Shown piece by piece: positions 1 through 64,000 of a DNA stretch of 64,000 nt. A program made the position numbers and the translations under genes. Every line of letters starts with the position of its first letter. Positions within the stretch are counted from its first letter, which is position 1. The DNA is from Alphaproteobacteria bacterium (lineage in GTDB: Bacteria > Pseudomonadota > Alphaproteobacteria > UBA828). The stretch is taken from NCBI GenBank assembly GCA_011523425.1, contig WTGU01000056.1, forward strand, positions 1 to 64,000, given 5' to 3'. A model generated the notes under the pieces. The model saw only the letters and a program-made list of their open reading frames with translations. It searched no databases and had not been told where the DNA came from.

Positions 1-86
1 AATCCCTCGCTATCCCACGAAATCCCGCATGCCCCCCCTCCGGCGAATCCCACTTCCGGCCGCCATGGCGGGGCGCGATGCTCGGT
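1..86. repeat. Dispersed repeat R2, copy A
   Basis: These 86 bases are the inverted counterpart of 54360-54445, matching at 84 of 86 positions (differences at 56 and 60). Both copies contain a run of seven C (or G) and lie in non-coding DNA. The copy may continue left of the window. I see no open frame or structure that explains the conservation, so it is reported as a dispersed intergenic repeat of unknown role. Confidence 0.85.
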
Positions 87-386
87 TCCCCCCAACGTCA
101 TGGCCGGCCCCCGGAACAAGTCGGGGCATGACGGCGAGGGGGGCCGTTCGAGCCGTGGTGACCTCGTATGGGCGGATCGTGGTCGGGGGATGCTGGGAAG
201 TGTCTGGCGGCGATCGGCCCGCGATGGTCGGGGCTCGGACCGCGAGGAGGGGGAGAGTCCCGAAAGGCGGTCGGGTCGACCGCGCGATGCTGACCGCTCG
301 CTGTGGCCGGCACCGGGCGACGCACCGATGCTATCGGGGTCCGGCGGGCAGCCCTTCAGGCCGCGGCCCACGGACGGGGAGCGCGT

Positions 387-417
387 CGCCCCGAACGACC
401 GGAAGCCGTTCGGGGCG
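387..417. terminator. Stem-loop downstream of lipoprotein gene
   Basis: Perfect 11-bp inverted repeat CGCCCCGAACG / CGTTCGGGGCG with a 9-base loop. It lies 65 bases past the stop codon of the minus-strand lipoprotein gene ending at 482. There is no U-tract on either side, so intrinsic termination is only a guess; the stem itself is certain. Confidence 0.4.
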
Positions 418-481
418 CAGCGCGTTCACGCCGCTCGGAGGGGAGAGAGTTGCCCCCGTGTGACGGCGATCTCGGCCGGGA

Positions 482-973
482 CTACTCCAGGACCTGCCAG
501 CGCGTCCCGCCTCTCGATGTTCTCTCGAGGCAAGAGAGCAGAATCCGCTTGGTCTCCTCGGCGGTCTCTTCCGCGCCGCTCGCAAAGGCACTGAAGACGC
601 CGGCGAGTATGCCGGCCGCCGCGCCGATCCCTGCGCCTTCGAGGGCGTCGGTATCGAAGCCGGCGCTATTCAGAATGTTGTTGAATTCGAGCCCGGCGGC
701 TGCGCCCGTGCCGGCGCCTTCGACCGCGCCGGTCAGGGTCTTCAGTTGTGCTTCCTGCGCGGCGGTCGCCTGGCGGTTCGCGGCCACCTGTCGGCACAAG
801 CCCAACGCCTGCTGGTACTCACCCTGGAATTCCGGCTCGACGTAGACCGCCGGCACGTACTGGCCGGCTCCCAGACCGCTCTGGTCGGCCAGACCGGAAT
901 AGGCCGATCCGCACCCCGCCAGCAAGGCGGTGAGACCGACCGCGGCAACGACATTTCGGACGTTCTTCTTCAT
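482..973 (-). CDS. Small glycine-zipper lipoprotein
   Basis: A 163-residue secreted lipoprotein of unknown function. The N-terminus is a classic lipoprotein signal: two lysines, a hydrophobic stretch and a lipobox LLAGC with the acylated cysteine at residue 21. The mature part has alternating Gly/Ala segments (for example GAGIGAAAGILAGV), as in glycine-zipper envelope proteins, followed by a short charged C-terminus. I chose the ATG at 973 because the signal peptide starts there and a GGGGAGAG ribosome-binding site precedes it; an upstream in-frame ATG at 1051 would add 26 residues before the signal. It stands alone, downstream of the ccm operon on the same strand. Envelope location is well supported; the role is unknown. 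Confidence 0.75.
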   Translation of the reverse strand: MKKNVRNVVAAVGLTALLAGCGSAYSGLADQSGLGAGQYVPAVYVEPEFQGEYQQALGLCRQVAANRQATAAQEAQLKTLTGAVEGAGTGAAAGLEFNNILNSAGFDTDALEGAGIGAAAGILAGVFSAFASGAEETAEETKRILLSCLERTSRGGTRWQVLE

Positions 974-1114
974 GGCGCGAATCTCTCCCCGGCAGTGAGA
1001 GGGACCTAATGTCCCATGCGGTACGGTGCCCCATTGCCTGGGCCAAATCAATAGTTCTGGCAGGGGGGAGCGTACGCCATAACTTGTTCGGATGCGTGAC
1101 CGGTGGTCGGCGAC

Positions 1115-1132
1115 CCGATCCGGTCGGATCGG
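1115..1132 (-). terminator. Stem-loop after ccmI
   Basis: Perfect 7-bp inverted repeat CCGATCC / GGATCGG with a GGTC loop, ten bases beyond the ccmI stop codon. No U-run follows on the minus strand, so it is a candidate end of the ccm transcript, not a proven terminator. Confidence 0.4.
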
Positions 1133-1141
1133 CCTCCGCTG

Positions 1142-2551
1142 CTAGTCCGGCAGGGCGTTGAGCGCGGTCCGCACCACCGCGTGCTCATCGCTGCCCGGCT
1201 GAAGCAGGGCGAGCAGGCGCTCCCAGCGCGCACGCGCCGTGGCGACCTCGGCATTTTCCGACGCAGCGAGGCCCGTGATCCAGAGCGCGACCCGATCGTC
1301 AGGGGCAAGCGTGAGAATGCGCTCGTAGACCGCCACGGCGTCCGCCGGCGGCGGCTCCGGCAGGGCGGCCTCGGTGAGCGCGTCCGCATAGGCACGAAGC
1401 GTCTCGAGGTCGTCGGGTGCCAATTCCGCCGCCCGGCGGAGCGCGTCGGCCGCCTTCTCGTGCTCGCCCAGCACGCCGTAGGAGCGGGCCAGCCGGCGCC
1501 AGCCCTCTGCGTCATCCGGGTTCTCCTCGAGGCGGGTGGCGAGGCTCTCCACCATGCCGCGGATCATCGCCATGCGCTCGTCCGGCGTCATCTCGGCCGC
1601 CGCCGCCATGTCCTCGGCAGACGGCCCCGGGGGTGCCTCGGCGCGGGCAGGCGCGCTCGGGACGGTCCCGGGTGCGATGCCGAGCATCTCGGCGGCCTGG
1701 CGGATCAGGCTCTCCAGATCGCCGCGCCAGGGCGCATCCGCAGGCGTGTCGGCGGCGAGCGCCAGCCACATCTCGTAGGCGTCGCGCACCTCGCCGGCCT
1801 GCGCGCGGGCCAGCGCGAGGTGGTAGCGGGCAGCGGGGTCGTCCGGGCGTGCCTCCATTACCCGCTCGAAGACCCGCACCGCCTCCGGCACCACCGTTCC
1901 GTCGCTCGCCCAGACGATCGTCTCGCCCAGCATGGAGAGTATCTCGGGATTGCCGCCGGAGAGCAGCGCCGCCTGCCGCAGCGCGCGGGCCGCCTCTGCG
2001 TACTGCTGCAGGACGAGATGGGAGCGCCCCAGCAGGAGCCAGCCTTCGAGGTCGTCGGGCTCTCTCTCCAGCCGCGCTTCGAGCCGCTCGACCGCGTCGT
2101 CCATGAGTGCCGCCGTCGCTGCATCGGAGGCGGGCCGGGTGGCCTCGTCGAAGGGTCGGCCGGGGAGTCCGGGGGTGCCGAGGCTCGCATAGATGCCGGC
2201 GGCGAGCGCCGGCACGCAGAGCCCGAGCGCCAGCGCCGCCGCGCGCCGCCGCCAGGGCGGCCGTGTGCCCGCGCCCGGCGCCCGCCGCGCCTCGTCTGCG
2301 GCCTCCGCCTCCTCGCGCGCCCGCGCCGCGCGCAGCATGCGCCGCTCGATCTCGGTGCGCGCCGCCTCGACCTGCTCCTCGCTCACCAGCCCGCGGGCAC
2401 GGTCGCTCTCCAGCTCTCGCAGCTGATCGCGGTAGACGGCGAGGTCGTAGTCCGCCCGCGCAGGCCCGCGCCGCTCCCGGCGCAGCACGGGCACCAGCAG
2501 CACCGCCACGGCGAGCGCCGTAAGCCCGGCGGCGGCGAGCGCGAAGACCAC
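1142..2551 (-). CDS. ccmI: Cytochrome c biogenesis protein CcmI
   Basis: About 469 residues. CcmI presents apocytochrome c to the haem-ligation machinery at the periplasmic face of the inner membrane. Visible architecture: a first membrane helix at residues 2-22, a cytoplasmic charged loop with the family-typical YRDQLRELESD stretch, a second helix near 92-116, then a long periplasmic region of tetratricopeptide-like helices with repeated AEG/GWLLLGRS-type motifs. No ATG gives a sensible N-terminus; the GTG at 2551 starts directly at the membrane helix and lies 10 bases after the ccmH stop, so it is preferred. Last gene of the ccmD-E-F-G-H-I run. Confidence 0.88.
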   Translation of the reverse strand: MVFALAAAGLTALAVAVLLVPVLRRERRGPARADYDLAVYRDQLRELESDRARGLVSEEQVEAARTEIERRMLRAARAREEAEAADEARRAPGAGTRPPWRRRAAALALGLCVPALAAGIYASLGTPGLPGRPFDEATRPASDAATAALMDDAVERLEARLEREPDDLEGWLLLGRSHLVLQQYAEAARALRQAALLSGGNPEILSMLGETIVWASDGTVVPEAVRVFERVMEARPDDPAARYHLALARAQAGEVRDAYEMWLALAADTPADAPWRGDLESLIRQAAEMLGIAPGTVPSAPARAEAPPGPSAEDMAAAAEMTPDERMAMIRGMVESLATRLEENPDDAEGWRRLARSYGVLGEHEKAADALRRAAELAPDDLETLRAYADALTEAALPEPPPADAVAVYERILTLAPDDRVALWITGLAASENAEVATARARWERLLALLQPGSDEHAVVRTALNALPD

Positions 2552-2561
2552 GGGCGCCCGT

Positions 2562-3062
2562 TCAGCTGTCGTCGTCGAGAAGCGCGTCGAGCCGCCGTCG
2601 CTCCTCGGCGGAGAGCGGCGCCGGCCCGCCGGCCGCACCACCTGCGGCGCCCACACCGCTCCGGGCGCGGCGCAGCAGCACGTAGACGAGGCCCGCCCCG
2701 GCGACGAGGACGGCGGCCGGCCCGAACCAGAGCGCATAGGTCTCGGGCTTCACCGGCGGGTCGAGCAGGACGTAGTCGCCGTAGCGCTCGACGAGGAACC
2801 CTCTCACCGCCTCGTCGCTTTCGCCTGCCGCGAGCCGTTCGCGGACGACGGCGCGCATGTCCTGGGCCAGGCCCGCATTGGAATCGGCGATCGACTGGCC
2901 CTGGCACACGAGGCAGCGGAGCTCCGCGTGCAGCGCGCGGGCGCGGGCTTCGAGCGCCGCGTCCGCCAGCGGCTCGTCGGGCGAGAAGGCCCAGGCGTTC
3001 GCCGCCAGCGCCAGCCAGAGGACGGACGTGGCTCCTAGCAGCGCGCGCCGCACGCTCGTCAT
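2562..3062 (-). CDS. ccmH: Cytochrome c maturation protein CcmH
   Basis: A 166-residue membrane-anchored thiol oxidoreductase that, with CcmG, keeps the CXXCH cysteines of apocytochrome c reduced for haem attachment. A signal peptide covers residues 1-24. The diagnostic RCLVCQ motif has its cysteines at 50 and 53, and a membrane helix lies around 108-127, followed by a short cytosolic tail. This is the short form, with CcmI as a separate gene, unlike the fused E. coli CcmH. The ATG at 3062 overlaps the ccmG stop by four bases (ATGA), implying translational coupling. Confidence 0.92.
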   Translation of the reverse strand: MTSVRRALLGATSVLWLALAANAWAFSPDEPLADAALEARARALHAELRCLVCQGQSIADSNAGLAQDMRAVVRERLAAGESDEAVRGFLVERYGDYVLLDPPVKPETYALWFGPAAVLVAGAGLVYVLLRRARSGVGAAGGAAGGPAPLSAEERRRLDALLDDDS

Positions 3063-3664
3063 CCCCGAAGATCCTCGATCAGCGGCAGGATCGTCTCGTC
3101 GAGATCCTGCGGCGTGAGCACGCCGACGTGGCGGTGGCGGATGCGGCCCGCGCCGTCCACCACGAAGGTTTCGGGCACGCCGTAGACGCCCCACTCGATC
3201 CCGGCGCGGCCGTCGACGTCGGCGCCCATGCGCGCGTAGGGGTTGCCGAGGCGCCCCAGCCAGCGCTCGGCGTCGGCGGGCGTATCCTTGTAGTTGATGC
3301 CGTAGATCGGCACGGTGCCGGCCTCGGCGAGCGCCATGAGCAGCGGGTGCTCCACGCGGCAGGGCCCGCACCAGGACGCGAAGACGTTGACGAGCGCGAT
3401 CTCGCCCTGCCCGAGATGGGCGGTCTCGAAGCCGCCCGCCTCCTCGAAGCCCTGGACCGCAGGCAGCGAGAACGCCGGCACCGGCTTGTCGATCAGCGCC
3501 GACGGCACCTTGCCGGGCTCGCCCGTCAGCAGCTGGACGCCGAGCGCCGCGGCCAGCGCCACGAACAGGAAGACGGGCACGAGGTAGCGCAGCCGGAGGG
3601 CAGGGGAGACGGGCTTCGCCGCCGCCTGGTCCTCCGCCGGCGTCCGGGTGCCCTCGTCCGCCAT
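3059..3664 (-). CDS. ccmG: Thiol:disulfide interchange protein CcmG/DsbE
   Basis: A 201-residue periplasmic thioredoxin-like reductant of the cytochrome c maturation pathway. A single N-terminal membrane anchor spans about residues 25-47. The thioredoxin fold carries the active site WCGPC at 98-102 and the family-typical GVPETF segment containing the cis-proline loop, followed by a GRIRHRHVG strand. Length and motif order fit DsbE/CcmG. It lies 5 bases after ccmF and overlaps ccmH by four bases. Confidence 0.93.
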   Translation of the reverse strand: MADEGTRTPAEDQAAAKPVSPALRLRYLVPVFLFVALAAALGVQLLTGEPGKVPSALIDKPVPAFSLPAVQGFEEAGGFETAHLGQGEIALVNVFASWCGPCRVEHPLLMALAEAGTVPIYGINYKDTPADAERWLGRLGNPYARMGADVDGRAGIEWGVYGVPETFVVDGAGRIRHRHVGVLTPQDLDETILPLIEDLRG

Positions 3665-3669
3665 GTCGC

Positions 3670-5658
3670 TCAGTCGCCTGCCGTGGCCGTGGCCGTGGCC
3701 GGCACGGCGCGGCGGCGGGTGGGCGCGCCGACGCGGTGGCGGCGGTCGGTCAGCGAGACGGCGCCGCCCGCCACCATGACGAGCGCGCCGATCCAGATCC
3801 ACGGCACCAGCGGGTTGTGATGGATGCGGACCGCCGTGCCGCCGCCGGGTGCGTCCTCGCCGACGACGACATAGAGGTCGGCGAGCCAGGTGGTGTGGAT
3901 CGCCGCCTCGGTGGTCCAGGTGTCCTGCACCGGATAGTGGCGGCGCTCGGGCAGGAGGAGCGCGATCTCCTCGCCGCCGTCGCTGACCCGCACCCGCCCC
4001 TGCCGCGCGAGGTAGTTGGGGCCGGGCACGTCGCCGATGTCGAGAAGCTGGAAGTCGTAGCCGGCAAGCGCGACCGAATCGCCCGGCCGCATCACCTGCT
4101 CCCGCTCGCCCGCCCAGTTGCCGGCGCCCACCGTGCCCACCACCAGCACGGCGACGCCGAGATGGGCGATGCTCATCGCCCAGGCCGCGCGCGGCAGGCC
4201 GGCGAGCCGGCGCGCGCTCTCGCCGAGAGGCACGCGGAAGAGCCTGATCCGCTCCGCCAGCTCCGTCAGCACACCCGCTGCCACCCAGCCGGCGAGCGCC
4301 ATGCCGAGCACCGCGCCCCACGGGCCCCCGCTGCGCGCCGCCACCGCCGCTGCTACCGCCGCGGCGCAGACCAGCGGGACCGCGAGGCGCGGGAGCACGG
4401 CGCCCGGGCCTGCGCGCTTCCAGGCCATCAGCGGCCCCGCCGCCATCATCAGGAGGAGCGGGATCATCAGGGGCACGAAGGTCGATTCGAAGAAGGGTGG
4501 GCCGACCGAGACCTTCTGGCCGGCGAGCGCGTCGAGAACGAGCGGATAGAGCGTGCCGATGAAGACCGTCGCGCAGCCCACCGCCAGCAGCAGGTTGTTC
4601 GCGAGCAGCGAGCCCTCGCGCGAGAGCGGGCGGAACGAGCCGCCGGCCCGCATCCCCGGCGCCCGCCAGGCATAGAGCGTGAGCGAGCCGCCGATCACGA
4701 CCACCAGGAAGACGAGGATATAGACCCCGCGAGCGGGATCGGAGGCGAAGCTGTGCACCGAGGTCAGCACGCCCGAGCGCACCAGGAAGGTCCCCAGCAG
4801 GCTGAGCGAGAAGCCGAGGATCGCCAGCAGCACGGTCCAGCTCTTCAGGGAGTCGCGCTTCTCCGCGACGATCGAGGAGTGCAGCAGCGCCGTCGCCATC
4901 AGCCAGGGCATGAAGGAGGCGTTCTCCACCGGATCCCAGAACCAGTACCCGCCCCAGCCGAGCTCGTAGTAGGCCCACCAGGAACCCAAAGCGATGCCCG
5001 CCGTGAGCGCACACCAGGAGAGCAGCGTCCAGGGCCTGACCCAGCGCGCCCAGGCCGCGTTGACCCGGCCCTCGATCAGCGCCGCCACGGCGAAGGAGAA
5101 GGCCGTCGACAGCCCGACATAGCCGAGATAGAGCAGCGGCGGGTGGAAGGCGAGGCCGGGATCCTGCAGCAGCGGGTTGAGGTCGCGCCCGTCGAAGGGC
5201 GCAGGGTCGAGGCGCAGGAAGGGGTTGGAGGTGGCGAGGATGAAGACCAGGAACCCCAGCCCGACGAACGCCTGCACGGCCAGCACCCAGGCCCGGAATC
5301 GCGGCGGCAGGTTGCGCCCGAAGGCCGCCACCAGGGCGCCGTAGACTGCGAGAATCCAGACCCAGAGCAGCATCGAGCCTTCGTGATTGCCCCAGGTGCC
5401 GGTGAACTTGTAGAGCAGCGGCTTGGCCGAGTGCGAGTTGTCGGCCACCGTCACCACCGAGAAGTCCGAGACGACGAAGGCATGCATCAGGCAGGCCAGC
5501 GCAGCCGAGATGAAGAGGAACTGGGCCGCCGCCGCCGGCCGCGCCAGCGCCATCAGGGCACCGTCGCCCAGCCGGGCGCCGAGCGGCGGCGCCACCGCCT
5601 GCACCAGCGTCATCGCCAGCGCGAGCACGAGGGCGTAGTGGCCGATCTCCGCGATCAT
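3670..5658 (-). CDS. ccmF: Cytochrome c haem lyase subunit CcmF
   Basis: A 662-residue polytopic membrane protein, the main subunit of the haem-ligation complex that transfers haem from holo-CcmE to apocytochrome c. Around residues 226-251 it carries the tryptophan-rich WWD haem-handling motif (GWGGYWFWDP). Conserved histidines occur in flanking periplasmic loops, for example GNHEGSM near 90-95 and FHPPLLY near 171. Length equals that of typical CcmF. The start codon overlaps the ccmE stop by four bases. Confidence 0.95.
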   Translation of the reverse strand: MIAEIGHYALVLALAMTLVQAVAPPLGARLGDGALMALARPAAAAQFLFISAALACLMHAFVVSDFSVVTVADNSHSAKPLLYKFTGTWGNHEGSMLLWVWILAVYGALVAAFGRNLPPRFRAWVLAVQAFVGLGFLVFILATSNPFLRLDPAPFDGRDLNPLLQDPGLAFHPPLLYLGYVGLSTAFSFAVAALIEGRVNAAWARWVRPWTLLSWCALTAGIALGSWWAYYELGWGGYWFWDPVENASFMPWLMATALLHSSIVAEKRDSLKSWTVLLAILGFSLSLLGTFLVRSGVLTSVHSFASDPARGVYILVFLVVVIGGSLTLYAWRAPGMRAGGSFRPLSREGSLLANNLLLAVGCATVFIGTLYPLVLDALAGQKVSVGPPFFESTFVPLMIPLLLMMAAGPLMAWKRAGPGAVLPRLAVPLVCAAAVAAAVAARSGGPWGAVLGMALAGWVAAGVLTELAERIRLFRVPLGESARRLAGLPRAAWAMSIAHLGVAVLVVGTVGAGNWAGEREQVMRPGDSVALAGYDFQLLDIGDVPGPNYLARQGRVRVSDGGEEIALLLPERRHYPVQDTWTTEAAIHTTWLADLYVVVGEDAPGGGTAVRIHHNPLVPWIWIGALVMVAGGAVSLTDRRHRVGAPTRRRAVPATATATAGD

Positions 5659-6098
5659 TCGGCGTCCTCGCCCTTCCAGTTGCCGGACTTCTTCAGCGCA
5701 TCCGCCACCTCGCGCGGCATGTAGTTCTCGTCGTGCTTGGCGAGCACCTCGTCGGCCTCGAACACGCCGCCCTTGAGATAGCCCTCGGCCACGACCCCCT
5801 GCCCCTCGCGGAAGAGATCGGGCAGGATGCCGCGGTAGGTCACGGGCACGGTATGGGCGAGATCGGTGATGACGAAGCGCACCGTCAGCCCGTCGTCGGC
5901 GCGGACCACGCTCTCCTCCTCCACCAGGCCGCCGACGCGCAGCCTCTGCTCCGCCGGGAACGCGCGCTCCTTGAGCGTGCTCGGGTCATGGAAGAAGACC
6001 AGCGTGTCGTCGAGGGCGGTCAGCACCAGGCCGGCGGCAAGCCCGAGCGCTCCCAGCCCCGCACCGAGAAAGACCAGGCGCCAGTGCTTGCGCTTCAT
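5655..6098 (-). CDS. ccmE: Haem chaperone CcmE
   Basis: A 147-residue periplasmic haem chaperone. It has one N-terminal membrane anchor (about 8-28) and an OB-fold domain. The haem-binding signature LAKHDENYMP is present, with the covalent-haem histidine at 122 and the axial tyrosine at 126. The family-typical RFVITDLAHTVPVTYRG strand is also visible. It overlaps ccmD and ccmF by four bases each, so the whole run is one tightly coupled operon. Confidence 0.95.
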   Translation of the reverse strand: MKRKHWRLVFLGAGLGALGLAAGLVLTALDDTLVFFHDPSTLKERAFPAEQRLRVGGLVEEESVVRADDGLTVRFVITDLAHTVPVTYRGILPDLFREGQGVVAEGYLKGGVFEADEVLAKHDENYMPREVADALKKSGNWKGEDAE

Positions 6099-6307
6099 GC
6101 CGGGGCGTTCCGCTCCCCGTCATGGTCACGGTCTCCGTCGCCGGTGCCGCGCCGCCGGCGGGCTGTCGCCTCCAGGGTCCTCAGCGCCGCCTCGCGCGCG
6201 CGCATGGCGCGGAGGCTCTGCACGAGCAGCGCGATCATGATCGCAGCGGCAGCGCCGAATGCCGGCCATACGTAGGCGGCGTAGCCGCCCATCTCGAAAA
6301 ACGACAT
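6095..6307 (-). CDS. ccmD: Haem exporter protein CcmD
   Basis: A 70-residue small membrane protein needed for release of holo-CcmE from the CcmABC complex. A MGGYAAYVWPAFG start typical of CcmD runs into a single membrane helix (about 14-32) with a strongly basic cytoplasmic tail (ARRRR). It is the first gene of the run seen here. ccmA, ccmB and ccmC, which commonly precede ccmD, are not adjacent and must lie elsewhere if present. Confidence 0.85.
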   Translation of the reverse strand: MSFFEMGGYAAYVWPAFGAAAAIMIALLVQSLRAMRAREAALRTLEATARRRRGTGDGDRDHDGERNAPA

Positions 6308-6441
6308 CGCCCCGCGCCCGCCCGCTGCCGGCGGCGCTCCAAAGCGCGCGCCCGGCCGCTCGTGTCATCCGGCCATAGTGTGGGGCCGTCATGCGCCGAT
6401 ATCAAGGCGCCGCCCGGCCTCGAGCCTAAGCCCTGCGCCGA

Positions 6442-6468
6442 CCATGACCTTGGTGGGAAATGCGGGCT
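6442..6468. repeat. Solitary end of repeat R3
   Basis: This stretch resembles the right arm of the 33-bp inverted repeats bounding the element at 46332-46652: both contain TGACC, TGGTG and the block GAAATGCGGGCT, with a few differences between them. Here it occurs once, between the divergent ccmD and EVE genes, about 40 bases before the EVE start. No partner arm is seen nearby, so it looks like a solo end or remnant. Confidence 0.6.
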
Positions 6469-6509
6469 AGACTGGCCGGCAGGCGAGTCGTCGATTGGGG
6501 AGGCGCGGA

Positions 6510-6923
6510 ATGGCCTACTGGCTCTTGAAGTCGGAACCCGGATGCTGGTCGTGGGACGATCAGGTGCGCGAGGGCGTCAGCGAGTGGGACGGCGTGCGCA
6601 ACCATCAGGCCAACAACAACATGAAGGCCATGAAGAGCGGCGACCGCTGCTTCTTCTATCACTCGGTCAACGCCAAGGAGATCGTCGGCGTCGTCGAGGT
6701 GGTGAAGGAGCACTATCCCGACCCGACTGACGCCAGCGGACGCTTCGGCATGGTCGACGTCAAGGCCGTGGTTCCGGTGGACCAGCCGGTCTCGCTGAAG
6801 CAGATCAAGGAAGACCCGCTGCTGAGCGAGATGCAGCTCGTTCGCCAGTCGCGGCTCTCGGTGAGCCCGGTGAGCGCGGCCGAGTGGCGGCGCATCTGCA
6901 CCCTGGCCGGGATCGCCGCCTGA
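6510..6923 (+). CDS. EVE domain protein
   Basis: A 137-residue protein made of one EVE domain, a PUA-like fold whose members (for example thymocyte nuclear protein 1) bind modified bases in DNA or RNA. Family hallmarks: the opening YWLLKSEP, WDGVRNHQANNNMK with the conserved asparagines, GDRCFFYHS, and the terminal segment LSVSPVSAAEW. The ATG at 6510 gives the canonical MAYWLLKSEP start; the upstream in-frame start at 6495 would only add five residues. It is a single-gene unit divergent from ccmD and convergent with holA. The ligand is unknown. Confidence 0.88.
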   Translation: MAYWLLKSEPGCWSWDDQVREGVSEWDGVRNHQANNNMKAMKSGDRCFFYHSVNAKEIVGVVEVVKEHYPDPTDASGRFGMVDVKAVVPVDQPVSLKQIKEDPLLSEMQLVRQSRLSVSPVSAAEWRRICTLAGIAA

Positions 6924-6942
6924 CTCCGGGCGTTTCCCGCGC

Positions 6943-7983
6943 TCAGGCGCCCTGCCTGCGTGATGCCCGTGCGACGCGAAGGAGGGCCTGCCAGCAGATG
7001 GCGGCGGGCACGCTGCCGGCCACCTTGCAATCGCGCTCGGCACGGGTCAGCAGCCCCAGCGCGCCGGCCGCACGCGCGCTCGGCCAGCGCGTCATCTCGT
7101 CGGCGAAGGCGGCCCTGTCCCTGGCGAAGACCGGCGGCTTGAGAGCACCCATCGCGTCCGCCCGGCTGACACCGCGCTCATGGGCGGCAACGGCCAGGTG
7201 GAGGCGGGCGAAGCGGCGACCGGCGGCGCGGAGGATCGTGACCGGTTGAACGCCGCCGTAGAACGCGCGGGTCAACGCCCGGTCTAGCCGCTCGAGGTCG
7301 CCCGCCGCCGCGAATCGCGCGACCATGTCGGCCGATGCGTCTGTCGCATCGCCGATGCAGGCCTCGGCCGCCTCGGCCGTGAGCTCGGCGCCTTCCTGTC
7401 CGGTATCGCCGAGATAGACCGCGAGCTTCTCGATCTCGCTTTCGATCTGGCGGCGGTCACTGCCGAGCCGCTCGGCAAGCCAGCCCGCGGTCTCGGACGC
7501 GACGCGCAGGTTCCGCTCTCCGCAGAAGGTCTCGATCAGCCGGGCGGCGCCGTCTGCGCTCTCGTCGTAGCAGGGGATGGCGGCAAGGCTCGGCTCCTGC
7601 TCGCAGAGCCGCCGCAGGCCCGAGCGCGGGGTGAGCGGGCCCGCCTCCGCGATCACCAGGCTGTCTGCGGCGGGCAGCGCGAGGCAGGAGCGGATCGCCG
7701 GCACTACCGCCTCGCTCGCCCCGCGCAGACGTACGGCGCGCCGGCCGCCGGTCAGCGAGAGAGCCGCCGCCTCGTCGGCGAGTCGGCCCGGCTCGTCGCG
7801 CAGCAGCGCCGGATCCAGGCTGGTGACGCGGAACGGGTCGTTCGGATCTTCGGCGACGGCGCGCGCGCAGGCCTCGGCGCGGGCGCGCACCAGGCCCTCG
7901 TTGGCACCGTAGATCAGGACCAGCCGGACGCCCGCATCCGGCGCGGCGCAGAAGCGATCGGCGCGTGCCGCCGGAACCTTCAC
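6943..7983 (-). CDS. holA: DNA polymerase III subunit delta (HolA)
   Basis: A 346-residue clamp-loader subunit that opens the beta clamp during replisome loading. The N-terminal domain begins with the RLVLIYGANEGLVRARAE segment seen in alphaproteobacterial HolA; a central LAERLGSDRRQIESEIEKLAVY segment matches the family region that follows the AAA-like domain. The C-terminal collar helices include RAFYGGVQPVTILRA and a terminal LLRVARASRR. The neighbourhood (holA-lptE-leuS) is standard for the class. It lies 37 bases after lptE. Confidence 0.9.
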   Translation of the reverse strand: MKVPAARADRFCAAPDAGVRLVLIYGANEGLVRARAEACARAVAEDPNDPFRVTSLDPALLRDEPGRLADEAAALSLTGGRRAVRLRGASEAVVPAIRSCLALPAADSLVIAEAGPLTPRSGLRRLCEQEPSLAAIPCYDESADGAARLIETFCGERNLRVASETAGWLAERLGSDRRQIESEIEKLAVYLGDTGQEGAELTAEAAEACIGDATDASADMVARFAAAGDLERLDRALTRAFYGGVQPVTILRAAGRRFARLHLAVAAHERGVSRADAMGALKPPVFARDRAAFADEMTRWPSARAAGALGLLTRAERDCKVAGSVPAAICWQALLRVARASRRQGA

Positions 7984-8020
7984 GGCGTCCCGCCCGTCGG
8001 AAGGCGCGACCGCCGGCGCC

Positions 8021-8566
8021 TCATGGCACGAGGTGCAGCAGCACCAGCGTGGCGATTTCCTCGCTCAGCACCCGTGCCGCCTCGTCGGCGGCGTCTCGCT
8101 CCGCCGTCACGGTGGCGAAGCCGGACACGGAGACGTTAAAGCTGCCGATCGACTTGGCGGTGCCGCTGTAGATTTCGTTCCCGTCCCGGTCGGCGAGGGA
8201 GAACGAGGCCCGGAGCGTCAGATTGAACCGGGTCGCGTGGTCGTCGAGCTGGATCAGGAGCGGCGTCTCGGTCTGCTCGACCGCGAGCGTCAGCCGGTAC
8301 TCGGGCCAGGCCGGCGGCCCATCGGGGGTGAACCTGTCGATCAGGTGGTTGCGCACGACGTGGGCGATTCGCTCCTTGACCGGCACCACTTCGATCCCCG
8401 CCGCGCGGGCGTGCAGGTCGCCGCTGTCGCGGAGGGCATAGAGCGGCTCCAACGTGCAGGCACCGAGTAGGGCGCCGAGGAGCAGGACGGCGAAGACGAC
8501 GGTGAGAAGCGGCCCGTGACCTGCGCGCGCCGGGCGCACGTGCCCGGCCCGCTCAGGTGACGACAT
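8021..8566 (-). CDS. lptE: LPS assembly lipoprotein LptE
   Basis: A 181-residue outer-membrane lipoprotein that plugs the LptD barrel in lipopolysaccharide export. After a basic N-terminus and a hydrophobic segment comes a lipobox LLGAC with the acylated cysteine at 37, then the family-typical EPLYA start of the mature part and a fold with alternating beta strands ([28 protein letters not shown]). The gene starts inside the 3' end of leuS (14-bp overlap). Its partner LptD is encoded about 10 kb away, in the lptF-lptG-lptD run. Confidence 0.88.
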
Positions 8567-11120
8567 TGACGATCCGCCCGGGTACGACGATCACCTTGCG
8601 CACGGCACGGCCGGCCAGCGCCCGGCGCACGCCGCCGTCGGCCATCGCCGCGTCTTCCGCCTCGGCCCTGCCGTGATCCGCCGGAAGCGAAATGGTCGCG
8701 CGCTTGCGACCGTCGACCTGGACGGCGACCACCACGACGTCGTCGGCAAGCAGCGCGGCCTCCGCTTCGGGCCAGGGCTCGCGCGCCAGCCAGCTCTCGT
8801 GCCCGAGCCGGCGCCAGGCCTCCTCGGCGAGGTGGGGCACGATCGGGGCCAGCAGGCGGACGGCGCTCTCGAGGCCCTCGCGCATCACGTGGCCCGCGCC
8901 GGGCCGGTCCTCGATGGCCGAGAGCGCGTTGGTCAGCTCCCTGATCCGCGCCACCGCGCGGTTGAAGCGGAAGCGCTCCAGATCCTCGGTCACGCCCGCG
9001 ATGGTCTTGTGGGTCGTCCGACGTAGCTCGCGCAACTGCGGATCGAGAGCGCCGGGGCCCGGCACCGCGGCGCCGCCGGGCGAGAGGGCGACAGGCGGGG
9101 ACGCGACCAGGCGCCAGAGCGCCGCGATGTAGCGCCACGCCCCCTTGACGCCGGTGTCGGTCCATTCCAGGTCGCGCTCGGGCGGGCTGTCGGAGAGCAT
9201 GAAGAGCCGCGCCGTATCGGCGCCGTAGGCCTCGATGATCGCCTCGGGATCGACGGTGTTCCGCTTGGACTTGCTCATCGCCTCCGAGCGGCCGGCGACG
9301 ACCGGGCGCCCGTCCTCGCGCGCCACCAGCTCGCCCGCGCGGGTCTCGACCTCGTCCGGGTAGTACCAGCGGCCGTCGGCGTCGCGATAGGTCTCGTGGC
9401 ACACCATGCCCTGGGTGAAGAGGCCGGCGAACGGCTCGTCGATGTCGAGATAGCCGCAGAGCTTGAGCGCCTTGGTGAAGAAGCGGGAATAGAGCAGGTG
9501 CAGCACCGCGTGCTCGATGCCGCCGATATACTGGTCGACCGGCAGCCACGGCGCGACCTCGTCCTCCGGCAGCGGGACGTCGGCGCGGGCTGCGCAGAAG
9601 CGCGCGAAATACCAGGACGAATCGACGAACGTGTCCATCGTGTCGGTGTCCCTCGCCGCGGCGGCGCCGCAGCGGGGGCAGGCGGTATACTTCCACGCAG
9701 GATGGCGGTCGAGCGGGTTGCCGGGCACATCGAAGGTCACGTCCTCCGGCAGGCGCACCGGCAGCGCCTCGCGCGGCACCGGCACCACGCCGCAATCCTC
9801 GCAGTGCACCACCGGGATCGGGCAGCCCCAGTAGCGCTGCCGCGAGATGCCCCAGTCGCGGAGCCGATGGCTGACGGAGACGCCGCCCAGACCCCGCTCG
9901 TCGAGCGCGGCGACCGCCCGCGCCTTGGCATCCTCGACCGCGAGCCCGTTGAGGAAGTCCGAATTGATTGCCGTGCCGTCGCCCGTGTAGGCCTCGTCGC
10001 CGATCGTCACCGCGTCCGCGTCTGCGTCCGGCGGGCACACCACGGGGATGACCGGCAGCCCCTGGCTGCGGGCGAAGTCGAGATCGCGCTGGTCGTGGGC
10101 GGGACAGCCGAAGATCGCGCCGGTGCCGTAGTCCATGAGCACGAAGTTGGCGACGTAGAGGGGCAGCGTGCGCTCCGTCTCGAAGGGATGACGGACCTTG
10201 ACCCCGGTATCGTATCCGCGCTTGCCCGCCGCCTCGATGTCGCGCTCGCCGATGCCGGCGAGGTTGCACTCGGCGATGAACGCGGCGAGCGCCGGATCGG
10301 CGCCGGCGAGCGCCGTCGCCAGCGGGTGGTTGGGCGAGAGCGCGCAGAAGGACGCGCCGAACAGCGTGTCGGGACGGGTGGTGAAGACCTCCAGCGCCTC
10401 GTCGCGGCCCTCGATGGGGAACAGGATCCGCGCACCCTCGGAACGCCCGATCCAGTTGCGCTGCATCAGCCGCACCTTGTCGGGCCAGCGCGGCAGCTCG
10501 TCCAGCGCCTCCAGCAGCTCGTCGGCGAAGCGGGTGATGCGGAAGAACCATTGCGCCAGCCGCCGCTTCTCCACCACCGCGCCCGAGCGCCAGCCGCGCC
10601 CGTCGACCACCTGCTCGTTGGCCAGCACGGTCCCGTCGACCGGGTCCCAGTTGACCCACGCCTCCTTGCGCTCGACCAGCCCCGCCTCGAAGAAATCGAG
10701 GAAGAGCGCCTGCTGATGCTCGTAGTAGCCGGGGTGGCAGGTGGCGAACTCGCGCTCCCAGTCGATGGAGAGCCCCATCAGCTGCAGCTGCCCGCGCATC
10801 GTCGCCACATTGGCGTAGGTCCACTCGGCGGGATGGACGCCGCGCTCGAACGCCGCGTTCTCCGCCGGCAGGCCGAAGGCATCCCAGCCCATCGGATGCA
10901 GCACGTCGTATCCCCGGGCGCGCTTGTAGCGGGCGACGACGTCGCCCATCGTGTAGTTGCGCACGTGCCCCATGTGGATGCGGCCCGAGGGGTAGGGGAA
11001 CATTTCGAGGACGTAGTAGGTCGGGCGCTCGCCGCTGAGCTCCGCCCGGAACAGCCCCGCCTCCTCCCAGGCGGCCTGCCACCTGGCCTCGACGGCCTGC
11101 GCGTCGTAACGCTCGCTCAT
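8553..11120 (-). CDS. leuS: Leucyl-tRNA synthetase
   Basis: An 855-residue class I aminoacyl-tRNA synthetase charging tRNA-Leu. The HIGH motif appears as HMGH at residues 49-52 and the KMSKS loop as MSKSK from residue 615. Between them lies the large CP1 editing domain (including the threonine-rich [12 protein letters not shown] segment) and a cysteine-rich insertion with CEDC and CPRC pairs that probably holds zinc. Length is normal. Downstream lptE overlaps it by 14 bases; upstream, on the same strand, is the DUF3576 lipoprotein gene, a common alphaproteobacterial arrangement. Confidence 0.97.
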
Positions 11121-11233
11121 CGGCCCCGCTCGCTCCCTTGTCCCGGCCGGTGTCGGAGGGCGGCGCCCCTATAGCATGACGGGAGGATCGGTGCAGCCGC
11201 GCCGCATGCGCGAGGCGGCGGGCGCCCCGGCCT

Positions 11234-11752
11234 CTACTCGAGGAGCGAGACGGTGCGCATCTGGCGGGCGCGCTCGAGAATCTTGTTTTCGAGGCTGAGC
11301 GCGGTGTCCGGGCTCGTGGAGCGGTCCTCCCACTGGCCGCCGTCCACGCGCTCCTGGCGGAAGACGGAGACCCGCACGGCATCCGCGCGCAGCGTCCGGT
11401 CCAGGATGTAGACGGTCATCTTGAAGCGCTCGTCGGGAGTCTCCGGCGGGGCGTACCAGTCGGTGATGATCACGCCGCCGAAGGGATCGGCCGAGAGCAG
11501 GGGCATGAAAGCGATGGTGTCGATGCTCCCGCGCCAGAGGAAGCTGTTGACCCCGAGCCCGCTCACCGGCTCATCGTCCGGGGCGCCCAGCAGCGTGATG
11601 CCGCCGGGGCCGAAGATGCTGCCGCTATCCTGCGGGACACGGGGATCCCTGGTCGGGTCTTCGGGCGTCGTGCCGCCCTCGCAGCCCGCCACCGCCAGAG
11701 CCAGAGCGAGGGCCGCCACGCACGGCCCCGCACCGCTAAAGAATCGCTTCAT
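11234..11752 (-). CDS. DUF3576 family lipoprotein
   Basis: A 172-residue predicted lipoprotein. Its signal peptide ends in VAGC (cysteine at 23 counted from the ATG at 11752). The mature part contains the family-typical stretches GGITLLG, SFLWRGSIDTIAFMPLLSAD and DPFGGVIITDWY, and a C-terminal helix ENKILERARQMR. The family is largely confined to alphaproteobacteria, where it usually sits beside leuS as here; its function is unknown, with an envelope role inferred from location. A second in-frame ATG at 11767 is possible. Confidence 0.85.
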   Translation of the reverse strand: MKRFFSGAGPCVAALALALAVAGCEGGTTPEDPTRDPRVPQDSGSIFGPGGITLLGAPDDEPVSGLGVNSFLWRGSIDTIAFMPLLSADPFGGVIITDWYAPPETPDERFKMTVYILDRTLRADAVRVSVFRQERVDGGQWEDRSTSPDTALSLENKILERARQMRTVSLLE

Positions 11753-11871
11753 GTCAACTACCTGCATCGAACGCACATGGCCGGCCCTTGTAACACGAGG
11801 CGCGCGGACGCCGCAGCAGATTCGGGAGAAAACGCCGGAACGGCGGCGCGGGGCGCCACGTCGCCGCGTCG

Positions 11872-13428
11872 CTAAGTCGCGCCCACCCACTCGGCCACAC
11901 GCTCGGCGATCAGCGTCACGGTCGCCGCCGTGTTGGCCCGGACGATCGCGGGCATGACCGAGGCATCGGCGAGCCAGAGCCGCCCAATCCCGTGAACCCG
12001 GCAGCGCGCATCAACCACCGCGCCGTCGTCCGCCGCTCCCATGCGGCACGAGCCCGAGGCATGGGCCGCCGTCACCGACGCCCGCAGCCAGCGATCGAGC
12101 GCCTCGTCTCTCGCCAGCGTCTCGTCGTCCGGCGCGACCCGGGCCGCGACGTGCGCGCGATAGGCGGGCCGCTCGGTGAGCGCGATCCCGAGCCGCACCG
12201 CCTCGCGCATGCGCGCGAGGTCCCACGGATCGTCCAGGAAGCGGAAGGCGATGGCCGGGTCCGCATCCGGGTCCGCCGAGGCGAGCGACACCCGGCCTGC
12301 CCCGCGCGGGGCGCGGAGCGACACCGCGACGTTGGTGCCTACGAAGGGCTCGTCGCCGAAGCCGTACTGGCTCGCATCGGCGCTCACCGGCGAGAACGGC
12401 AGGTAGTGGAGATCGAGGCGCGCGTCCGATCCGGGTGCCGTGGTCCTGAGCCCGACCTGCAGCACCGGCGCCGTGTCGTCGGGCACCGTCTCGCTCGACC
12501 GGAACACCAGGTTGACCAGCGGGTGGTCCTGGAGGTTCTCGCCGACGCCGGGCAGGTCGTGAACCACCGGTATGCCAAGCGGCTCGAGTACCGCCGCGGG
12601 CCCGATGCCGGAGAGCATCAGGAGCTGCGGGGTCGCGAAGGAGCCGGCGCTGACGACCACCGCGCCCGCATCGAAGCGGACCGTCTCTCCCGCCACGAGC
12701 GCCTCCACGCCCTGCGCCTCGCCGCCGGTCACGACGATCCGCCGAACCTGCGCGTCGCCCATGACGGTCAGGTTGGCGCGGCCGCGCGCCGCCGCCAGAT
12801 AGCTCGTCGCCGTGCTGACCCGGACGCCGTCCACGACGTTGAAGGGGAAGCAGCCGACGCCGCCGGTCGAGCGGGGGCTGTTCATGTCCGCGTCGTGGGC
12901 GAATCCGGCAGCGCGGCAGCTCTCGCCGAAGGCGGCCTGGATCGGGTGGAGGGACGCGGCGGGATGTCGCCGGACCGGCAGCGGGCCGGCCGTGCCGTGG
13001 TCCTCGTCGGGGAAATCCAGGTCGGTCTCCATCCGCCGCAGATAGGGCAGCACGTCGGCGAAGCCCCAGCCCCTGCAGCCCTGCGCGACCCAGCCGTCAT
13101 AGTCCTCCGGCAGGCCGCGCAGGTGCACGCGGCCGTCGATCGCCGCGGTGCCGCCGACCAGCTTGCCGCGCGGGAAGAGCACCATCTCGTCCCGCTGCGC
13201 GTCGTTGGGAACGGCCGCATGCAGCCAGACCAGCCCGCTACGGATGGCGAGGCCGGAATTGTGGCCGTTCCTGATCTCCGCCGGCAGCGCGTCCGGGTCC
13301 GGGAAATCGGGCCCGGCCTCGAGCAGCAGCACCGAGCGCGACGCGTTCTCGGAAAGGCGCGCGGCGAGGACGCAGCCCGCCGTCCCACCGCCGACCACGA
13401 TCGCGTCGAAGCTCGTGCTGCCGCTCAC
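11872..13428 (-). CDS. GMC family FAD-dependent oxidoreductase
   Basis: A 518-residue flavoprotein of the glucose-methanol-choline family, which oxidises alcohols using FAD. The dinucleotide-binding motif GGGTAG lies at 13-18, followed by the VLLLEAGP strand. The GMC signature 1 region reads RGKLVGGTAAIDG, and signature 2 GSFATPQLLMLSGIGP is near the middle. The C-terminal domain has AAHASGSCRMG with the probable catalytic histidine at 456, then a DASVMP segment. Substrate cannot be told from sequence. It sits 60 bases downstream of tRNA-Cys on the same strand, convergent with nothing close on its 3' side. Confidence 0.9.
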   Translation of the reverse strand: MSGSTSFDAIVVGGGTAGCVLAARLSENASRSVLLLEAGPDFPDPDALPAEIRNGHNSGLAIRSGLVWLHAAVPNDAQRDEMVLFPRGKLVGGTAAIDGRVHLRGLPEDYDGWVAQGCRGWGFADVLPYLRRMETDLDFPDEDHGTAGPLPVRRHPAASLHPIQAAFGESCRAAGFAHDADMNSPRSTGGVGCFPFNVVDGVRVSTATSYLAAARGRANLTVMGDAQVRRIVVTGGEAQGVEALVAGETVRFDAGAVVVSAGSFATPQLLMLSGIGPAAVLEPLGIPVVHDLPGVGENLQDHPLVNLVFRSSETVPDDTAPVLQVGLRTTAPGSDARLDLHYLPFSPVSADASQYGFGDEPFVGTNVAVSLRAPRGAGRVSLASADPDADPAIAFRFLDDPWDLARMREAVRLGIALTERPAYRAHVAARVAPDDETLARDEALDRWLRASVTAAHASGSCRMGAADDGAVVDARCRVHGIGRLWLADASVMPAIVRANTAATVTLIAERVAEWVGAT

Positions 13429-13488
13429 GAGCCGCGCCCGTTCGGATGTGGCGCCGGCGGGCGAGGCGGCGCTGGTTCAGGGAGAAAC

Positions 13489-13562
13489 TGGAGGCCGAGG
13501 CCGGAATCGAACCGGCGTACACGGATTTGCAGTCCGCTGCATAGCCACTCTGCCACCCGGCC
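13489..13562 (-). tRNA. tRNA-Cys (GCA)
   Basis: A 74-nt cloverleaf read on the minus strand. Acceptor stem GGCCGGG pairs with CTCGGCC (one G-U), the anticodon loop ACTGCAAAT gives anticodon GCA, and the T arm is GCCGG-TTCGATT-CCGGC. The discriminator is U73, as expected for tRNA-Cys, and the 3' CCA is encoded. Cysteine identity is therefore supported by both anticodon and discriminator. Confidence 0.96.
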
Positions 13563-13596
13563 CAAAGGCTGATGCCCTCAGTTGCAGTCTCCGCCT

Positions 13597-13626
13597 CAAT
13601 TAGGCGCCGCGCGGCGGCACGGTCAA
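13597..13626 (-). promoter_or_regulatory. Candidate promoter of tRNA-Cys
   Basis: On the minus strand TTGACC (-35-like) is followed after 18 bases by TAATTG (-10-like), whose end lies 34 bases before the mature tRNA start. Spacing and distance fit a sigma70-type tRNA promoter with a short leader; the -10 is imperfect. Confidence 0.45.
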
Positions 13627-13723
13627 CCGTCTTGATGCTGCTCCCGGACCGGACCGACCGTGGCTGGCGGCGGGCCCGCCCGCCCGTTACACTCGGCGCC
13701 GGTTCACGGCGGGAGGGAGCAGG

Positions 13724-14434
13724 ATGACGGCCGATCAGTCACGCGACGAGGAGGTCAGGCGCGCGCTGGAGACGATCTTCGCCGCCGATTCGGAGATCTA
13801 CCAGACGCGGGGATTCCAGCGTCGCATCGGCTTCGGCACCCGGCCGGCGCTGCTCATCATCGACCTCGCCAACGCCTGGACCCGGCCCGGGCACAATTTC
13901 ACCTGCGACAACATGGAGGTCATCATCCCCGCCAACCAGCAGCTGCTGGCGGCCGCGCGGGAGAAGGGCATCCCCGTGATCTACACGACCACGGCCTATC
14001 AGGACCCGACCGGCCCGCGCGCCGATACCGGGCTCTGGCACCTGAAGATTCCGGTGGAGACGCTTCGCGAGGGCTCGCCGGAGGCGGAGATCGACGAGCG
14101 TATCGCGCCGATGCCGGCGCGCGGCGAGCAGGTGATCGTCAAGAAGCGCGCGAGCGCCTTCCACGGCACCTACCTCGCGGGCTACCTCCGCGCCCAGCGG
14201 GTCGACACGGTGATCATCACCGGCGTCACCATGGCCGGATGCGTGCGCCACTCGGCCGAGGACGCCATCGCCGAGGGATTCCGCCCGATCGTGGTGCGCG
14301 AAGGGGTCGGCGACCGGGTGCCGGGCGTCGTCGAGTGGAACCTGTTCGACATCGACGCCAAGTTCGGCGACGTGGAACCGGTGGAGCGCGTCCTCGCCTA
14401 CCTCGAGGAGCTCCAGGCCTTCAGCAACGAATAG
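13724..14434 (+). CDS. N-carbamoylsarcosine amidase-like cysteine hydrolase
   Basis: A 236-residue isochorismatase-fold amidohydrolase. The catalytic triad of the N-carbamoylsarcosine amidase group is in place: Asp47 (IIDLANAW), Lys140 (VIVKKRASAFHGT) and Cys173 (TMAGCVRHSAEDA), at nearly the same positions as in the characterised enzyme. Such enzymes split N-carbamoyl groups or related amides. The gene is followed 33 bases later by an amidase, so the two probably act on one nitrogen compound. It is preceded by GGGAGGGAGCAGG, a strong ribosome-binding site. The exact substrate is not known. Confidence 0.85.
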   Translation: MTADQSRDEEVRRALETIFAADSEIYQTRGFQRRIGFGTRPALLIIDLANAWTRPGHNFTCDNMEVIIPANQQLLAAAREKGIPVIYTTTAYQDPTGPRADTGLWHLKIPVETLREGSPEAEIDERIAPMPARGEQVIVKKRASAFHGTYLAGYLRAQRVDTVIITGVTMAGCVRHSAEDAIAEGFRPIVVREGVGDRVPGVVEWNLFDIDAKFGDVEPVERVLAYLEELQAFSNE

Positions 14435-14467
14435 GCACGAGTCAGGCAACGGAGAGGAGCGTCTCGT

Positions 14468-15892
14468 ATGGGCGCTGCCGACCTCGACCTCTGCTACATG
14501 AGCGCAATCGACGCGCTCGCCGCATTCAGGGCGCGGACGCTCTCGCCCGTCGAGTTGATGAAGGCGGTGATCGCCCGCTGCGAGGCGGTCAACCCGGCAC
14601 TCAATCTGGTGACCTACAGCTATTTCGACCGCGCGCTGGAGCAGGCGAAGGCTGCCGAGGCGCGCTACGGCAAGACCGACGGGAGGCTGCGCGCGCTGGA
14701 AGGGCTGCCGTTCGCGAGCAAGGACTATCACGCGATCAAGGGCGAGATCACCACCATCGGCTCCAGGATCATGGAGCACAACCGCCCGGATCACACCTAC
14801 CCGGTCACCGAGCGCCTCATGCGGGCCGGCGCGATCCTCCATATCCGCACCACGACGCCCGAGTTCGGCTATGCCGGCACCACCCACAGCCCGCTCTGGG
14901 GCGTGAGCCGCAATCCCTGGAACGCCGACTACACGCCCGGCGGCTCGTCCGGCGGCAGCGGCGGTGCCGTCGCCGCCGGCATGACCACGATCGCCGACGG
15001 CGGAGACGGCGGCGGCTCGATCCGCATCCCGGCCTCGGTCAACGGCATCTTCGGCTTCAAGCCGCCCTACGGGCGCAACCCGAACGACACCACCGCGCCC
15101 CACGCCTTCCTGGTGCAGATCGGCGTGCTGACCCGCACGGTGGCCGAATCCGCCCTGCTGCAGAATGTGGTCTCCGGGCCGCACAGGGCGGACATCGCCT
15201 CGCTCAGGACGCGCGTCCGCCTGCCGCTCTCCTACGAGGGCATCGAGGGCTGGCGCATCGCCTACTCGCCGGATCTCGGCTACGTCGAGGTCGATCCGGA
15301 GGTGCAGGAGAACGCGAGGAAGGCGGCGGACGTCTTCCGTAGCCTCGGTTGCGAGGTCGAAGAGGTCGATCTCGGCTGGACCTCGGGCGTGCTGAACCAG
15401 TATCTGCGGCTGTTCGAGGTCTTCTTCGCCAGCGGCCTGCAGGACTTCCTGCCGGAATGGCGCTACGAGATGGACCCGAGGGTCGTCGATCTCGTGGAGC
15501 GGGGCGCGCGGGTCAGCGCCGTCGAGTTCGAGCGGGTCAGCCGCACGCGCGGCTGGATGTACCAGAAGCTCGCGCCGATCCTCGACGACTACGACGTCCT
15601 GATCTGCCCGACTCTTGCGGTGCCCGCGGTCAAGGCGGACCACACCAACATGGATCCCGGCTTCACCATCAACGGCAAGTCGGTCGAGCCGCATCTGGGT
15701 TGGCTGCTCACCTACCCCTTCAACATGATGAACCAGTGCCCGGTCGCCAGCGTGCCGACCGGGTTCGCGCGCAGCGGCGTTCCCACCGGCCTGCAGATCG
15801 TCGGCCGTACCTACGATGACGCCCGCGTGTTTCGCGCAGCGGCCGCCTTCGAGGCGGCGACGAACTGGAGCCGCCATCGCCCGCCCGTATAG
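14468..15892 (+). CDS. Amidase signature family hydrolase
   Basis: A 474-residue amidase with the Ser-cisSer-Lys triad visible: Lys85 in PFASKDYHAIKG, the cis-Ser160 in PGGSSGGSGGA, and the nucleophile Ser184 in GDGGGSIRIPAS. The serine spacing of 24 residues matches fatty acid amide hydrolase and related enzymes. No signal peptide, so it acts in the cytoplasm. Paired with the cysteine hydrolase immediately upstream, it probably completes stepwise hydrolysis of an amide or carbamoyl substrate, though nearby transport genes that would identify it are missing. Confidence 0.9.
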   Translation: MGAADLDLCYMSAIDALAAFRARTLSPVELMKAVIARCEAVNPALNLVTYSYFDRALEQAKAAEARYGKTDGRLRALEGLPFASKDYHAIKGEITTIGSRIMEHNRPDHTYPVTERLMRAGAILHIRTTTPEFGYAGTTHSPLWGVSRNPWNADYTPGGSSGGSGGAVAAGMTTIADGGDGGGSIRIPASVNGIFGFKPPYGRNPNDTTAPHAFLVQIGVLTRTVAESALLQNVVSGPHRADIASLRTRVRLPLSYEGIEGWRIAYSPDLGYVEVDPEVQENARKAADVFRSLGCEVEEVDLGWTSGVLNQYLRLFEVFFASGLQDFLPEWRYEMDPRVVDLVERGARVSAVEFERVSRTRGWMYQKLAPILDDYDVLICPTLAVPAVKADHTNMDPGFTINGKSVEPHLGWLLTYPFNMMNQCPVASVPTGFARSGVPTGLQIVGRTYDDARVFRAAAAFEAATNWSRHRPPV

Positions 15893-15948
15893 TCCGCGTT
15901 TCCGCAGGGCGCGTGCAGCCGCGTCGCCCGTTCGCGCGCTCCAGCCTG

Positions 15949-15954
15949 TATAAT
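15949..15954 (+). promoter_or_regulatory. -10 element of lptF
   Basis: A perfect TATAAT, preceded by TG with no spacer base between, lies only five bases before the lptF ATG at 15960. No good -35 is seen at the expected distance. If used, transcription would begin at or next to the start codon, giving a leaderless mRNA. Confidence 0.4.
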
Positions 15955-15959
15955 GAGGC

Positions 15960-17087
15960 ATGCAGCGCTACCAGCGTTACCTTCTGCGCCAGCTTGTGGG
16001 CCCCTTCGTTCTCGTCGCGCTGGGGCTCACGGCGGTCGTCTGGCTGTCGCAGTCGCTGCGCATCATCGACCTGATCGTCAACAAGGGTCTGTCGCTCAGC
16101 GCCTTCATGCTGATGAGCATGCTGGTGCTGCCGACGTTCCTGGGCGCGATCCTGCCGATCGCGTTCTTCTGCGCGCTGCTCTTCGCCTACAACAGGCTCA
16201 ACATCGACAGCGAGCTGGTCAGCCTGCGCGCCGCCGGCGTCAGCCAGTGGTCACTGGCGAAGCCGGCGCTGCTGATGGCCACTGCTGTCGCCGCCGTGTC
16301 CTACGCGATCGTCATGTACGTCATGCCGGTCAGCCACCAGGAGTTCAAGGAGCGGCAGTTCGTCCTGCGTGGCGACCACTCGTTGCTGCTCCTGGAGGAG
16401 GGCACGTTCAACACGCTCTCCGACGGCGTCACGGTCTACATTCGCGGGCGCGAGGGAAACTCCCTCAACGGAATCCTCGTGCACGACGCCCGCGACCCGG
16501 AACGGCCGGTCACGATGATGGCCGAGAGGGGCATTCTGCTCCGCACCAGCCAGGGGCCGCGCTTCACCCTGATCAACGGCCACCGCCAGCGGGTCGACCG
16601 CGACACGTCGCGCCTCTCGCTCCTCAATTTCGAGCGCTACACCATCGACCTGGGCGACTTCGTCCAGTCCGGAGGCTCGCGCCATCGCGAGCCGCGCGAG
16701 CGCTTCATCGACGAGCTGCTCAGCCCCGACGCCGAAGGGGTCGAGACGATGCGCGGCAAGTTCCTCTCCGAGGCGCACAGCCGCATCGTCACGCCCCTTT
16801 TCGCCTACGTGCTCATGGCGATCGCCATGGCGGCGCTGCTCTCCGGCAACGTCGACCGGCGCGGATACTGGCGGCGCATGCTCGTCGCCATCGCGGCCGC
16901 GGTGCTGTTCGAGGCCCTGGCGCTCTTCCTGGTGAACGCGAGCGCCAAGAACAGCCAGCTCATCCCGCTCATGTATCTGAACCCCGCGCTCGTGATCGCC
17001 GCAGCGGTCGTCTTCATGCGCCGCCGCCTGCTGCTGCGGCTGCTCGGCGGCCGCACTGCGGCGCTCGGGCCGGGCGCGCAGGGGTAG
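15960..17087 (+). CDS. lptF: LPS export ABC permease LptF
   Basis: A 375-residue inner-membrane permease of the LptB2FG transporter that extracts lipopolysaccharide from the inner membrane and passes it to the Lpt bridge. It starts with the family-typical MQRYQRYLLRQL and has membrane helices in the first ~120 and last ~110 residues, enclosing a periplasmic beta-jellyroll region that includes TVYIRGREGNSLNGILVHD. lptG follows after 10 bases, and lptD and surA continue the transcript; lptB is not in the window. Confidence 0.93.
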   Translation: MQRYQRYLLRQLVGPFVLVALGLTAVVWLSQSLRIIDLIVNKGLSLSAFMLMSMLVLPTFLGAILPIAFFCALLFAYNRLNIDSELVSLRAAGVSQWSLAKPALLMATAVAAVSYAIVMYVMPVSHQEFKERQFVLRGDHSLLLLEEGTFNTLSDGVTVYIRGREGNSLNGILVHDARDPERPVTMMAERGILLRTSQGPRFTLINGHRQRVDRDTSRLSLLNFERYTIDLGDFVQSGGSRHREPRERFIDELLSPDAEGVETMRGKFLSEAHSRIVTPLFAYVLMAIAMAALLSGNVDRRGYWRRMLVAIAAAVLFEALALFLVNASAKNSQLIPLMYLNPALVIAAAVVFMRRRLLLRLLGGRTAALGPGAQG

Positions 17088-17097
17088 GGCACGGGCG

Positions 17098-18192
17098 ATG
17101 CGCCTCTCCGGCACGCTCTCGCTCTACATGGGCAGGCAGTACCTGCAGCACGTCGCGCTCGTCTTCCTGCTCGTCATCCTGACCATCCTCATCGCGGACA
17201 CGATCGAGCTGCTGCGCCGTGCCTCCGGGTCCGACAAGACCGCCACCCTCGAAATCGTCCTCCGGATGGCGTCGCTGCACATTCCCTTCATGGCCCAGAA
17301 GGCGCTGCCCTTCGTCGTGCTCGTCGGCGGCATCGTGACCTTTGCCAAGCTGACGCGGAGCCGCGAGCTCGTGGTCGCGCGGGCGGCGGGGGTCTCGGTA
17401 TGGCAGTTCATCCTGCCGGTGCTCATCATCTCCGCGCTGCTCGGCGGCCTCTTCATGATGGTCATCAACCCGCTCGCCTCGGCCACCACCGCGCGCTTCG
17501 AGCAGATGGACGCGACCCACCTGCGTGGCAGCTCCAGCCTCATGGCTCTGTCCAAGTCCGGGATATGGCTCAGACAGGGCGATGCGGAAGGACAGTCGGT
17601 GGTTCACGCCGAGCGGATCGATCAGGACACGACGACCCTGCATGACGCCATCATCTTCCTGTACGCAGAGGAGGATCATTTCGTCGGTCGCATCGATGCC
17701 GCCGAAGCCCGGCTCGAGGACGGGTACTGGAACCTCACCGACGCCCTCTTCAGCGCACCGGACGAGCCCGCCCGGCATCGGGCGAACGCCCGCATCCCGA
17801 CCGATCTGACCCTGGAGCGCATCCAGAACAGTTTCTCGCCGCCGGAGACGCTCTCCTTCTGGGCTCTGCCGGGCTTCATCGATGTGCTCGAGGAGTCCGG
17901 CTTTTCGTCCGTCAAGCACCACCTGCACTGGCATTCGCTCCTGGCCGGTCCGCTGCTGCTGTGCGCCATGGTCCTGATCGCGGCGACCTTCTCGCTGCGT
18001 TTCACGCGGCGCGGAACCTGGGTGCTGGTCGCGGGCGGGCTGCTCACGGGCTTCCTCTTCTACTTCCTTTCCGACCTCGTGCTTGCCCTCGGCCTGTCCG
18101 GCAAGCTGCCGCCCATACTCGCGGCATGGACGCCGGCGGGCATCTTCACGCTGGTCGGCGTCGCGGGGCTCTTCCACCTCGAGGATGGCTAG
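17098..18192 (+). CDS. lptG: LPS export ABC permease LptG
   Basis: The 364-residue partner of LptF. Same organisation: N-terminal helices containing ELVVARAAGVSVWQF (coupling region), a central periplasmic domain, and C-terminal helices ending with a LGLSGKLPPILAAWTP segment typical of LptG. It starts 10 bases after lptF and its 3' end overlaps the lptD start by eight bases. Together with LptF it forms the membrane channel that moves lipopolysaccharide. Confidence 0.93.
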   Translation: MRLSGTLSLYMGRQYLQHVALVFLLVILTILIADTIELLRRASGSDKTATLEIVLRMASLHIPFMAQKALPFVVLVGGIVTFAKLTRSRELVVARAAGVSVWQFILPVLIISALLGGLFMMVINPLASATTARFEQMDATHLRGSSSLMALSKSGIWLRQGDAEGQSVVHAERIDQDTTTLHDAIIFLYAEEDHFVGRIDAAEARLEDGYWNLTDALFSAPDEPARHRANARIPTDLTLERIQNSFSPPETLSFWALPGFIDVLEESGFSSVKHHLHWHSLLAGPLLLCAMVLIAATFSLRFTRRGTWVLVAGGLLTGFLFYFLSDLVLALGLSGKLPPILAAWTPAGIFTLVGVAGLFHLEDG

Positions 18193-20359
18193 CGCCCGCA
18201 TCATGAGGGTCGTCTTGTGGCTGGCGTTTGCGGGCCTTCTCGGGCTGTACGCGCCGGCGGCGGGTGCACAGCAGGCCGGCGACGAGCCCGGCCTGCGCGA
18301 GGCGTTCGTCGGCGACGTCCTGATGACCGCCGACGAGCTGGTCTATGAGGACGACGCCGACACGGTCATCGCGTCGGGCAACGTCGAGGTGGCCCAGGGC
18401 GGGCGGGTGCTGCGCGCCGCCCACATCCGCTACAGGCGCGGCGACGGGGTGGTGACGGCATCGGGCGATGTTGCGCTGCTGGAGCCGGGCGGCGAGGTGA
18501 TGTTCGCCGATTCCGTGGAGCTCACCGGCGATCTGCGGAACGGCGTGATCCGTCGTCTCAGCGCGCTCCTGACCGACAACTCGCGGCTCACCGCGAGCAG
18601 CGCGCGGCGCACGGACGGCAACCGCACGGCGATGCGGAAGGCGGTGTTCTCTCCCTGCGAGCTCTGCCCCGACAATCCCGAGCGGGCGCCGCTCTGGCAG
18701 CTCAAGGCCGACGCCGTGATCCACGACCAGGAGGCGCGCTCGCTGACCTACAACGACGCCTGGCTCGAGTTCTTCGGCACGCCCGTCCTGTACACGCCCT
18801 ATTTCCGACATCCCGATCCGACCGTGGCGCGCCAGACGGGATTCCTGGTCCCGCGCTACCGGAGCTCGACCGCGCTCGGCGTGGACGTGACGGTTCCCTA
18901 TTATTGGGCCATCGCCCCCAACCGGGACCTGACCTTCTCGCCGCGGTTCACCTCCGAAGAGGGCGTGGTGCTGGCGAGCGAGTACCGCGAGCGCACGCGG
19001 GACGGCCGCTTCAGCATCGATGCCAGCCTCACCCGGGCGAACACCCCGTCCGAGGATAACCGCAGGATGCGCGGGCACCTCTTCGGCGAGGGCGCGTTCG
19101 ATATCGACCGGGAATCGCGCTGGGGCTTCACCCTGGAGCGGGCCCTCGACGACACCTATCTGAACCGCTACGACATCTCGTCGAAGGACGATCTGATCAC
19201 GAATCTGTTCGCGGAAACATACCGGCGGCGTAGCTACGTGGCCGGCAACGGCTACGCCTTCCAGAGCCTCCGCGCTGGCTACCAGGGCGACCGCACCCCG
19301 ATCGTCCTTCCCCTGCTCGAAGCGAGCATCGTGAGCGCGCCGCGCTACGCCGGCGGCTACACCACGCTCGACGCGAACCTCATGGTGCTGGAGCGGCTGG
19401 AAGGGAACGACAGCCGGCGCTTCTCGATCACCGGCGGCTGGCACCGGCCGGCCATCCTGGCAGGCGGCCACGTCGTCCGGCTGGATGCGAGCGTGCGCGG
19501 CGACATCTACCACGCCTACCTCTCCGACGCCGTCTCGCGGCTGCTCGACAGGCCGCAAAGCGAGACCGCCTGGCGGCTGGTGCCCGAGTTCGCCAGCGAA
19601 TGGCGCTTTCCGCTCGTCGCCCGCATCGGGACGATCCGCCAGCTCGTGGAGCCGATCGTGCAGGGTGTCTTCAGCCCCTACGGCGTCAACCCCGGAGAGA
19701 TCCCAAACGAGGACAGCCGGGACCTCGAGTTCGACCACACCAATCTGTTCAGCACTAACCGCTTCCCCGGCTTCGACCGCATCGAGACCGGGCTGCGCGT
19801 GAACTACGGCGTTCGCCTCGGATTTTTCGGTCAGAACGGCGGCCGCGTGAGCGCCATAGTCGGACAAAGCGCTCGCGCGAAGGACGACAGGCAGTTCTCT
19901 GACGGCAGCGGGCTCGAACGCGAGCTTTCCGACGTGATCGGTCGCATCTTCGTGCAGCCGTCGCCGTTGCTGGACCTCTCCCTGCGGTTTCGCCTCGACC
20001 ACCGCAACTTCGCCACCAGGCGCAACGAGATCGACCTCGATGTCGGCCCGGAGTGGCTGCGGGCGCGAATCGGTTTCGCCGACCTGGAACGGCAGCCCGA
20101 GAGCATCATTGGGGAGTCCGTCGGCGGCAGGGAGGGCGTGCTCGGCGTCACGTCGGGTCTCTCCGGCGGCTGGACGCTCTCCGCCGAGACCCGTCGCGAT
20201 CTCAAGGACGATGCCAGCATCGACTGGAGGGCGGCTCTCGCCTATGAAGACGAATGCATCCGAATCAGCACCGGCATCTCGCGGTCCTTCACCCGCGACC
20301 GGGACATCCAGCAGGATACGGTCTTCCACCTGGCCGTCAAGCTGAGGCCCGCGGGGTGA
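18185..20359 (+). CDS. lptD: LPS assembly outer-membrane protein LptD
   Basis: A 724-residue outer-membrane translocon that inserts lipopolysaccharide into the outer leaflet. After a signal peptide (cleavage near the AAGAQQ segment) comes the OstA/LptA-like beta-jellyroll (TADELVYEDD...GNVEVAQGG), then a long beta-barrel domain rich in alternating aromatic strands. A CELC pair after the jellyroll and a single cysteine near the C-terminus (DECIRIS) could form the disulfides known to be needed for LptD function. The start at 18185 overlaps lptG; a second ATG six codons later is also possible. Confidence 0.92.
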   Translation: MASARIMRVVLWLAFAGLLGLYAPAAGAQQAGDEPGLREAFVGDVLMTADELVYEDDADTVIASGNVEVAQGGRVLRAAHIRYRRGDGVVTASGDVALLEPGGEVMFADSVELTGDLRNGVIRRLSALLTDNSRLTASSARRTDGNRTAMRKAVFSPCELCPDNPERAPLWQLKADAVIHDQEARSLTYNDAWLEFFGTPVLYTPYFRHPDPTVARQTGFLVPRYRSSTALGVDVTVPYYWAIAPNRDLTFSPRFTSEEGVVLASEYRERTRDGRFSIDASLTRANTPSEDNRRMRGHLFGEGAFDIDRESRWGFTLERALDDTYLNRYDISSKDDLITNLFAETYRRRSYVAGNGYAFQSLRAGYQGDRTPIVLPLLEASIVSAPRYAGGYTTLDANLMVLERLEGNDSRRFSITGGWHRPAILAGGHVVRLDASVRGDIYHAYLSDAVSRLLDRPQSETAWRLVPEFASEWRFPLVARIGTIRQLVEPIVQGVFSPYGVNPGEIPNEDSRDLEFDHTNLFSTNRFPGFDRIETGLRVNYGVRLGFFGQNGGRVSAIVGQSARAKDDRQFSDGSGLERELSDVIGRIFVQPSPLLDLSLRFRLDHRNFATRRNEIDLDVGPEWLRARIGFADLERQPESIIGESVGGREGVLGVTSGLSGGWTLSAETRRDLKDDASIDWRAALAYEDECIRISTGISRSFTRDRDIQQDTVFHLAVKLRPAG

Positions 20360-20369
20360 GGCGGCGGTA

Positions 20370-21335
20370 ATGCGTCGTCCGATCGTCCGCGCGGCTCTGC
20401 TTATGCTCGCGCTCCTGCCGCTCGCTTTAGGCCCGGCCGATGGCGCGCGTGGCCAGGAGGTCGTGCGAATCGCCGCAGTGGTCAACAACGAAGCGATCTC
20501 CGTTCCTGATCTCGTGGCGCGGATCGACGTCGCCATCGCCTCGTCCCGCCTGCGTGCCGACGATGAGCTGCGGCGCCAGCTTGCGCCGCAGGTGCTCCGC
20601 GCGATGATCGACGAGCGGCTGAAGCGGCAGGAGGCGGAGCGCCGCGAGGTGACGGTCGGCGAAGAGGAGATGGCCGGCGCGCTCAGGACCCTCGAGCAGC
20701 GCAACGGAATCCCCGAAGGCGGCTTCGAGGACTTCCTGAGAGACCAGGGTCTCGACGTGTCCTCGGTCAGGGAGCAGATCCGCGCCGAGATTCTGTGGGC
20801 CAAGCTGGTGCGTCGCCGCCTGGGGGCATCGGCCGCGGTCGGCGAAGGCGAGATCGACGAGGCGATCGCCCGTCTGGAGGCCAACCGGGGGCGTCCCGAA
20901 TACCGCGCCGCCGAGATCTTCCTCGCGGTGGACTCAGGCGAGGGTGAGGAGGAGGTGCGTGCCGCTGCGGCGGGGCTCTACGAGCAGCTTGCGGCGGGCG
21001 CGAGCTTCACCCAGATTGCCCGCCAGTTCTCGCAGAGTGCGACGGCCGCAGTCGGCGGCGACATCGGCTGGGTCGTCGGGGGGCAGCTCCCGAGCGAGAT
21101 CGACGATGTGCTTGCGCGCATCGAGCCGGGAGACATCGCCCCGCCGGTGCGGTCGTTCGACGGCTACTACATCATCTCCTTGATCGATCGCCGCACGGTG
21201 CTCTCGAGCGCGTCCTCCGCCGGCCCGGATCGGGAGGAGATCCGGCAGGAGATCGCGGGGCGGCGAATGGAAATGCTCGCCCGGCGCTACGTGCGCGACC
21301 TGCACCGTTCGGCCTTCATCGACATACGCATTTGA
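20370..21335 (+). CDS. surA: SurA-like periplasmic peptidyl-prolyl isomerase
   Basis: A 321-residue periplasmic chaperone for outer-membrane proteins. A signal peptide covers about residues 1-28. The SurA N-terminal chaperone region follows (VVNNEAISVPDLVARI, then LRAMIDERLKRQEAERR), and one parvulin domain spans roughly 175-280 (YRAAEIFLAVD, ASFTQIARQFSQS, GGDIGWV, DGYYIISLIDRR). E. coli SurA has two parvulin domains and about 428 residues, so this is the short single-domain type. It lies directly after lptD, its main known client, and overlaps ksgA. Confidence 0.88.
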   Translation: MRRPIVRAALLMLALLPLALGPADGARGQEVVRIAAVVNNEAISVPDLVARIDVAIASSRLRADDELRRQLAPQVLRAMIDERLKRQEAERREVTVGEEEMAGALRTLEQRNGIPEGGFEDFLRDQGLDVSSVREQIRAEILWAKLVRRRLGASAAVGEGEIDEAIARLEANRGRPEYRAAEIFLAVDSGEGEEEVRAAAAGLYEQLAAGASFTQIARQFSQSATAAVGGDIGWVVGGQLPSEIDDVLARIEPGDIAPPVRSFDGYYIISLIDRRTVLSSASSAGPDREEIRQEIAGRRMEMLARRYVRDLHRSAFIDIRI

Positions 21336-22213
21336 GCGGCGGCGGCGCCCCCGATGCGGCCGGCAGCGAGCCCGAGAGCCCGCTGGCGCCGCTCTCCGCC
21401 GTCATCGCCCGCCACGGGCTCCGACCCAGGCGCGCGCTGGGGCAGCACTTCCTCCTCGACCCCGGGCTCTGCGGCAGGATCGCCCGTGCGGCCCGGCCTG
21501 ACGCGGCGAGCGCCATCCTGGAGGTCGGCCCCGGACCGGGCGGCCTGACGCGGGCGCTGCTCGCCGCCGGCGCCGCACGCATCGTCGCGGTCGAGAAGGA
21601 CCGCCGCTGCGTCGCCGCGCTGCAGGAGCTCGCGGCCCGCTTTCCTGGCCGGCTCGAGATCGTCGAGGGCGACGCGCTCGCCTTCGACGTGGCGTCCGTT
21701 GCGCCTGCCCGGATCGGGATCGTCGCCAATCTTCCTTACAACATCGGCACACGGCTGCTGCTGCGCTGGCTGGATCGGGCCGAGCGCATCGACAGCATGA
21801 CGCTGATGTTCCAGAAGGAGGTGGCGGTGCGGCTCACCGCGACCGGCGGGCGGGACTACGGCGGGCTCTCGGTGCGCGCGCAGTGGCTCTGCGACTGCGA
21901 GCGGCTCTTCGACGTGAGCCCCGGCTCCTTCCAGCCGCCGCCCGCCGTGACCTCGACGGTGGTGCGCCTGGTGCCGAGAGCGGAGCCGCTGGCGCCGGCC
22001 GAGCCTGACGCGCTGGACGACGTGACGCGCGCGGCGTTTGGCCAGCGGCGAAAGATGCTGCGCAGCGCCCTTCGCAGGCTCACCCGAGACCCGCATGCCC
22101 TGCTGGAAGGCGCCGGCATTGCGCCGGAGGCGCGGGCCGAGACGCTCTCGGTCGCGGATTTCTGCGCGCTGGCGCGGACCTGGGCCGCCATGCGGCGGGC
22201 GGAGGAGCCATAA
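21332..22213 (+). CDS. ksgA: 16S rRNA dimethyladenosine transferase KsgA
   Basis: A 293-residue SAM-dependent enzyme that dimethylates two adjacent adenosines near the 3' end of 16S rRNA late in small-subunit assembly. Motifs: RALGQHFLLD at the N-terminus, the SAM-binding GPGPGGLTRALL, and the catalytic NLPYN. The frame begins with TTG at 21332, which overlaps the surA stop by four bases (TTGA). In many alphaproteobacteria pdxA lies between surA and ksgA; here it is absent. Confidence 0.95.
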   Translation: MSGGGAPDAAGSEPESPLAPLSAVIARHGLRPRRALGQHFLLDPGLCGRIARAARPDAASAILEVGPGPGGLTRALLAAGAARIVAVEKDRRCVAALQELAARFPGRLEIVEGDALAFDVASVAPARIGIVANLPYNIGTRLLLRWLDRAERIDSMTLMFQKEVAVRLTATGGRDYGGLSVRAQWLCDCERLFDVSPGSFQPPPAVTSTVVRLVPRAEPLAPAEPDALDDVTRAAFGQRRKMLRSALRRLTRDPHALLEGAGIAPEARAETLSVADFCALARTWAAMRRAEEP

Positions 22214-22299
22214 TTCCGCTTGCCAACGGGCCGGACACGCCTTAGTCACCCTGCCGTCATGCCAGTCAATGCTCGCCTGCGACGACGAGACGCCTGACC

Positions 22300-22322
22300 C
22301 CGCCGCGCCACCGGCGCGGCGG
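22300..22322. terminator. Strong GC stem-loop after ksgA
   Basis: A perfect 10-bp stem CCGCCGCGCC / GGCGCGGCGG with an ACC loop lies 86 bases after the ksgA stop and 41 bases before the next gene. No T-run follows, so efficiency is uncertain, but it plausibly ends the lptF-to-ksgA transcript. Confidence 0.5.
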
Positions 22323-22363
22323 CTGCTCCACCCAGCCCGTCCGTCGTCGAGAGCCGAGCCATC

Positions 22364-22879
22364 ATGACTCCCATCCGTGCCGAGGGGCCGCAGGACGGCC
22401 CGCAGATCGAAGCCCTGCTCGACCGCGCCTTCGGCGCGGACCGTCACGCCCGTCCCTCCTACCGCCTGCGCGACGGCATCCGACCGATTGAGAGCCTCTG
22501 CTTCGTCGCGGAGGCCGAGGGCCGGATCGTCGGCACGATCCGTCACTGGCCCGTCCGCATCGGCGATGCGGGGCGTGCGCTGCTGCTGGGGCCGATTGCG
22601 GTCGAGCCTGTCCGCGAGCGGCAGGGGATCGGCGGCCTTCTGGTGCGAACCGGCCTGGACCGGGCTGCAGCCGCAGGGCACGAGGCGGTCGTCGCGGTCG
22701 GCACGCCGGCGTTTCTCGGCCGCTTCGGGTTCGCGGCCGCGGGGCCGTTCGGGATCACGCTTTCCGGACTGGACGATCCACGCCGGCTGCTCGCCCTGCC
22801 GCTCGTGCCGGGCGCGCTCGAGGGCGCGGGCGGCGCGGTCCGCCGCTTCAGCCCGCCGGCGGCTCCGCCCCCTTCGTGA
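22364..22879 (+). CDS. GNAT family N-acetyltransferase
   Basis: A 171-residue acetyl-CoA-dependent acyltransferase. The GNAT core is visible: the beta strand LLLGPIAVEPVRERQGIGGLL contains the acetyl-CoA pyrophosphate-binding pattern RxxGIG, followed by an amphipathic helix and the strand VVAVGTPAFLGRFGFAAAG. Substrate unknown. The 3' end overlaps the convergent gmk gene by 32 bases, so the last Pro-rich residues of the product share DNA with the gmk C-terminus. Confidence 0.85.
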   Translation: MTPIRAEGPQDGPQIEALLDRAFGADRHARPSYRLRDGIRPIESLCFVAEAEGRIVGTIRHWPVRIGDAGRALLLGPIAVEPVRERQGIGGLLVRTGLDRAAAAGHEAVVAVGTPAFLGRFGFAAAGPFGITLSGLDDPRRLLALPLVPGALEGAGGAVRRFSPPAAPPPS

Positions 22880-23534
22880 GGCCCGCCACGAAGTCGTCGA
22901 GCCCTCTCAGGCGGCCGCGGCGCAGCCGTTCCGCGCGGAGGATCGAGCGCACGTCGTTGACGGCCTGCTCGAGCGCGGCGTTGACCACGACATAGTCGTA
23001 CTCGTCGTAGTGCCGCATCTCGTCGCCGGCCCGGCTCATGCGCTGGGCCACCACGGCCGCGCTGTCCTGCGCGCGGCGCTTGAGCCGCTGCTCCAGCGCC
23101 TCCAGCGACGGCGGCAGGATGAAGATGCGCACGAGGTCGCCGCGCACGGCCTCGGCGAGCTGCTGGCTTCCCTGCCAGTCGATGTCGAAGATCACGTCGC
23201 GGCCGGCCTCGACGGCGCTTTCGACCGGATCGCGTGCGGTGCCGTACCAGTGGCCGAAGACCTCGGCGTGCTCGAGAAACGCCCCGCGATCCCGGAGCCG
23301 CGCGAAGCCGGCCTCGTCGACGAAGTGGTAGTCGCGGCCGTCGATCTCGTCCGGCCGCTTCGGCCGCGTGGTGTGGGAGACCGAGATCGTGACCTCCTCG
23401 CCCTCCAGCTCGACCAGGCGCCGGGTGATCGTCGTCTTGCCGGCGCCCGAGGGCGAGGAGAGCACCAGCAGGAGGCCCCGGCGCCCGAGGCGACCGCGGC
23501 GTCCGAGAACAGCGTCGTTGCCCGCGGTGCCCAT
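22848..23534 (-). CDS. gmk: Guanylate kinase
   Basis: A 228-residue kinase converting GMP to GDP. Walker A SSPSGAGKTT is at 26-35; the GMP-binding segment ISVSHTTRPKRPDEIDGRDYHF follows, then DIDWQGSQQL and the RMSRAGDEMRHYDEYDYVVVN block. About 20 extra residues precede the usual start. It lies two bases after yicC on the same strand, the standard mltG-yicC-gmk order, and overlaps the convergent GNAT gene at its 3' end. Confidence 0.95.
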   Translation of the reverse strand: MGTAGNDAVLGRRGRLGRRGLLLVLSSPSGAGKTTITRRLVELEGEEVTISVSHTTRPKRPDEIDGRDYHFVDEAGFARLRDRGAFLEHAEVFGHWYGTARDPVESAVEAGRDVIFDIDWQGSQQLAEAVRGDLVRIFILPPSLEALEQRLKRRAQDSAAVVAQRMSRAGDEMRHYDEYDYVVVNAALEQAVNDVRSILRAERLRRGRLRGLDDFVAGLTKGAEPPAG

Positions 23535-23536
23535 AC

Positions 23537-24439
23537 CTACTCGACGTTCTGCGCCTGCTCGCGGAAGCGGTCGATGGCCGCCTTGAGCGCGAGGCCGGTG
23601 TCCGTGAGCGCGGCATCGGAGGCCTTGGAGCAGAGGGTATTGGCCTCCCGGTTGAACTCCTGGGCGAGGAAGTCCAGCTTGCGCCCGACCGCGCCGTCCG
23701 CCTCCAGATAACGCGCCGCGGCGGCGCAATGGGACGCGAGCCGGTCGATCTCCTCGGTCACGTCGATCTTGACCGCGAGCAGCGCAAGCTCCGCCGCCAG
23801 CCGCTCTTCCGGCACCGGCGCGCCGGCGTCGAGCAGGGCCGCCACCTGCGCGCGCAACCGCTCGCCATGCGCTTCGAGGCGCGTGGGCGCCAGGGTCTCC
23901 GCCCGGCGCGTCAGGGCCGCGATCTCCTCGATCTGCTGTGCGAGCGCCGCAGCCAGCGCCGCACCCTCCGCCCGGCGCTCGCGCACGAGCTCGCCGAGCG
24001 CGGCATCGAGGGTCTCCAGCATGGCGCCGTCGTTCCCGGCGGCGTCCCGGTCGTCGTCGCCCGCTTCGGCGGCTGGCTCGATGACGCCGCGCAGCGCCAG
24101 CAGGCCGTCGAGGCGCGGCGGGGCGATGCCCTCGTGCGCGCGGTACTCGGCGGCGAGCGCGACCAGCTCGTCGAGCCATGCCTTGTTGACGCGCATGGCC
24201 ACCGCCCCCGGCGCCTGGCCGAGCCTGAGGACCACCGTGACGCTGCCGCGCCGGAGCCGTGCCGCCACCGCGCCGCGGACCGCCGGGTCGAGCCGCTCCA
24301 TGCCTGCCGGCAGACGGCAGCGGATGTCGAGCGAGCGCCCGTTCACGCTCCTGACCTCCCAGCTCCAGACGCTCGCGCCGCCTCCGCCGCTCGCGCGCGC
24401 GAAGCCGGTCATGCTGGAGAGGCCTGTGCCGCCGCCCAT
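23537..24439 (-). CDS. yicC: YicC family endoribonuclease
   Basis: A 300-residue protein of the YicC/YloC family; the E. coli member is an endoribonuclease that acts on small RNAs. Hallmarks: SSMTGFARA near the N-terminus, SWEVRSVNGRSLDIRCRLP, and at the C-terminus KIDVTEEIDRLASH and GRKLDFLAQEFNREANTLCSK. The ATG at 24439 keeps a short leader before SSMTGFA; initiation at 24412 (MTGFA) is also possible. It lies 16 bases downstream of mltG and 2 bases before gmk. Confidence 0.93.
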   Translation of the reverse strand: MGGGTGLSSMTGFARASGGGGASVWSWEVRSVNGRSLDIRCRLPAGMERLDPAVRGAVAARLRRGSVTVVLRLGQAPGAVAMRVNKAWLDELVALAAEYRAHEGIAPPRLDGLLALRGVIEPAAEAGDDDRDAAGNDGAMLETLDAALGELVRERRAEGAALAAALAQQIEEIAALTRRAETLAPTRLEAHGERLRAQVAALLDAGAPVPEERLAAELALLAVKIDVTEEIDRLASHCAAAARYLEADGAVGRKLDFLAQEFNREANTLCSKASDAALTDTGLALKAAIDRFREQAQNVE

Positions 24440-24455
24440 TCGCGCGCTCCCGCCG

Positions 24456-25451
24456 CTACTGCCCGTCCGTCGCCCGCTGCGCCCGCCAGCGTGCGACGTT
24501 GCGGTTGTGCTCGTCGAGGGTCTCGGCGAAGGCGTGCCCGCCGCTGCCGTCGGCGACGAAGTAGAGGGCGGTGCTTTCCGCCGGCTGCATGACGGCGGCA
24601 AGCGCCGCGCGACCGGGATTGGCGATGGGCCCTGGCGGCAGGCCGCGCACGCGGTAGGTGTTGTAGGGGCTGTCGACGCGGAGATCGGACCGGGTCAGCG
24701 CCCGGCCGAGCGGACCCGCGCCGCCGGTCAGCGCGTAGATGACGGTCGGGTCCGATTGCAGCCGCATGTTATCGCGCAGCCGGTTGAGGAAGACGGCGGC
24801 GATCACCGGCCGCTCGTCGGCGACGCCGGTCTCCTTCTCCACGACGGAAGCCAGCACCACCGCCTGCCGCGCGTCGTCGAGGGCGAGCGTCGGGTCGCGC
24901 GTCTGCCACAGCTCCTCGACGAGCGCGGCCATGGCCTGCTGCATGCGTTCGACGAGGCCGGCGCGGCTGTCGCTCAGCGCGTAGTGATAGGTCTCGGGCA
25001 GGAGCGAGCCTTCCGGCGGCACCGCCGCGATCTCGCCCTCGAGCCTGGACGTCGCGTTGAGCGCGGCCACGATCTCGGCGCTGGTCATTCCCTCGGCAAC
25101 GGTGAGCCGGTGCACGACGACATCGCCGGTCACCAGCTTCTCCATCACACCGCGTGGCGTGACCAGCGCCTCGAACGCGTATTCGCCCGCCTTGAGCGCG
25201 TGCTGCTCGTCCTCGATCCAGAGGCCGGCGACGAAGAGGACCGGATCGTCGATGACCCCCTCCTCCACCAACCGGTCGGCGATGTCGAAGGCGCCCAGCC
25301 CCGGCGGCAGGACGAGGGTGTGCGCCTCGCGCAGCGGCCCCGGCGTGTCGAACTGGCCGTGGACGTAGAGCCAGCCGGCGATGGCGAGCACGACCGCAAG
25401 GCCGAACAGGGCCGCGAGCCCCGTCAGCGGCCACAGGACGGCGCGCCTCAT
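24456..25451 (-). CDS. mltG: Endolytic transglycosylase MltG
   Basis: A 331-residue inner-membrane enzyme that cleaves nascent peptidoglycan and ends glycan strand growth. One N-terminal membrane helix (about 9-31) is followed by a LysM-like region and the YceG catalytic domain, with the active-site glutamate in VVEKETGV and the downstream AAVFLNRL, MRLQSDPTVIY and SPYNTYRVRGLPPGPI motifs. It lies eight bases after fabF in the usual fab-cluster order. Confidence 0.94.
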   Translation of the reverse strand: MRRAVLWPLTGLAALFGLAVVLAIAGWLYVHGQFDTPGPLREAHTLVLPPGLGAFDIADRLVEEGVIDDPVLFVAGLWIEDEQHALKAGEYAFEALVTPRGVMEKLVTGDVVVHRLTVAEGMTSAEIVAALNATSRLEGEIAAVPPEGSLLPETYHYALSDSRAGLVERMQQAMAALVEELWQTRDPTLALDDARQAVVLASVVEKETGVADERPVIAAVFLNRLRDNMRLQSDPTVIYALTGGAGPLGRALTRSDLRVDSPYNTYRVRGLPPGPIANPGRAALAAVMQPAESTALYFVADGSGGHAFAETLDEHNRNVARWRAQRATDGQ

Positions 25452-25459
25452 CGCACCCC

Positions 25460-26737
<1,278 letters not shown>

Positions 26738-26806
26738 CCACGTCTCTCCGGCTGTCGCGGTCTCGCACAGGCCGCGTCTGCGCCATCGGCCCCTCTGGCC
26801 GCCCGG

Positions 26807-27046
26807 TCAGGTGATCTGCTCGATGTGGTCGATGGCGTCCTTCACCGTGAGGATCTTCTCGGCGGCGTCGTCGGGAATCTCGCAGCCGAACTCCTCCTCG
26901 AAGGCCATCACGAGCTCGACCGTATCGAGGCTGTCCGCGCCCAGATCGTCTATGAAGCTCGCATTCTCGGTCACCTTTTCCTCTTCGATGCCAAGGTGAT
27001 CGACGACGATTTTCTTGACGCGCGCGGCGATATCGTTATCGCTCAT
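26807..27046 (-). CDS. acpP: Acyl carrier protein
   Basis: A 79-residue acidic helical carrier. The phosphopantetheine attachment site is Ser39 in [13 protein letters not shown]. The ATG at 27046 is chosen because it gives the canonical [14 protein letters not shown] start and is preceded by a strong GAGGGAAGG ribosome-binding site; an upstream ATG at 27130 would add an Arg-rich leader. fabF follows. fabG and fabD, normally directly upstream, are separated from it by an opposing transporter gene. Confidence 0.96.
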
Positions 27047-27289
27047 GTAACCTTCCCTCGTCGGACTGCGTGAACGGCTTCGCCGGTCTGAACCAGCGGA
27101 CAGCGGCCTCGCGCGGCGCGCGCACCCCAAGCGGGCCGGCCCGCGCGGACGGACGGGGCGCTAGGTAACACATTTTCAGGCGATACTCCATACGCTCGCA
27201 CGGCGGCATCCGAGAGAGTGTCGATTCGAGCCCGAGGCCGGGCCGAGAGCCATGAGAGAGACACCGAATCCGCCGCCAGGCACGCGTCC

Positions 27290-28192
27290 ATGACCGATCG
27301 TCAGTCGCAACTCGCCGCCCCGCCCGGACGCAGGCGCGTGCTGCTGGGCTCCGCGCTCGTTGCGGCGTCCGGACTGATGTTCGCGCTGGCCGGCATGGGC
27401 ATCAAGATGGCCGAGGAGAGCCTCTCCAGCTTCGAGGTCCTCTTCTGGCGCAACGTGCTGAGCCTCGCGATCCTCGCGCCGTGGGTGCTCTGGCACTGGC
27501 CGCGCTCGCTGCGTCCGGCCCATCGCGGCCTCATGGCGATGCGGGGCGTGGCGCTGGTGGCGGCGCTGCTCTGCTACTACCACGCAGTCAGCGTGCTGCC
27601 GCTTGCCGAGGCGGTGCTGCTCAACTTCAGCGCGCCCATCTTCGTGCCCGTCCTGGGCTTCCTGCTGTTCCGATTCGCGCTCGACGGCAGGGTGCTGGCG
27701 GCGGTGCTGATCGGCTTCGCGGGCGTCGCCCTGATCCTGAAGCCCGGAACCGAGTTCTTTCAGCCCGCAGCCCTGATCGGGGCTGCCTCCGGCGTGCTCG
27801 GCGGGCTGTCCGCCGTCGCCATCTGGAAGATGCCGACCGAGGAGAATCCGATCCGCATCGCCGTCTACTTCGCCCTGATCGGCATTCTCGTCACGCTCGC
27901 GCCGGTGCTGATGAACCCGACCGTGCCCCCGGCGGAGGCCTGGCCCGGGCTGGTCATGCTGGGCGTCTTCTCCACCGCCGCGCACGTCCTCTTCGCGAAG
28001 GGCAGCCTCATCGCGCCGACCGACCGGGTCGGCACCTTCATCTACACGTCGGTGGTGTTCGCCGCCCTGTTCGGCTGGCTGTTCTGGGACGAGGGCCTGG
28101 ACTGGCTCATGGCAGGCGGCGCGGTGCTGATCGTCGCAGCCGGCGTGATCGCCATCCGCGCCGGCCGGCCCGGACGGGATCAGGTTTCGTAA
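27290..28192 (+). CDS. EamA/DMT family transporter
   Basis: A 300-residue integral membrane protein with ten predicted helices in two EamA repeats, a member of the drug/metabolite transporter superfamily that exports small metabolites. Repeat 1 includes SALVAASGLMFALAGMGIKM and SVLPLAEAVLLNFSAPIFVP; repeat 2 includes GVFSTAAHVLFAKGS and the parallel TDRVGTFIYTSVVFAALFG. The ATG at 27290 was chosen because the 24 residues from an upstream ATG at 27218 are Arg-rich and atypical. It is transcribed against the fab genes and splits that cluster; its stop is 28 bases from repeat R1 copy 1. Confidence 0.87.
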   Translation: MTDRQSQLAAPPGRRRVLLGSALVAASGLMFALAGMGIKMAEESLSSFEVLFWRNVLSLAILAPWVLWHWPRSLRPAHRGLMAMRGVALVAALLCYYHAVSVLPLAEAVLLNFSAPIFVPVLGFLLFRFALDGRVLAAVLIGFAGVALILKPGTEFFQPAALIGAASGVLGGLSAVAIWKMPTEENPIRIAVYFALIGILVTLAPVLMNPTVPPAEAWPGLVMLGVFSTAAHVLFAKGSLIAPTDRVGTFIYTSVVFAALFGWLFWDEGLDWLMAGGAVLIVAAGVIAIRAGRPGRDQVS

Positions 28193-28220
28193 GGTGAAAT
28201 ACTGCCAGCGCGCGCCGGCT

Positions 28221-28396
28221 TAGAGCGCGGCCGTCAAAGACGGACGCGCCAGGCCGCGACCGCGGCCCGCCGCGAATGCGGCGCGCCCGCGCAGGCGCCG
28301 GCCGTCGCGCCGGCAGGCGCGCGGAATCGCTGGACGGCCGGCTGCCGTGAGCGACAAAGAATCAGAGCGTTTCCGTGTGAAACGAAAACGCTTCAG
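28221..28396. repeat. Intergenic repeat R1, copy 1
   Basis: A 176-bp unit between the convergent EamA and fabG genes. It aligns along its length with 37403-37580: shared TAGAGCG start, GGCCGTC-N3-GACGG mini-hairpin, the block CGCGACCGCGGCCCGCCG, then CCGGCTGCCGTGAGCGACAA and a palindromic end (AGCGTTT...AAACGCT). The fabG stop codon (28393-28395) lies inside the palindromic end. No open frame; it may serve as a terminator for fabG. Confidence 0.85.
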
Positions 28397-29130
28397 ATCA
28401 TGGCCATGCCGCCGTTGACGTGGAGCGTCTGCCCGGTGACGTAGCGGGCCTCCTCGCTCGCCAGATAGACGCACGCGGCTGCGACGTCGCCCCCCTCGCC
28501 GAAGCGCCTGGCCGGAATCGCGCCGAGCAGCGTCTCCTTCTGGGTATCCGACAGCGCGTCGGTCATCGCCGTCTCGATGAACCCCGGAGCCACGCAGTTG
28601 GCGGTGACCCCGCGCGCCGCCGCTTCCGCCGCGAGCGCCTTCACCATCCCCGCGAGGCCGGCCTTGGAGGCGGCGTAGTTGGCCTGGCCGGCATTGCCGG
28701 TCGTGCCCACCACCGAGGTGATGAAGATGAGCCGCCCCCAGCGCTGGCGGATCATGCCGCGCAGGCAGGCGCGCGCCAGCACGAAGCCCGCGCTGAGATT
28801 GACTTCCAGGACCTCCTGCCAGTCCTCGTCCTTCATCCTGAGGGCGAGGCCGTCGCGGGTGATGCCGCCGCAATGCACCAGGATGGCGGGCGCGCCCAGC
28901 GCGTCCGCCGCCCGCTCGGGCAGCGCCGCGAGCGCATCGCGGTCGGCAAGATCGCAGGGCAGCGCGCACGCGCCCTGACCGAGCCGCGCGGCGAGCGCCT
29001 CCAAGGCATCCGCCCGCCGGCCCGAGAGCGCCACGGCCGCGCCCTGGCTGTGCAGGGCCTCGGCGATAGCGCCGCCGATACCGCCCGAGGCGCCCGTCAC
29101 CAGCGCCACCTTCCCCGACAGATCGAACAT
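28393..29130 (-). CDS. fabG: 3-oxoacyl-ACP reductase (FabG)
   Basis: A 245-residue NADPH-dependent SDR enzyme of fatty acid elongation. It has the TGASGGIGGAIA cofactor motif, the catalytic Tyr/Lys in NYAASKAG with the preceding serine in ITSVVG, and the C-terminal YVTGQTLHVNGGMAMI typical of FabG. It lies 35 bases after fabD. The TGA stop falls within the palindromic end of repeat R1 copy 1, so transcription termination and the stop codon coincide physically. Confidence 0.96.
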   Translation of the reverse strand: MFDLSGKVALVTGASGGIGGAIAEALHSQGAAVALSGRRADALEALAARLGQGACALPCDLADRDALAALPERAADALGAPAILVHCGGITRDGLALRMKDEDWQEVLEVNLSAGFVLARACLRGMIRQRWGRLIFITSVVGTTGNAGQANYAASKAGLAGMVKALAAEAAARGVTANCVAPGFIETAMTDALSDTQKETLLGAIPARRFGEGGDVAAACVYLASEEARYVTGQTLHVNGGMAMI

Positions 29131-29165
29131 CCCTCGCCGCTCCCTGCTCTTGCCGTCCGCTGCCT

Positions 29166-30110
29166 CTAAGCCGCCTGCTCCAGCAGGGCCTCGACCTCGG
29201 CGACCGTGCCGACCGAACAGGCGACGAGCCCCCGGTCGATACGCCGCGCAAGGCCGCTGAGCACCTTCCCGGCGCCGACCTCGATCAGCGTGCCCACGCC
29301 GTCTTCCGCCATGTTCAGCACGCTCTCTCGCCAGCGCACCATCGCCGTCACCTGGCGCACGAGCAATGCCGGCACCTCGGCGGCGTCCGTCACCGGCCGG
29401 GCGGTGACGTTGGCGACGACCGGCACCGCGAGCGGCATGAACTCGACCTCCCGGAACGCCGCCGCCATGGTCTCCGCCGCAGGCGCCAGCAGCGGCGAGT
29501 GGAAGGGGGCGCTGACCGGCAGCATGACGGCCCGCCGCACGCCGTGGTCCGGAGCCAGCGCGACCGCGCGCTCCACCGCAGACGCGGCGCCGCTGACGAC
29601 GACCTGGCCCGGCGCGTTGTCGTTGCCGATCACGCAGACCTCGCCTCCCGCCGCCGCCCCGGCGATCGCCTCGGCCTGGGCGAGATCGGCGCCGAGCAGC
29701 GCGGCCATGGCGCCGGCGCCCACCGGCACCGCCCGCTGCATCGCCTCGCCGCGCAGGCGCAGCAGGCGCGCCGCGTCGCCGAGCGCGAGGCAACCAGCGC
29801 CGGCGAGCGCCGTGTACTCGCCCAGCGAATGGCCGGCGACGAACGCGGCCTTCTCGCCGAGGCGCCAGCGGCCCTCGGCCTCAAGCGTGCGAATGACCGC
29901 AAGCGAGACCGCCATGAGCGCCGGCTGCGCGTTTCTGGTCAGCGTGAGCTCGTCGTCGTCGCCCTCGAACATGAGCCGCGAGAGGGGCTCGCCGAGGGCG
30001 TCGTCGACCTCCTCGAACACGGCGCGGGATGCCGGGAACGCGTCGTGAAGGTCGCGGCCCATGCCGACCGCCTGGGAGCCCTGACCGGGAAAGACGATGG
30101 CTGTCTTCAT
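29166..30110 (-). CDS. fabD: Malonyl-CoA:ACP transacylase (FabD)
   Basis: A 314-residue enzyme that loads malonyl groups on ACP. The nucleophile is Ser95 in AGHSLGEYTALA; the opening FPGQGSQAVGMG and the APFHSPLL segment with the catalytic histidine are intact. It is the first gene of the fab run and is divergent from rpsF across a 251-bp intergenic region. Confidence 0.96.
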   Translation of the reverse strand: MKTAIVFPGQGSQAVGMGRDLHDAFPASRAVFEEVDDALGEPLSRLMFEGDDDELTLTRNAQPALMAVSLAVIRTLEAEGRWRLGEKAAFVAGHSLGEYTALAGAGCLALGDAARLLRLRGEAMQRAVPVGAGAMAALLGADLAQAEAIAGAAAGGEVCVIGNDNAPGQVVVSGAASAVERAVALAPDHGVRRAVMLPVSAPFHSPLLAPAAETMAAAFREVEFMPLAVPVVANVTARPVTDAAEVPALLVRQVTAMVRWRESVLNMAEDGVGTLIEVGAGKVLSGLARRIDRGLVACSVGTVAEVEALLEQAA

Positions 30111-30247
30111 CCGAGAGACCGTCGCGCGTCCGAGAGATGTCCGCGTGCGCGGCGCTACTCACCACGCGGCCCGGCACCTGTCAAGCGAGGCCGCTTCGAG
30201 GTCGTCTCCTGCATCGCGTCTTGGCGGCGGGGTTCCCGGCGGGCGTC

Positions 30248-30275
30248 TTGCGCGGCGGGAGCGATGATGTATAGT
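30248..30275 (+). promoter_or_regulatory. Sigma70-type promoter of rpsF operon
   Basis: TTGCGC (-35) and TATAGT (-10) separated by 16 bases, with the -10 ending 86 bases before the rpsF ATG. This is the best-formed promoter in the window and would leave an 80-base leader in which ribosomal autoregulation could act. Confidence 0.6.
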
Positions 30276-30361
30276 CCGCCGCCTGGGTCCGCCGCCCCGC
30301 CGCGCTGCAGGGCGGGCGGGCCGTCACGCGCCGCGACCGATACTCAGGAGAACAGCGCCGC

Positions 30362-30925
30362 ATGCCGCTCTACGAGAGCACCTTCATCGCGCGCCCGGAT
30401 ATCTCGTCCCAGCAGGTGGACGGCCTTGCCGAGCAGTTCCGCGAGATTCTCACGGACGCCGGCGGCGCCGTCGCCAAGACCGAGTATTGGGGGCTGCGCA
30501 GCCTGGCCTACCGCATCAAGAAGAACCGCAAGGGCCACTACTACTTCATGAACATCGATGCGCCGGCGGAAGCGATCGCCGCGATGGAGCGCACGATGCG
30601 CATCAACGAGGACGTGATCCGCTACCTGACAGTGCGGGTGGAGGAGCACGATCCCAACCCGGCGCCGCTGACCCAGTCGCGCGGGCGCGGACGCGACGGG
30701 CGCTCCGGCCGCGGCGGCAGGTGGGAAAGCCGCGGCGGCGAGGGCCGGCGCCGCGAGGACGATGGCGAGCGCGGCGACCGCGGCGAGCGCGGTGAGCAGG
30801 GCCGCGAGCGGCGCGACGCTAAGCCGCAGGACGCCGCCGCGCCGGCGGACGAAGCGAGCGCTGCCGGCGAGGACCGATCGAGCGCTGGCGAAGGCGGCGG
30901 CGGCGAGGAGAAGAGCGATGGTTGA
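30362..30925 (+). CDS. rpsF: 30S ribosomal protein S6, extended C-terminus
   Basis: A 187-residue S6. The globular core is residues 1 to about 100 ([56 protein letters not shown]). The remaining ~85 residues form a tail that begins with RG/RGG-like repeats ([16 protein letters not shown]), continues with alternating Arg/Glu/Asp/Gly, and ends Ala/Glu/Gly-rich. Most bacterial S6 proteins have 95-135 residues. First gene of rpsF-rpsR-rplI; its stop overlaps the rpsR start. Confidence 0.93.
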
Positions 30926-31301
30926 GGGCGAACGGACCGAGGGCGCCGCACAGCCCGCCGGCGAAGGCCGGCCGGCACCGCCTGGCGGCCCGCGCGGCCG
31001 GCCGCCGCACGGCGCCCCGCGCCACGGCGGCCCGGGCGGCGGCCGCGGCGGCGGTGGCGTGCCCGTGGTGTCGTTCCCCAGGCGACCCTTCTTCCGGCGC
31101 AAGAAGTCGTGTCCGTTCAGCGGGCCCAACGCGCCGAAGATCGACTATCGCGACGTCAAGCTCCTCCAGCGCTTCCTCTCCGAGCGCGGGAAGATCGTGC
31201 CGAGCCGCATCACCGCGGTGTCGGCCAAGAAGCAGCGGGAGCTCGCGCGGGCTATCAAGCGCGCGCGCCATCTGGCGCTTCTGCCCTACGTCATCAAGTA
31301 G
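30918..31301 (+). CDS. rpsR: 30S ribosomal protein S18, extended N-terminus
   Basis: A 127-residue S18. The canonical domain begins near residue 52 ([14 protein letters not shown], then [28 protein letters not shown] and the ending [13 protein letters not shown]). The first ~50 residues are a Gly/Pro/Arg-rich extension absent from ordinary S18 (75-90 residues). The ATG at 30918 overlaps the rpsF stop by eight bases; a start at a later in-frame codon would drop the extension, but no ATG and no clear GTG with ribosome-binding site precede the core. Confidence 0.9.
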
Positions 31302-31371
31302 CATCGGCTAGCCGGACATCGCCCGGCGCCAGCGGCGCGGCCGGGCGATCCGCCAAGCGGGGAACAGGGGC

Positions 31372-32076
31372 ATGGAAGTCATCTTGCTCGAGAGGATCGA
31401 GAAGCTCGGCGGGATGGGCGACGTCGTCGGGGTGAAGGACGGCTATGCCCGCAATTTCCTGCTGCCGCGCAAGAAGGCCCTTCGCGCCACGCCCGAGAAC
31501 ATGGAGCGCTTCGAGCGCGAGCGCGAGGCGCTGGAGCAGTTGAACGGCGACCGGCGCGACGCGGCGCGCTCGGCGGCAACCCGGCTGGAGGGCGAGAGCA
31601 TCATCCTCATCCGCCAGGCGAGCGACACGCTCCAGCTCTATGGCTCGGTCAGCGCGCGCGACATCGCCGAGGAGATGAGCGGGCGCGGCGCCGAGGTCAG
31701 GCGCCAGCAGGTGCGCCTCGACCGCCCGATCAAGGCGCTCGGCGTTCACGAGGTACGGATCGCGCTGCACCCGGAGGTGACGGTGATCGTCAAGGTCAAC
31801 GTCGCGCGCTCGCCGGAGGAGGCCGAGATCCAGGCCCGCGGCGGCACCATCCTCGACGAGGTCGACGACGAGGCGGACGAGGCTGCGCCCGCCGAGCCGT
31901 CTGCGGTGGAGACCGCCGACGGCGGCGACACCCCGGAGGCCGACGCCTCGGTAGACGAGGCCGGGGGCAGCGACGCTCCGGAGGCGCAAGCCGTGGCCGA
32001 TGAGGCCGGGCCCGAGGACGAAAGCGGACCTGCGAGCGAAAGCGCCCCCGAGGACGAAGGCGCCCCCCGCGACTAG
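31372..32076 (+). CDS. rplI: 50S ribosomal protein L9, acidic C-terminal tail
   Basis: A 234-residue L9. The core (about 1-155) has the N-terminal RNA-binding domain MEVILLERIEKLGGMGDVV with GYARNFLLPRKKA, the connecting helix, and the C-terminal domain (LYGSVSARDIAEEM, ALGVHEVRIALHPEVT). From about 156 onward follows an 80-residue tail almost entirely Asp, Glu, Ala, Ser, Pro and Gly. Typical L9 is about 150-200 residues. It lies 70 bases after rpsR. Confidence 0.93.
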   Translation: MEVILLERIEKLGGMGDVVGVKDGYARNFLLPRKKALRATPENMERFEREREALEQLNGDRRDAARSAATRLEGESIILIRQASDTLQLYGSVSARDIAEEMSGRGAEVRRQQVRLDRPIKALGVHEVRIALHPEVTVIVKVNVARSPEEAEIQARGGTILDEVDDEADEAAPAEPSAVETADGGDTPEADASVDEAGGSDAPEAQAVADEAGPEDESGPASESAPEDEGAPRD

Positions 32077-32100
32077 GAAGGAAGCCCCGGACGACACGCC

Positions 32101-33315
32101 GTGCTGGTCGCGCCCCTTCTGCGGACACTGATGAAGCGGGGCTCGCTCCGCGTGGTGGACGCGCGCGGCACGCTCCATACATTCTCTGGCGAGCCGGGGC
32201 CGACGGTCACCATCCGGCTGCACGATCGCTCGCTGCACTGGAAGCTGCTCTTGAACCCGCGTCTCGCGGTCGGCGAGGCCTACATGGACGGCACGCTGAC
32301 GCTGGAAGACGACGCGACCGTGCGCGACTTCCTGCACCTGGTCGGCGCCAACCTCCACCTGCTCGACGAGAACACCGTTATCAAGGCGCGCAACTGGCTC
32401 GCGCAGTGGGTGCGCCCGCTCCAGCAGCACAACCCCATCGGCCGCGCGCGGCAGAACGTGGCCCATCACTACGATCTGTCGGACGATCTCTACGACCTCT
32501 TCCTCGACCCGGACAGGCAATACTCCTGCGCCTATTTCGACACCCCCAACCACACGCTGGAGCAAGCCCAGCACGCCAAGAAGCGGCATCTCGCCTCGAA
32601 GCTCCTGCTCGAGCGGCCGGGGCTCTCCGTGCTCGACATCGGCTCGGGCTGGGGCGGGCTCGGCATCTATCTTCACCAGGAGACCGGCGCGAGCGTCACC
32701 GGGCTCACACTGTCGCGCGAGCAGCAGGCCTACGCCGCCGAGCGCACGAAGACGCTCGGCATCGATGACCGGGTCGCCTTCCACCTCCGCGACTATCGCG
32801 AGGACACGGGCAGCTACGACCGCATCGTCTCGGTCGGCATGTTCGAGCATGTGGGCGTCAAGCACTATCCCGAGTTCTTCCGCAAGGTGGAGCGGCTCCT
32901 GAAGGAGGATGGCGTCGCGCTCCTCCACACCATCGCCCGCTGGGACGGCCCGAGCGTCACCAATCCGTGGCTGCGCAAGTACATTTTCCCGGGCGGCTAT
33001 TGCCCCTCGCTTTCCGAGGTGTTCGCCGCCATCGAGCAGACCGGCCTCAAGTCGCTGGACGTCGAGCTGCTCCGCCTCCACTACGCCGACACGCTCAAGC
33101 ACTGGTCGCGCAACTTCGCCGCGAGCCGCGAGCGGGTGAAGGCGATCTACGACGAGCGCTTCTGCCGGATGTGGGAGTTCTATCTCGCCGGCGCCGAGGC
33201 GGCCTTCCGCCATCAGGACCACATGGTGGCCCAGATCCAGCTCGCCCGGCGCCAGGACGCGGCCCCGCTCACCCGCGACTACATGGTGGACTGGGAGCGC
33301 GCCCACCCCGCCTGA
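32101..33315 (+). CDS. cfa: Cyclopropane-fatty-acyl-phospholipid synthase
   Basis: A 404-residue SAM-dependent enzyme that adds a methylene bridge across unsaturated acyl chains of membrane phospholipids. An N-terminal lipid-binding region (GEAYMDGTLTLED) precedes the methyltransferase core with VLDIGSGWGGLGIYL, the ARQNVAHHYDLSDDLYDLFLD segment, YSCAYF, and SVGMFEHVG. The GTG at 32101 is used as start, 24 bases after rplI. It sits between rplI and dnaB, which are often closer together. Confidence 0.93.
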   Translation: MLVAPLLRTLMKRGSLRVVDARGTLHTFSGEPGPTVTIRLHDRSLHWKLLLNPRLAVGEAYMDGTLTLEDDATVRDFLHLVGANLHLLDENTVIKARNWLAQWVRPLQQHNPIGRARQNVAHHYDLSDDLYDLFLDPDRQYSCAYFDTPNHTLEQAQHAKKRHLASKLLLERPGLSVLDIGSGWGGLGIYLHQETGASVTGLTLSREQQAYAAERTKTLGIDDRVAFHLRDYREDTGSYDRIVSVGMFEHVGVKHYPEFFRKVERLLKEDGVALLHTIARWDGPSVTNPWLRKYIFPGGYCPSLSEVFAAIEQTGLKSLDVELLRLHYADTLKHWSRNFAASRERVKAIYDERFCRMWEFYLAGAEAAFRHQDHMVAQIQLARRQDAAPLTRDYMVDWERAHPA

Positions 33316-33551
33316 GCGCGCCGGGCTTTCGGCGGTACTTCACATCCGCACCGCGCCGCCGGTCGGCGCCCGGCACCAGGAAGCGCCCGGTTTCCCCGCA
33401 TTCCACGGGATGTGGAAAACCCTTTCCGCGCGTTCCCCGCGATCCCCGCCTTTCACGGTTTTCGACATCCCGCGCGGGAGCACGCCGCCCGGGTCCGTGT
33501 TCTCCCCGGTATCCCCGCGTTCCAGGCGTGGAGCGAACGGTTCCGCGCGTG

Positions 33552-33557
33552 TATATC
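33552..33557 (+). promoter_or_regulatory. -10-like hexamer before dnaB
   Basis: TATATC ends six bases before the dnaB ATG at 33564. No ribosome-binding site other than GAGGG directly abutting the start is seen. It would give a leaderless or near-leaderless transcript. Confidence 0.35.
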
Positions 33558-33563
33558 GAGGGC

Positions 33564-35063
33564 ATGGCCACGCGCGTTCCCCTCGAGGAAGCAACGACAG
33601 AGACGCCGGGCTATCGCTCCCCGCCGAGCAATCTCGAAGCCGAGCAGGCGCTCCTCGGCGCCCTGCTGGTGAACAACGAAGCCGCCAGCCTGGTCAGCGC
33701 CTTCCTGCTGGCGGAGCATTTCCTGCTGCCGGTGCACGGCCGCATCTACGACGCGGTCCTCCGCATGATCGAACGCGGGCAGATCGCCAACCCGGTGACG
33801 CTGAAGCACTTCTTCGAGCGTGACGAGGGGCTTGAGGAAGCCGGCGGCGGTCAGTACCTGGCGCGGCTCGCGGCGTCCGCCGTGACCGTGATCAACGCCG
33901 AGCACTACGGGCGCGCCATCCACGATCTCGCGCTGCGGCGCGCGCTGGTCGGCATCGGCGAGGACGTGGTGAACGAGGCCTACGACGGGCCGCCGGACCA
34001 GCCGGCGTCCGAGCAGATCGAGGAGGCCGAGCATAAGCTCTACCAGCTCTCCGAGGAGGGCAGGGTCGACCCCGGCGGGCAGGACTTCGCGTCGCCGCTC
34101 GCCAGCGCCGTCGAGATGATCGAGCGGGCCTACAAGCGGGACACCCATCTGACCGGCGCGCCGACCGGCTTCAACGATCTCGACCGCCTGCTGGGCGGGC
34201 TGCATCCATCCGACCTCGTCATCCTGGCCGGCCGCCCCGGCATGGGGAAGACGGCGCTCGCCACCAACATCGCCTTCAACGCCGCCTCGCGCTTCGACGA
34301 AGGCAGCGACGGGCCGGACGGCAAGCGGCCGGGCGACGGCGCGAGGGTCGCCTTCTTCTCGCTGGAAATGTCGGCCGAGCAGCTCGCGACCCGCATTCTC
34401 GCCGAGCAGACCGGCATCCCGTCCGACAAGCTCAGGCGCGGCGAGGTGCGCGACGCCGACTTCGGCGAGATCGTCAAGGCCAGCCGGGAGATGGAGGTGC
34501 TGCCGCTCTTCATCGACGATTCGCCGGCGCTCACCATCGCCGGCCTGCGCGCCCGCGCCCGCCGACTGAAGCGCCGTCACGGCATCTCGCTGATCGTCGT
34601 CGACTACCTGCAGCTCATGCGGCCGACCACGAGCATGCGCCTCAACAACCGGGTGCAGGAGGTATCGGAGATCACCCAGGGCCTCAAGGCGCTGGCCAAG
34701 GACCTGAACCTGCCCGTGCTCGCGCTCTCGCAGCTCAGCCGCGCCGTGGAGAGCCGGGACGACAAGCGGCCGCAGCTCGCCGACCTGCGCGAATCCGGCT
34801 CGATCGAGCAGGATGCGGACGTGGTCATGTTCATCTACCGCGAGCAGTACTATCTCGAGCGTCGGGAGCCTGCCGTGGACAACGCCACCGACCATGCCGA
34901 GTGGCAGGAGAAGATGGAGAAGGTCCACAACAAGGCGGAGATCATCATCGCCAAGCAGCGCCACGGTCCCACCGGCAAGGTGGACCTCTACTTCAACGCC
35001 CTGCTGACCAAGTTCGACAATCTCGACTCCGTCCACACCGCGGACGAGGCCCCCCCGTTCTAG
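33564..35063 (+). CDS. dnaB: Replicative DNA helicase DnaB
   Basis: A 499-residue hexameric helicase that unwinds DNA at the fork. The N-terminal domain starts with SNLEAEQALLGALLVNNEA; the RecA-like motor domain contains Walker A AGRPGMGKTALA, Walker B (LIVVDYLQLM), the arginine-containing QLSRAVESRDDKRP and DLRESGSIEQDADVV loops. No intein is present at the usual P-loop or ESGSIEQ sites. The 248-bp upstream region has no gene but holds three imperfect repeats of CCCCGC-N-TTCCA type. Confidence 0.97.
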   Translation: MATRVPLEEATTETPGYRSPPSNLEAEQALLGALLVNNEAASLVSAFLLAEHFLLPVHGRIYDAVLRMIERGQIANPVTLKHFFERDEGLEEAGGGQYLARLAASAVTVINAEHYGRAIHDLALRRALVGIGEDVVNEAYDGPPDQPASEQIEEAEHKLYQLSEEGRVDPGGQDFASPLASAVEMIERAYKRDTHLTGAPTGFNDLDRLLGGLHPSDLVILAGRPGMGKTALATNIAFNAASRFDEGSDGPDGKRPGDGARVAFFSLEMSAEQLATRILAEQTGIPSDKLRRGEVRDADFGEIVKASREMEVLPLFIDDSPALTIAGLRARARRLKRRHGISLIVVDYLQLMRPTTSMRLNNRVQEVSEITQGLKALAKDLNLPVLALSQLSRAVESRDDKRPQLADLRESGSIEQDADVVMFIYREQYYLERREPAVDNATDHAEWQEKMEKVHNKAEIIIAKQRHGPTGKVDLYFNALLTKFDNLDSVHTADEAPPF

Positions 35064-35090
35064 GCGCCGCGGGTGCTCGCTCCCGCAAAT

Positions 35091-35105
35091 GTTCTTGTAA
35101 TGTTC
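35091..35105 (+). promoter_or_regulatory. LexA (SOS) box, alphaproteobacterial type
   Basis: GTTC-N7-GTTC (GTTCTTGTAATGTTC), the direct-repeat LexA box of alphaproteobacteria, lies 24 bases before the start of the radical SAM gene. An A/T-rich stretch around it stands out from the GC-rich surroundings. It overlaps the expected -35 region, so LexA binding would repress the gene. Confidence 0.75.
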
Positions 35106-35129
35106 TTATTTCTCGCATAGCCTGCGAGC

Positions 35130-36194
35130 ATGAGGGAGGTGCGCAAGGGGCGGGGGGCGGCGAGCAACCGGAGCGGGCGCTACGAGCGCCACCGGCACGA
35201 GGCGTTCGACGACGGCTGGGGCACCATCGACGAGGAGCCGGCACCGCTCGGGACCGAGGTGCGCCCGGACGCGAGCCGCACGGTGATCGCGCGCAACGCC
35301 TCGCCCGACCTCGGCTTCGACCGCTCCATCAACGTCTATCGCGGCTGCGAGCACGGCTGCGTCTATTGCTACGCCCGCCCCACCCACGCCTTTCTCGGCC
35401 TGTCGCCCGGCCAGGACTTCGAGAGCCGAATCTTCGCCAAGCACGATGCCCCCGCCCAGCTCGAACGCGAGCTCGCCCGTCCGGGCTACACCTGCCGCAT
35501 GATCGCCATGGGCACCAACACCGACCCCTACCAGCCGACCGAGCGGCGCCTCGCGCTCACGCGGGGGGTGCTCGAGGTGCTGGAGCGCTGCGAGCATCCC
35601 GTCGGCATCGTCACCAAGTCGGCGCTGGTCGTGCGCGACGCCGACATCCTCTCCCGCATGGCCCGGCGCCGGCTGGCCACCGTGTCGCTCTCGGTCACGA
35701 CGCTGGACCGCGATCTCGCCCGCACCATGGAGCCGCGCGCCTCGACCCCGGCCAAGCGGCTGGAAGCGATGAAGGCGCTCGGCGCGGCGGGCGTGCCGGT
35801 GGGGGTGATGGTGGCGCCCATCGTGCCGGGCCTCACCGACCACGAGATGGAGGGGATCCTGGAGGCCGCGCATGCGGCGGGCGCGGGCCGCGCGGGCTAT
35901 GTCCTGCTGCGGCTGCCGCGCGAGGTGCGGGAGCTCTTTCTGGAGTGGCTCTCCGTCCATGCGCCGAACAGGGCCGGGCGCGTCGTCTCGCTGCTGCAGG
36001 GGATGCGCGACGGCGCGCTCAACGACCCGCACTTCGACTCCCGCATGACAGGCAAGGGGCCCTATGCCGCATTGCTGGCCGCGCGTTTCGCCAGGGCGAC
36101 GCAGCGGCTCGGCCTCGCGCGCCGCGGGCCCGGCCTCGATACCGAGCGCTTCCGCCCGCCCTCGCGCGATCCGGCCCAGCTCGCTCTCCTCTGA
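35130..36194 (+). CDS. PA0069-family radical SAM protein
   Basis: A 354-residue radical SAM enzyme. The [4Fe-4S] cluster motif CX3CX2C is C73-E-H-G-C77-V-Y-C80 in INVYRGCEHGCVYCYARP. It is followed by TNTDPYQPTERR and SVTTLDRDLARTMEPRASTP, stretches shared with SplB/Rv2578c/PA0069-type proteins, some of which repair DNA photoproducts; this subgroup's reaction is not known to me. A LexA box overlaps its promoter, which fits a DNA-damage role. It is followed by rnhB after 24 bases. Confidence 0.88.
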   Translation: MREVRKGRGAASNRSGRYERHRHEAFDDGWGTIDEEPAPLGTEVRPDASRTVIARNASPDLGFDRSINVYRGCEHGCVYCYARPTHAFLGLSPGQDFESRIFAKHDAPAQLERELARPGYTCRMIAMGTNTDPYQPTERRLALTRGVLEVLERCEHPVGIVTKSALVVRDADILSRMARRRLATVSLSVTTLDRDLARTMEPRASTPAKRLEAMKALGAAGVPVGVMVAPIVPGLTDHEMEGILEAAHAAGAGRAGYVLLRLPREVRELFLEWLSVHAPNRAGRVVSLLQGMRDGALNDPHFDSRMTGKGPYAALLAARFARATQRLGLARRGPGLDTERFRPPSRDPAQLALL

Positions 36195-36218
36195 CCGGCG
36201 CCCGTGCTAGAAGGCGCC

Positions 36219-36869
36219 ATGGCAGGGAGGCGCGCGCCGCGGGCACGGCCCGATCTTTCGCTGGAAGCTGCGGCGGGCGTGCGCGTGGCCGGGGTCGACG
36301 AGGCCGGCCGCGGCCCCTGGGCCGGGCCCGTGGTGGCGGCCGCGGTGGTCTTCGCGGCGGACGGCCCGCCGCCGTCGCTGAGGGTCGCCGTCACCGATTC
36401 GAAGCTGCTGACGGCGGAGCGCCGCGCCGCCCTTCATCCGGCGATCCTGGCCTGTGCCGATGCCGCCACGGGCCTCGCCAGCGTCGCCGAGATCGACGCC
36501 ATGAACATCCTCCAGGCCACCCTGCTCGCCATGCGCCGCGCGGTCGCCCGGCTGGCGGAGGCGCCCGACGCCGTGCTGGTCGACGGCAACCGGGTTCCGC
36601 ACCTGCCCTGCCCGGCACGGGCGGTGGTGGGCGGCGACCGGCAGAGCCTCTCGATCGCCGCCGCCTCCATCGTCGCCAAGGTCACGCGCGACCGGCTGAT
36701 GGCGGAGCTCGCGGCGCACCACCCGGGCTATGGCTGGGAGCGCAACGCGGGCTACGGCACGGCGGAGCACCGGGCCGGCCTCGCGCGCCTCGGGCCCTGC
36801 GCGCTCCATCGGCGCTCCTTCCGCCCGATCCGCGCGCTGGTCGACGGGGCGGCGGAGGCATCTCCGTGA
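36219..36869 (+). CDS. rnhB: Ribonuclease HII
   Basis: A 216-residue nuclease removing misincorporated ribonucleotides and RNA from RNA-DNA hybrids. The active-site signature [14 protein letters not shown] (Asp27, Glu28) is near the N-terminus; [18 protein letters not shown] and the [12 protein letters not shown] segment follow. The ATG at 36219 is chosen; an in-frame GTG at 36204 would add five residues, but a -10-like TAGAAG six bases before 36219 overlaps that extension. The stop overlaps the following YkuD gene by four bases. Confidence 0.94.
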
Positions 36870-37405
36870 GCAGGGCGCGCGCCGACGACCTCGTCGTCCG
36901 CCCGCCGGGCACGCTCCGCTGGCGCGGGCGCCGCTTCGCCTGCGCGATCGGCTGGGGCGGGGTGCGCGCGGACAAGCGCGAGGGCGACGGCGCGACGCCT
37001 GCCGGGCGCTTCCCGCTGCGCCGCGTCCTCTACCGGCCGGACCGCCTGGCCCCGCCCCGCACCGCGCTCCCCATCGCGCCGCTCGGCCCGCAGGACGGCT
37101 GGTGCGACGATGCCGGCCACAACCTCTACAACCGGCCGCTCGGCCTGCCCCACGCGGCCCGTCACGAGGCGCTGTGGCGCGAGGATCACGTCTACGACCT
37201 GATCGTCATCCTCGGCCACAACGACGACCCCGTCGTGCCGGGCATGGGCAGCGCGATCTTCCTGCACGTGGCCGGGCCGGACTATGCGCCGACCGCCGGC
37301 TGCGTCGCCCTGGCACAAGCCGATCTGCTGACGGTCCTGGCGGCCATCGGCCCGCGGGTCTGGCTCCGCGTGCCGCCAGCACCAGGTGCGACGCGCTTGA
37401 GCTAG
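36866..37405 (+). CDS. L,D-transpeptidase (YkuD) domain protein
   Basis: A 179-residue YkuD-fold protein. The active-site block reads [16 protein letters not shown], with His134 and nucleophilic Cys146; the usual S/T-H-G-C is T-A-G-C here, a variant seen in short alphaproteobacterial members. The N-terminal [21 protein letters not shown] motif is typical. No signal peptide is visible, so export, if needed for peptidoglycan cross-linking, is unexplained. GTG at 36866 overlaps the rnhB stop. The TAG stop lies at the first bases of repeat R1 copy 2. Confidence 0.82.
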
Positions 37406-37580
37406 AGCGAGGCCGTCCTAGACGGACTCGCGACAGGCCGCGACCGCGGCCCGCCGCCCATGCGGCGCGCCCGCATCGTGCGCTCCGCGCGCGTGGACGC
37501 GCGACGGCGCCGGCTGAAGGCCGGCTGCCGTGAGCGACAAAGACCTGAAGCGTTTCGGTGTGAAGCGGAAACGCTTCAGG
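37403..37580. repeat. Intergenic repeat R1, copy 2
   Basis: A 178-bp unit between the convergent YkuD and yggS genes, aligned end to end with copy 1. Its right end is a perfect 13-bp inverted repeat CCTGAAGCGTTTC / GAAACGCTTCAGG (37544-37556 and 37568-37580, 11-base loop), and the yggS stop codon (37576-37578) lies inside it. The middle holds a 30-bp module (37469-37498) found identically, inverted, at 46526-46555 within repeat R3. Confidence 0.88.
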
Positions 37581-38289
37581 GAGCGGGCCGGGGGCCGAAG
37601 ATCGCGGTGCCGACCCGGACGTGGGTGGCGCCGGCGGCGATGGCACCCCGGTAGTCCGCCGACATGCCCATGCTGAGGTGCCCCAGCCCGTGGCGCGCCG
37701 CGAGCTCGCGCAGCAGCGCGAAGTGGGGCGCGGGGTCTTCCGTCGCCGGCGGGATGCACATGAGGCCGCTGACGGGCAGCATCAGGGCGTGCCGGCACTC
37801 CGTCACCAGGGCGTCGAGCCCGGCCGGCAGGACGCCCGCCTTCTGCGGCTCGGCCCCGGTATTGACCTGGATGAAGCACGCCGGGCGGCGGTCCTGGCGC
37901 TCCATCTCGCGGGCGAGCGCCGCCGCCAGCTTCAGCCTGTCGATGGCGTGGATCGCGTCGGCGACGGCCACCGCGTCGCGTGCCTTGTTGGTCTGCAGGG
38001 CGCCGATAAAGTGGAGCGCCGCGTCAGGCCATGCGGCGCGGAGCGCGGGCCACTTCTCGCACGCCTCCTGCACCCGGTTCTCGCCGAAGACGCGGTGACC
38101 GGCGGCGAGCGCGGCCTCGATGCGGGACGCGGGGTGTCCCTTGGAGACCGCGATCAGCGTAATCTCGTCCGCTGCGCGCCCTGCGGCGCGCGCCGCTGCC
38201 TGGACCTCGGCCCTCACACGGGCGAGATTGGCCGCGATGTCGACGACGGACGGGCCGTCTGCAGCGGGGGCAGGGGGTGCGTTCGCCAT
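37576..38289 (-). CDS. YggS family PLP homeostasis protein
   Basis: A 237-residue alanine-racemase-fold protein that binds pyridoxal 5'-phosphate and buffers its level. The PLP lysine is Lys50 in LIAVSKGHPA; VFGENRVQEACEKW, LHFIGALQTNKAR and the C-terminal LSMGMSADYRGAIAAGATHVRVGTAIFG are diagnostic. The ATG at 38289 matches the normal family length; upstream ATG codons would add unlikely sequence. It is divergent from the ThiE-like gene by 22 bases, and its stop is inside the R1 palindrome. Confidence 0.93.
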   Translation of the reverse strand: MANAPPAPAADGPSVVDIAANLARVRAEVQAAARAAGRAADEITLIAVSKGHPASRIEAALAAGHRVFGENRVQEACEKWPALRAAWPDAALHFIGALQTNKARDAVAVADAIHAIDRLKLAAALAREMERQDRRPACFIQVNTGAEPQKAGVLPAGLDALVTECRHALMLPVSGLMCIPPATEDPAPHFALLRELAARHGLGHLSMGMSADYRGAIAAGATHVRVGTAIFGPRPAP

Positions 38290-38311
38290 GGGAACCTGAA
38301 CCGGGCGCGTG

Positions 38312-38923
38312 ATGGGAACGCTAGCAGAGGCGGCGGCGAGCCTCAAACGGGCGGCGGGCAGCACCCTGCCCGCGCTCGTGCTCATGACCGACGAGGCGCG
38401 TCTGCCCGATCCCCTCCCGGCCGCAGGCGCGCTGCCGGCGGGCAGCGCCGTCATCCTGCGCCACTATGGCGCGCCCGGCCGGGCCGCGCTCGCCCGCCAC
38501 CTCGCCGCGATCGCGCGGCGGCGCGGGCTGCTGCTGCTGGTGGGCGAGGACCCGGCGCTGGCGCGGTGCGTCGGCGCGGCCGGTGTCCACCTGCCGGAGC
38601 GCGCGCTCCGGCGCGCGCGTGCCGTACGCTGGCGCGGAGACTGGCTCGTCACTGCCGCCGCCCATTCGCACGCCAGCCTGCATGCCGCGGCCGCCTGCGG
38701 CGCCGATGCCGTGCTGCTCTCGCCCGTTCTCGCCACGGCGAGCCACCCGGATATCCGCCCCCTCGGTCCCCGCCGCTTCGCCGCGCTGGCGCGGACGAGC
38801 CCGGTGCCGGTCTACGCGCTGGGCGGCATCGACGGCACGCACGCGCGCATCCTGCGGGGCAGCGGCGCCGTCGGCATCGCCGGCATCGGCGGGCTCATCC
38901 CGGAGCGCCTGAATCGTCCGTGA
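38312..38923 (+). CDS. ThiE-like thiamine phosphate synthase family protein
   Basis: A 203-residue TIM-barrel protein of the ThiE/TenI superfamily. Supporting segments are VLMTDEARLP (strand 1), GVHLPERAL, HSHASLHAAAACGADAVLLSPV and PVYALGGIDGTHARIL. ThiE couples the thiazole and pyrimidine halves of thiamine; TenI aromatises the thiazole. The usual phosphate-binding endings are altered, so family membership is clear but the exact reaction is not. GTG three bases upstream is an alternative start. No TPP riboswitch is seen. The 3' end overlaps the convergent sulfate-activation gene by 29 bases. Confidence 0.75.
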   Translation: MGTLAEAAASLKRAAGSTLPALVLMTDEARLPDPLPAAGALPAGSAVILRHYGAPGRAALARHLAAIARRRGLLLLVGEDPALARCVGAAGVHLPERALRRARAVRWRGDWLVTAAAHSHASLHAAAACGADAVLLSPVLATASHPDIRPLGPRRFAALARTSPVPVYALGGIDGTHARILRGSGAVGIAGIGGLIPERLNRP

Positions 38924-41048
38924 GCTCCGCAAGGGTGAAGTGCCGCTCCACGTAGTCGACCAGCGCTTTGAGCGACTGCTCGACCGGCCGGTCCCCGGTA
39001 TCGACCGTGAGCTCCGGCGCTTCCGGCGCTTCGTAGGGGGCCGAGACGCCGGTGAAGTCCGCGATCTCGCCGGCGCGCGCCCGCCGGTAGAGGCCCCTTG
39101 GATCGCGCTGCTCGCACACCGCGAGCGGGGCGCGGACGTAGACCTCGTGGAAGCCCTCCGGGCTCGAGCGCTCGGCCGCCGCCCGCGCCCGGGCGCGGTC
39201 CGAGCGGTAGGGCGAGATGAAGGCGGTGACCACGACGAAGCCGGCATCGGCGAAGAGCGCCGCCACCTCGCCGACGCGCCGGATGTTCTCGGCCCGGTCC
39301 TCGGGCGAGAAGCCGAGGGTGGCGTTGAGCCCGTGGCGGACATTGTCGCCGTCGAGCGCGTAGACCTGGTAGCCCTTGCGGAAGAGGTGCTCCTCGGCCG
39401 CGATCGCGAGCGTCGACTTGCCGGCGCCCGAGAGGCCGGTGAGCCAGATCACGCCGCCCGCATGGCGGTTGCGCCGGGCGCGGGCGCCGCGGCTGACGCC
39501 GTGGTCGATGATGGAGACGTTGCTCGCGCGGCCGGTGATGAGGGAACGCTGGTCCGGATAGCCTTCCATGCTGACGAGCCCGCCGCCGGCGATCTCGTTC
39601 CCGTCGACGAGGACGAAGCGCCCGGTACGCGGGTTGGCCGTGTGCTCGTCGAGCGCCAGCATCGCGCCGGAGCGCAGCACGGCCTCGGCGATGCGACCGC
39701 GCCCGATCTCCGCCTGCGCCTCGCCTTCTTGTGGCCCGTCCGGCGCGTCCGGATCGATGACGCGGTCGATGGACTGCACCTCGACGGGGTGGGCGGCGGT
39801 GCCGAGCTGGAGGGTGCAGCGCCGGCCGGGTCTGAGCGGCGTGCGCCCGAGCCAGAAGAGCCGCGCGCGGAAGACGTCGGTCTCGATCGGCGGCCGGGCC
39901 TCGTGGCTCACCGTCTCGCCCCGCTCGACCGGGAGCCGCTGGTCCAGCGTGAGGCCGATCGAGCGCCCGGCGGTGGCGTGCGCGAGCGGTGCCGGCGCGT
40001 TCCACGTCTCGATGCTGACGACGCAGGCGGTCCCGTTGGACGGCGAGAAGAGCACCCGGTCGCCCGCGCTCACCCGGCCGCTCTCGATGCGGCCCGCGAC
40101 GATCCGCCGCTCGTCGAACGCGTAGACCCCTTGCACGGACATGCGGAAGGGCGACGCCTCGCGCTCCTCCGTCGGCTCGCTGGCGGAAAGCGCGCCGAGC
40201 AGGCGCCCGATCGGGTCCTCCGCCTCGTGGTCCGCCGCGTGGTCCGCCGCGTGGCCGGCGCGCGCGGCCGCTCCCGCCGCTGCAAGCTCGGCGACGATCT
40301 CCTCCACCGTGGCAGCATCGCTCTCCACCGATTGGGCGACGTCCTGGTCGCCGAGGGCGCGGTAGCGCCTGCGGTCCTGCGCGAAATAGAGGGGCACCAC
40401 CGGGATGCCCTCCCGCGCCGTGTAGCGCCAGACGTCGATCTCCGACCAGCGCAGCAGCAGGGGGTGGACGCGCACATGCCCGCCTGCGGGCACGGTGCCG
40501 TTGTAGTGGTCCCAGAACTCGGGCGGCTGGTCGCGGTAGGCCTGCGCGCCGTCGCCGCCGCGCGGGCTGAACACGCGCTCGTTCGCGTCCGTGCCCTCCT
40601 CGTCGCGTCGGTTGCCGGCGAGGAGGCCGGCGAACCCCTCCCCGGCGATCACCGCCTCCAGGCCGGCGGCCACGCGCGCCGCGGACCGCGCCGCCGGCGG
40701 CAGCGAGGGGTCGCCGGCGGAGTCCGGTGGGCAGGGGGCCGGGATGAGCCGCAGGTTCCACGCTGCGGCCTGGCGATCGCGGAACGCGTACATCTCCGCG
40801 AACGCGCGCCCGGTATCCACGTGGACCACGGGGAACGGCACATGACCGAAGAAGGCCTTGCGGCAGAGCCAGAGCATGACGGTGGAGTCCGCGTCGAGCG
40901 ACCAGAGCAGCGCCGGCCGGTCCAGCATCGCGTGGGCCTCGCGGATGATGTGGATGCTCTCGGATTCGAGGGCATCGAGATGCGCCTCCGCCGCCGCATC
41001 TGTCTCAGAACGCGCCACCGGCCCCGTCCGGTCCGCAGGCGCGCTCAT
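38895..41048 (-). CDS. CysD-like / CysN domain II-III / CysC fusion
   Basis: A 717-residue three-part protein of sulfate activation. Residues ~20-255 resemble CysD, the ATP sulfurylase subunit (ESESIHIIREA, FPVVHVDTG, RRDEE at 147-151). Residues ~299-485 match EF-Tu-like domains II and III of CysN (GRIESGRVSAGDRVLF, FRARLFWLG), with no GTPase domain between. Residues ~527-705 are a full APS kinase with P-loop GLSGAGKST (538-546), DGDNVRHGL and AFISPYR. The CysD PP-loop, SIGKDSS in E. coli, is SLDADST here, so sulfurylase activity is doubtful. If active it makes PAPS for the sulfotransferase whose stop overlaps its start by four bases. Confidence 0.88.
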   Translation of the reverse strand: MSAPADRTGPVARSETDAAAEAHLDALESESIHIIREAHAMLDRPALLWSLDADSTVMLWLCRKAFFGHVPFPVVHVDTGRAFAEMYAFRDRQAAAWNLRLIPAPCPPDSAGDPSLPPAARSAARVAAGLEAVIAGEGFAGLLAGNRRDEEGTDANERVFSPRGGDGAQAYRDQPPEFWDHYNGTVPAGGHVRVHPLLLRWSEIDVWRYTAREGIPVVPLYFAQDRRRYRALGDQDVAQSVESDAATVEEIVAELAAAGAAARAGHAADHAADHEAEDPIGRLLGALSASEPTEEREASPFRMSVQGVYAFDERRIVAGRIESGRVSAGDRVLFSPSNGTACVVSIETWNAPAPLAHATAGRSIGLTLDQRLPVERGETVSHEARPPIETDVFRARLFWLGRTPLRPGRRCTLQLGTAAHPVEVQSIDRVIDPDAPDGPQEGEAQAEIGRGRIAEAVLRSGAMLALDEHTANPRTGRFVLVDGNEIAGGGLVSMEGYPDQRSLITGRASNVSIIDHGVSRGARARRNRHAGGVIWLTGLSGAGKSTLAIAAEEHLFRKGYQVYALDGDNVRHGLNATLGFSPEDRAENIRRVGEVAALFADAGFVVVTAFISPYRSDRARARAAAERSSPEGFHEVYVRAPLAVCEQRDPRGLYRRARAGEIADFTGVSAPYEAPEAPELTVDTGDRPVEQSLKALVDYVERHFTLAELTDDSGAPG

Positions 41049-41929
41049 CGGCCGGCTCCGGCGCCTTCCGCGGCCTCGGCCTCGCCTGCGTCCTCGTAGC
41101 CCGCCGGCACGTAGCCGAAGCGCGCCATCTGGGTGCGGTGGCGCTCGACCACCCGGCGCACCTGGGCATCGCTGAGGGCCTCGCGCCAGCCGCCCGCCTT
41201 GCCGGAGCGGAAGAAGCGGTCCTGCACCGGGGTGCGCTCGACGAAGCCGGTGCGGTCCTCCTGCGCGCGCAGGGCGCGGAACGAGGAGTGACGCATCGCG
41301 CGCTCCAGGCGCTCGCGCGGGGGCTTCAGCCCGAGGAAGGCGGCGACGGCGCGGAAGGTCGGCCCCGGGCGGCTGCTCATGTCCTCGAAGCGCATGACGT
41401 GGAGCTTCTGGTGCGCCCGGGCCGTCCAGCTCGCGACATGAGTGGACCAGTCCTCGTGATGCTCCGGCACGAGCGTCTCCGACGCGGGCGTCGCGAAGTC
41501 CGTCGTCTCCATGAGCGCGATCACGTCGTCCACCGGCTGCCCCAGGTGATGGGCGTAGGAGACCACCACGTCCAGCGGGTTGCGCACCACGTAGATCGCG
41601 CCGGCGGTGAGGTTCTGGCTGATCATGGGCACGCCGGCGACCTCGATCAGCGCGTTGTGGGTCTTGACCATGACGGTGTCGCGCGCGCTCTCGCTGATGA
41701 GCGCGTGCACCCTGGGCCTGAGCTGCGCCAGATCATCCCGGCTGAGCTCCGCCGGCGAACGCGGGTCGAGTCGTTTGAACCAGTGCGCCTGGCTGTCGCC
41801 CGCCGTGAGCTCCGACATCCGGTTGATGTCGAAGGGCTCGCGCGGGTTGCGCAGGAGGTTGTGCAGGAAGGCGCGCAGCCAGGTGTTGCCCGACTTGGGG
41901 TAGGAGGCGAGCCACAGGATGCCGCTCAT
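41045..41929 (-). CDS. PAPS-dependent sulfotransferase
   Basis: A 294-residue cytosolic sulfotransferase. The 5'-phosphosulfate-binding loop is YPKSGNTW at 10-17, the likely catalytic histidine is His91 in VKTHNA, and the 3'-phosphate loop is RNPLDVVVSY (Arg116 to Ser124), followed by the helix RFEDM. The acceptor is unknown (lipid, sugar or small molecule). The ATG at 41929 gives the canonical MSGILWLASYPKSGNTW; 12 extra residues from 41965 are unlikely. It is coupled by ATGA overlap to the sulfate-activation fusion gene downstream, which should supply its PAPS donor. Confidence 0.9.
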   Translation of the reverse strand: MSGILWLASYPKSGNTWLRAFLHNLLRNPREPFDINRMSELTAGDSQAHWFKRLDPRSPAELSRDDLAQLRPRVHALISESARDTVMVKTHNALIEVAGVPMISQNLTAGAIYVVRNPLDVVVSYAHHLGQPVDDVIALMETTDFATPASETLVPEHHEDWSTHVASWTARAHQKLHVMRFEDMSSRPGPTFRAVAAFLGLKPPRERLERAMRHSSFRALRAQEDRTGFVERTPVQDRFFRSGKAGGWREALSDAQVRRVVERHRTQMARFGYVPAGYEDAGEAEAAEGAGAGR

Positions 41930-41968
41930 CGGGCAGGCCCAGCCGGGGGAAGAAGAGGCGAGCACATC

Positions 41969-43186
41969 CTAGAGGGGCGGCGCCGCGCCTTCGAGCGGGA
42001 TGATCTCCACCGCGGACCCGCGCGGCAGTGCCGGCGCGTGCGGCGGCCGGACGACGAGGCACTGCGCCTTCACCAGCAGCGACAGCATCGAGCTGTCCTG
42101 CCGGGCGAAGGGGGTGGCCACCAGCGCGCCGCCCTCGTCGCGCCCGAGCGTCGCGCGCAAGTAGTCCTGGCGCTCGTCGTTCTCCGCCACGTCCGCACCG
42201 AGGCTCGCCTGCTGCGCGGCCGGCGCGGCGCCGTCGCGCTCCCCGAGCATGGCCGCGATTGCGGGTCTCAGGAAGACCAGCGCGCAGACGAGCGAGGAGA
42301 CCGGGTTGCCCGGCAGGCCGAGCAGCCGGGTGCCACCCACGGAGCCGAACATCAGCGGCTTGCCGGGCCGCATGGCGATCTTCCAGAAATCGAGGGCGAG
42401 CCCCTCGTCCGCGAGCGCGTCGCGGATCAGGTCGTGCTCGCCCACCGAGGCGCCGCCGGTGGTGACCAGGAGGTCCGCGCCGCGTGCGCCCGCGGCATGC
42501 TCGACGAGGGAGCGGGTGTCGTCGCGGGCGATGCCGAGGTCCAGCGCCTCGCCGCCGCAGCCCTGCACCACCGCTCGGAGCGCGTGGGTGTTGGAGCTCA
42601 CGATCTGGTTCTCGCCGCGCGGCTCGCCCGGCATGACGATCTCGTCGCCGGTGGCGAGCAGCGCGATGCGCGGCTTGCGCCTGACCGAGAGCCACGGCTG
42701 GTCCATGGCGGCGGCGAGCCCGATGGCGCGGGCGTCAAGCCGGGTGCCAGCCGCGACTCCCACCTCGCCGGCGCTGAAATCGAGCCCGGCGGGGCGGATA
42801 TAGCGGCCCTCTGCTGCGCTTGCGTGCACCGTGATCGCATCGCCGTCCCGGCTCGTGTTCTCCTGGATCACGATGGTATCGGCGCCGTCGGGCACCGGCG
42901 CGCCGGTGAAGATGCGCACCGCCTCGCCGGGGCCGAGGGTGCCCTCGAAGCGCGCGCCGGCCGGCACGCTGCCGATCTGCCTGAGGGTCGCTGGCACACT
43001 TGCCACATCGGCGGCGCGTGCCGCATAGCCGTCCATCGCCGAGACAGCGAAGGGCGGCTGCGTAAGGCGCGCGACGACGTCTTCCGCCAGCACGCGGCCG
43101 TGGGCCTCGGCCAGCGGCACGGTCTCCGCCGGCAGCGGCGAGAAGGCGGCGGTGATGCGGGCGACCGCCTCTGCGACCGGGATCAT
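41969..43186 (-). CDS. moeA: Molybdopterin molybdenumtransferase MoeA
   Basis: A 405-residue enzyme that inserts molybdate into adenylylated molybdopterin. Motifs: FAVSAMDGYAARAAD, RIFTGAPVPDGADTIVIQE, the MoaB/Mog-like domain with GDEIV and TTGGASVGEHD, and the LLGLPGNPVSSLVCALVFLRP signature. It lies three bases after moaC and 39 bases before the sulfotransferase. Molybdenum cofactor would serve enzymes such as nitrate reductase, in keeping with anaerobic respiration. Confidence 0.95.
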   Translation of the reverse strand: MIPVAEAVARITAAFSPLPAETVPLAEAHGRVLAEDVVARLTQPPFAVSAMDGYAARAADVASVPATLRQIGSVPAGARFEGTLGPGEAVRIFTGAPVPDGADTIVIQENTSRDGDAITVHASAAEGRYIRPAGLDFSAGEVGVAAGTRLDARAIGLAAAMDQPWLSVRRKPRIALLATGDEIVMPGEPRGENQIVSSNTHALRAVVQGCGGEALDLGIARDDTRSLVEHAAGARGADLLVTTGGASVGEHDLIRDALADEGLALDFWKIAMRPGKPLMFGSVGGTRLLGLPGNPVSSLVCALVFLRPAIAAMLGERDGAAPAAQQASLGADVAENDERQDYLRATLGRDEGGALVATPFARQDSSMLSLLVKAQCLVVRPPHAPALPRGSAVEIIPLEGAAPPL

Positions 43187-43189
43187 CGC

Positions 43190-43666
43190 CTAGGGCGCCC
43201 TGAACTCGCCCGACCTGCCGCCCTCCTTGTGGGTGAGCCGCACGTCCGTGATGCGCATGCCGCGATCGGCGGCCTTGCACATGTCGTAGACGGTCAGCGC
43301 AGCGACGCTGGCTGCGGTCAGCGCCTCCATCTCGACCCCGGTGCGCGCCGTGATCCGGCAGCTCGCCTCGATGTCGACGGCGCCCGCCGTCTCGTCACAC
43401 GCGAGCGTCACGTCGATGGCGGTCAGCGCCAGCGGATGACAGAGCGGGATCAGGTCGGAAGTGCGCTTGGCCGCCATGATGCCGGCGAGCCGGGCAACCC
43501 CCAGCACGTCGCCCTTGGCGACGCCGCCCTCCGCGATCAGGCGCACGGTCTCGGGCTTCATCAGCACGCGCGCCCGCGCCGTCGCCCGTCGCTCGGTCAC
43601 CTCCTTGTCGCTCACGTCCACCATGCGCGCCTTGCCGTCCGCGTCGATATGGGTCAGCCGTGCCAT
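43190..43666 (-). CDS. moaC: Cyclic pyranopterin monophosphate synthase MoaC
   Basis: A 158-residue enzyme of the first molybdenum cofactor step, forming cPMP from the MoaA product. Conserved segments: [21 protein letters not shown] at the N-terminus (full-length start), [38 protein letters not shown] and the active-site [14 protein letters not shown]. It lies between trpC and moeA with gaps of three bases each side, the usual alphaproteobacterial trp-moa arrangement. Confidence 0.96.
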
Positions 43667-43669
43667 GGC

Positions 43670-44488
43670 TCAGCCCTCCGCTGCCCGGGCGCCCGGCTCG
43701 GGCGCCAGCAGCGCCGCCGTGGCCGCCGCCACGTCGGCCTGGCGCATCAGCGATTCGCCGACCAGGAAGCGGCGGACGCCGAGCGCCGTCATGCGCGCGA
43801 GATCGGCCGGCGTGTGGAGCCCGCTCTCGCAGACGATCGGCGGGTCGTCCGCCGCCAGCGGCACGAGGCGCTCGGTGGTCGCGAGATCGACAGCGAGGGT
43901 CTTGAGGTTGCGGTTGTTGATGCCGAGCAGCGAGGCATCGAGTGCGAGCGCCCGCGCGAGCTCCGGCTCGTCATGGACCTCGACCAGCGTATCCATGCCG
44001 AGCGCCGCTGCCGCCGCCGCGAGCTCGGCCGCCTGGCCGTCGCCGAGGGCGGCCATGATGAGCAGGATGCAGTCCGCGCCGAGCGCGCGCGCTTCGATCA
44101 CCTGATAGGGGTCGAGCATGAAGTCCTTGCGCAGGACGGGCAGCGGCACCGCCGCGCGCGCTTCCTCCAGGAACCGGTCCTCGCCCTGGAAATAGGGCTC
44201 GTCGGTCAGCACCGAGAGGCAGGCCGCGCCGCCGGCTGCATAGGCGCGCGCCAGCGCCGCAGGCTCGAAGTCGGCGCGAATCAGGCCCTTGCTCGGCGAG
44301 GCCTTCTTGAGCTCGGCGATGAGCGCCGGCCGGCCGGCCCCGGCCACCGCATCCAGCGCCCGGGCGAAGCCGCGCGGCGCCGGTGCGGCGTGCGCCCGTT
44401 CGTTGAGCGCCGCCTCGGGCATGGCCTGTTTGCGGGCGGCGACGTGGCGCCGCTTGTCGTCGCAGATGCGGGCGAGCACGTCGCTCAT
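43670..44488 (-). CDS. trpC: Indole-3-glycerol-phosphate synthase
   Basis: A 272-residue TIM-barrel enzyme of tryptophan synthesis. The catalytic segments are intact: [62 protein letters not shown] and VCESGLHTP. The ATG at 44488 overlaps the trpD stop by four bases. moaC follows after three bases. Confidence 0.96.
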
Positions 44489-45543
44489 CGGCCGGCACCG
44501 CTCCCGGCCTCGGCGGCCGCGCCCCGTCCACTGATCTCGACGAGCCGGTCGAGCGTGGCGCGTGCGCTGCCGCCGTCGATCGCCTCGGCGGCGAGCGCGG
44601 CGCCCTCCCTGAGATCGCCGGCCCGGCCCGCGACGACGAGCGCCGCGGCGCTGTTCAGCAGCACGATGTCGCGTGCGGGCCCGGGCTCGCCGGCCAGCAC
44701 GGCGCGGACGATGGCGGCGTTGGTCGCGGCATCGCCGCCGGCGAGATCGTCGGGCGCGGCGCGGGCGAGGCCGGCATCCTCCGGCGTGACCTCGAAGCGG
44801 CGGATCGTGCCGCCTTCGAGCTCCACCACGGTGCTGGGCCCCGTCGTGGTCAACTCGTCGGTGCCGTCGCCGCCGTGCACGACCCAGACTCGCTCCGAGC
44901 CCAGATTGCGCAGCACCTCGGCCATGGGCGCCGTCCACCTGGCGTCGAACACGCCGATCAGCTGGCGCCTGGCGCCTGCCGGGTTGGCGAGCGGGCCGAG
45001 CAGGTTGAAGACGGTGCGCGTGCCGAGCTCGATGCGGGTCGGCCCGACGTGGCGCATGGCGCCGTGGTGCCGGGGCGCCATGAGGAAGCCGATCCCGGCC
45101 TCCCAGAGGGACGCGCGCACCAGCGCCATGTCCGCGTCGATGGTGACGCCGAGTGCCGCCAGCATGTCGGCCGAACCCGAACGCGACGAGAGCGCCCGGT
45201 TGCCGTGCTTGGCGACCGGCACGCCCGCGCCCGCAGCGACGATGGCCGCGGCGGTCGAGATGTTGAAGGTGCCCTTCGCGTCCCCGCCGGTGCCGCAGGT
45301 GTCGATGGTCCCCTCCGGCGCCTCGATGGCGAGCGCCCGCGCCCGCATCGCCTGCGCGCCGCCGGTGATCTCGTCCACCGTTTCGCCCCGCACTCTGAGC
45401 GCCATGAGGAAGCCGCCCATCTGCGAGGGCGTCGCCGCGCCCTCCATCATCGCGTCGAAGGCGGCCCGCGCCTCGTCGACGGAGAGCGACGCGCCGCTCG
45501 CGACACGCCCTATGAGCGCCTTGAAATCGGTCGGGTCCGTCAT
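44485..45543 (-). CDS. trpD: Anthranilate phosphoribosyltransferase
   Basis: A 352-residue enzyme joining anthranilate and PRPP. The PRPP site [14 protein letters not shown] and the [20 protein letters not shown] segment are intact, as is [12 protein letters not shown]. The ATG at 45543 gives [17 protein letters not shown]; a GTG at 45561 would add six residues. trpG, often directly upstream, is not present here: a methyltransferase on the opposite strand follows. Confidence 0.95.
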
Positions 45544-45709
45544 GGAGGCACGCTCGCTCACGCAGCGGCCGGCGGGCGGGCCGCCGGGCCGGATCGCCCC
45601 CGTGTTATAGCCGGTTCTCGACGAAACGCCATGCGGCGCGGTGTCCCCCGCCCTCCCTCAGCGTCATTGGCACTGGCCTTCCGCGCCGGACTCGGATTTC
45701 CTGTCCGCC

Positions 45710-46333
45710 ATGACCGCCGGCGACGCACGGGCGACCTATCGGCGCATCGCGCCCTTCTACGACTTCCTGGACGGGCCCTTCGAGCGCGGCCGCTACGCGC
45801 AGCTACGCGGCGGGCTCTTCGCGGGCCTGGAGGGGCGGGTGCTGGATGCCGGCGTCGGCACCGGCCGCAACATCCCGCACTATCCGGCGCACGCGGACGT
45901 GATCGGCATCGATCTCTCGGCGGCCATGCTGGCCCGCGCCCGCCGGCGGCGCGATGCGCTCGGCCGCGACGCGCCGCTGGCGGCGATGGACGTGCTCGGC
46001 ACCGGCTTCGCCGACGCCAGCTTCGACGCCGTGGTCGCGAGCTTCCTGTTCTGCGTGATCGGCGCCGGGCAGCAGCAGGCGGCGCTCGCGGAGCTCGGGC
46101 GCATCGTGCGGCCCGGCGGCGAGATCCGGCTGCTGGACTACTCGCTCTCGAAGCGGCCGGTGCGGCGCTTCGTCATGGGCCTCTGGGCGCCCTGGGTGCG
46201 CTGGGCCTACGGCGCGGGCTTCGACCGCGAGACCCACCGCCACGTCGAGCCCGCCGGCCTCGTGCTGGCGGAGAACCGCTTTCTGATCGACGACATCCTG
46301 AGATACGTGGTCGCGCGCCGGCCGCCGGGATAG
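45710..46333 (+). CDS. Class I SAM-dependent methyltransferase
   Basis: A 207-residue methyltransferase. SAM-binding motif I is VLDAGVGTGRNIPHY, followed by VIGIDLSAAMLARAR, SFDAVVASFLFCVI and the post-motif segment LGRIVRPGGEIRLLDYS. The opening YRRIAPFYDFLDGPFERGR resembles UbiE/PmtA-like enzymes acting on quinones or phospholipid head groups, but the substrate cannot be assigned. The ATG at 45710 places the start at this block. The TAG stop (46331-46333) forms the first bases of the left arm of repeat R3. Confidence 0.85.
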   Translation: MTAGDARATYRRIAPFYDFLDGPFERGRYAQLRGGLFAGLEGRVLDAGVGTGRNIPHYPAHADVIGIDLSAAMLARARRRRDALGRDAPLAAMDVLGTGFADASFDAVVASFLFCVIGAGQQQAALAELGRIVRPGGEIRLLDYSLSKRPVRRFVMGLWAPWVRWAYGAGFDRETHRHVEPAGLVLAENRFLIDDILRYVVARRPPG

Positions 46334-46652
46334 CCCGCATTTCTCACCAGGGTCATGGTCTGCGCGGCGCTGTCCGGCCGACAGGGTAGGAGAGGCGCGC
46401 AGCGCGTCGCGCGGGTACGCGCGCCTTCGGCGCGACGCGGAACATCGGGCAAGCGTCTCGACGCACACTGTCGGCCGGAGAGCGTCGCCCTTCGGGTCGC
46501 GCCCAGACGCCCGCCCGCGGCGCGTGTCCACGCGCGCGGAGCGCACGATGCGGGCCTCAACCGTACTCCCCGGTACGCTTTTCGGCCCGCTCCTAGCGGA
46601 TCGAACGCCTGGTGCGCGACGCAGGCCGTGACCCTGGTGAGAAATGCGGGCT
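46332..46652. mobile_element. 321-bp inverted-repeat-bounded element (R3)
   Basis: Two 33-bp arms, 46332-46364 and 46620-46652, are inverted copies of each other with two mismatches (AGCCCGCATTTCTCACC at the outer edge). The interior is GC-rich, contains smaller hairpins and a 30-bp module shared with R1 copy 2, and has no credible gene. It fills the gap between a convergent methyltransferase and AlkD-like gene and reaches into the former's stop codon. The form resembles a MITE or REP/BIME-type unit; no target duplication could be confirmed. Confidence 0.7.
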
Positions 46653-46663
46653 AAGGCACCGGG

Positions 46664-47389
46664 TCATCGGCCGGGAGCCGGGCCGGCGGGCGGGTCGAGG
46701 CCCGCCTTCGTGCGTCGCACGTGCTTGAGCGCTTCCCGCCGGCTCAGATCCGAAAGCGCCGGATGGGCGCCGACGAACGCCACCACCCAGTCCGGGTCGG
46801 TCTTGGAATACTCGCGCAGCGCCCAGCCGATGCCCTTTCGCAGGAAGAACTCCTGCGCACCGATGGAGGGTCGGATCGCGTCGGCCAGCAGCCCGGTGTC
46901 GGTCGCATGCTTGGCCCGAAGCTGCGCGAGTATCGCTGTCCGCCGCTTCCAGATGTCGTCGTCCTTCGCCCATTCGCGCAGCACGGCCTTCATCGGGCGG
47001 GGATGGGCGGCAAGCATGGTGCCGACCCCCCGGCCGGCGATCGCGTCCACGTAGTCCCACCAGGCGCCGGTGACCACCAGCTCCTCGACAAGGGGAAGTC
47101 TCGCCGGCTCCAGCCAGCGCGAATAGCGGTGGAAGAGCAGCAGCTCGATGGCCGCGTAGCGTTCCTCCCGGTGGGCGGCCCTACGCCACAGGTCGAGGAT
47201 CGTCGCCTCCCACGCGCGGGCGTCCGCCAGCGGGTGCGTCCTGAACACGGAACCGGCGATACGCCGGCATTGCGGCACGCCCACGCCGAAATAGGGCATG
47301 GCCGACTTCATGTATGCCTGTTGCTGCGGCGCTCTTGCCGGATCGGCGGCGTCGCGCAAGGCGGCGATGACGGAGTCCCGGATGTTCAT
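46664..47389 (-). CDS. AlkD-like DNA alkylation repair protein
   Basis: A 241-residue all-helical HEAT-like repeat protein of the DNA alkylation repair family, whose AlkD members excise positively charged alkylated bases. The key Trp/Asp pair of AlkD is present as W110-W111-D112 in GAWWDYVDAIA, and the C-terminal FFLRKGIGWALREYSKTDPDWV is characteristic. It is 46 bases downstream of ppiD on the same strand; its 3' end is 11 bases from repeat R3. No LexA box is seen in front of it. Confidence 0.88.
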   Translation of the reverse strand: MNIRDSVIAALRDAADPARAPQQQAYMKSAMPYFGVGVPQCRRIAGSVFRTHPLADARAWEATILDLWRRAAHREERYAAIELLLFHRYSRWLEPARLPLVEELVVTGAWWDYVDAIAGRGVGTMLAAHPRPMKAVLREWAKDDDIWKRRTAILAQLRAKHATDTGLLADAIRPSIGAQEFFLRKGIGWALREYSKTDPDWVVAFVGAHPALSDLSRREALKHVRRTKAGLDPPAGPAPGR

Positions 47390-47435
47390 CGCGAGGCCCG
47401 TCCGACCCGGCGGCGCGTGCCTACCCGCCCGTTGC

Positions 47436-49340
47436 TCAGTTCTGCTGGCTGAAGAGCGCGGACAATGTGCCGTCGTTGACCGCGATGTCGTGGCGGCCGT
47501 AGAGCGCGGCCCGGTAGACGTTGCTGAGGTCGCCGCGCCAGGCGCGCGCGAGCTCGTCGCGAATCCGGTCGCGCTCGCTGCCGGTCGCGCCCCGGCCGGC
47601 GTCGGAAATGCCGGTCAGCACGGCGACGCCCCAGCCGCCTACGGTCTCCGCGACCACGGGCTCGTTTGCGTCCTCGTCGGCGCCGAAGAGCGCCTGGATC
47701 AGCGCAAAGGAGACGTCCTGGCCGGCATTGCGCCCGTCCCGCCGTACATTGTCGACGGCGATCACGGCAAGGCCGGCATCGCGGGCGGCGGCATCCAGCG
47801 TCTCGCCGGCCCTGACCCGGTCGGCAAGCGTGTTCGCGACGCGTTCGGCCGCCTCGCTCTCCGCCTCGCGCACGAGCGCCGCCCGCACCTGCCCCCGCAC
47901 CTCCTCCAGCGGCCTTGGCGCGGGCACCTCCACCTCGTCCACCCGCAGGATGATGTAGCTCCCGTCCGAGAGCTCGGTGAGGAGCGATTCCCTCCCCTCC
48001 GACGTCTGGTAGAGGAGGGCGAGCACGTCGTCGCGCCCGGCAAGCGCGGGCACCGCCGGCATCCCGCTCCGGTCGAGGCCGTTGGCGGTGACGCCGCTGA
48101 GCGCGATCGGCTGGACTCCCACCACGGCCGCTCCCTGCTCCAGCGAGGCGCCGCCGCCGAGCTCGTCCTCCAACACGGTCGAGAGCCGGAAGAGCCCGGC
48201 GCCGGCCAGGTCGAGCGCCATCTCGTCGTGCAGCGACTGGCGCACCTCCTCGAAGCCCTGGCGCCTGGCCGGGACCACCTCGTTCACCCTGAAGAGGTGC
48301 CAGCCGAACGCCGTCTGAACGGGGTCGCTGACCGAGCCTGCGGAGAGGCCGAAGACGGCGTCCCGCGCCCCCCTTAGCGGCCCGTCGGCGGTGAAGTCGG
48401 GCAGCGTGGACGTACTCGCCCCGCGCCCCGCGAGGTCCGCGGCGATGGCGTCGAAGCTCTCGCCCGCTGCAAGCCTCTGCGCGCCCTCGCGGATCAGCGC
48501 CTCGTCCGGCGCGTTGATCTGGGTGACCGAGCGGCGCTCCGGCAGGTCGAACTCGTCGATGCGCGCCTCGTACTCGGCATAGACGTCGTCGTCGCTCAGC
48601 TCGATCTCGGGAAGGAGGGCTTCGGCGGTGAGATGCACCAGCACGCCGCTGCGCCGCTCGGGCGCCATGAACGAAGCCGTGTTCTCCTCGTAATAGGCGG
48701 CGATCGCCGACTCGCCGGGTTCCGCGAGGCCCCTCATGCCGCGCGCCGAAACCAGCGCGACCCGCGCGCTGCGCTCCTCGGCGCGGTAGCGGTGGAGCGC
48801 TTCCGCCAGCGCTTCCGGCACCTTGCGGTCGCCGCCGATGGTGGCGGTGAGCTGATCGCGGAGCAGGTCTACGCGGATCAGGTCCTCGTACTCGGCGCGC
48901 GTCATGTTGTTGCGCTCGAGCACGAGGTCGTAGAGCTCGGGGTCGAACGCGCCGCTCTCGTTCGCGAAGGCGGGCGCGCTCTCCAGCTCCTGCCGCACGC
49001 TGCCGTCGGCGGCGCGCAGGCCAAGCGCGTTGGCCTCGGCATCCAGCAGGTACTCGCGGACCAGGAGGTTGAGCACCTGGCCCGTGAGGCCGGCGCGGTG
49101 GGCCTCCTCGCGCGTGAGATCCGCCCGGCCCGAGCGCTCCCGCTCGCGCTGCAGGGCACGCTGGAACTCGCGGTCGAACAGCACCGTCGGCACTTCGACG
49201 TCGCCCACGGTCGCCACCGCCGAGCGGCTGCCGCCGGTGAACACGTCGTTGATGCCGAAGGCGCCGAAGCTGAGCGCCAGGATGATGATGACGCCGCGGG
49301 CCGCCCATGACTTGGTGGCGTGGCGTATGGACTGCAGCAT
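47436..49340 (-). CDS. PpiD-like periplasmic folding chaperone
   Basis: A 634-residue inner-membrane-anchored protein of the SurA/PpiD type that helps outer-membrane and exported proteins fold. A short cytoplasmic segment MLQSIRHATKSWAAR is followed by one membrane helix (about 16-35), a SurA_N-like chaperone region, and a parvulin domain near 265-365 (RRSVTQINAPDE, GESFDAIAADL, PVQTAFGWHLFRVNEV), then a long helical C-terminal part. Length fits PpiD. Divergent from tpiA, as in many alphaproteobacteria. Confidence 0.9.
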   Translation of the reverse strand: MLQSIRHATKSWAARGVIIILALSFGAFGINDVFTGGSRSAVATVGDVEVPTVLFDREFQRALQRERERSGRADLTREEAHRAGLTGQVLNLLVREYLLDAEANALGLRAADGSVRQELESAPAFANESGAFDPELYDLVLERNNMTRAEYEDLIRVDLLRDQLTATIGGDRKVPEALAEALHRYRAEERSARVALVSARGMRGLAEPGESAIAAYYEENTASFMAPERRSGVLVHLTAEALLPEIELSDDDVYAEYEARIDEFDLPERRSVTQINAPDEALIREGAQRLAAGESFDAIAADLAGRGASTSTLPDFTADGPLRGARDAVFGLSAGSVSDPVQTAFGWHLFRVNEVVPARRQGFEEVRQSLHDEMALDLAGAGLFRLSTVLEDELGGGASLEQGAAVVGVQPIALSGVTANGLDRSGMPAVPALAGRDDVLALLYQTSEGRESLLTELSDGSYIILRVDEVEVPAPRPLEEVRGQVRAALVREAESEAAERVANTLADRVRAGETLDAAARDAGLAVIAVDNVRRDGRNAGQDVSFALIQALFGADEDANEPVVAETVGGWGVAVLTGISDAGRGATGSERDRIRDELARAWRGDLSNVYRAALYGRHDIAVNDGTLSALFSQQN

Positions 49341-49565
49341 CGCGGAACCCGCCGGCTGGTGGAGGCGCGCCGCGGATAGCGCCGGGCGCGCTGCGCCGGA
49401 TAATAGGTGCGGCTGCGGGCGCCGGGCAACTCGGAACCTGCCGGCCCGGCTCCGGCGCGGGCGATCCTGGCCCCCCGGCGCGGGCCGTGATAGAGCAGGG
49501 CGGCCCCGGCGGGGATGCGCGTCCGCGTGCCGGGGCGAGAGACCGACAACTGCCGCGCCACCGCC

Positions 49566-50330
49566 ATGCCGCCCGAATCCCGGCACCGCCGGCCGCTCCT
49601 GGTCGCCAACTGGAAGATGAACGGCCTCCACGCCGACGGGCTCGCGCTCGCCAGCGCGCTCGCGGGCCACGCGGCTGCGGGCGAGGGCGGCGACATCGTC
49701 GTGTGCCCGCCGGCGACGCTGCTCTTCGCGCTGAGAGCCGTCTTCGCGGGCTCGGCCGTCGCCCTCGGCGGGCAGGACTGCCACACGGCGGCGGCGGGTG
49801 CCCACACCGGCGACGTGAGTGCGTCGATGCTCGCCGATGCCGGCTGCACCCACGTCATCGTCGGCCACTCCGAACGCCGCGCCGGCCACGGCGAGGGCGA
49901 CGAAACGGTGGCGGAGAAGGCGGCGGCGGCCCATGGGGCGGGGCTCACGGCGATCGTCTGCGTCGGCGAGAGCGCGGCCGACCGCGACTCAGGCCACGCG
50001 CTCACCGTGATCGGCCGCCAGGTCGAGGGCTCGCTACCCGACGGGGCTGCGCCGGAGAACACCGCGATCGCCTACGAGCCGGTCTGGGCCATCGGCAGCG
50101 GCCGCACGCCGGGCCCGGCCGACATCGCGGCGGCCCATGCGGAGGTCCGCGCCGGCTGGGAGCGGCGATTTTCGGGGAGCGGCGCGGCGCTTCGCGTGCT
50201 ATATGGCGGCTCCGTCACGGCGCGCAACGCAGGCGAGATCCTGGCCGTGCCGGGAGTCGACGGCGTGCTGGTCGGCGGCGCCAGCCTGTCTGCGGACACG
50301 TTCTGGCAGATCTGCCGGGCGTGGCGCTGA
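49566..50330 (+). CDS. tpiA: Triosephosphate isomerase
   Basis: A 254-residue glycolytic enzyme. The catalytic lysine is Lys17 in VANWKMNG; the electrophilic histidine lies in VIVGHSERR and the catalytic glutamate in AYEPVWAIGSG; phosphate-binding YGGSV and GGAS follow. The ATG at 49566 gives the normal length; an ATG at 49515 would add 17 Arg-rich residues. secG follows after 31 bases. Confidence 0.95.
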   Translation: MPPESRHRRPLLVANWKMNGLHADGLALASALAGHAAAGEGGDIVVCPPATLLFALRAVFAGSAVALGGQDCHTAAAGAHTGDVSASMLADAGCTHVIVGHSERRAGHGEGDETVAEKAAAAHGAGLTAIVCVGESAADRDSGHALTVIGRQVEGSLPDGAAPENTAIAYEPVWAIGSGRTPGPADIAAAHAEVRAGWERRFSGSGAALRVLYGGSVTARNAGEILAVPGVDGVLVGGASLSADTFWQICRAWR

Positions 50331-50361
50331 GCCCGCCGGGTACGAGTGGCAAGGAGCGGCG

Positions 50362-50736
50362 GTGGAAACGATCCTGCTCGTGGTGCTGATCGTCATCGCG
50401 ATCGCGATGATCGGTCTCGTGCTGCTCCAGCGCAGCGAGGGCGGCGCGCTCGGCATCGGCGGCCCGGGCGCGATGTTCTCGGCGCGCGGCACGGCCAGCG
50501 TGCTCACGCGCGCGACCGCGGGCCTGGCGGCGGCCTTCATGATCCTGAGCCTGGTGCTCGCCATCCTCTCCGGTAGCTGGACGGAGCGTGAATCGGTGCT
50601 GGATGCCGCCGAGGAGGAGGTTCTTCCGGCCGAGACGGAGCCGCTGCCGCTGCCGGGCGAGCTCGATCTCCCCACCGATATCGACGCGCTGGACCTGCCC
50701 GCCGACGACGGCCCCGCCGCCCCCCGCGCCGAGTAG
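50362..50736 (+). CDS. secG: Preprotein translocase subunit SecG
   Basis: A 124-residue membrane protein of the SecYEG channel. It starts with GTG at 50362 after an AAGGAGCGG ribosome-binding site, giving METILLVVLIVIAIAMIGLVLLQRSEGGALGIGG: helix one, then the conserved LLQRSEGG loop and a second helix near 55-76. The acidic tail beyond residue 80 is typical of alphaproteobacterial SecG. It lies between tpiA and pyrG in the standard order. Confidence 0.93.
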   Translation: METILLVVLIVIAIAMIGLVLLQRSEGGALGIGGPGAMFSARGTASVLTRATAGLAAAFMILSLVLAILSGSWTERESVLDAAEEEVLPAETEPLPLPGELDLPTDIDALDLPADDGPAAPRAE

Positions 50737-50804
50737 GGCGCCGCCCTGAAATTTTCCGCAGCCGGCTGGTGGCGAATCGGACTCCTTTGCTAAGGTAGGG
50801 GTCC

Positions 50805-52433
50805 ATGACGCGGTACATCTTCGTCACCGGCGGCGTGGTGTCCTCCCTCGGCAAGGGACTCGCTTCGGCGGCCCTGGGCGCGCTCCTGCAGGCGCGGGGC
50901 TACCGGGTCCGGCTGCGCAAGTTCGACCCCTACCTCAACGTCGATCCGGGCACGATGAGCCCGTTCCAGCACGGCGAGGTCTACGTCACCGACGACGGCG
51001 CCGAGACCGACCTCGACCTCGGCCACTACGAGCGCTTCACCGGCGTGCCGGCGCGGCGCTCGGACAGCGTCACCGCAGGGCAGATCTATCAGACCGTGAT
51101 CGCCAGGGAGCGGCGGGGGGACTATCTCGGCGGCACCGTGCAGGTGATCCCCCACGTCACCGACGCGATCAAGGAGGCGATCGTCCGCGACAGCGACGGC
51201 GCCGACTTCGTGCTGGTGGAGATCGGCGGCACGGTCGGCGACATCGAGGGCCTGCCGTTCTACGAATCGATCCGCCAGTTCGCCTACGAGCAGGGCCGCG
51301 ACAGGGTGATGTTCGTTCACCTGACCCTGCTGCCCTACATCGAGACGGCGGGCGAGCTGAAGACCAAGCCGACCCAGCACTCGGTGAAGGAGCTGCGCAG
51401 CATCGGCATCGGCCCCGACCTCCTGCTCTGCCGGGCGGACCGCCCGATCCCGCCGGCGGAGTGCAAGAAGATCGCGCTCTTCTGCAACGTGCGCGAGGAC
51501 TGCGTGATCGCGGCCACCGACGTGGAGACCATCTACGAGGTCCCGCTGAGCTATCACATGCAGGGCTTCGACACCCAGGTCATGCGCTATTTCGGGATTC
51601 CCGAGGCGCCGGCGCCGGACCTCTCGCAGTGGGAGGAGATCGTCAGGCGCACGCTCTCGCCCGAAGGCGAGGTGGCGATCGCCGTGGTCGGCAAGTACAC
51701 CGGGCTCCGCGACGCCTACAAGTCGCTCTTCGAGGCGCTGACCCACGGCGGGGTGGCCAACAGCGTCCGGGTCGATACCCGCTGGATCGAGGCCGACGAC
51801 CTGGAGGCGGACGGCGGCGGCGGCGCCCTCGAATCGGTCCACGGTGTGCTCGTGCCGGGCGGCTTCGGCGAGCGCGGCGTGCCGGGCAAGATCGCCGCGG
51901 TGGAATATGCCCGCACCCGGGGCGTTCCCTATTTCGGCATCTGCTTCGGGATGCAGCTCGCGGTGATCGAGACCGCGCGCAACGTCGCGGGCATTCCGGG
52001 CGCCGGCTCCACCGAGTTCGGCCCCTGCGAGGACCCGGTGATCGGGCTCATGACCGAGTGGAACCGGAACGGCCAGGTGGAGCGGCGCAATGCCGGCGAC
52101 CAGCTCGGCGGCACCATGCGGCTCGGCGCCTACGAGGCCGTCCTCGAGGAGGAGAGTCGTGTGCGCTCGGTCTACGGCAGGGAGCGGATTTTCGAGCGCC
52201 ATCGCCACCGCTATGAGGTGAACAGCGCCTACCGCGAGCGGCTGGATGCGGCCGGCATGCGCTTTGCCGGCCTCTCGCCCGACGGTGCCCTGGCGGAGAT
52301 CGTCGAGCGCCCGGACCATCCCTGGTTCGTCGGCGTTCAGTTTCACCCCGAGCTCACCTCGCGCCCCTTCCAGCCGCACCCGCTGTTCGCCTCCTTCATC
52401 GGGGCGGCGGTGAGGCAGGCGCGGCTGGTGTGA
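50805..52433 (+). CDS. pyrG: CTP synthase
   Basis: A 542-residue glutamine-dependent enzyme making CTP from UTP. The synthetase domain begins [28 protein letters not shown] with the P-loop; the [15 protein letters not shown] and [11 protein letters not shown] motifs follow. The glutaminase domain has the nucleophile Cys380 in [13 protein letters not shown] and the His/Glu pair in FHPEL. The -10-like TAAGGT ends eight bases before the ATG, with GGGG just upstream. Confidence 0.97.
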
Positions 52434-52440
52434 GGGCGCA

Positions 52441-53280
52441 GTGGGCGTGACGCCCGCCGAAGGCCGGGTGGCGATCGGCGACTTCGAGGTCGGCAACGCG
52501 CTGCCGCTCGCGCTCATCGCCGGCCCCTGCGCCATCGAGGGGCGCGACCACGCGCTTCACGTGTCGGAGAAGCTCGTCGAGATGACGGCGGCGCGGAACA
52601 TGCCCTTCGTCTACAAGAGCTCCTTCGACAAGGCGAACCGCACGTCAGGCGAGAGCCCGCGCGGCATCGGCATGGAGGAGGGGCTGGCGATCCTGGAGGC
52701 GGTGCGCACGGCCCACGGCTGCCCGGTGCTGACCGACGTGCACCTGCCGGAGCAGTGCCGGGCGGCGGCCGAGGCGGTGGACGTGCTGCAGATACCGGCT
52801 TTCCTCTGCCGCCAGACCGACCTGCTGCTGGCGGCGGCGGCGACGGGGAGCGCCATCAACGTGAAGAAGGGCCAGTTCCTCGCGCCGTGGGACATGCGCC
52901 ACGTGGTGGCGAAGATCACCGGCGCCGGCAACGCCCGGGTGCTGGTGTGCGAGCGCGGCGCGAGCTTCGGCTACAACACGCTGGTCTCGGACATGCGAAG
53001 TCTGCCGCAGCTCGCGGAGACCGGCTGCCCGGTGGTGTTCGACGCCACCCATTCCGTGCAGCAGCCGGGCGGGCGGGGGGCGGCGAGCGGCGGCCAGCGC
53101 GAGTTCGTGCCCGTGCTGGCACGGGCCGCGGTGGCGGTCGGCGTCGCCGCGGTCTTCATGGAGACCCACCCCGTGCCCGACGAGGCGCCGTCGGACGGCC
53201 CCAACATGGTGCCGCTGGACGCCCTGCCGGCGCTGCTGGATCGCCTGCGCGCCTTCGACGAGCTGGCCAAGAGACCATGA
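52441..53280 (+). CDS. kdsA: 3-deoxy-8-phosphooctulonate synthase (KdsA)
   Basis: A 279-residue enzyme condensing arabinose 5-phosphate and phosphoenolpyruvate to Kdo-8-phosphate for lipopolysaccharide. Motifs: [51 protein letters not shown] and FMETHP. Cys30 in GPCAIE is the metal ligand of the Aquifex-type enzyme, so this is probably the metal-dependent class. It starts with GTG seven bases after pyrG. Enolase, the usual next gene, is replaced by an aminotransferase. Confidence 0.95.
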
Positions 53281-53291
53281 GGGAGAGAGCG

Positions 53292-54191
53292 ATGAAGGAC
53301 GGATGCGTGTTCATCGGCGGCGAGTACGTCGCGCCCGGGGACGCCAGGATGTCGATCTTCGATGCCGGCTTCGTCTGGGGCGACACGGTCTACGACGTGA
53401 CGTCGACCTGGGGCGGCTGGTTCTTCATGCTCGACGAGCATCTCGAGCGCTTCGAGCGCTCCTGCGCCGGGTTCCGGCTGGAGAACCCCCACGACAGGGG
53501 CGACATGCGCCGCATCCTCGCCGAGTGCGTGGCGCGGACGGGGCTGGAGAACTGCTACGTGAAGATCCAGCTCACCCGCGGCGTGATCGAGAGCCAGACC
53601 CGCGACCCGCGCCTGGGCGCGCCCGCGTTCGTCGCCTACGCCACGCCCTACGCCTGGATCTGGGGCGAGGAGAAGTGCCGCAACGGGGCCGCGCTCTACC
53701 TCAGCGGCGTCGAGCGGGTCTCGTCCAAGGCGATCGACGCCCGCTACAAGAACTACAACCGGGCGGACTTCGTGCAGGCCCGCTTCGAGGCCTACGACAG
53801 CGGCTGCGACGATGCGCTCCTGGTGGGCGCCGACGGCGCGCTCACCGAGGGGCCGGGCTACAACATCTTCGTCGTCAAGGACGGCGCCGTGGCGACGCCC
53901 GACGCCAACGTGCTGGAGGGCATCACCCGGCGCGCGGTCGCCGAGCTCTGCGGCGAGGAGGGCATTCCCTTCGCCTATCGCCGGGTGGAGCCCGAGGAGC
54001 TGGGCGCGGCGGACGAACTCTTCGCCAGCACAACGGCGGGCGGCGTCATGCCGGTGGTGCGGCTCGGCGAGAAGCCCATCGGCAACGGCCATGCCGGCCT
54101 GCTCACCAGCCGCATCCAGTCGCGCTACTGGAGCAAGCGCGCGGACGGCTGGCACGGCACGCGGGTTGACGAGATTCGCGACGCGGCCTAG
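53292..54191 (+). CDS. Class IV aminotransferase
   Basis: A 299-residue fold-type IV PLP enzyme (branched-chain/D-amino acid/(R)-amine transaminase group). The PLP lysine is probably Lys153 in DARYKNYNRADF, and the cofactor-anchoring glutamate lies in LTEGPGYNIFVV (Glu186), followed by LEGITRRAV. The opening SIFDAGFVWGDTVYDVTS is typical. Residue pattern near the lysine is closer to (R)-selective transaminases and D-amino acid enzymes than to BCAT, but substrate is not certain. It lies 11 bases after kdsA; repeat R1 copy 3 follows the stop. Confidence 0.87.
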   Translation: MKDGCVFIGGEYVAPGDARMSIFDAGFVWGDTVYDVTSTWGGWFFMLDEHLERFERSCAGFRLENPHDRGDMRRILAECVARTGLENCYVKIQLTRGVIESQTRDPRLGAPAFVAYATPYAWIWGEEKCRNGAALYLSGVERVSSKAIDARYKNYNRADFVQARFEAYDSGCDDALLVGADGALTEGPGYNIFVVKDGAVATPDANVLEGITRRAVAELCGEEGIPFAYRRVEPEELGAADELFASTTAGGVMPVVRLGEKPIGNGHAGLLTSRIQSRYWSKRADGWHGTRVDEIRDAA

Positions 54192-54205
54192 CGGAACGGG
54201 CCGTT

Positions 54206-54358
54206 CTGGAGGGTTTCCGCTTTACACGGAAACGCTCCAGCCTCTTGGTCGCTCACGGCAGCCGGCCGTCCCGCGATTCCGCGCGCCCGCCGGCCGTCCC
54301 GCGATTCCGCGCGCCCGCCGGCCGTCATTCGATACCGCGCGCCTGCCGGCGCGACGGG
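54206..54358. repeat. Intergenic repeat R1, copy 3
   Basis: Inverted relative to copies 1 and 2. It starts with a 14-bp stem CTGGAGGGTTTCCG / CGGAAACGCTCCAG (one mismatch), then TCGCTCACGGCAGCCGGC shared with the others, and ends near CCGGCGCGACGG. The palindromic end again faces the neighbouring gene's 3' end (aminotransferase stop at 54191). The middle differs by a threefold 28-bp expansion, and the far end, found in copies 1 and 2, is missing. Confidence 0.78.
54262..54345. repeat. Three 28-bp tandem units
   Basis: Units at 54262-54289, 54290-54317 and 54318-54345. The first two are identical, beginning CCGGCCGTCCCGCGATTCC; the third differs at a few positions. In R1 copy 1 the equivalent sequence occurs once, so this is a local expansion inside R1 copy 3. 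Confidence 0.9.
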
Positions 54359-54359
54359 G

Positions 54360-54445
54360 ACCGAGCATCGCGCCCCGCCATGGCGACCGAAAGTGGGATT
54401 CGCCGGAGGGGGGGCATGCGGGATTTCGTGGGATAGCGAGGGATT
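54360..54445. repeat. Dispersed repeat R2, copy B
   Basis: An 86-bp sequence matching 1-86 in inverted orientation at 84 positions. It follows R1 copy 3 after one base, so the two repeat families are adjacent here. No coding capacity is evident. Confidence 0.85.
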
Positions 54446-54747
54446 CCGGCGGGACAGGCGGTCTCCATATCCCACCTGAGCACCTGAATCCCACTTGAGC
54501 ACCGGCTCCCCCTGTCGTGCCCCGCTCCTTCCCGCTTGTCTTCGCTCTCCCGCATCATGCCGCCACCCTCGCACGGACACCCCCTGCCGTGCACCGCACC
54601 ATGGTCCGGGCACCCGGCTGGGAGCGCGCGCCTGAGTCGCTCGTGCCTGCAAGGTCACGAGCGCGGTACATGAAGGTCGCGAGCGCGGAAGCAGGTCGCG
54701 CCAGGCTGCCAGCGTTCGATCTGCACGAACCATCCGATTTGATCGTC

Positions 54748-54830
54748 ATGCCCGGACTCGTTCCGGGCATCCACGTTCTTTATCCCTGCCACACCAAAAA
54801 CTCGTAGATGGCCGGAATAAATCCGGCCAT
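54748..54830. repeat. Paired ATGCCCGGA/ATGGCCGGA stem-loops
   Basis: Two perfect 9-bp stem-loops in tandem: ATGCCCGGA-N5-TCCGGGCAT (54748-54770) and ATGGCCGGA-N5-TCCGGCCAT (54808-54830). Stem-loops beginning CGTCATGCCCGG are widespread intergenic repeats in alphaproteobacterial genomes; a related form is at 96-133. Confidence 0.75.
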
Positions 54831-54887
54831 GACGTGAAGAAGGAACGGCGCACGGTCGCGAGCGCGGAAGAAGAGTCACGGCCTGTC

Positions 54888-54912
54888 GCGTATCCGTCAA
54901 AGACGGATACGC
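54888..54912 (-). terminator. Stem-loop at SDR gene 3' end
   Basis: A perfect 11-bp stem GCGTATCCGTC / GACGGATACGC with AAA loop, one base past the stop codon of the SDR gene (minus strand). The inner CCGTC-AAA-GACGG is the same mini-hairpin seen at the far end of R1 copy 1. No U-tract. Confidence 0.5.
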
Positions 54913-54913
54913 G

Positions 54914-55903
54914 CTACCCGTCCACGTAGTCCTCGATGTACTGGCGCACCACCTCGTCGAGCGGTGGGTTCTGCGGCAGGCCGAGGGCCGCGGCGCGCTC
55001 GGCCCTGGCGTAGGCCGGCCAGGAGCCGACCAGCCGCTGCACCCTCTCGTCGGGCGCATCCGTGACCGCGCCGAGCCGGCGGCCCGCGCCCACCCGCTCC
55101 AGCGCCGCCACCATCTCGCCCGCCGTTGCCGAGAAGGAAGGCAGGTTGATGGTGCGGTCGTCGCCGAGCGCCGCGCCCGGCACCTCGTGCAGCGCCACCA
55201 GGCTGTCGACGATGGTGCGGTAGCCGCCGAGGACGATGCGCGTCCCGCGGCTCACCGGCAGCGCGTGGTCGATGCCGGCGAGCGGCTCGCGGAAGAGCCC
55301 GCTGGCGAAGCCGGAGGCCGCCTTGTTGGGCTTGCCGGGGCGCACGATCACCGTGGGCGGCCTGCCGCCGCGGCCGTCCAGCCAGCCCTTGCGGGTGTAG
55401 TCCGCCAGCAGGTGCTCGTTGATGACCTTGGTCACGCCGTAAGTGCCCTGCGGCGTGATCTTGGTGTCGTCGCCGATGGTCTCCGGCAGCGCGCTGCCGC
55501 CATAGACCGCGATGCTGCTTGTGAAGACGAGTCGGGGCAGGCCGGGTGCGGCGCGGCAGGCGTCGAGCACGTTGAGGCCGCCCGTGAGGTTCACCGCTAG
55601 CGCGAGGTCGAAGTCCTGCTCGGCGCCGGCGCTCACCACCGAGGCGAAGTGGAAGACCGAGAGCGAGGGGCCTGCGATCAGCGCGCGCACCGTCTGGCCG
55701 TCGGACACGTCGCCCGCGACCATCTCCACCCGCTCGTCGTCGAGGCCGGCGGGCGGCCGCTCGGGCACGGCAGCGTCGAAGAGGACCAGCCGCTCGATCG
55801 TCTCCTGCCCGCCGGATGCGCCGGTCAGCGTTTCCTTCTCCAGGAGCGCCCGCGCCAGTCTCTGCCCGAGGAAGCCCAGCCCCCCGGTGATCACCACCTT
55901 CAT
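54914..55903 (-). CDS. NAD-dependent epimerase/dehydrogenase, DenD-like
   Basis: A 329-residue extended-SDR protein. The cofactor motif is GGLGFLG at 7-13 and the catalytic pair is Tyr155/Lys159 in TYGVTK. The segment VIVRPGKPNKAASGF followed by LFREPLAG resembles D-erythronate dehydrogenase (DenD), which oxidises four-carbon sugar acids. Without the kinase and isomerase of that pathway nearby, the substrate is only an inference. It is divergent from the D-threonine-aldolase-like gene (162-bp gap). Confidence 0.82.
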   Translation of the reverse strand: MKVVITGGLGFLGQRLARALLEKETLTGASGGQETIERLVLFDAAVPERPPAGLDDERVEMVAGDVSDGQTVRALIAGPSLSVFHFASVVSAGAEQDFDLALAVNLTGGLNVLDACRAAPGLPRLVFTSSIAVYGGSALPETIGDDTKITPQGTYGVTKVINEHLLADYTRKGWLDGRGGRPPTVIVRPGKPNKAASGFASGLFREPLAGIDHALPVSRGTRIVLGGYRTIVDSLVALHEVPGAALGDDRTINLPSFSATAGEMVAALERVGAGRRLGAVTDAPDERVQRLVGSWPAYARAERAAALGLPQNPPLDEVVRQYIEDYVDG

Positions 55904-56065
55904 GCGCCCTCTCCATCCGCCCGGCCTCGTTCCCTCTCAACATATCCTATTGGCAGGGCGGGCCGGTATGCGGATGATAACCGCGCGGTCCGGCCCGCCC
56001 CGCGCCGGCGCGCAGCGGGGCAGGGCGGGTCGCGGCGTGGCATGACGGCACGACGGGGGAGCGGG

Positions 56066-57214
56066 ATGACGACAGGTGCGGCGCTCGGGCCCAACGAATC
56101 CCTGATCGACGAGCGCGAATCGCGGGCTCGCCTCATCACGCCCGCGCTGGTGCTCGATCTCGAGGCGATGGAGCGCAACATCGCCACCATGGCGGCCTAC
56201 GCGGGAGAGCAGGGCGTCGCCCTCCGCCCCCATGCGAAGACGCACAAGAGCGTGCAGATCGCCCGCCGCCAGCTCGATGCCGGCGCGCTCGGCATCTGCT
56301 GCGCCACGCTCGGCGAGGCGGAGGCGCTGGCGGCTGGCGGGATCGAGGGGTTGCTGATCACCTCGCCGATCGTGGCGCCGGCCAAGATCAACCGTCTCAT
56401 GGCGCTCCGCCGGGACCATGAATCGCTCATGGTCGTGGCCGACGACATGGACAACCTGCGCGCGCTCGAGGCTGCGGCCCAGGCCTCCGCCCTCGTGCTG
56501 GACGTGGTGGTCGACGTCGATGTCGGGCTTCACCGGACCGGCGCCCGCGACGCCGAGGCGGCGGCGGCGCTGGCGGAGGCGGCGGATGCGAGCGTCAGCC
56601 TGAACTTCGCCGGGCTTCAGGGCTATGCCGGGCACGTCCAGCATATCGAGGATTTCGGCGACCGCCGCACGAGTTCCCACGGCGATCTCGCGCCGCTGCG
56701 CGAGGCCCGCGAGAGCCTCACGGGCCGCGGCATCGAGGTGCCCATCGTCACCGGCGCCGGCACCGGCACCCACGACATCGACACGGAAATCGGGCTGATG
56801 ACCGAGCTCCAGGTCGGCTCCTACGTGGTGATGGACGTCGAGTATCTCGACGTCCAGGCGCGGGACGGCGGCGGCTGGCGCTTCGAGCCGGCGCTCTTCG
56901 TCCGCTCGACGGTGGTCTCGGCCAGCCATGACGGCAGCGCCACCATGGATGCGGGCCTCAAGTGCTTCGCCACCGACGGGCCCATGCCGCGCTTCCACAC
57001 CGGCGTGCCCATCGGCGCCCACTACGAGCATTTCGGCGACGAGCACGGGCGCATCGTCTTCGCCGGCGCCAACGAGAGGCTGGCCATCGGCGCTGCGCTC
57101 GAGTGCATCGTGCCGCACTGCGATCCCACCGTGAACCTCTACGACCACTATCACTGCGTGCGCGGCGAGACCCTGGTCGATATCTGGCCGATCGAGGCCC
57201 GCGGCCGCCACTAG
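56066..57214 (+). CDS. D-threonine aldolase / DSD1-like PLP enzyme
   Basis: A 382-residue fold-type III (alanine racemase-like) enzyme. The PLP lysine is Lys58 in LRPHAKTHKS. The metal site HCD (His351, Asp353) in PHCDPTVNLYDHYH is that of D-threonine aldolase and D-serine dehydratase, which act on beta-hydroxy-D-amino acids. The ATG at 56066 is preceded by GGGGGAGCGGG; an ATG at 56042 adds eight residues. The two ABC ATPase genes follow after 15 bases, so uptake of the substrate may be linked. Confidence 0.87.
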   Translation: MTTGAALGPNESLIDERESRARLITPALVLDLEAMERNIATMAAYAGEQGVALRPHAKTHKSVQIARRQLDAGALGICCATLGEAEALAAGGIEGLLITSPIVAPAKINRLMALRRDHESLMVVADDMDNLRALEAAAQASALVLDVVVDVDVGLHRTGARDAEAAAALAEAADASVSLNFAGLQGYAGHVQHIEDFGDRRTSSHGDLAPLREARESLTGRGIEVPIVTGAGTGTHDIDTEIGLMTELQVGSYVVMDVEYLDVQARDGGGWRFEPALFVRSTVVSASHDGSATMDAGLKCFATDGPMPRFHTGVPIGAHYEHFGDEHGRIVFAGANERLAIGAALECIVPHCDPTVNLYDHYHCVRGETLVDIWPIEARGRH

Positions 57215-57229
57215 CGGCGCAGTCGAACC

Positions 57230-58333
57230 ATGGCGTCGATCTCCCTTGCGGGCCTGACCAAGCGCTTCGGCGACCTCACGGCCGTGGCGTCTCTCGATCT
57301 CGAGATCAGGGACAAGGAATTCGTCGCGCTGCTGGGGCCGTCGGGCTGCGGCAAGACGACGACGATGAACATGATCGCCGGCATCGAGACGCCGTCGGAA
57401 GGCCAGATCCTGTTCGACGGCCGCGACATGCGCACGGTGCCGGCCAACCGGCGCAAGGTCGGCTTCGTGTTCCAGAACTACGCCATCTTCACCCACCTCT
57501 CGGTGCGCGAGAACTTGGCCTTCGGCCTCAAGGTGCGCAGCCTGCCGAAGGCCGATGTCGAGCGCCGCGTCGCCGCCATGGCTCAGCTCATGCGGCTGGA
57601 GGACCGGCTCGACTGGCCCACGGCGAAGCTCAGCGTCAACGAGCTGCAGAAGGTCGCGATCGGCCGCTCGGCCATCACCGAGCCCGAGATCTTCCTGCTC
57701 GACGAGCCGCTCAGCAATCTCGATGCCGCCTTCCGCGCCTTCATGCGGACGGAGCTCAAGCACCTGCAGCACCAGTTCCAGCAGACCATGGTCTACGTTA
57801 CCCACGACCAGATCGAGGCGATGAGCCTCGCCGACAGGATCGCCGTGATGGACCTCGGCGTGCTGCAGCAGTACGGCTCGCCCATCGAGGTCTACAACGA
57901 GCCGCGCAACGTCTTCGTCGCCAACTTCATGGGCAGCCCGAGCATGAACCTGGTGCCGTGCCGGCTCGCGGGCGGAGACGGCGCCTACGCGCTCGACTTC
58001 GGCGAGGGCGGGAGCGCGTCCGTCGCCGACGAGGACCTCAAGCGGCGCTGCAAGGCGGCGCGCGATGCGACGCTGGTGTTCGGCGCCCGGCCCGAGGATC
58101 TGGACATCGCGCCGCCGGGCCACGACGGGCCGGCCATCGAGGCGACCGTCACCTTCGTCGAGCCAATCGGCCCGCGCACCATCGTCCATCTGGCCGCCGG
58201 CGAGCGGCGCATGAAGGTCGCCAAGGGCAAGCAGTACGGCATCGAGCTCGGCGCCCGGGTTAAGGCTGTGCTGCCGCCCGGCAAGTGTCACCTGTTCGAC
58301 GCGGAGACGGGCGTAGCGCTCGGCATCGCCTGA
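57230..58333 (+). CDS. ABC transporter ATPase with degenerate signature
   Basis: A 367-residue MalK/UgpC-type ATPase of a sugar or polyol importer. Walker A GPSGCGKT (36-43), Walker B IFLLDEP (near 155-160), the H-loop VTHDQ and a C-terminal TOBE-like regulatory domain are present. The signature LSGGQ is LSVNE (134-138) here, so this subunit's composite ATP site is probably altered. Tandem ATPase pairs of this kind, one atypical, occur in GlpS/GlpT glycerol importers. No permease or binding protein gene is adjacent. Confidence 0.88.
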   Translation: MASISLAGLTKRFGDLTAVASLDLEIRDKEFVALLGPSGCGKTTTMNMIAGIETPSEGQILFDGRDMRTVPANRRKVGFVFQNYAIFTHLSVRENLAFGLKVRSLPKADVERRVAAMAQLMRLEDRLDWPTAKLSVNELQKVAIGRSAITEPEIFLLDEPLSNLDAAFRAFMRTELKHLQHQFQQTMVYVTHDQIEAMSLADRIAVMDLGVLQQYGSPIEVYNEPRNVFVANFMGSPSMNLVPCRLAGGDGAYALDFGEGGSASVADEDLKRRCKAARDATLVFGARPEDLDIAPPGHDGPAIEATVTFVEPIGPRTIVHLAAGERRMKVAKGKQYGIELGARVKAVLPPGKCHLFDAETGVALGIA

Positions 58334-58381
58334 GCCGTTCCGTCAGCCGACACCCACCCAAGGGAGAGTCCCAGCACCGCC

Positions 58382-59461
58382 ATGGCCCGGCTCGAACTCA
58401 GGAACGCGAGCAAGTACTACGGCAAGACCGTCGCGGTGAGGAACATCGACCTCGTCGTCGAGGACAACGAGTTCTTCTGCATCTTCGGCCCGCCCAGCTC
58501 GGGCAAGACGACGATCCTGCGTCTCCTCCTCGGGCTGGTAGCGCCCGACGAGGGCGAGATCAGCATCGGCGGCGAGGCCGTCGGCGAGCAGGGGCCAAAG
58601 GAGCGCAACCTCGCCATGGTGTTCCAGAACCTCGCGCTCTTTCCGCACATGACCGCAGGCCAGAACCTCGCCTTCCCCCTGGTCGAGCGCAAGCTGGAGA
58701 AGGCCGCGATCACCGCACGGGTCGCCGAGGTGGCGGAGACGCTGCACATCACGCCGCTGCTCGACAAGATGCCGGCACACCTGAGCGGGGGCGAGCGCCA
58801 GCGCGTCGCCATCGGTCGGGCGCTGGTGCGGGACCCTGCCGCCTTCCTCATGGACGAGCCGATCGCCGCCCTCGACGCCAGGCTGCGCGAGGAGATGCGG
58901 GTCGAGCTCAAGCGGCTCCAGCGCGAGTTGCACCACACCATCGTCTACGTCACCCACGACCAGGAAGAGGCGATGTCGATCGCCGACCGCATCGCCGTGA
59001 TGGAGGCCGGCGAGATCCGCCAGATCGGCACGCCGGCCGAGATCTACAACCTGCCCAACAGCCGCTACGTCGCTGAGCTGATCGGCGCACCGCCGATGAA
59101 CTTCGTCGACGGCACGCTGGCCGACGGCGGCCGCTTCGAAGGGCGCGACGTGCCGCTCTCGGTGGCACTTGAGGGCGCGGACGGGGCCGGGCCGGCGGCG
59201 CTCGCGGTGCGGCCCGAGGATATCGGCATCGACTCCGCCGGGTCCGGCAACGGCGCTGGCGTCGATGCGGAGATCTTTGAGGTCGAGCCGCTCGGCGCGT
59301 TCACCATCGTCGACGTCAGCGTGGGCGAGCGCATCCTCAAGGTGCAGGCGCCGGGGCAGCCGCGGTTCACCCTCGGTGAGCAGGTGCGGCTCGCGCTCGA
59401 TCCCGACCGCTGCCACCTGTTCCACGGCGAGACCGGCGATCTGATCCGCTCCGCCCGCTGA
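58382..59461 (+). CDS. ABC transporter ATPase, canonical
   Basis: A 359-residue MalK/UgpC-type ATPase, probably the heterodimer partner of the preceding product. Walker A GPPSSGKT (36-43), an intact signature LSGGE (134-138), Walker B AFLMDEP and H-loop VTHDQEEAM are seen, followed by a TOBE domain (ALAVRPEDIGID). It lies 48 bases after the first ATPase gene with GGGAGAG in front. The transporter core is not encoded in the window, so the complex must be completed from elsewhere or the pair is an orphan. Confidence 0.92.
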   Translation: MARLELRNASKYYGKTVAVRNIDLVVEDNEFFCIFGPPSSGKTTILRLLLGLVAPDEGEISIGGEAVGEQGPKERNLAMVFQNLALFPHMTAGQNLAFPLVERKLEKAAITARVAEVAETLHITPLLDKMPAHLSGGERQRVAIGRALVRDPAAFLMDEPIAALDARLREEMRVELKRLQRELHHTIVYVTHDQEEAMSIADRIAVMEAGEIRQIGTPAEIYNLPNSRYVAELIGAPPMNFVDGTLADGGRFEGRDVPLSVALEGADGAGPAALAVRPEDIGIDSAGSGNGAGVDAEIFEVEPLGAFTIVDVSVGERILKVQAPGQPRFTLGEQVRLALDPDRCHLFHGETGDLIRSAR

Positions 59462-59469
59462 GGCGAGCG

Positions 59470-59499
59470 TTGCCGTCGCGCGGCCTTTCGCGCTAGGGT
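59470..59499 (+). promoter_or_regulatory. Candidate vapBC promoter
   Basis: TTGCCG followed after 18 bases by TAGGGT. The -10 overlaps the left arm of the inverted repeat 59496-59524, as expected for an autoregulated toxin-antitoxin promoter. Confidence 0.4.
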
Positions 59500-59524
59500 A
59501 GAAGGGAGACGCACCTTTCTACCC
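59496..59524 (+). promoter_or_regulatory. Inverted-repeat operator before vapB
   Basis: GGGTAGAA and TTCTACCC form a perfect 8-bp inverted repeat with a 13-base spacer, 12 bases before the vapB ATG. Position and form suit the VapB-VapC autoregulatory operator; it could alternatively fold as a 5' hairpin. Confidence 0.55.
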
Positions 59525-59535
59525 GGGTGGATGTC

Positions 59536-59793
59536 ATGGGCCTCAACATCAAGAACGACGAGACCTGCCAGCTCGCCCGCGAGCTTGCGCAGCTCACCGG
59601 CGAGAGCATGACCGGCGCGATCACGGTAGCGCTCCGAGAGCGGCTGGAGCGCGAGAAGCACGAGCGCAGCGTCGAAGCGCGCCTGAAGAAGATACGCGCC
59701 ATCGCGGAGCGTTGCTCCCGCAATCTGAAGCCGGGGCCCCCGGCGGTGGAGCACGGCGACTTCCTCTACGACGAGCGGGGCCTGCCCAAGTGA
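59536..59793 (+). CDS. VapB-like antitoxin (Rv0623 family)
   Basis: An 85-residue protein of the transcription-factor-like VapB family. The N-terminal MGLNIKNDETCQLARELAQLTGESMTGAITVAL forms the beta-strand plus two-helix DNA-binding region; a charged toxin-neutralising C-terminus follows. The ATG at 59536 is preferred over a GTG at 59527. The stop overlaps the vapC start (GTGA), the hallmark of a coupled toxin-antitoxin pair. Confidence 0.85.
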   Translation: MGLNIKNDETCQLARELAQLTGESMTGAITVALRERLEREKHERSVEARLKKIRAIAERCSRNLKPGPPAVEHGDFLYDERGLPK

Positions 59794-60176
59794 TCGTCGA
59801 CAGTTCGGCTCTCCTTGCCGTTCTCTTTCGCGAGCCGGACGCCGAACGCTACGTGACGGCGTTTGCCGCGGCCCCCGCATGCCGCATGTCGCTGGCCAAC
59901 GTGTTCGAGACATCCATCGTGTGGGAAGGTCGCGGTGGCCCTGCAGCGGGCCATGAACTCGACATGTTCATAGAGGAGGTCGGGATCGAACAGATGCCGG
60001 TAACGGCGGAGCACGTCACGACCGCCCGCCAGGCCTGGCGGCGCTTTGGCAAGGGCAACCATCCGGCGGCGCTGAACTTCGGAGACTGCTTCGCCTACGC
60101 GCTTGCCGCCACGACCGGCGAGCCGCTGCTCTTCAAGGGCGAGGACTTCGCGCTGACCGACATCGAGGCGGCATAG
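59790..60176 (+). CDS. VapC-type PIN-domain ribonuclease toxin
   Basis: A 128-residue PIN-domain protein. The acidic active site is complete: Asp4 (IVDSSALLAV), Glu40 (ANVFETSIV) and Asp99 (LNFGDCFAYALA), with Asp119 in LLFKGEDF. VapC toxins cleave tRNA or rRNA; the target here is not predictable. The GTG at 59790 overlaps the antitoxin stop. The pair sits between the ABC ATPases and a dehydrogenase gene and looks like an insertion into this accessory stretch. Confidence 0.9.
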   Translation: MIVDSSALLAVLFREPDAERYVTAFAAAPACRMSLANVFETSIVWEGRGGPAAGHELDMFIEEVGIEQMPVTAEHVTTARQAWRRFGKGNHPAALNFGDCFAYALAATTGEPLLFKGEDFALTDIEAA

Positions 60177-60215
60177 GCGATACGCCTCCCGCCGCCTGAC
60201 GGCGATGGCGGCCGC

Positions 60216-61100
60216 TTACATCTTCTGCAGCAGGTGGATCAGGCTGGAGGTATCCCAGCGGTTGCCGCCGCGCTGCTGGACGTGGGCGTAGAACTGGTCG
60301 ACCAGCATCGACATCGGCAGGAGCGCGCCGTTCTTCTTGCCTTCCTCGAAGCACAGGCTCAGGTCCTTGCGCATCCAGTCGACCGCGAAGCCGAACTCGA
60401 ACTCGCCGCTCAGCATGGTCGAGCCGCGGTTCTCCATCTGCCACGACTGGGCCGCGCCCTTCGAGATGACCTCGAGCACGGTCTCGCCGTCGAGCCCCGC
60501 CCGCTGGGCGAAGTTGAGCGCCTCGGCGAGGCCCTGGACGACGCCGGCGATGCAGATCTGGTTGACCATCTTGGTGAGCTGGCCGTTCCCCGCCGGCCCC
60601 ATGTGGGTGACGTTGCGCGCAAACGCGTCGATGACCGGCTGAGCGCGGCTGAAGTCCGCCTCGTCGCCGCCCACCATCACGGTCAGCACGCCGTTCTCGG
60701 CGCCGGCCTGCCCGCCCGAGACCGGCGCGTCGAGGAAACCCACGCCACGCTCCTTCGCGGCGGCATGGACCTCGCGCGCGACGACGGCAGAATCGGTCGT
60801 ATGGTCGATGAAGATGGCGCCTTCCGCCATGCCGGCGAGCGCACCGTCATCGCCATAAACGACCGCGCGCAGGTCGTCGTCGGCGCCGACGCAGGCGAAC
60901 ACCATCTCCGCGCCCTGCGCGGCTGCGGCAGGCGTTGCGGCGGCGCGGCCCCCGTGGGTTTCGGTCCACTGCGCGGCCTTGGCTTCGGTCCGGTTGTAGA
61001 CCGCGACCTCGTGACCCGCCCCGGCGAGATGCCCTGCCATGGGGAAGCCCATCACGCCGAGCCCGAGAAACGCCACCCTGGTGCCGCCGCCATCGACCAT
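60216..61100 (-). CDS. HIBADH-family NAD(P)-dependent dehydrogenase
   Basis: A 294-residue beta-hydroxyacid dehydrogenase. The Rossmann motif GLGVMG (13-18) with NRT after the second strand suggests NADP or mixed use; the substrate-binding DAPVSGGQAGAENG and catalytic Lys177 in GNGQLTKMVNQ are intact. The family includes 3-hydroxyisobutyrate, tartronate semialdehyde and L-threonate (LtnD) dehydrogenases. Convergent with vapBC. The DenD-like gene 5 kb away makes a four-carbon acid role possible, but this is inference. Confidence 0.88.
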   Translation of the reverse strand: MVDGGGTRVAFLGLGVMGFPMAGHLAGAGHEVAVYNRTEAKAAQWTETHGGRAAATPAAAAQGAEMVFACVGADDDLRAVVYGDDGALAGMAEGAIFIDHTTDSAVVAREVHAAAKERGVGFLDAPVSGGQAGAENGVLTVMVGGDEADFSRAQPVIDAFARNVTHMGPAGNGQLTKMVNQICIAGVVQGLAEALNFAQRAGLDGETVLEVISKGAAQSWQMENRGSTMLSGEFEFGFAVDWMRKDLSLCFEEGKKNGALLPMSMLVDQFYAHVQQRGGNRWDTSSLIHLLQKM

Positions 61101-61193
61101 GTCGCTTCCCTCCCCGCCGGGTTCCTGCGCCGAAGCGCGGCATCCTAGCCACGGTACAGGGGGCGGGCAACGACGGCTCCGACTCTCCCGTCT

Positions 61194-61207
61194 TTGACGC
61201 AGATCAA
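61194..61207 (+). promoter_or_regulatory. FNR/NnrR-type box upstream of nosR
   Basis: TTGACGCAGATCAA, nearly the palindrome TTGAT-N4-ATCAA bound by FNR/CRP-family regulators of anaerobic and nitric-oxide-responsive genes, centred about 100 bases before the nosR start. The left half is part of CGTCTTTGACG, a short word also found in repeat R1, so chance cannot be excluded. Confidence 0.6.
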
Positions 61208-61299
61208 GGCGCCGGCGCATGCCCCGTTCAGACTGAGGACGTTCGATTTCGTCGGCGTAGTGGTGAGGCAAATGGCCCGCTCGCCATGAGGCGTGTGCC

Positions 61300-63567
61300 G
61301 TGACCGCGGCTTCCCTTTCCGGTGCCGGGCACCGAAGCGTGGCGTCGCGCGCGGCGCGCATCGCCGCCGCCGTCACGGCGCCCCTGCTCGTCGTGCTGCT
61401 GCTGGTCGCGGCTGCGCCCGAGGCCCGCGCTGCCGTCGATCTGGCCGGGGCGCTCACCACGGTGGAGCCCGGAGACCTGGTGCCGGGCGCAGACCGCTTC
61501 GGCCCGGTCGAGGGCAGCCCGCCGCGCGCCCCGGCGCTCGCAGGGTCGACCACGCTCGGCCACGTCTTCCTCAATACCGATGTCGCGGGCGCCGTGGGCT
61601 ACTCGGGCAAGCCCATCCACCTCCTCATCGGGCTCGGCGCCGACGGCACCATCACCGGCGCCACGCTCCACGAGCACCACGAGCCCATCGTCCTCATCGG
61701 CATTCCCGAGCGGAAGGTGGAGAGCTTCATTGCCGGCTATGTCGGGCGCAACGTCCGCGAGTTCCTGGAGGAACGCGACGCCGGCGACCGCTCCCTCGAC
61801 ATCATCGCCGGCGCGACGGTCACCATCATGGTGATCGACGACGCCATCCGCCGCTCCACCGTGAGGATGGCGCGGGTGCTCGGCCTCGTCGGGCTCGGCG
61901 CGGCGCCGGCGGCCGCGGCGCAGAGCCGGGGCGAGATCGACGCCGCTCAGCAGGGCACGGACGACTGGATGACCCTGATCGGCGACGGCTCGGTGCGCCG
62001 GCTCAGCCTCAGCGTCGGCGAGGTGACGGCCGACTTCGCGGCCGCGGGCAAGGAGAAGGCGGCGGCAAGGCCCGAGAGCGACGACCCGGAGGCCCGCTTC
62101 ATCGACCTCTACGCGGGCCTCGTCAGCGCGCCCGTCATCGGCCGCAGCCTGCTCGGCGAGGCCGAGTACGAGAACCTGCGCGCGAGGCTTGAGCCCGGCC
62201 AGCACGCGCTGCTGATCGCCGCGAACGGCCTCTATTCATTCAAGGGATCGGGCTTCGTCCGGGGCGGCATTTTCGATCGCATCCAGCTCGCCCAGGGCGA
62301 GGGCAGCATCCGCTTCCGCGACCGCAACTACAAGCACCTGGGCGAGGTGGCCGCCGACCTCGCGCAGCCCTTCACCGAGGTCGGGCTCTTCGCGGTGCCG
62401 GCCGACGCCGGGTTCGATCCGGCCGCGCCGTGGACGCTCCAGCTCCTGGTGCAGCGCGCCATCGGCGCGCTCGACAAGGATTTCTTGCTCTACGAGCTCT
62501 CCTACACCCTGCCCGAGCGCTATCTGATACCCCCGCCGGCGCCGGCGGTCGCGACCGGGCCGGTGGCTGAGACCGGCGCGCTCCTGGCCGGGCCGGACGG
62601 CGAGAGCGCGCTCTGGCAGCGCATCTGGGAGGACCGGGTCGTCGACGTGGCCGTGCTGGGCGCGGCGCTGATCGTGCTTACGCTGATCTTCTTCTTCCAG
62701 GACTGGTTCGCGCGCCGGCCGAGGCTCGCCACCGGCGTGCGGCTGGGCTTCCTGCTCTTCATCGTCGTCTGGCTGGGCGGCTTCGCCCAGGCCCAGCTCT
62801 CCGTGGTCAACATTCTCACCTTCGGCAGCGCGCTGATCACCGAGTTCCGCTGGAGCTACTTCCTGATGGACCCGCTGATCTTCCTGCTCTGGTGCGGCAC
62901 CGCGCTCGCGCTGCTCTTCTGGGGCCGGGGGGTCTTCTGCGGCTGGCTCTGCCCCTTCGGCGCGCTGCAGGAGCTTCTCAACAAGGCGGCAAGGCTCGCG
63001 CGCGTGCCGCAGCTCACCCTGCCCTGGGGGCTCCACGAGCGGATGTGGCCGGTCAAGTACGTGATCTTCATCGGCATATTCGGGGTCGCGCTGCACGATC
63101 TGGCGCTCGCCGAGCAACTGGCCGAGGTCGAGCCCTTCAAGACCACGGTGATCCTGCGCTTCGCCCACGACTGGCCCTTCGTGGCCTGGGCCGGCGTGCT
63201 GCTGGGCGCCGGGCTCTTCGTCGAGCGCTTCTTCTGCCGCTATCTCTGCCCGCTGGGGGCGGCGCTCGCGATCCCCGGCAAGATCAGGATCATGGAGTGG
63301 CTGCGCCGCCACAAGGAATGCGGCGCGCCCTGCCATCGCTGCGCCCAGGAATGCATGGTGCAGGCGATCCATCCCGACGGGCACATCAATCCGAACGAGT
63401 GCCTCTACTGCCTGCACTGCCAGCAGGTCTATCACGACGAGCACCGCTGCCCGCCGATGATCCAGCGCCGCCTCAGGCGCGAGCGGCGGCGCGCGCGTGC
63501 GTCCGCGCACATCACCGTTCCGCCCGCGGCACCTGCGGGTCCAACCGGCACCACAACCAGTCCCTGA
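61300..63567 (+). CDS. nosR: NosR, nitrous oxide reductase maturation and electron transfer
   Basis: A 755-residue polytopic protein needed to express and reduce NosZ. After a signal region comes a periplasmic FMN-binding domain with the flavinylation motif AGATVT (Thr173), then membrane helices, CX3CP motifs at Cys547-551 (CGWLCPFGA) and Cys646-650 (CRYLCPLGA), and two C-terminal [4Fe-4S] clusters (CGAPCHRCAQEC from 674; CLYCLHC from 701 with Cys717). GTG at 61300 is the only start compatible with the signal region. nosZ follows after 23 bases. Confidence 0.95.
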   Translation: MTAASLSGAGHRSVASRAARIAAAVTAPLLVVLLLVAAAPEARAAVDLAGALTTVEPGDLVPGADRFGPVEGSPPRAPALAGSTTLGHVFLNTDVAGAVGYSGKPIHLLIGLGADGTITGATLHEHHEPIVLIGIPERKVESFIAGYVGRNVREFLEERDAGDRSLDIIAGATVTIMVIDDAIRRSTVRMARVLGLVGLGAAPAAAAQSRGEIDAAQQGTDDWMTLIGDGSVRRLSLSVGEVTADFAAAGKEKAAARPESDDPEARFIDLYAGLVSAPVIGRSLLGEAEYENLRARLEPGQHALLIAANGLYSFKGSGFVRGGIFDRIQLAQGEGSIRFRDRNYKHLGEVAADLAQPFTEVGLFAVPADAGFDPAAPWTLQLLVQRAIGALDKDFLLYELSYTLPERYLIPPPAPAVATGPVAETGALLAGPDGESALWQRIWEDRVVDVAVLGAALIVLTLIFFFQDWFARRPRLATGVRLGFLLFIVVWLGGFAQAQLSVVNILTFGSALITEFRWSYFLMDPLIFLLWCGTALALLFWGRGVFCGWLCPFGALQELLNKAARLARVPQLTLPWGLHERMWPVKYVIFIGIFGVALHDLALAEQLAEVEPFKTTVILRFAHDWPFVAWAGVLLGAGLFVERFFCRYLCPLGAALAIPGKIRIMEWLRRHKECGAPCHRCAQECMVQAIHPDGHINPNECLYCLHCQQVYHDEHRCPPMIQRRLRRERRRARASAHITVPPAAPAGPTGTTTSP

Positions 63568-63590
63568 TGCCAAGCAGAGAGGAGAGATCC

Positions 63591-64000
63591 ATGCCGAAGA
63601 AGAAGTCACCGGAGCAGGGCGGCCTGACCCGCCGCGAGCTGATCGGCACCACGGCCAAGGTCGCCACCGTCGGCGGCGTGGTCGCCGCCGGAGTCGCGGG
63701 CGTGACCCCCGCTGACCCGCCGCGCAAGGCGCGCGCGGCCAGCGATTCGGGCGCGGGCACGGTGGGGCCGGGCCAGCTCGACGAGTATTACGGCTTCTGG
63801 TCGTCCGGCCAGTCCGGCGAGGTGCGCGTCTTCGGCGTCCCCTCCATGCGCGAGCTCCTCCGCATCCCGGTCTTCAACCGCTGCAGCGCCACCGGCTGGG
63901 GGCTCACCAACGAGAGCCGCAGGATCATGACCGAGAATCTCCTGCCCGAGACCAAGGCGTTTCTCGCATCCCGCGGCGGCATCTACACCAACGGCGATGC
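63591..64000 (+). CDS. nosZ: Nitrous oxide reductase NosZ, N-terminal part
   Basis: The first ~137 residues are visible; the gene runs past the right edge. NosZ is the periplasmic copper enzyme that reduces N2O to N2. A twin-arginine signal TRRELIGT lies at 13-20, marking the clade I (Tat-exported) type, and the mature start reads PGQLDEYYGFWSSGQ, then RVFGVPSMRELLRIPVF and SATGWGLTNESR. GAGAGGAGAG precedes the ATG. Copper-binding regions are outside the window. Confidence 0.95.
   Translation, partial: MPKKKSPEQGGLTRRELIGTTAKVATVGGVVAAGVAGVTPADPPRKARAASDSGAGTVGPGQLDEYYGFWSSGQSGEVRVFGVPSMRELLRIPVFNRCSATGWGLTNESRRIMTENLLPETKAFLASRGGIYTNGD

Follow-up and report, generated by a model that had tools for sequence, protein, structure and literature searches.

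A short direct repeat between a helicase gene and a radical SAM gene in this alphaproteobacterial contig resembles a binding site for the SOS repressor LexA. It raises the question of whether the radical SAM gene, its downstream neighbors or neither would be under LexA control, and of what the encoded enzyme might do in a cell with damaged DNA. We examined the locus within the 64,000-nucleotide stretch of DNA that was analysed (the window), within its genome, and across collections of related loci. The features discussed below, in window coordinates, are:

33564..35063, + strand: dnaB, replicative DNA helicase, upstream in the same direction and outside the SOS unit (NF006606, 722.8 bits, cut-off 540)
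35069..35086, + strand: terminator-like hairpin with a weak T tail, between dnaB and the box (1 found, 0.4 expected)
35091..35105, + strand: predicted LexA operator GTTC-TTGTAAT-GTTC (kept at 151 of 174 loci in Alphaproteobacteria and at 68 of 80 in a second collection)
35095..35100, + strand: putative -35 element TTGTAA, inside the operator (153 of 219 boxed loci have TTG here)
35118..35123, + strand: putative -10 element TAGCCT, 17 nt after TTGTAA, a poor match
35130..36194, + strand: PA0069-family radical SAM protein, 354 aa (NF033668, 507.8 bits; PF04055; predicted model with pLDDT 86.4 and pTM 0.86)
35346..35369, + strand: [4Fe-4S] motif C73-x3-C77-x2-C80 (CEHGCVYC), its three cysteines invariant in 213 relatives
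36204..36869, + strand: rnhB, ribonuclease HII, starting at GTG 36204 or ATG 36219 (NF000595, 241 bits, cut-off 167; PF01351)
36866..37405, + strand: L,D-transpeptidase-domain (YkuD) protein, whose gene shares 4 nt with the end of rnhB (PF03734, 48.2 bits)

The site at 35091-35105 on the plus strand reads GTTCTTGTAATGTTC, that is, GTTC-TTGTAAT-GTTC. In front of it dnaB ends at 35063, and behind it the 354-aa open reading frame begins with the ATG at 35130; exactly 24 bases separate site and start codon, which confirms the placement given in the preliminary description. The hairpin in front of it is by itself no evidence of function. In its loose form, GTTC-N7-GTTC, the motif occurs three times in the window against 0.77 expected, and 35 times in the whole genome, where the reversed pattern occurs 24 times; the pattern alone is thus weak evidence. 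The full 15-mer, with at most one mismatch, has two sites in the genome: the present one and another in front of a DUF5131 radical-SAM-like gene.

Conservation among orthologues had been proposed as a check on the site, and absence of the box from close relatives as a finding that would speak against it. That adverse outcome did not occur. Of the 21 genomes in the family sample, 18 contain NF033668, and the exact box precedes the gene at 17 of those 18 loci. The class sample contains the family above its cut-off in 131 of 241 genomes. All over-cut-off matches of these two samples, together with part of a further search, make up a set of 174 alphaproteobacterial loci; from the further search 30 loci and 40 non-alpha regions were taken, and its alphaproteobacterial matches beyond these and those of the class sample were left out. 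Within a span from -250 to +60 around the position equivalent to residue 1, the exact box was found in 151 of the 174 loci, compared with 6 of 174 for the reversed-motif control. Among the other 23, a one-mismatch match is present in 12 and none in 11, the latter including one locus (L132) that has only 27 nt of upstream DNA and was scored as a miss. A second collection of named organisms, including Agrobacterium, Rhizobium, Bradyrhizobium, Brevundimonas, Azospirillum, Bartonella and others, has the box at 68 of 80 loci and the reversed control at 1 of 80; these are the best 80 of 595 relatives, lean to close relatives and may share species with the first set. The conserved element extends to T-GTTC-TTGWWWT-GTTC-T, a form that the window matches, and the flanks diverge while the box stays. 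On Sinorhizobium meliloti pSymB, GTTCTTGCTTTGTTC lies 80 nt before the annotated start of its copy. One record named Mycobacterium sp. KBS0706 (L279, NZ_VCCH02000001.1) holds an alphaproteobacterial-type gene and box and is probably mislabelled.

Outside the class, the operator takes other forms. None of the 40 non-alpha Pseudomonadota loci has the alphaproteobacterial box. Exact CTGT-N8-ACAG, which we take to be the LexA operator of beta- and gammaproteobacteria, occurs within 250 nt upstream at 27 of the 40 (shuffle mean 0.05, reversed 0) and is lacking at 13, a count in which one locus (L191), whose fetched region does not hold the whole gene and upstream part, was scored as a miss. In the gammaproteobacterium Aeromonas caviae, for example, CTGTATATATAAACAG begins 26 nt ahead of the matched stretch, and no LexA-type operator was found before the copy of Legionella adelaidensis. 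Two of four actinobacterial relatives checked have a GAAC-N4-GTTC site upstream of the match, namely Streptomyces sp. BHT-5-2 (GAACATGTGTTC) and Nonomuraea (GAACTGCTGTTC); in the Tsukamurella and Arthrobacter relatives no perfect site of this type was found. The operator type therefore changes with the lineage, from the alphaproteobacterial box to CTGT-N8-ACAG to GAAC-N4-GTTC, in front of the same enzyme family.

These comparisons bear on whether the repeat means anything and on which gene it serves. That it arose by chance is an idea to which the merely mild genome-wide excess of the loose pattern (35 against 24) lends some color; we regard its probability as negligible, because the boxed fractions in both collections dwarf their controls and because the conserved boxes stand at short distance from the gene with their inner bases kept as well. 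We reject the chance reading on the conservation among alphaproteobacterial loci, and by this comparative measure the box is real and the matter settled. It is also conceivable that the operator serves rnhB, for ribonucleotide removal after damage, and that the radical SAM gene is a passenger. In the window, rnhB begins only 9 nt (GTG) or 24 nt (ATG) after the radical SAM stop codon, and a same-strand rnhB is found somewhere in the available stretch at 93 of 174 alphaproteobacterial and 57 of 80 named loci. It lies within 200 nt, however, at only 46 of the 174 loci (within 300 nt at 52), and at 106 of the 151 boxed loci the 200-nt span contains no rnhB. Near the non-alpha radical SAM genes rnhB was found at 0 of 40 loci, in stretches that differ in length, yet at 27 of these 40 the radical SAM gene is immediately preceded by CTGT-N8-ACAG. 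The box thus accompanies the radical SAM gene even at loci that lack rnhB, and belongs to it; rnhB as the real target is largely refuted, and we give this reading very little credence. The adjacency of rnhB is a lineage feature, and rnhB is probably a passenger in LexA regulation. The co-transcription with rnhB suggested earlier is plausible here, given the 9-24 nt gap. The YkuD gene is a possible third gene of the unit. Other conserved neighbors in the alphaproteobacterial loci, named by eye, are a moaB-like gene upstream and a ccrM-like methylase gene downstream. At three loci (L016 746-760, L021 3407-3421 and L024 856-870) a second GTTC-N7-GTTC precedes the downstream ccrM-like DNA methylase gene, and these second boxes adjoin TTAA repeats recalling CtrA sites.

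The genome that carries the window encodes its own repressor: lexA (TIGR00498) lies at G000:C108:3014-3712, and its own box, GTTCTAGTTTAGTTC, precedes the start of the open reading frame by 43 nt on the opposite strand. The recA gene is at a contig end with its promoter missing and a DnaE-type match is also at a contig end, which leaves lexA as the only classic SOS gene usable as a positive control. Across the class, 211 of 241 genomes have a lexA match. Three of the 131 genomes with the radical SAM gene (G125, G209 and G220) fall outside these matches, yet their loci are boxed; the absent matches are probably gaps in drafts. The conserved alphaproteobacterial box, taken with the LexA operators of other groups, makes LexA control of the PA0069-family enzymes very likely. 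The proposal of an SOS-induced radical SAM protein thereby gains strong comparative support from the class-wide box, from CTGT-N8-ACAG at 27 of 40 loci and from GAAC-N4-GTTC at 2 of 4, and a place for the enzyme in the bacterial DNA-damage response is very probable.

How LexA might act on the gene is suggested by the position of the operator. A sigma-70 promoter scan at the window locus found no promoter; the one proposed here is based on counts by position over the 219 boxed loci. TTG occupies box positions 5-7 in 153 of these, and a hexamer matching TATAAT in at least 4 of 6 positions lies 24-29 nt past the box start in 91, against about 42 in shuffles. The spacing between the TTG element and the -10-like hexamer in boxed loci is 16-18 nt, and the -10 candidates of relatives (TATGCT or TATGAT) are better than that of the window. 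These counts suggest that the operator covers the -35 element of the radical SAM promoter. LexA bound at 35091-35105, a stretch that would overlap the -35 region, could then keep RNA polymerase off the promoter, until RecA filaments on single-stranded DNA provoke LexA self-cleavage and the radical SAM gene is derepressed. By read-through, rnhB and the YkuD gene would probably be derepressed together with it.

The product is a member of the PA0069 family, matching NF033668 over model positions 1-348 of 348 at 507.8 bits against a cut-off of 360. With the CX3CX2C motif and the Radical_SAM domain (PF04055, 74.9 bits), it also belongs to the radical SAM superfamily. It is related to the Rv2578c family of Actinomycetota (NF038135) at 221.8 bits, below that family's cut-off of 430; the two also differ in operator, GAAC-N4-GTTC being found at 2 of 4 actinobacterial relatives. 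A PADLOC search gave no match for the window protein, and the single PHROGs match is to a family of unknown function. We aligned 213 proteins, consisting of the window protein and the loci with a stop-free translation of more than 300 aa, the rest being dropped; the window's own locus (L028) is also among them and is counted twice. The three cluster cysteines are invariant and would hold the [4Fe-4S] cluster that cleaves SAM to give a 5'-deoxyadenosyl radical. Invariant arginine and lysine residues, together with the motifs TDxYQP and EPR, suggest a defined substrate.

What that substrate could be is approached most directly through the fold. In a predicted structure built from 42 sequences, the nearest solved fold is that of spore photoproduct lyase (SPL, or SplB; PDB 4fhc and mutants), with six SPL entries at Z 18.1-19.0 and the next non-SPL entry at 15.4. 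The best of them, 4fhf, aligns with the predicted model at Z 19.0 and an rmsd of 3.2 over 258 residues, and Foldseek gives E 8.4e-9. By sequence the likeness is faint: a profile search of the PDB, taken to E 1, retrieved no SPL chain, and a direct profile comparison with SPL found similarity over 68 columns only (probability 27.8). Both proteins share the CX3CX2C motif, a tyrosine before the third cysteine and a local resemblance around EPR..RL..AG..V.AP. The catalytic residues of SPL are another matter. Cys140 of the Geobacillus enzyme is the hydrogen-donor cysteine, and the SPL chains show this cysteine, replaced by Ala in 4fhe, and Tyr98, replaced by Phe in 4k9r. Among the 213 proteins, no cysteine is conserved besides C73, C77 and C80, the next most frequent being C122 at 43%, followed by one at 32%, and no conserved counterpart of Cys140 was found. 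Tyr79, the equivalent of SPL Tyr96, is invariant; at position 81, the equivalent of Tyr98, 135 proteins have Phe and 78 have Tyr. The family has thus not retained the hydrogen relay of SPL, and the label photoproduct lyase should not be assumed.

It could still be argued that the enzyme is a true SPL that reverses 5-thyminyl-5,6-dihydrothymine by the ordinary chemistry, as the database label SplB implies. The fold scores, the cluster motif with the invariant Tyr79 and the local similarity are what this view has to offer; set against the lack of a conserved cysteine beyond the cluster, the mostly substituted Tyr98 position and the failure of the sequence-profile search to retrieve SPL, it seems to us improbable, and SPL chemistry for this family is unsupported. 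The earlier suggestion of a possible repair enzyme is accordingly plausible as far as the closest solved fold goes, but not as UV-lesion repair by the SPL route. Alternatively, the gene might be LexA-controlled while its substrate is RNA, a protein or a metabolite that the damaged cell needs, for instance in tRNA or ribonucleotide metabolism, rather than damaged DNA. The next fold matches, at Z 14-15, are lipoyl synthase, NifB, SuiB and viperin, no DNA-binding domain was identified in the protein, and the conserved alphaproteobacterial neighbors are housekeeping genes. The best fold match, however, is a DNA repair enzyme, and LexA-type operators of unrelated sequence stand before the gene in several groups; we would give a non-DNA substrate perhaps one chance among a few. 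The enzyme's most likely target is damaged DNA or nucleotides, and its chemistry would dispense with SPL's cysteine hydrogen donor. The account that we favor as a whole, in which a LexA operator lies over the promoter, SOS induction relieves repression and the product is an enzyme of SPL fold acting on damaged DNA or nucleotides, appears to us probable with good confidence.

Regulation of such genes by LexA has a history in print. In the available text of Sanchez-Alberola et al. 2012 (PMC3323433), a LexA-regulated splB, termed a photoreactivation enzyme, is predicted in alpha- and beta-Proteobacteria and described as not observed in gammaproteobacterial SOS networks. As far as that text goes, it shares with our analysis an SPL-like radical SAM gene with LexA sites of differing motifs across groups; it differs in that we cover many more loci, beta/gamma-type operators and the missing SPL cysteine, and the splB of that work may not be exactly the PA0069 family. 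In their accessible parts, other reports place SplB or a radical SAM protein in the SOS response of Bacteroidetes, Gram-positives and Balneolaeota, and also in operon analysis (PMC8565304, PMC7739468, PMC3765255). For the radical SAM gene vnz_31145 of S. venezuelae, the portion of the study available gives a fold change of 19.97 in mitomycin RNA-seq and a LexA ChIP signal, and its authors liken the gene to thymine cross-link repair enzymes (PMC9380542). That LexA-bound, mitomycin-induced gene, which may or may not be of the PA0069 family, is from another phylum and has another operator. According to the text at hand of a further study, it is doubtful that a Streptomyces protein of the Rv2578c family deserves the name SplB (17.6% identity, RMSD above 4 Å), and loss of this protein had no evident fitness cost (PMC12924846). 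LexA control of SPL-like genes is already known, and the present gene is a further, well-supported member. Cirz in 2006 reportedly placed PA0069 within the P. aeruginosa LexA regulon, and Davis in 2002 is said to have dealt with Rv2578c; our literature search found no paper tying the name PA0069 to LexA. The surprise lies in the chemistry and the breadth, since the regulation itself had been predicted in 2012 (PMC3323433, from the text available). LexA operators of unrelated sequence precede this one enzyme family in different groups of bacteria, and its retention in the regulon despite operator changes implies a product that is useful when DNA is damaged. As the label photoproduct lyase misfits the active site, the question becomes which lesion this common SOS radical SAM enzyme acts on.

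The other best box of the genome, GTTCTCGTAATGTTC, precedes the DUF5131 radical-SAM-like gene (PF07505, 325 bits), which is followed by TcmP (TIGR04474, 217 bits); the unit lies at L002 1418-2209 and 281-1378 (G000:C33 ~19280-21208). Thirty DUF5131 loci were examined out of 36 matches in 33 genomes of the class. The box is present at 7 of the 30 (reversed 0 of 30), including all five of the closest relatives with this genome's own counted in, and TcmP-like open reading frames at 11. The products of the two boxed genes recall a known pair: the window protein is related to radical SAM mobile pair protein B (TIGR04470, 97.7 bits) and the DUF5131 protein to mobile pair protein A (TIGR04471, 72.6 bits). 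In the mobile pair the two genes adjoin each other, and in Eubacterium eligens a MarR regulator accompanies them, whereas here the loci are separate and each has a LexA-type box. We would tentatively entertain, as a conjecture that falls short of an even chance, that a widespread SOS enzyme is represented by the PA0069/Rv2578c group, reversing or processing a different DNA lesion by an undescribed radical SAM chemistry, with an SPL-like fold that lacks the cysteine relay, and maybe sharing a pathway with DUF5131-TcmP.

Two further boxes in the genome deserve mention. GTTCACTATATGTTC (L004 2510-2524; G000:C55:22009-22023) lies about 260 nt upstream of mraZ, the first gene of the division and cell-wall cluster, and LexA control of this cluster is possible. 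GTTCACTATTTGTTC (L005 2746-2760; G000:C63:6745-6759) stands directly before an open reading frame that is imuA-like by eye and cut by the contig end; a Pfam search of it gave no match. The PA0069-family gene itself also occurs in fragments. At G334:C1 77869-97961 and G482:C1 73363-80321 such pieces lie next to or around another copy, and two viral contigs (L312 and L313) end inside the gene. These pieces and contig ends suggest that mobile elements integrate near the codons of the cluster motif, for which the Streptomyces phage Samy, as presented in the accessible text of PMC12924846, may be compared. Acidianus two-tailed viruses (phage records H47-H50) also carry a domain distantly related to that of the radical SAM protein, at about 27% identity.
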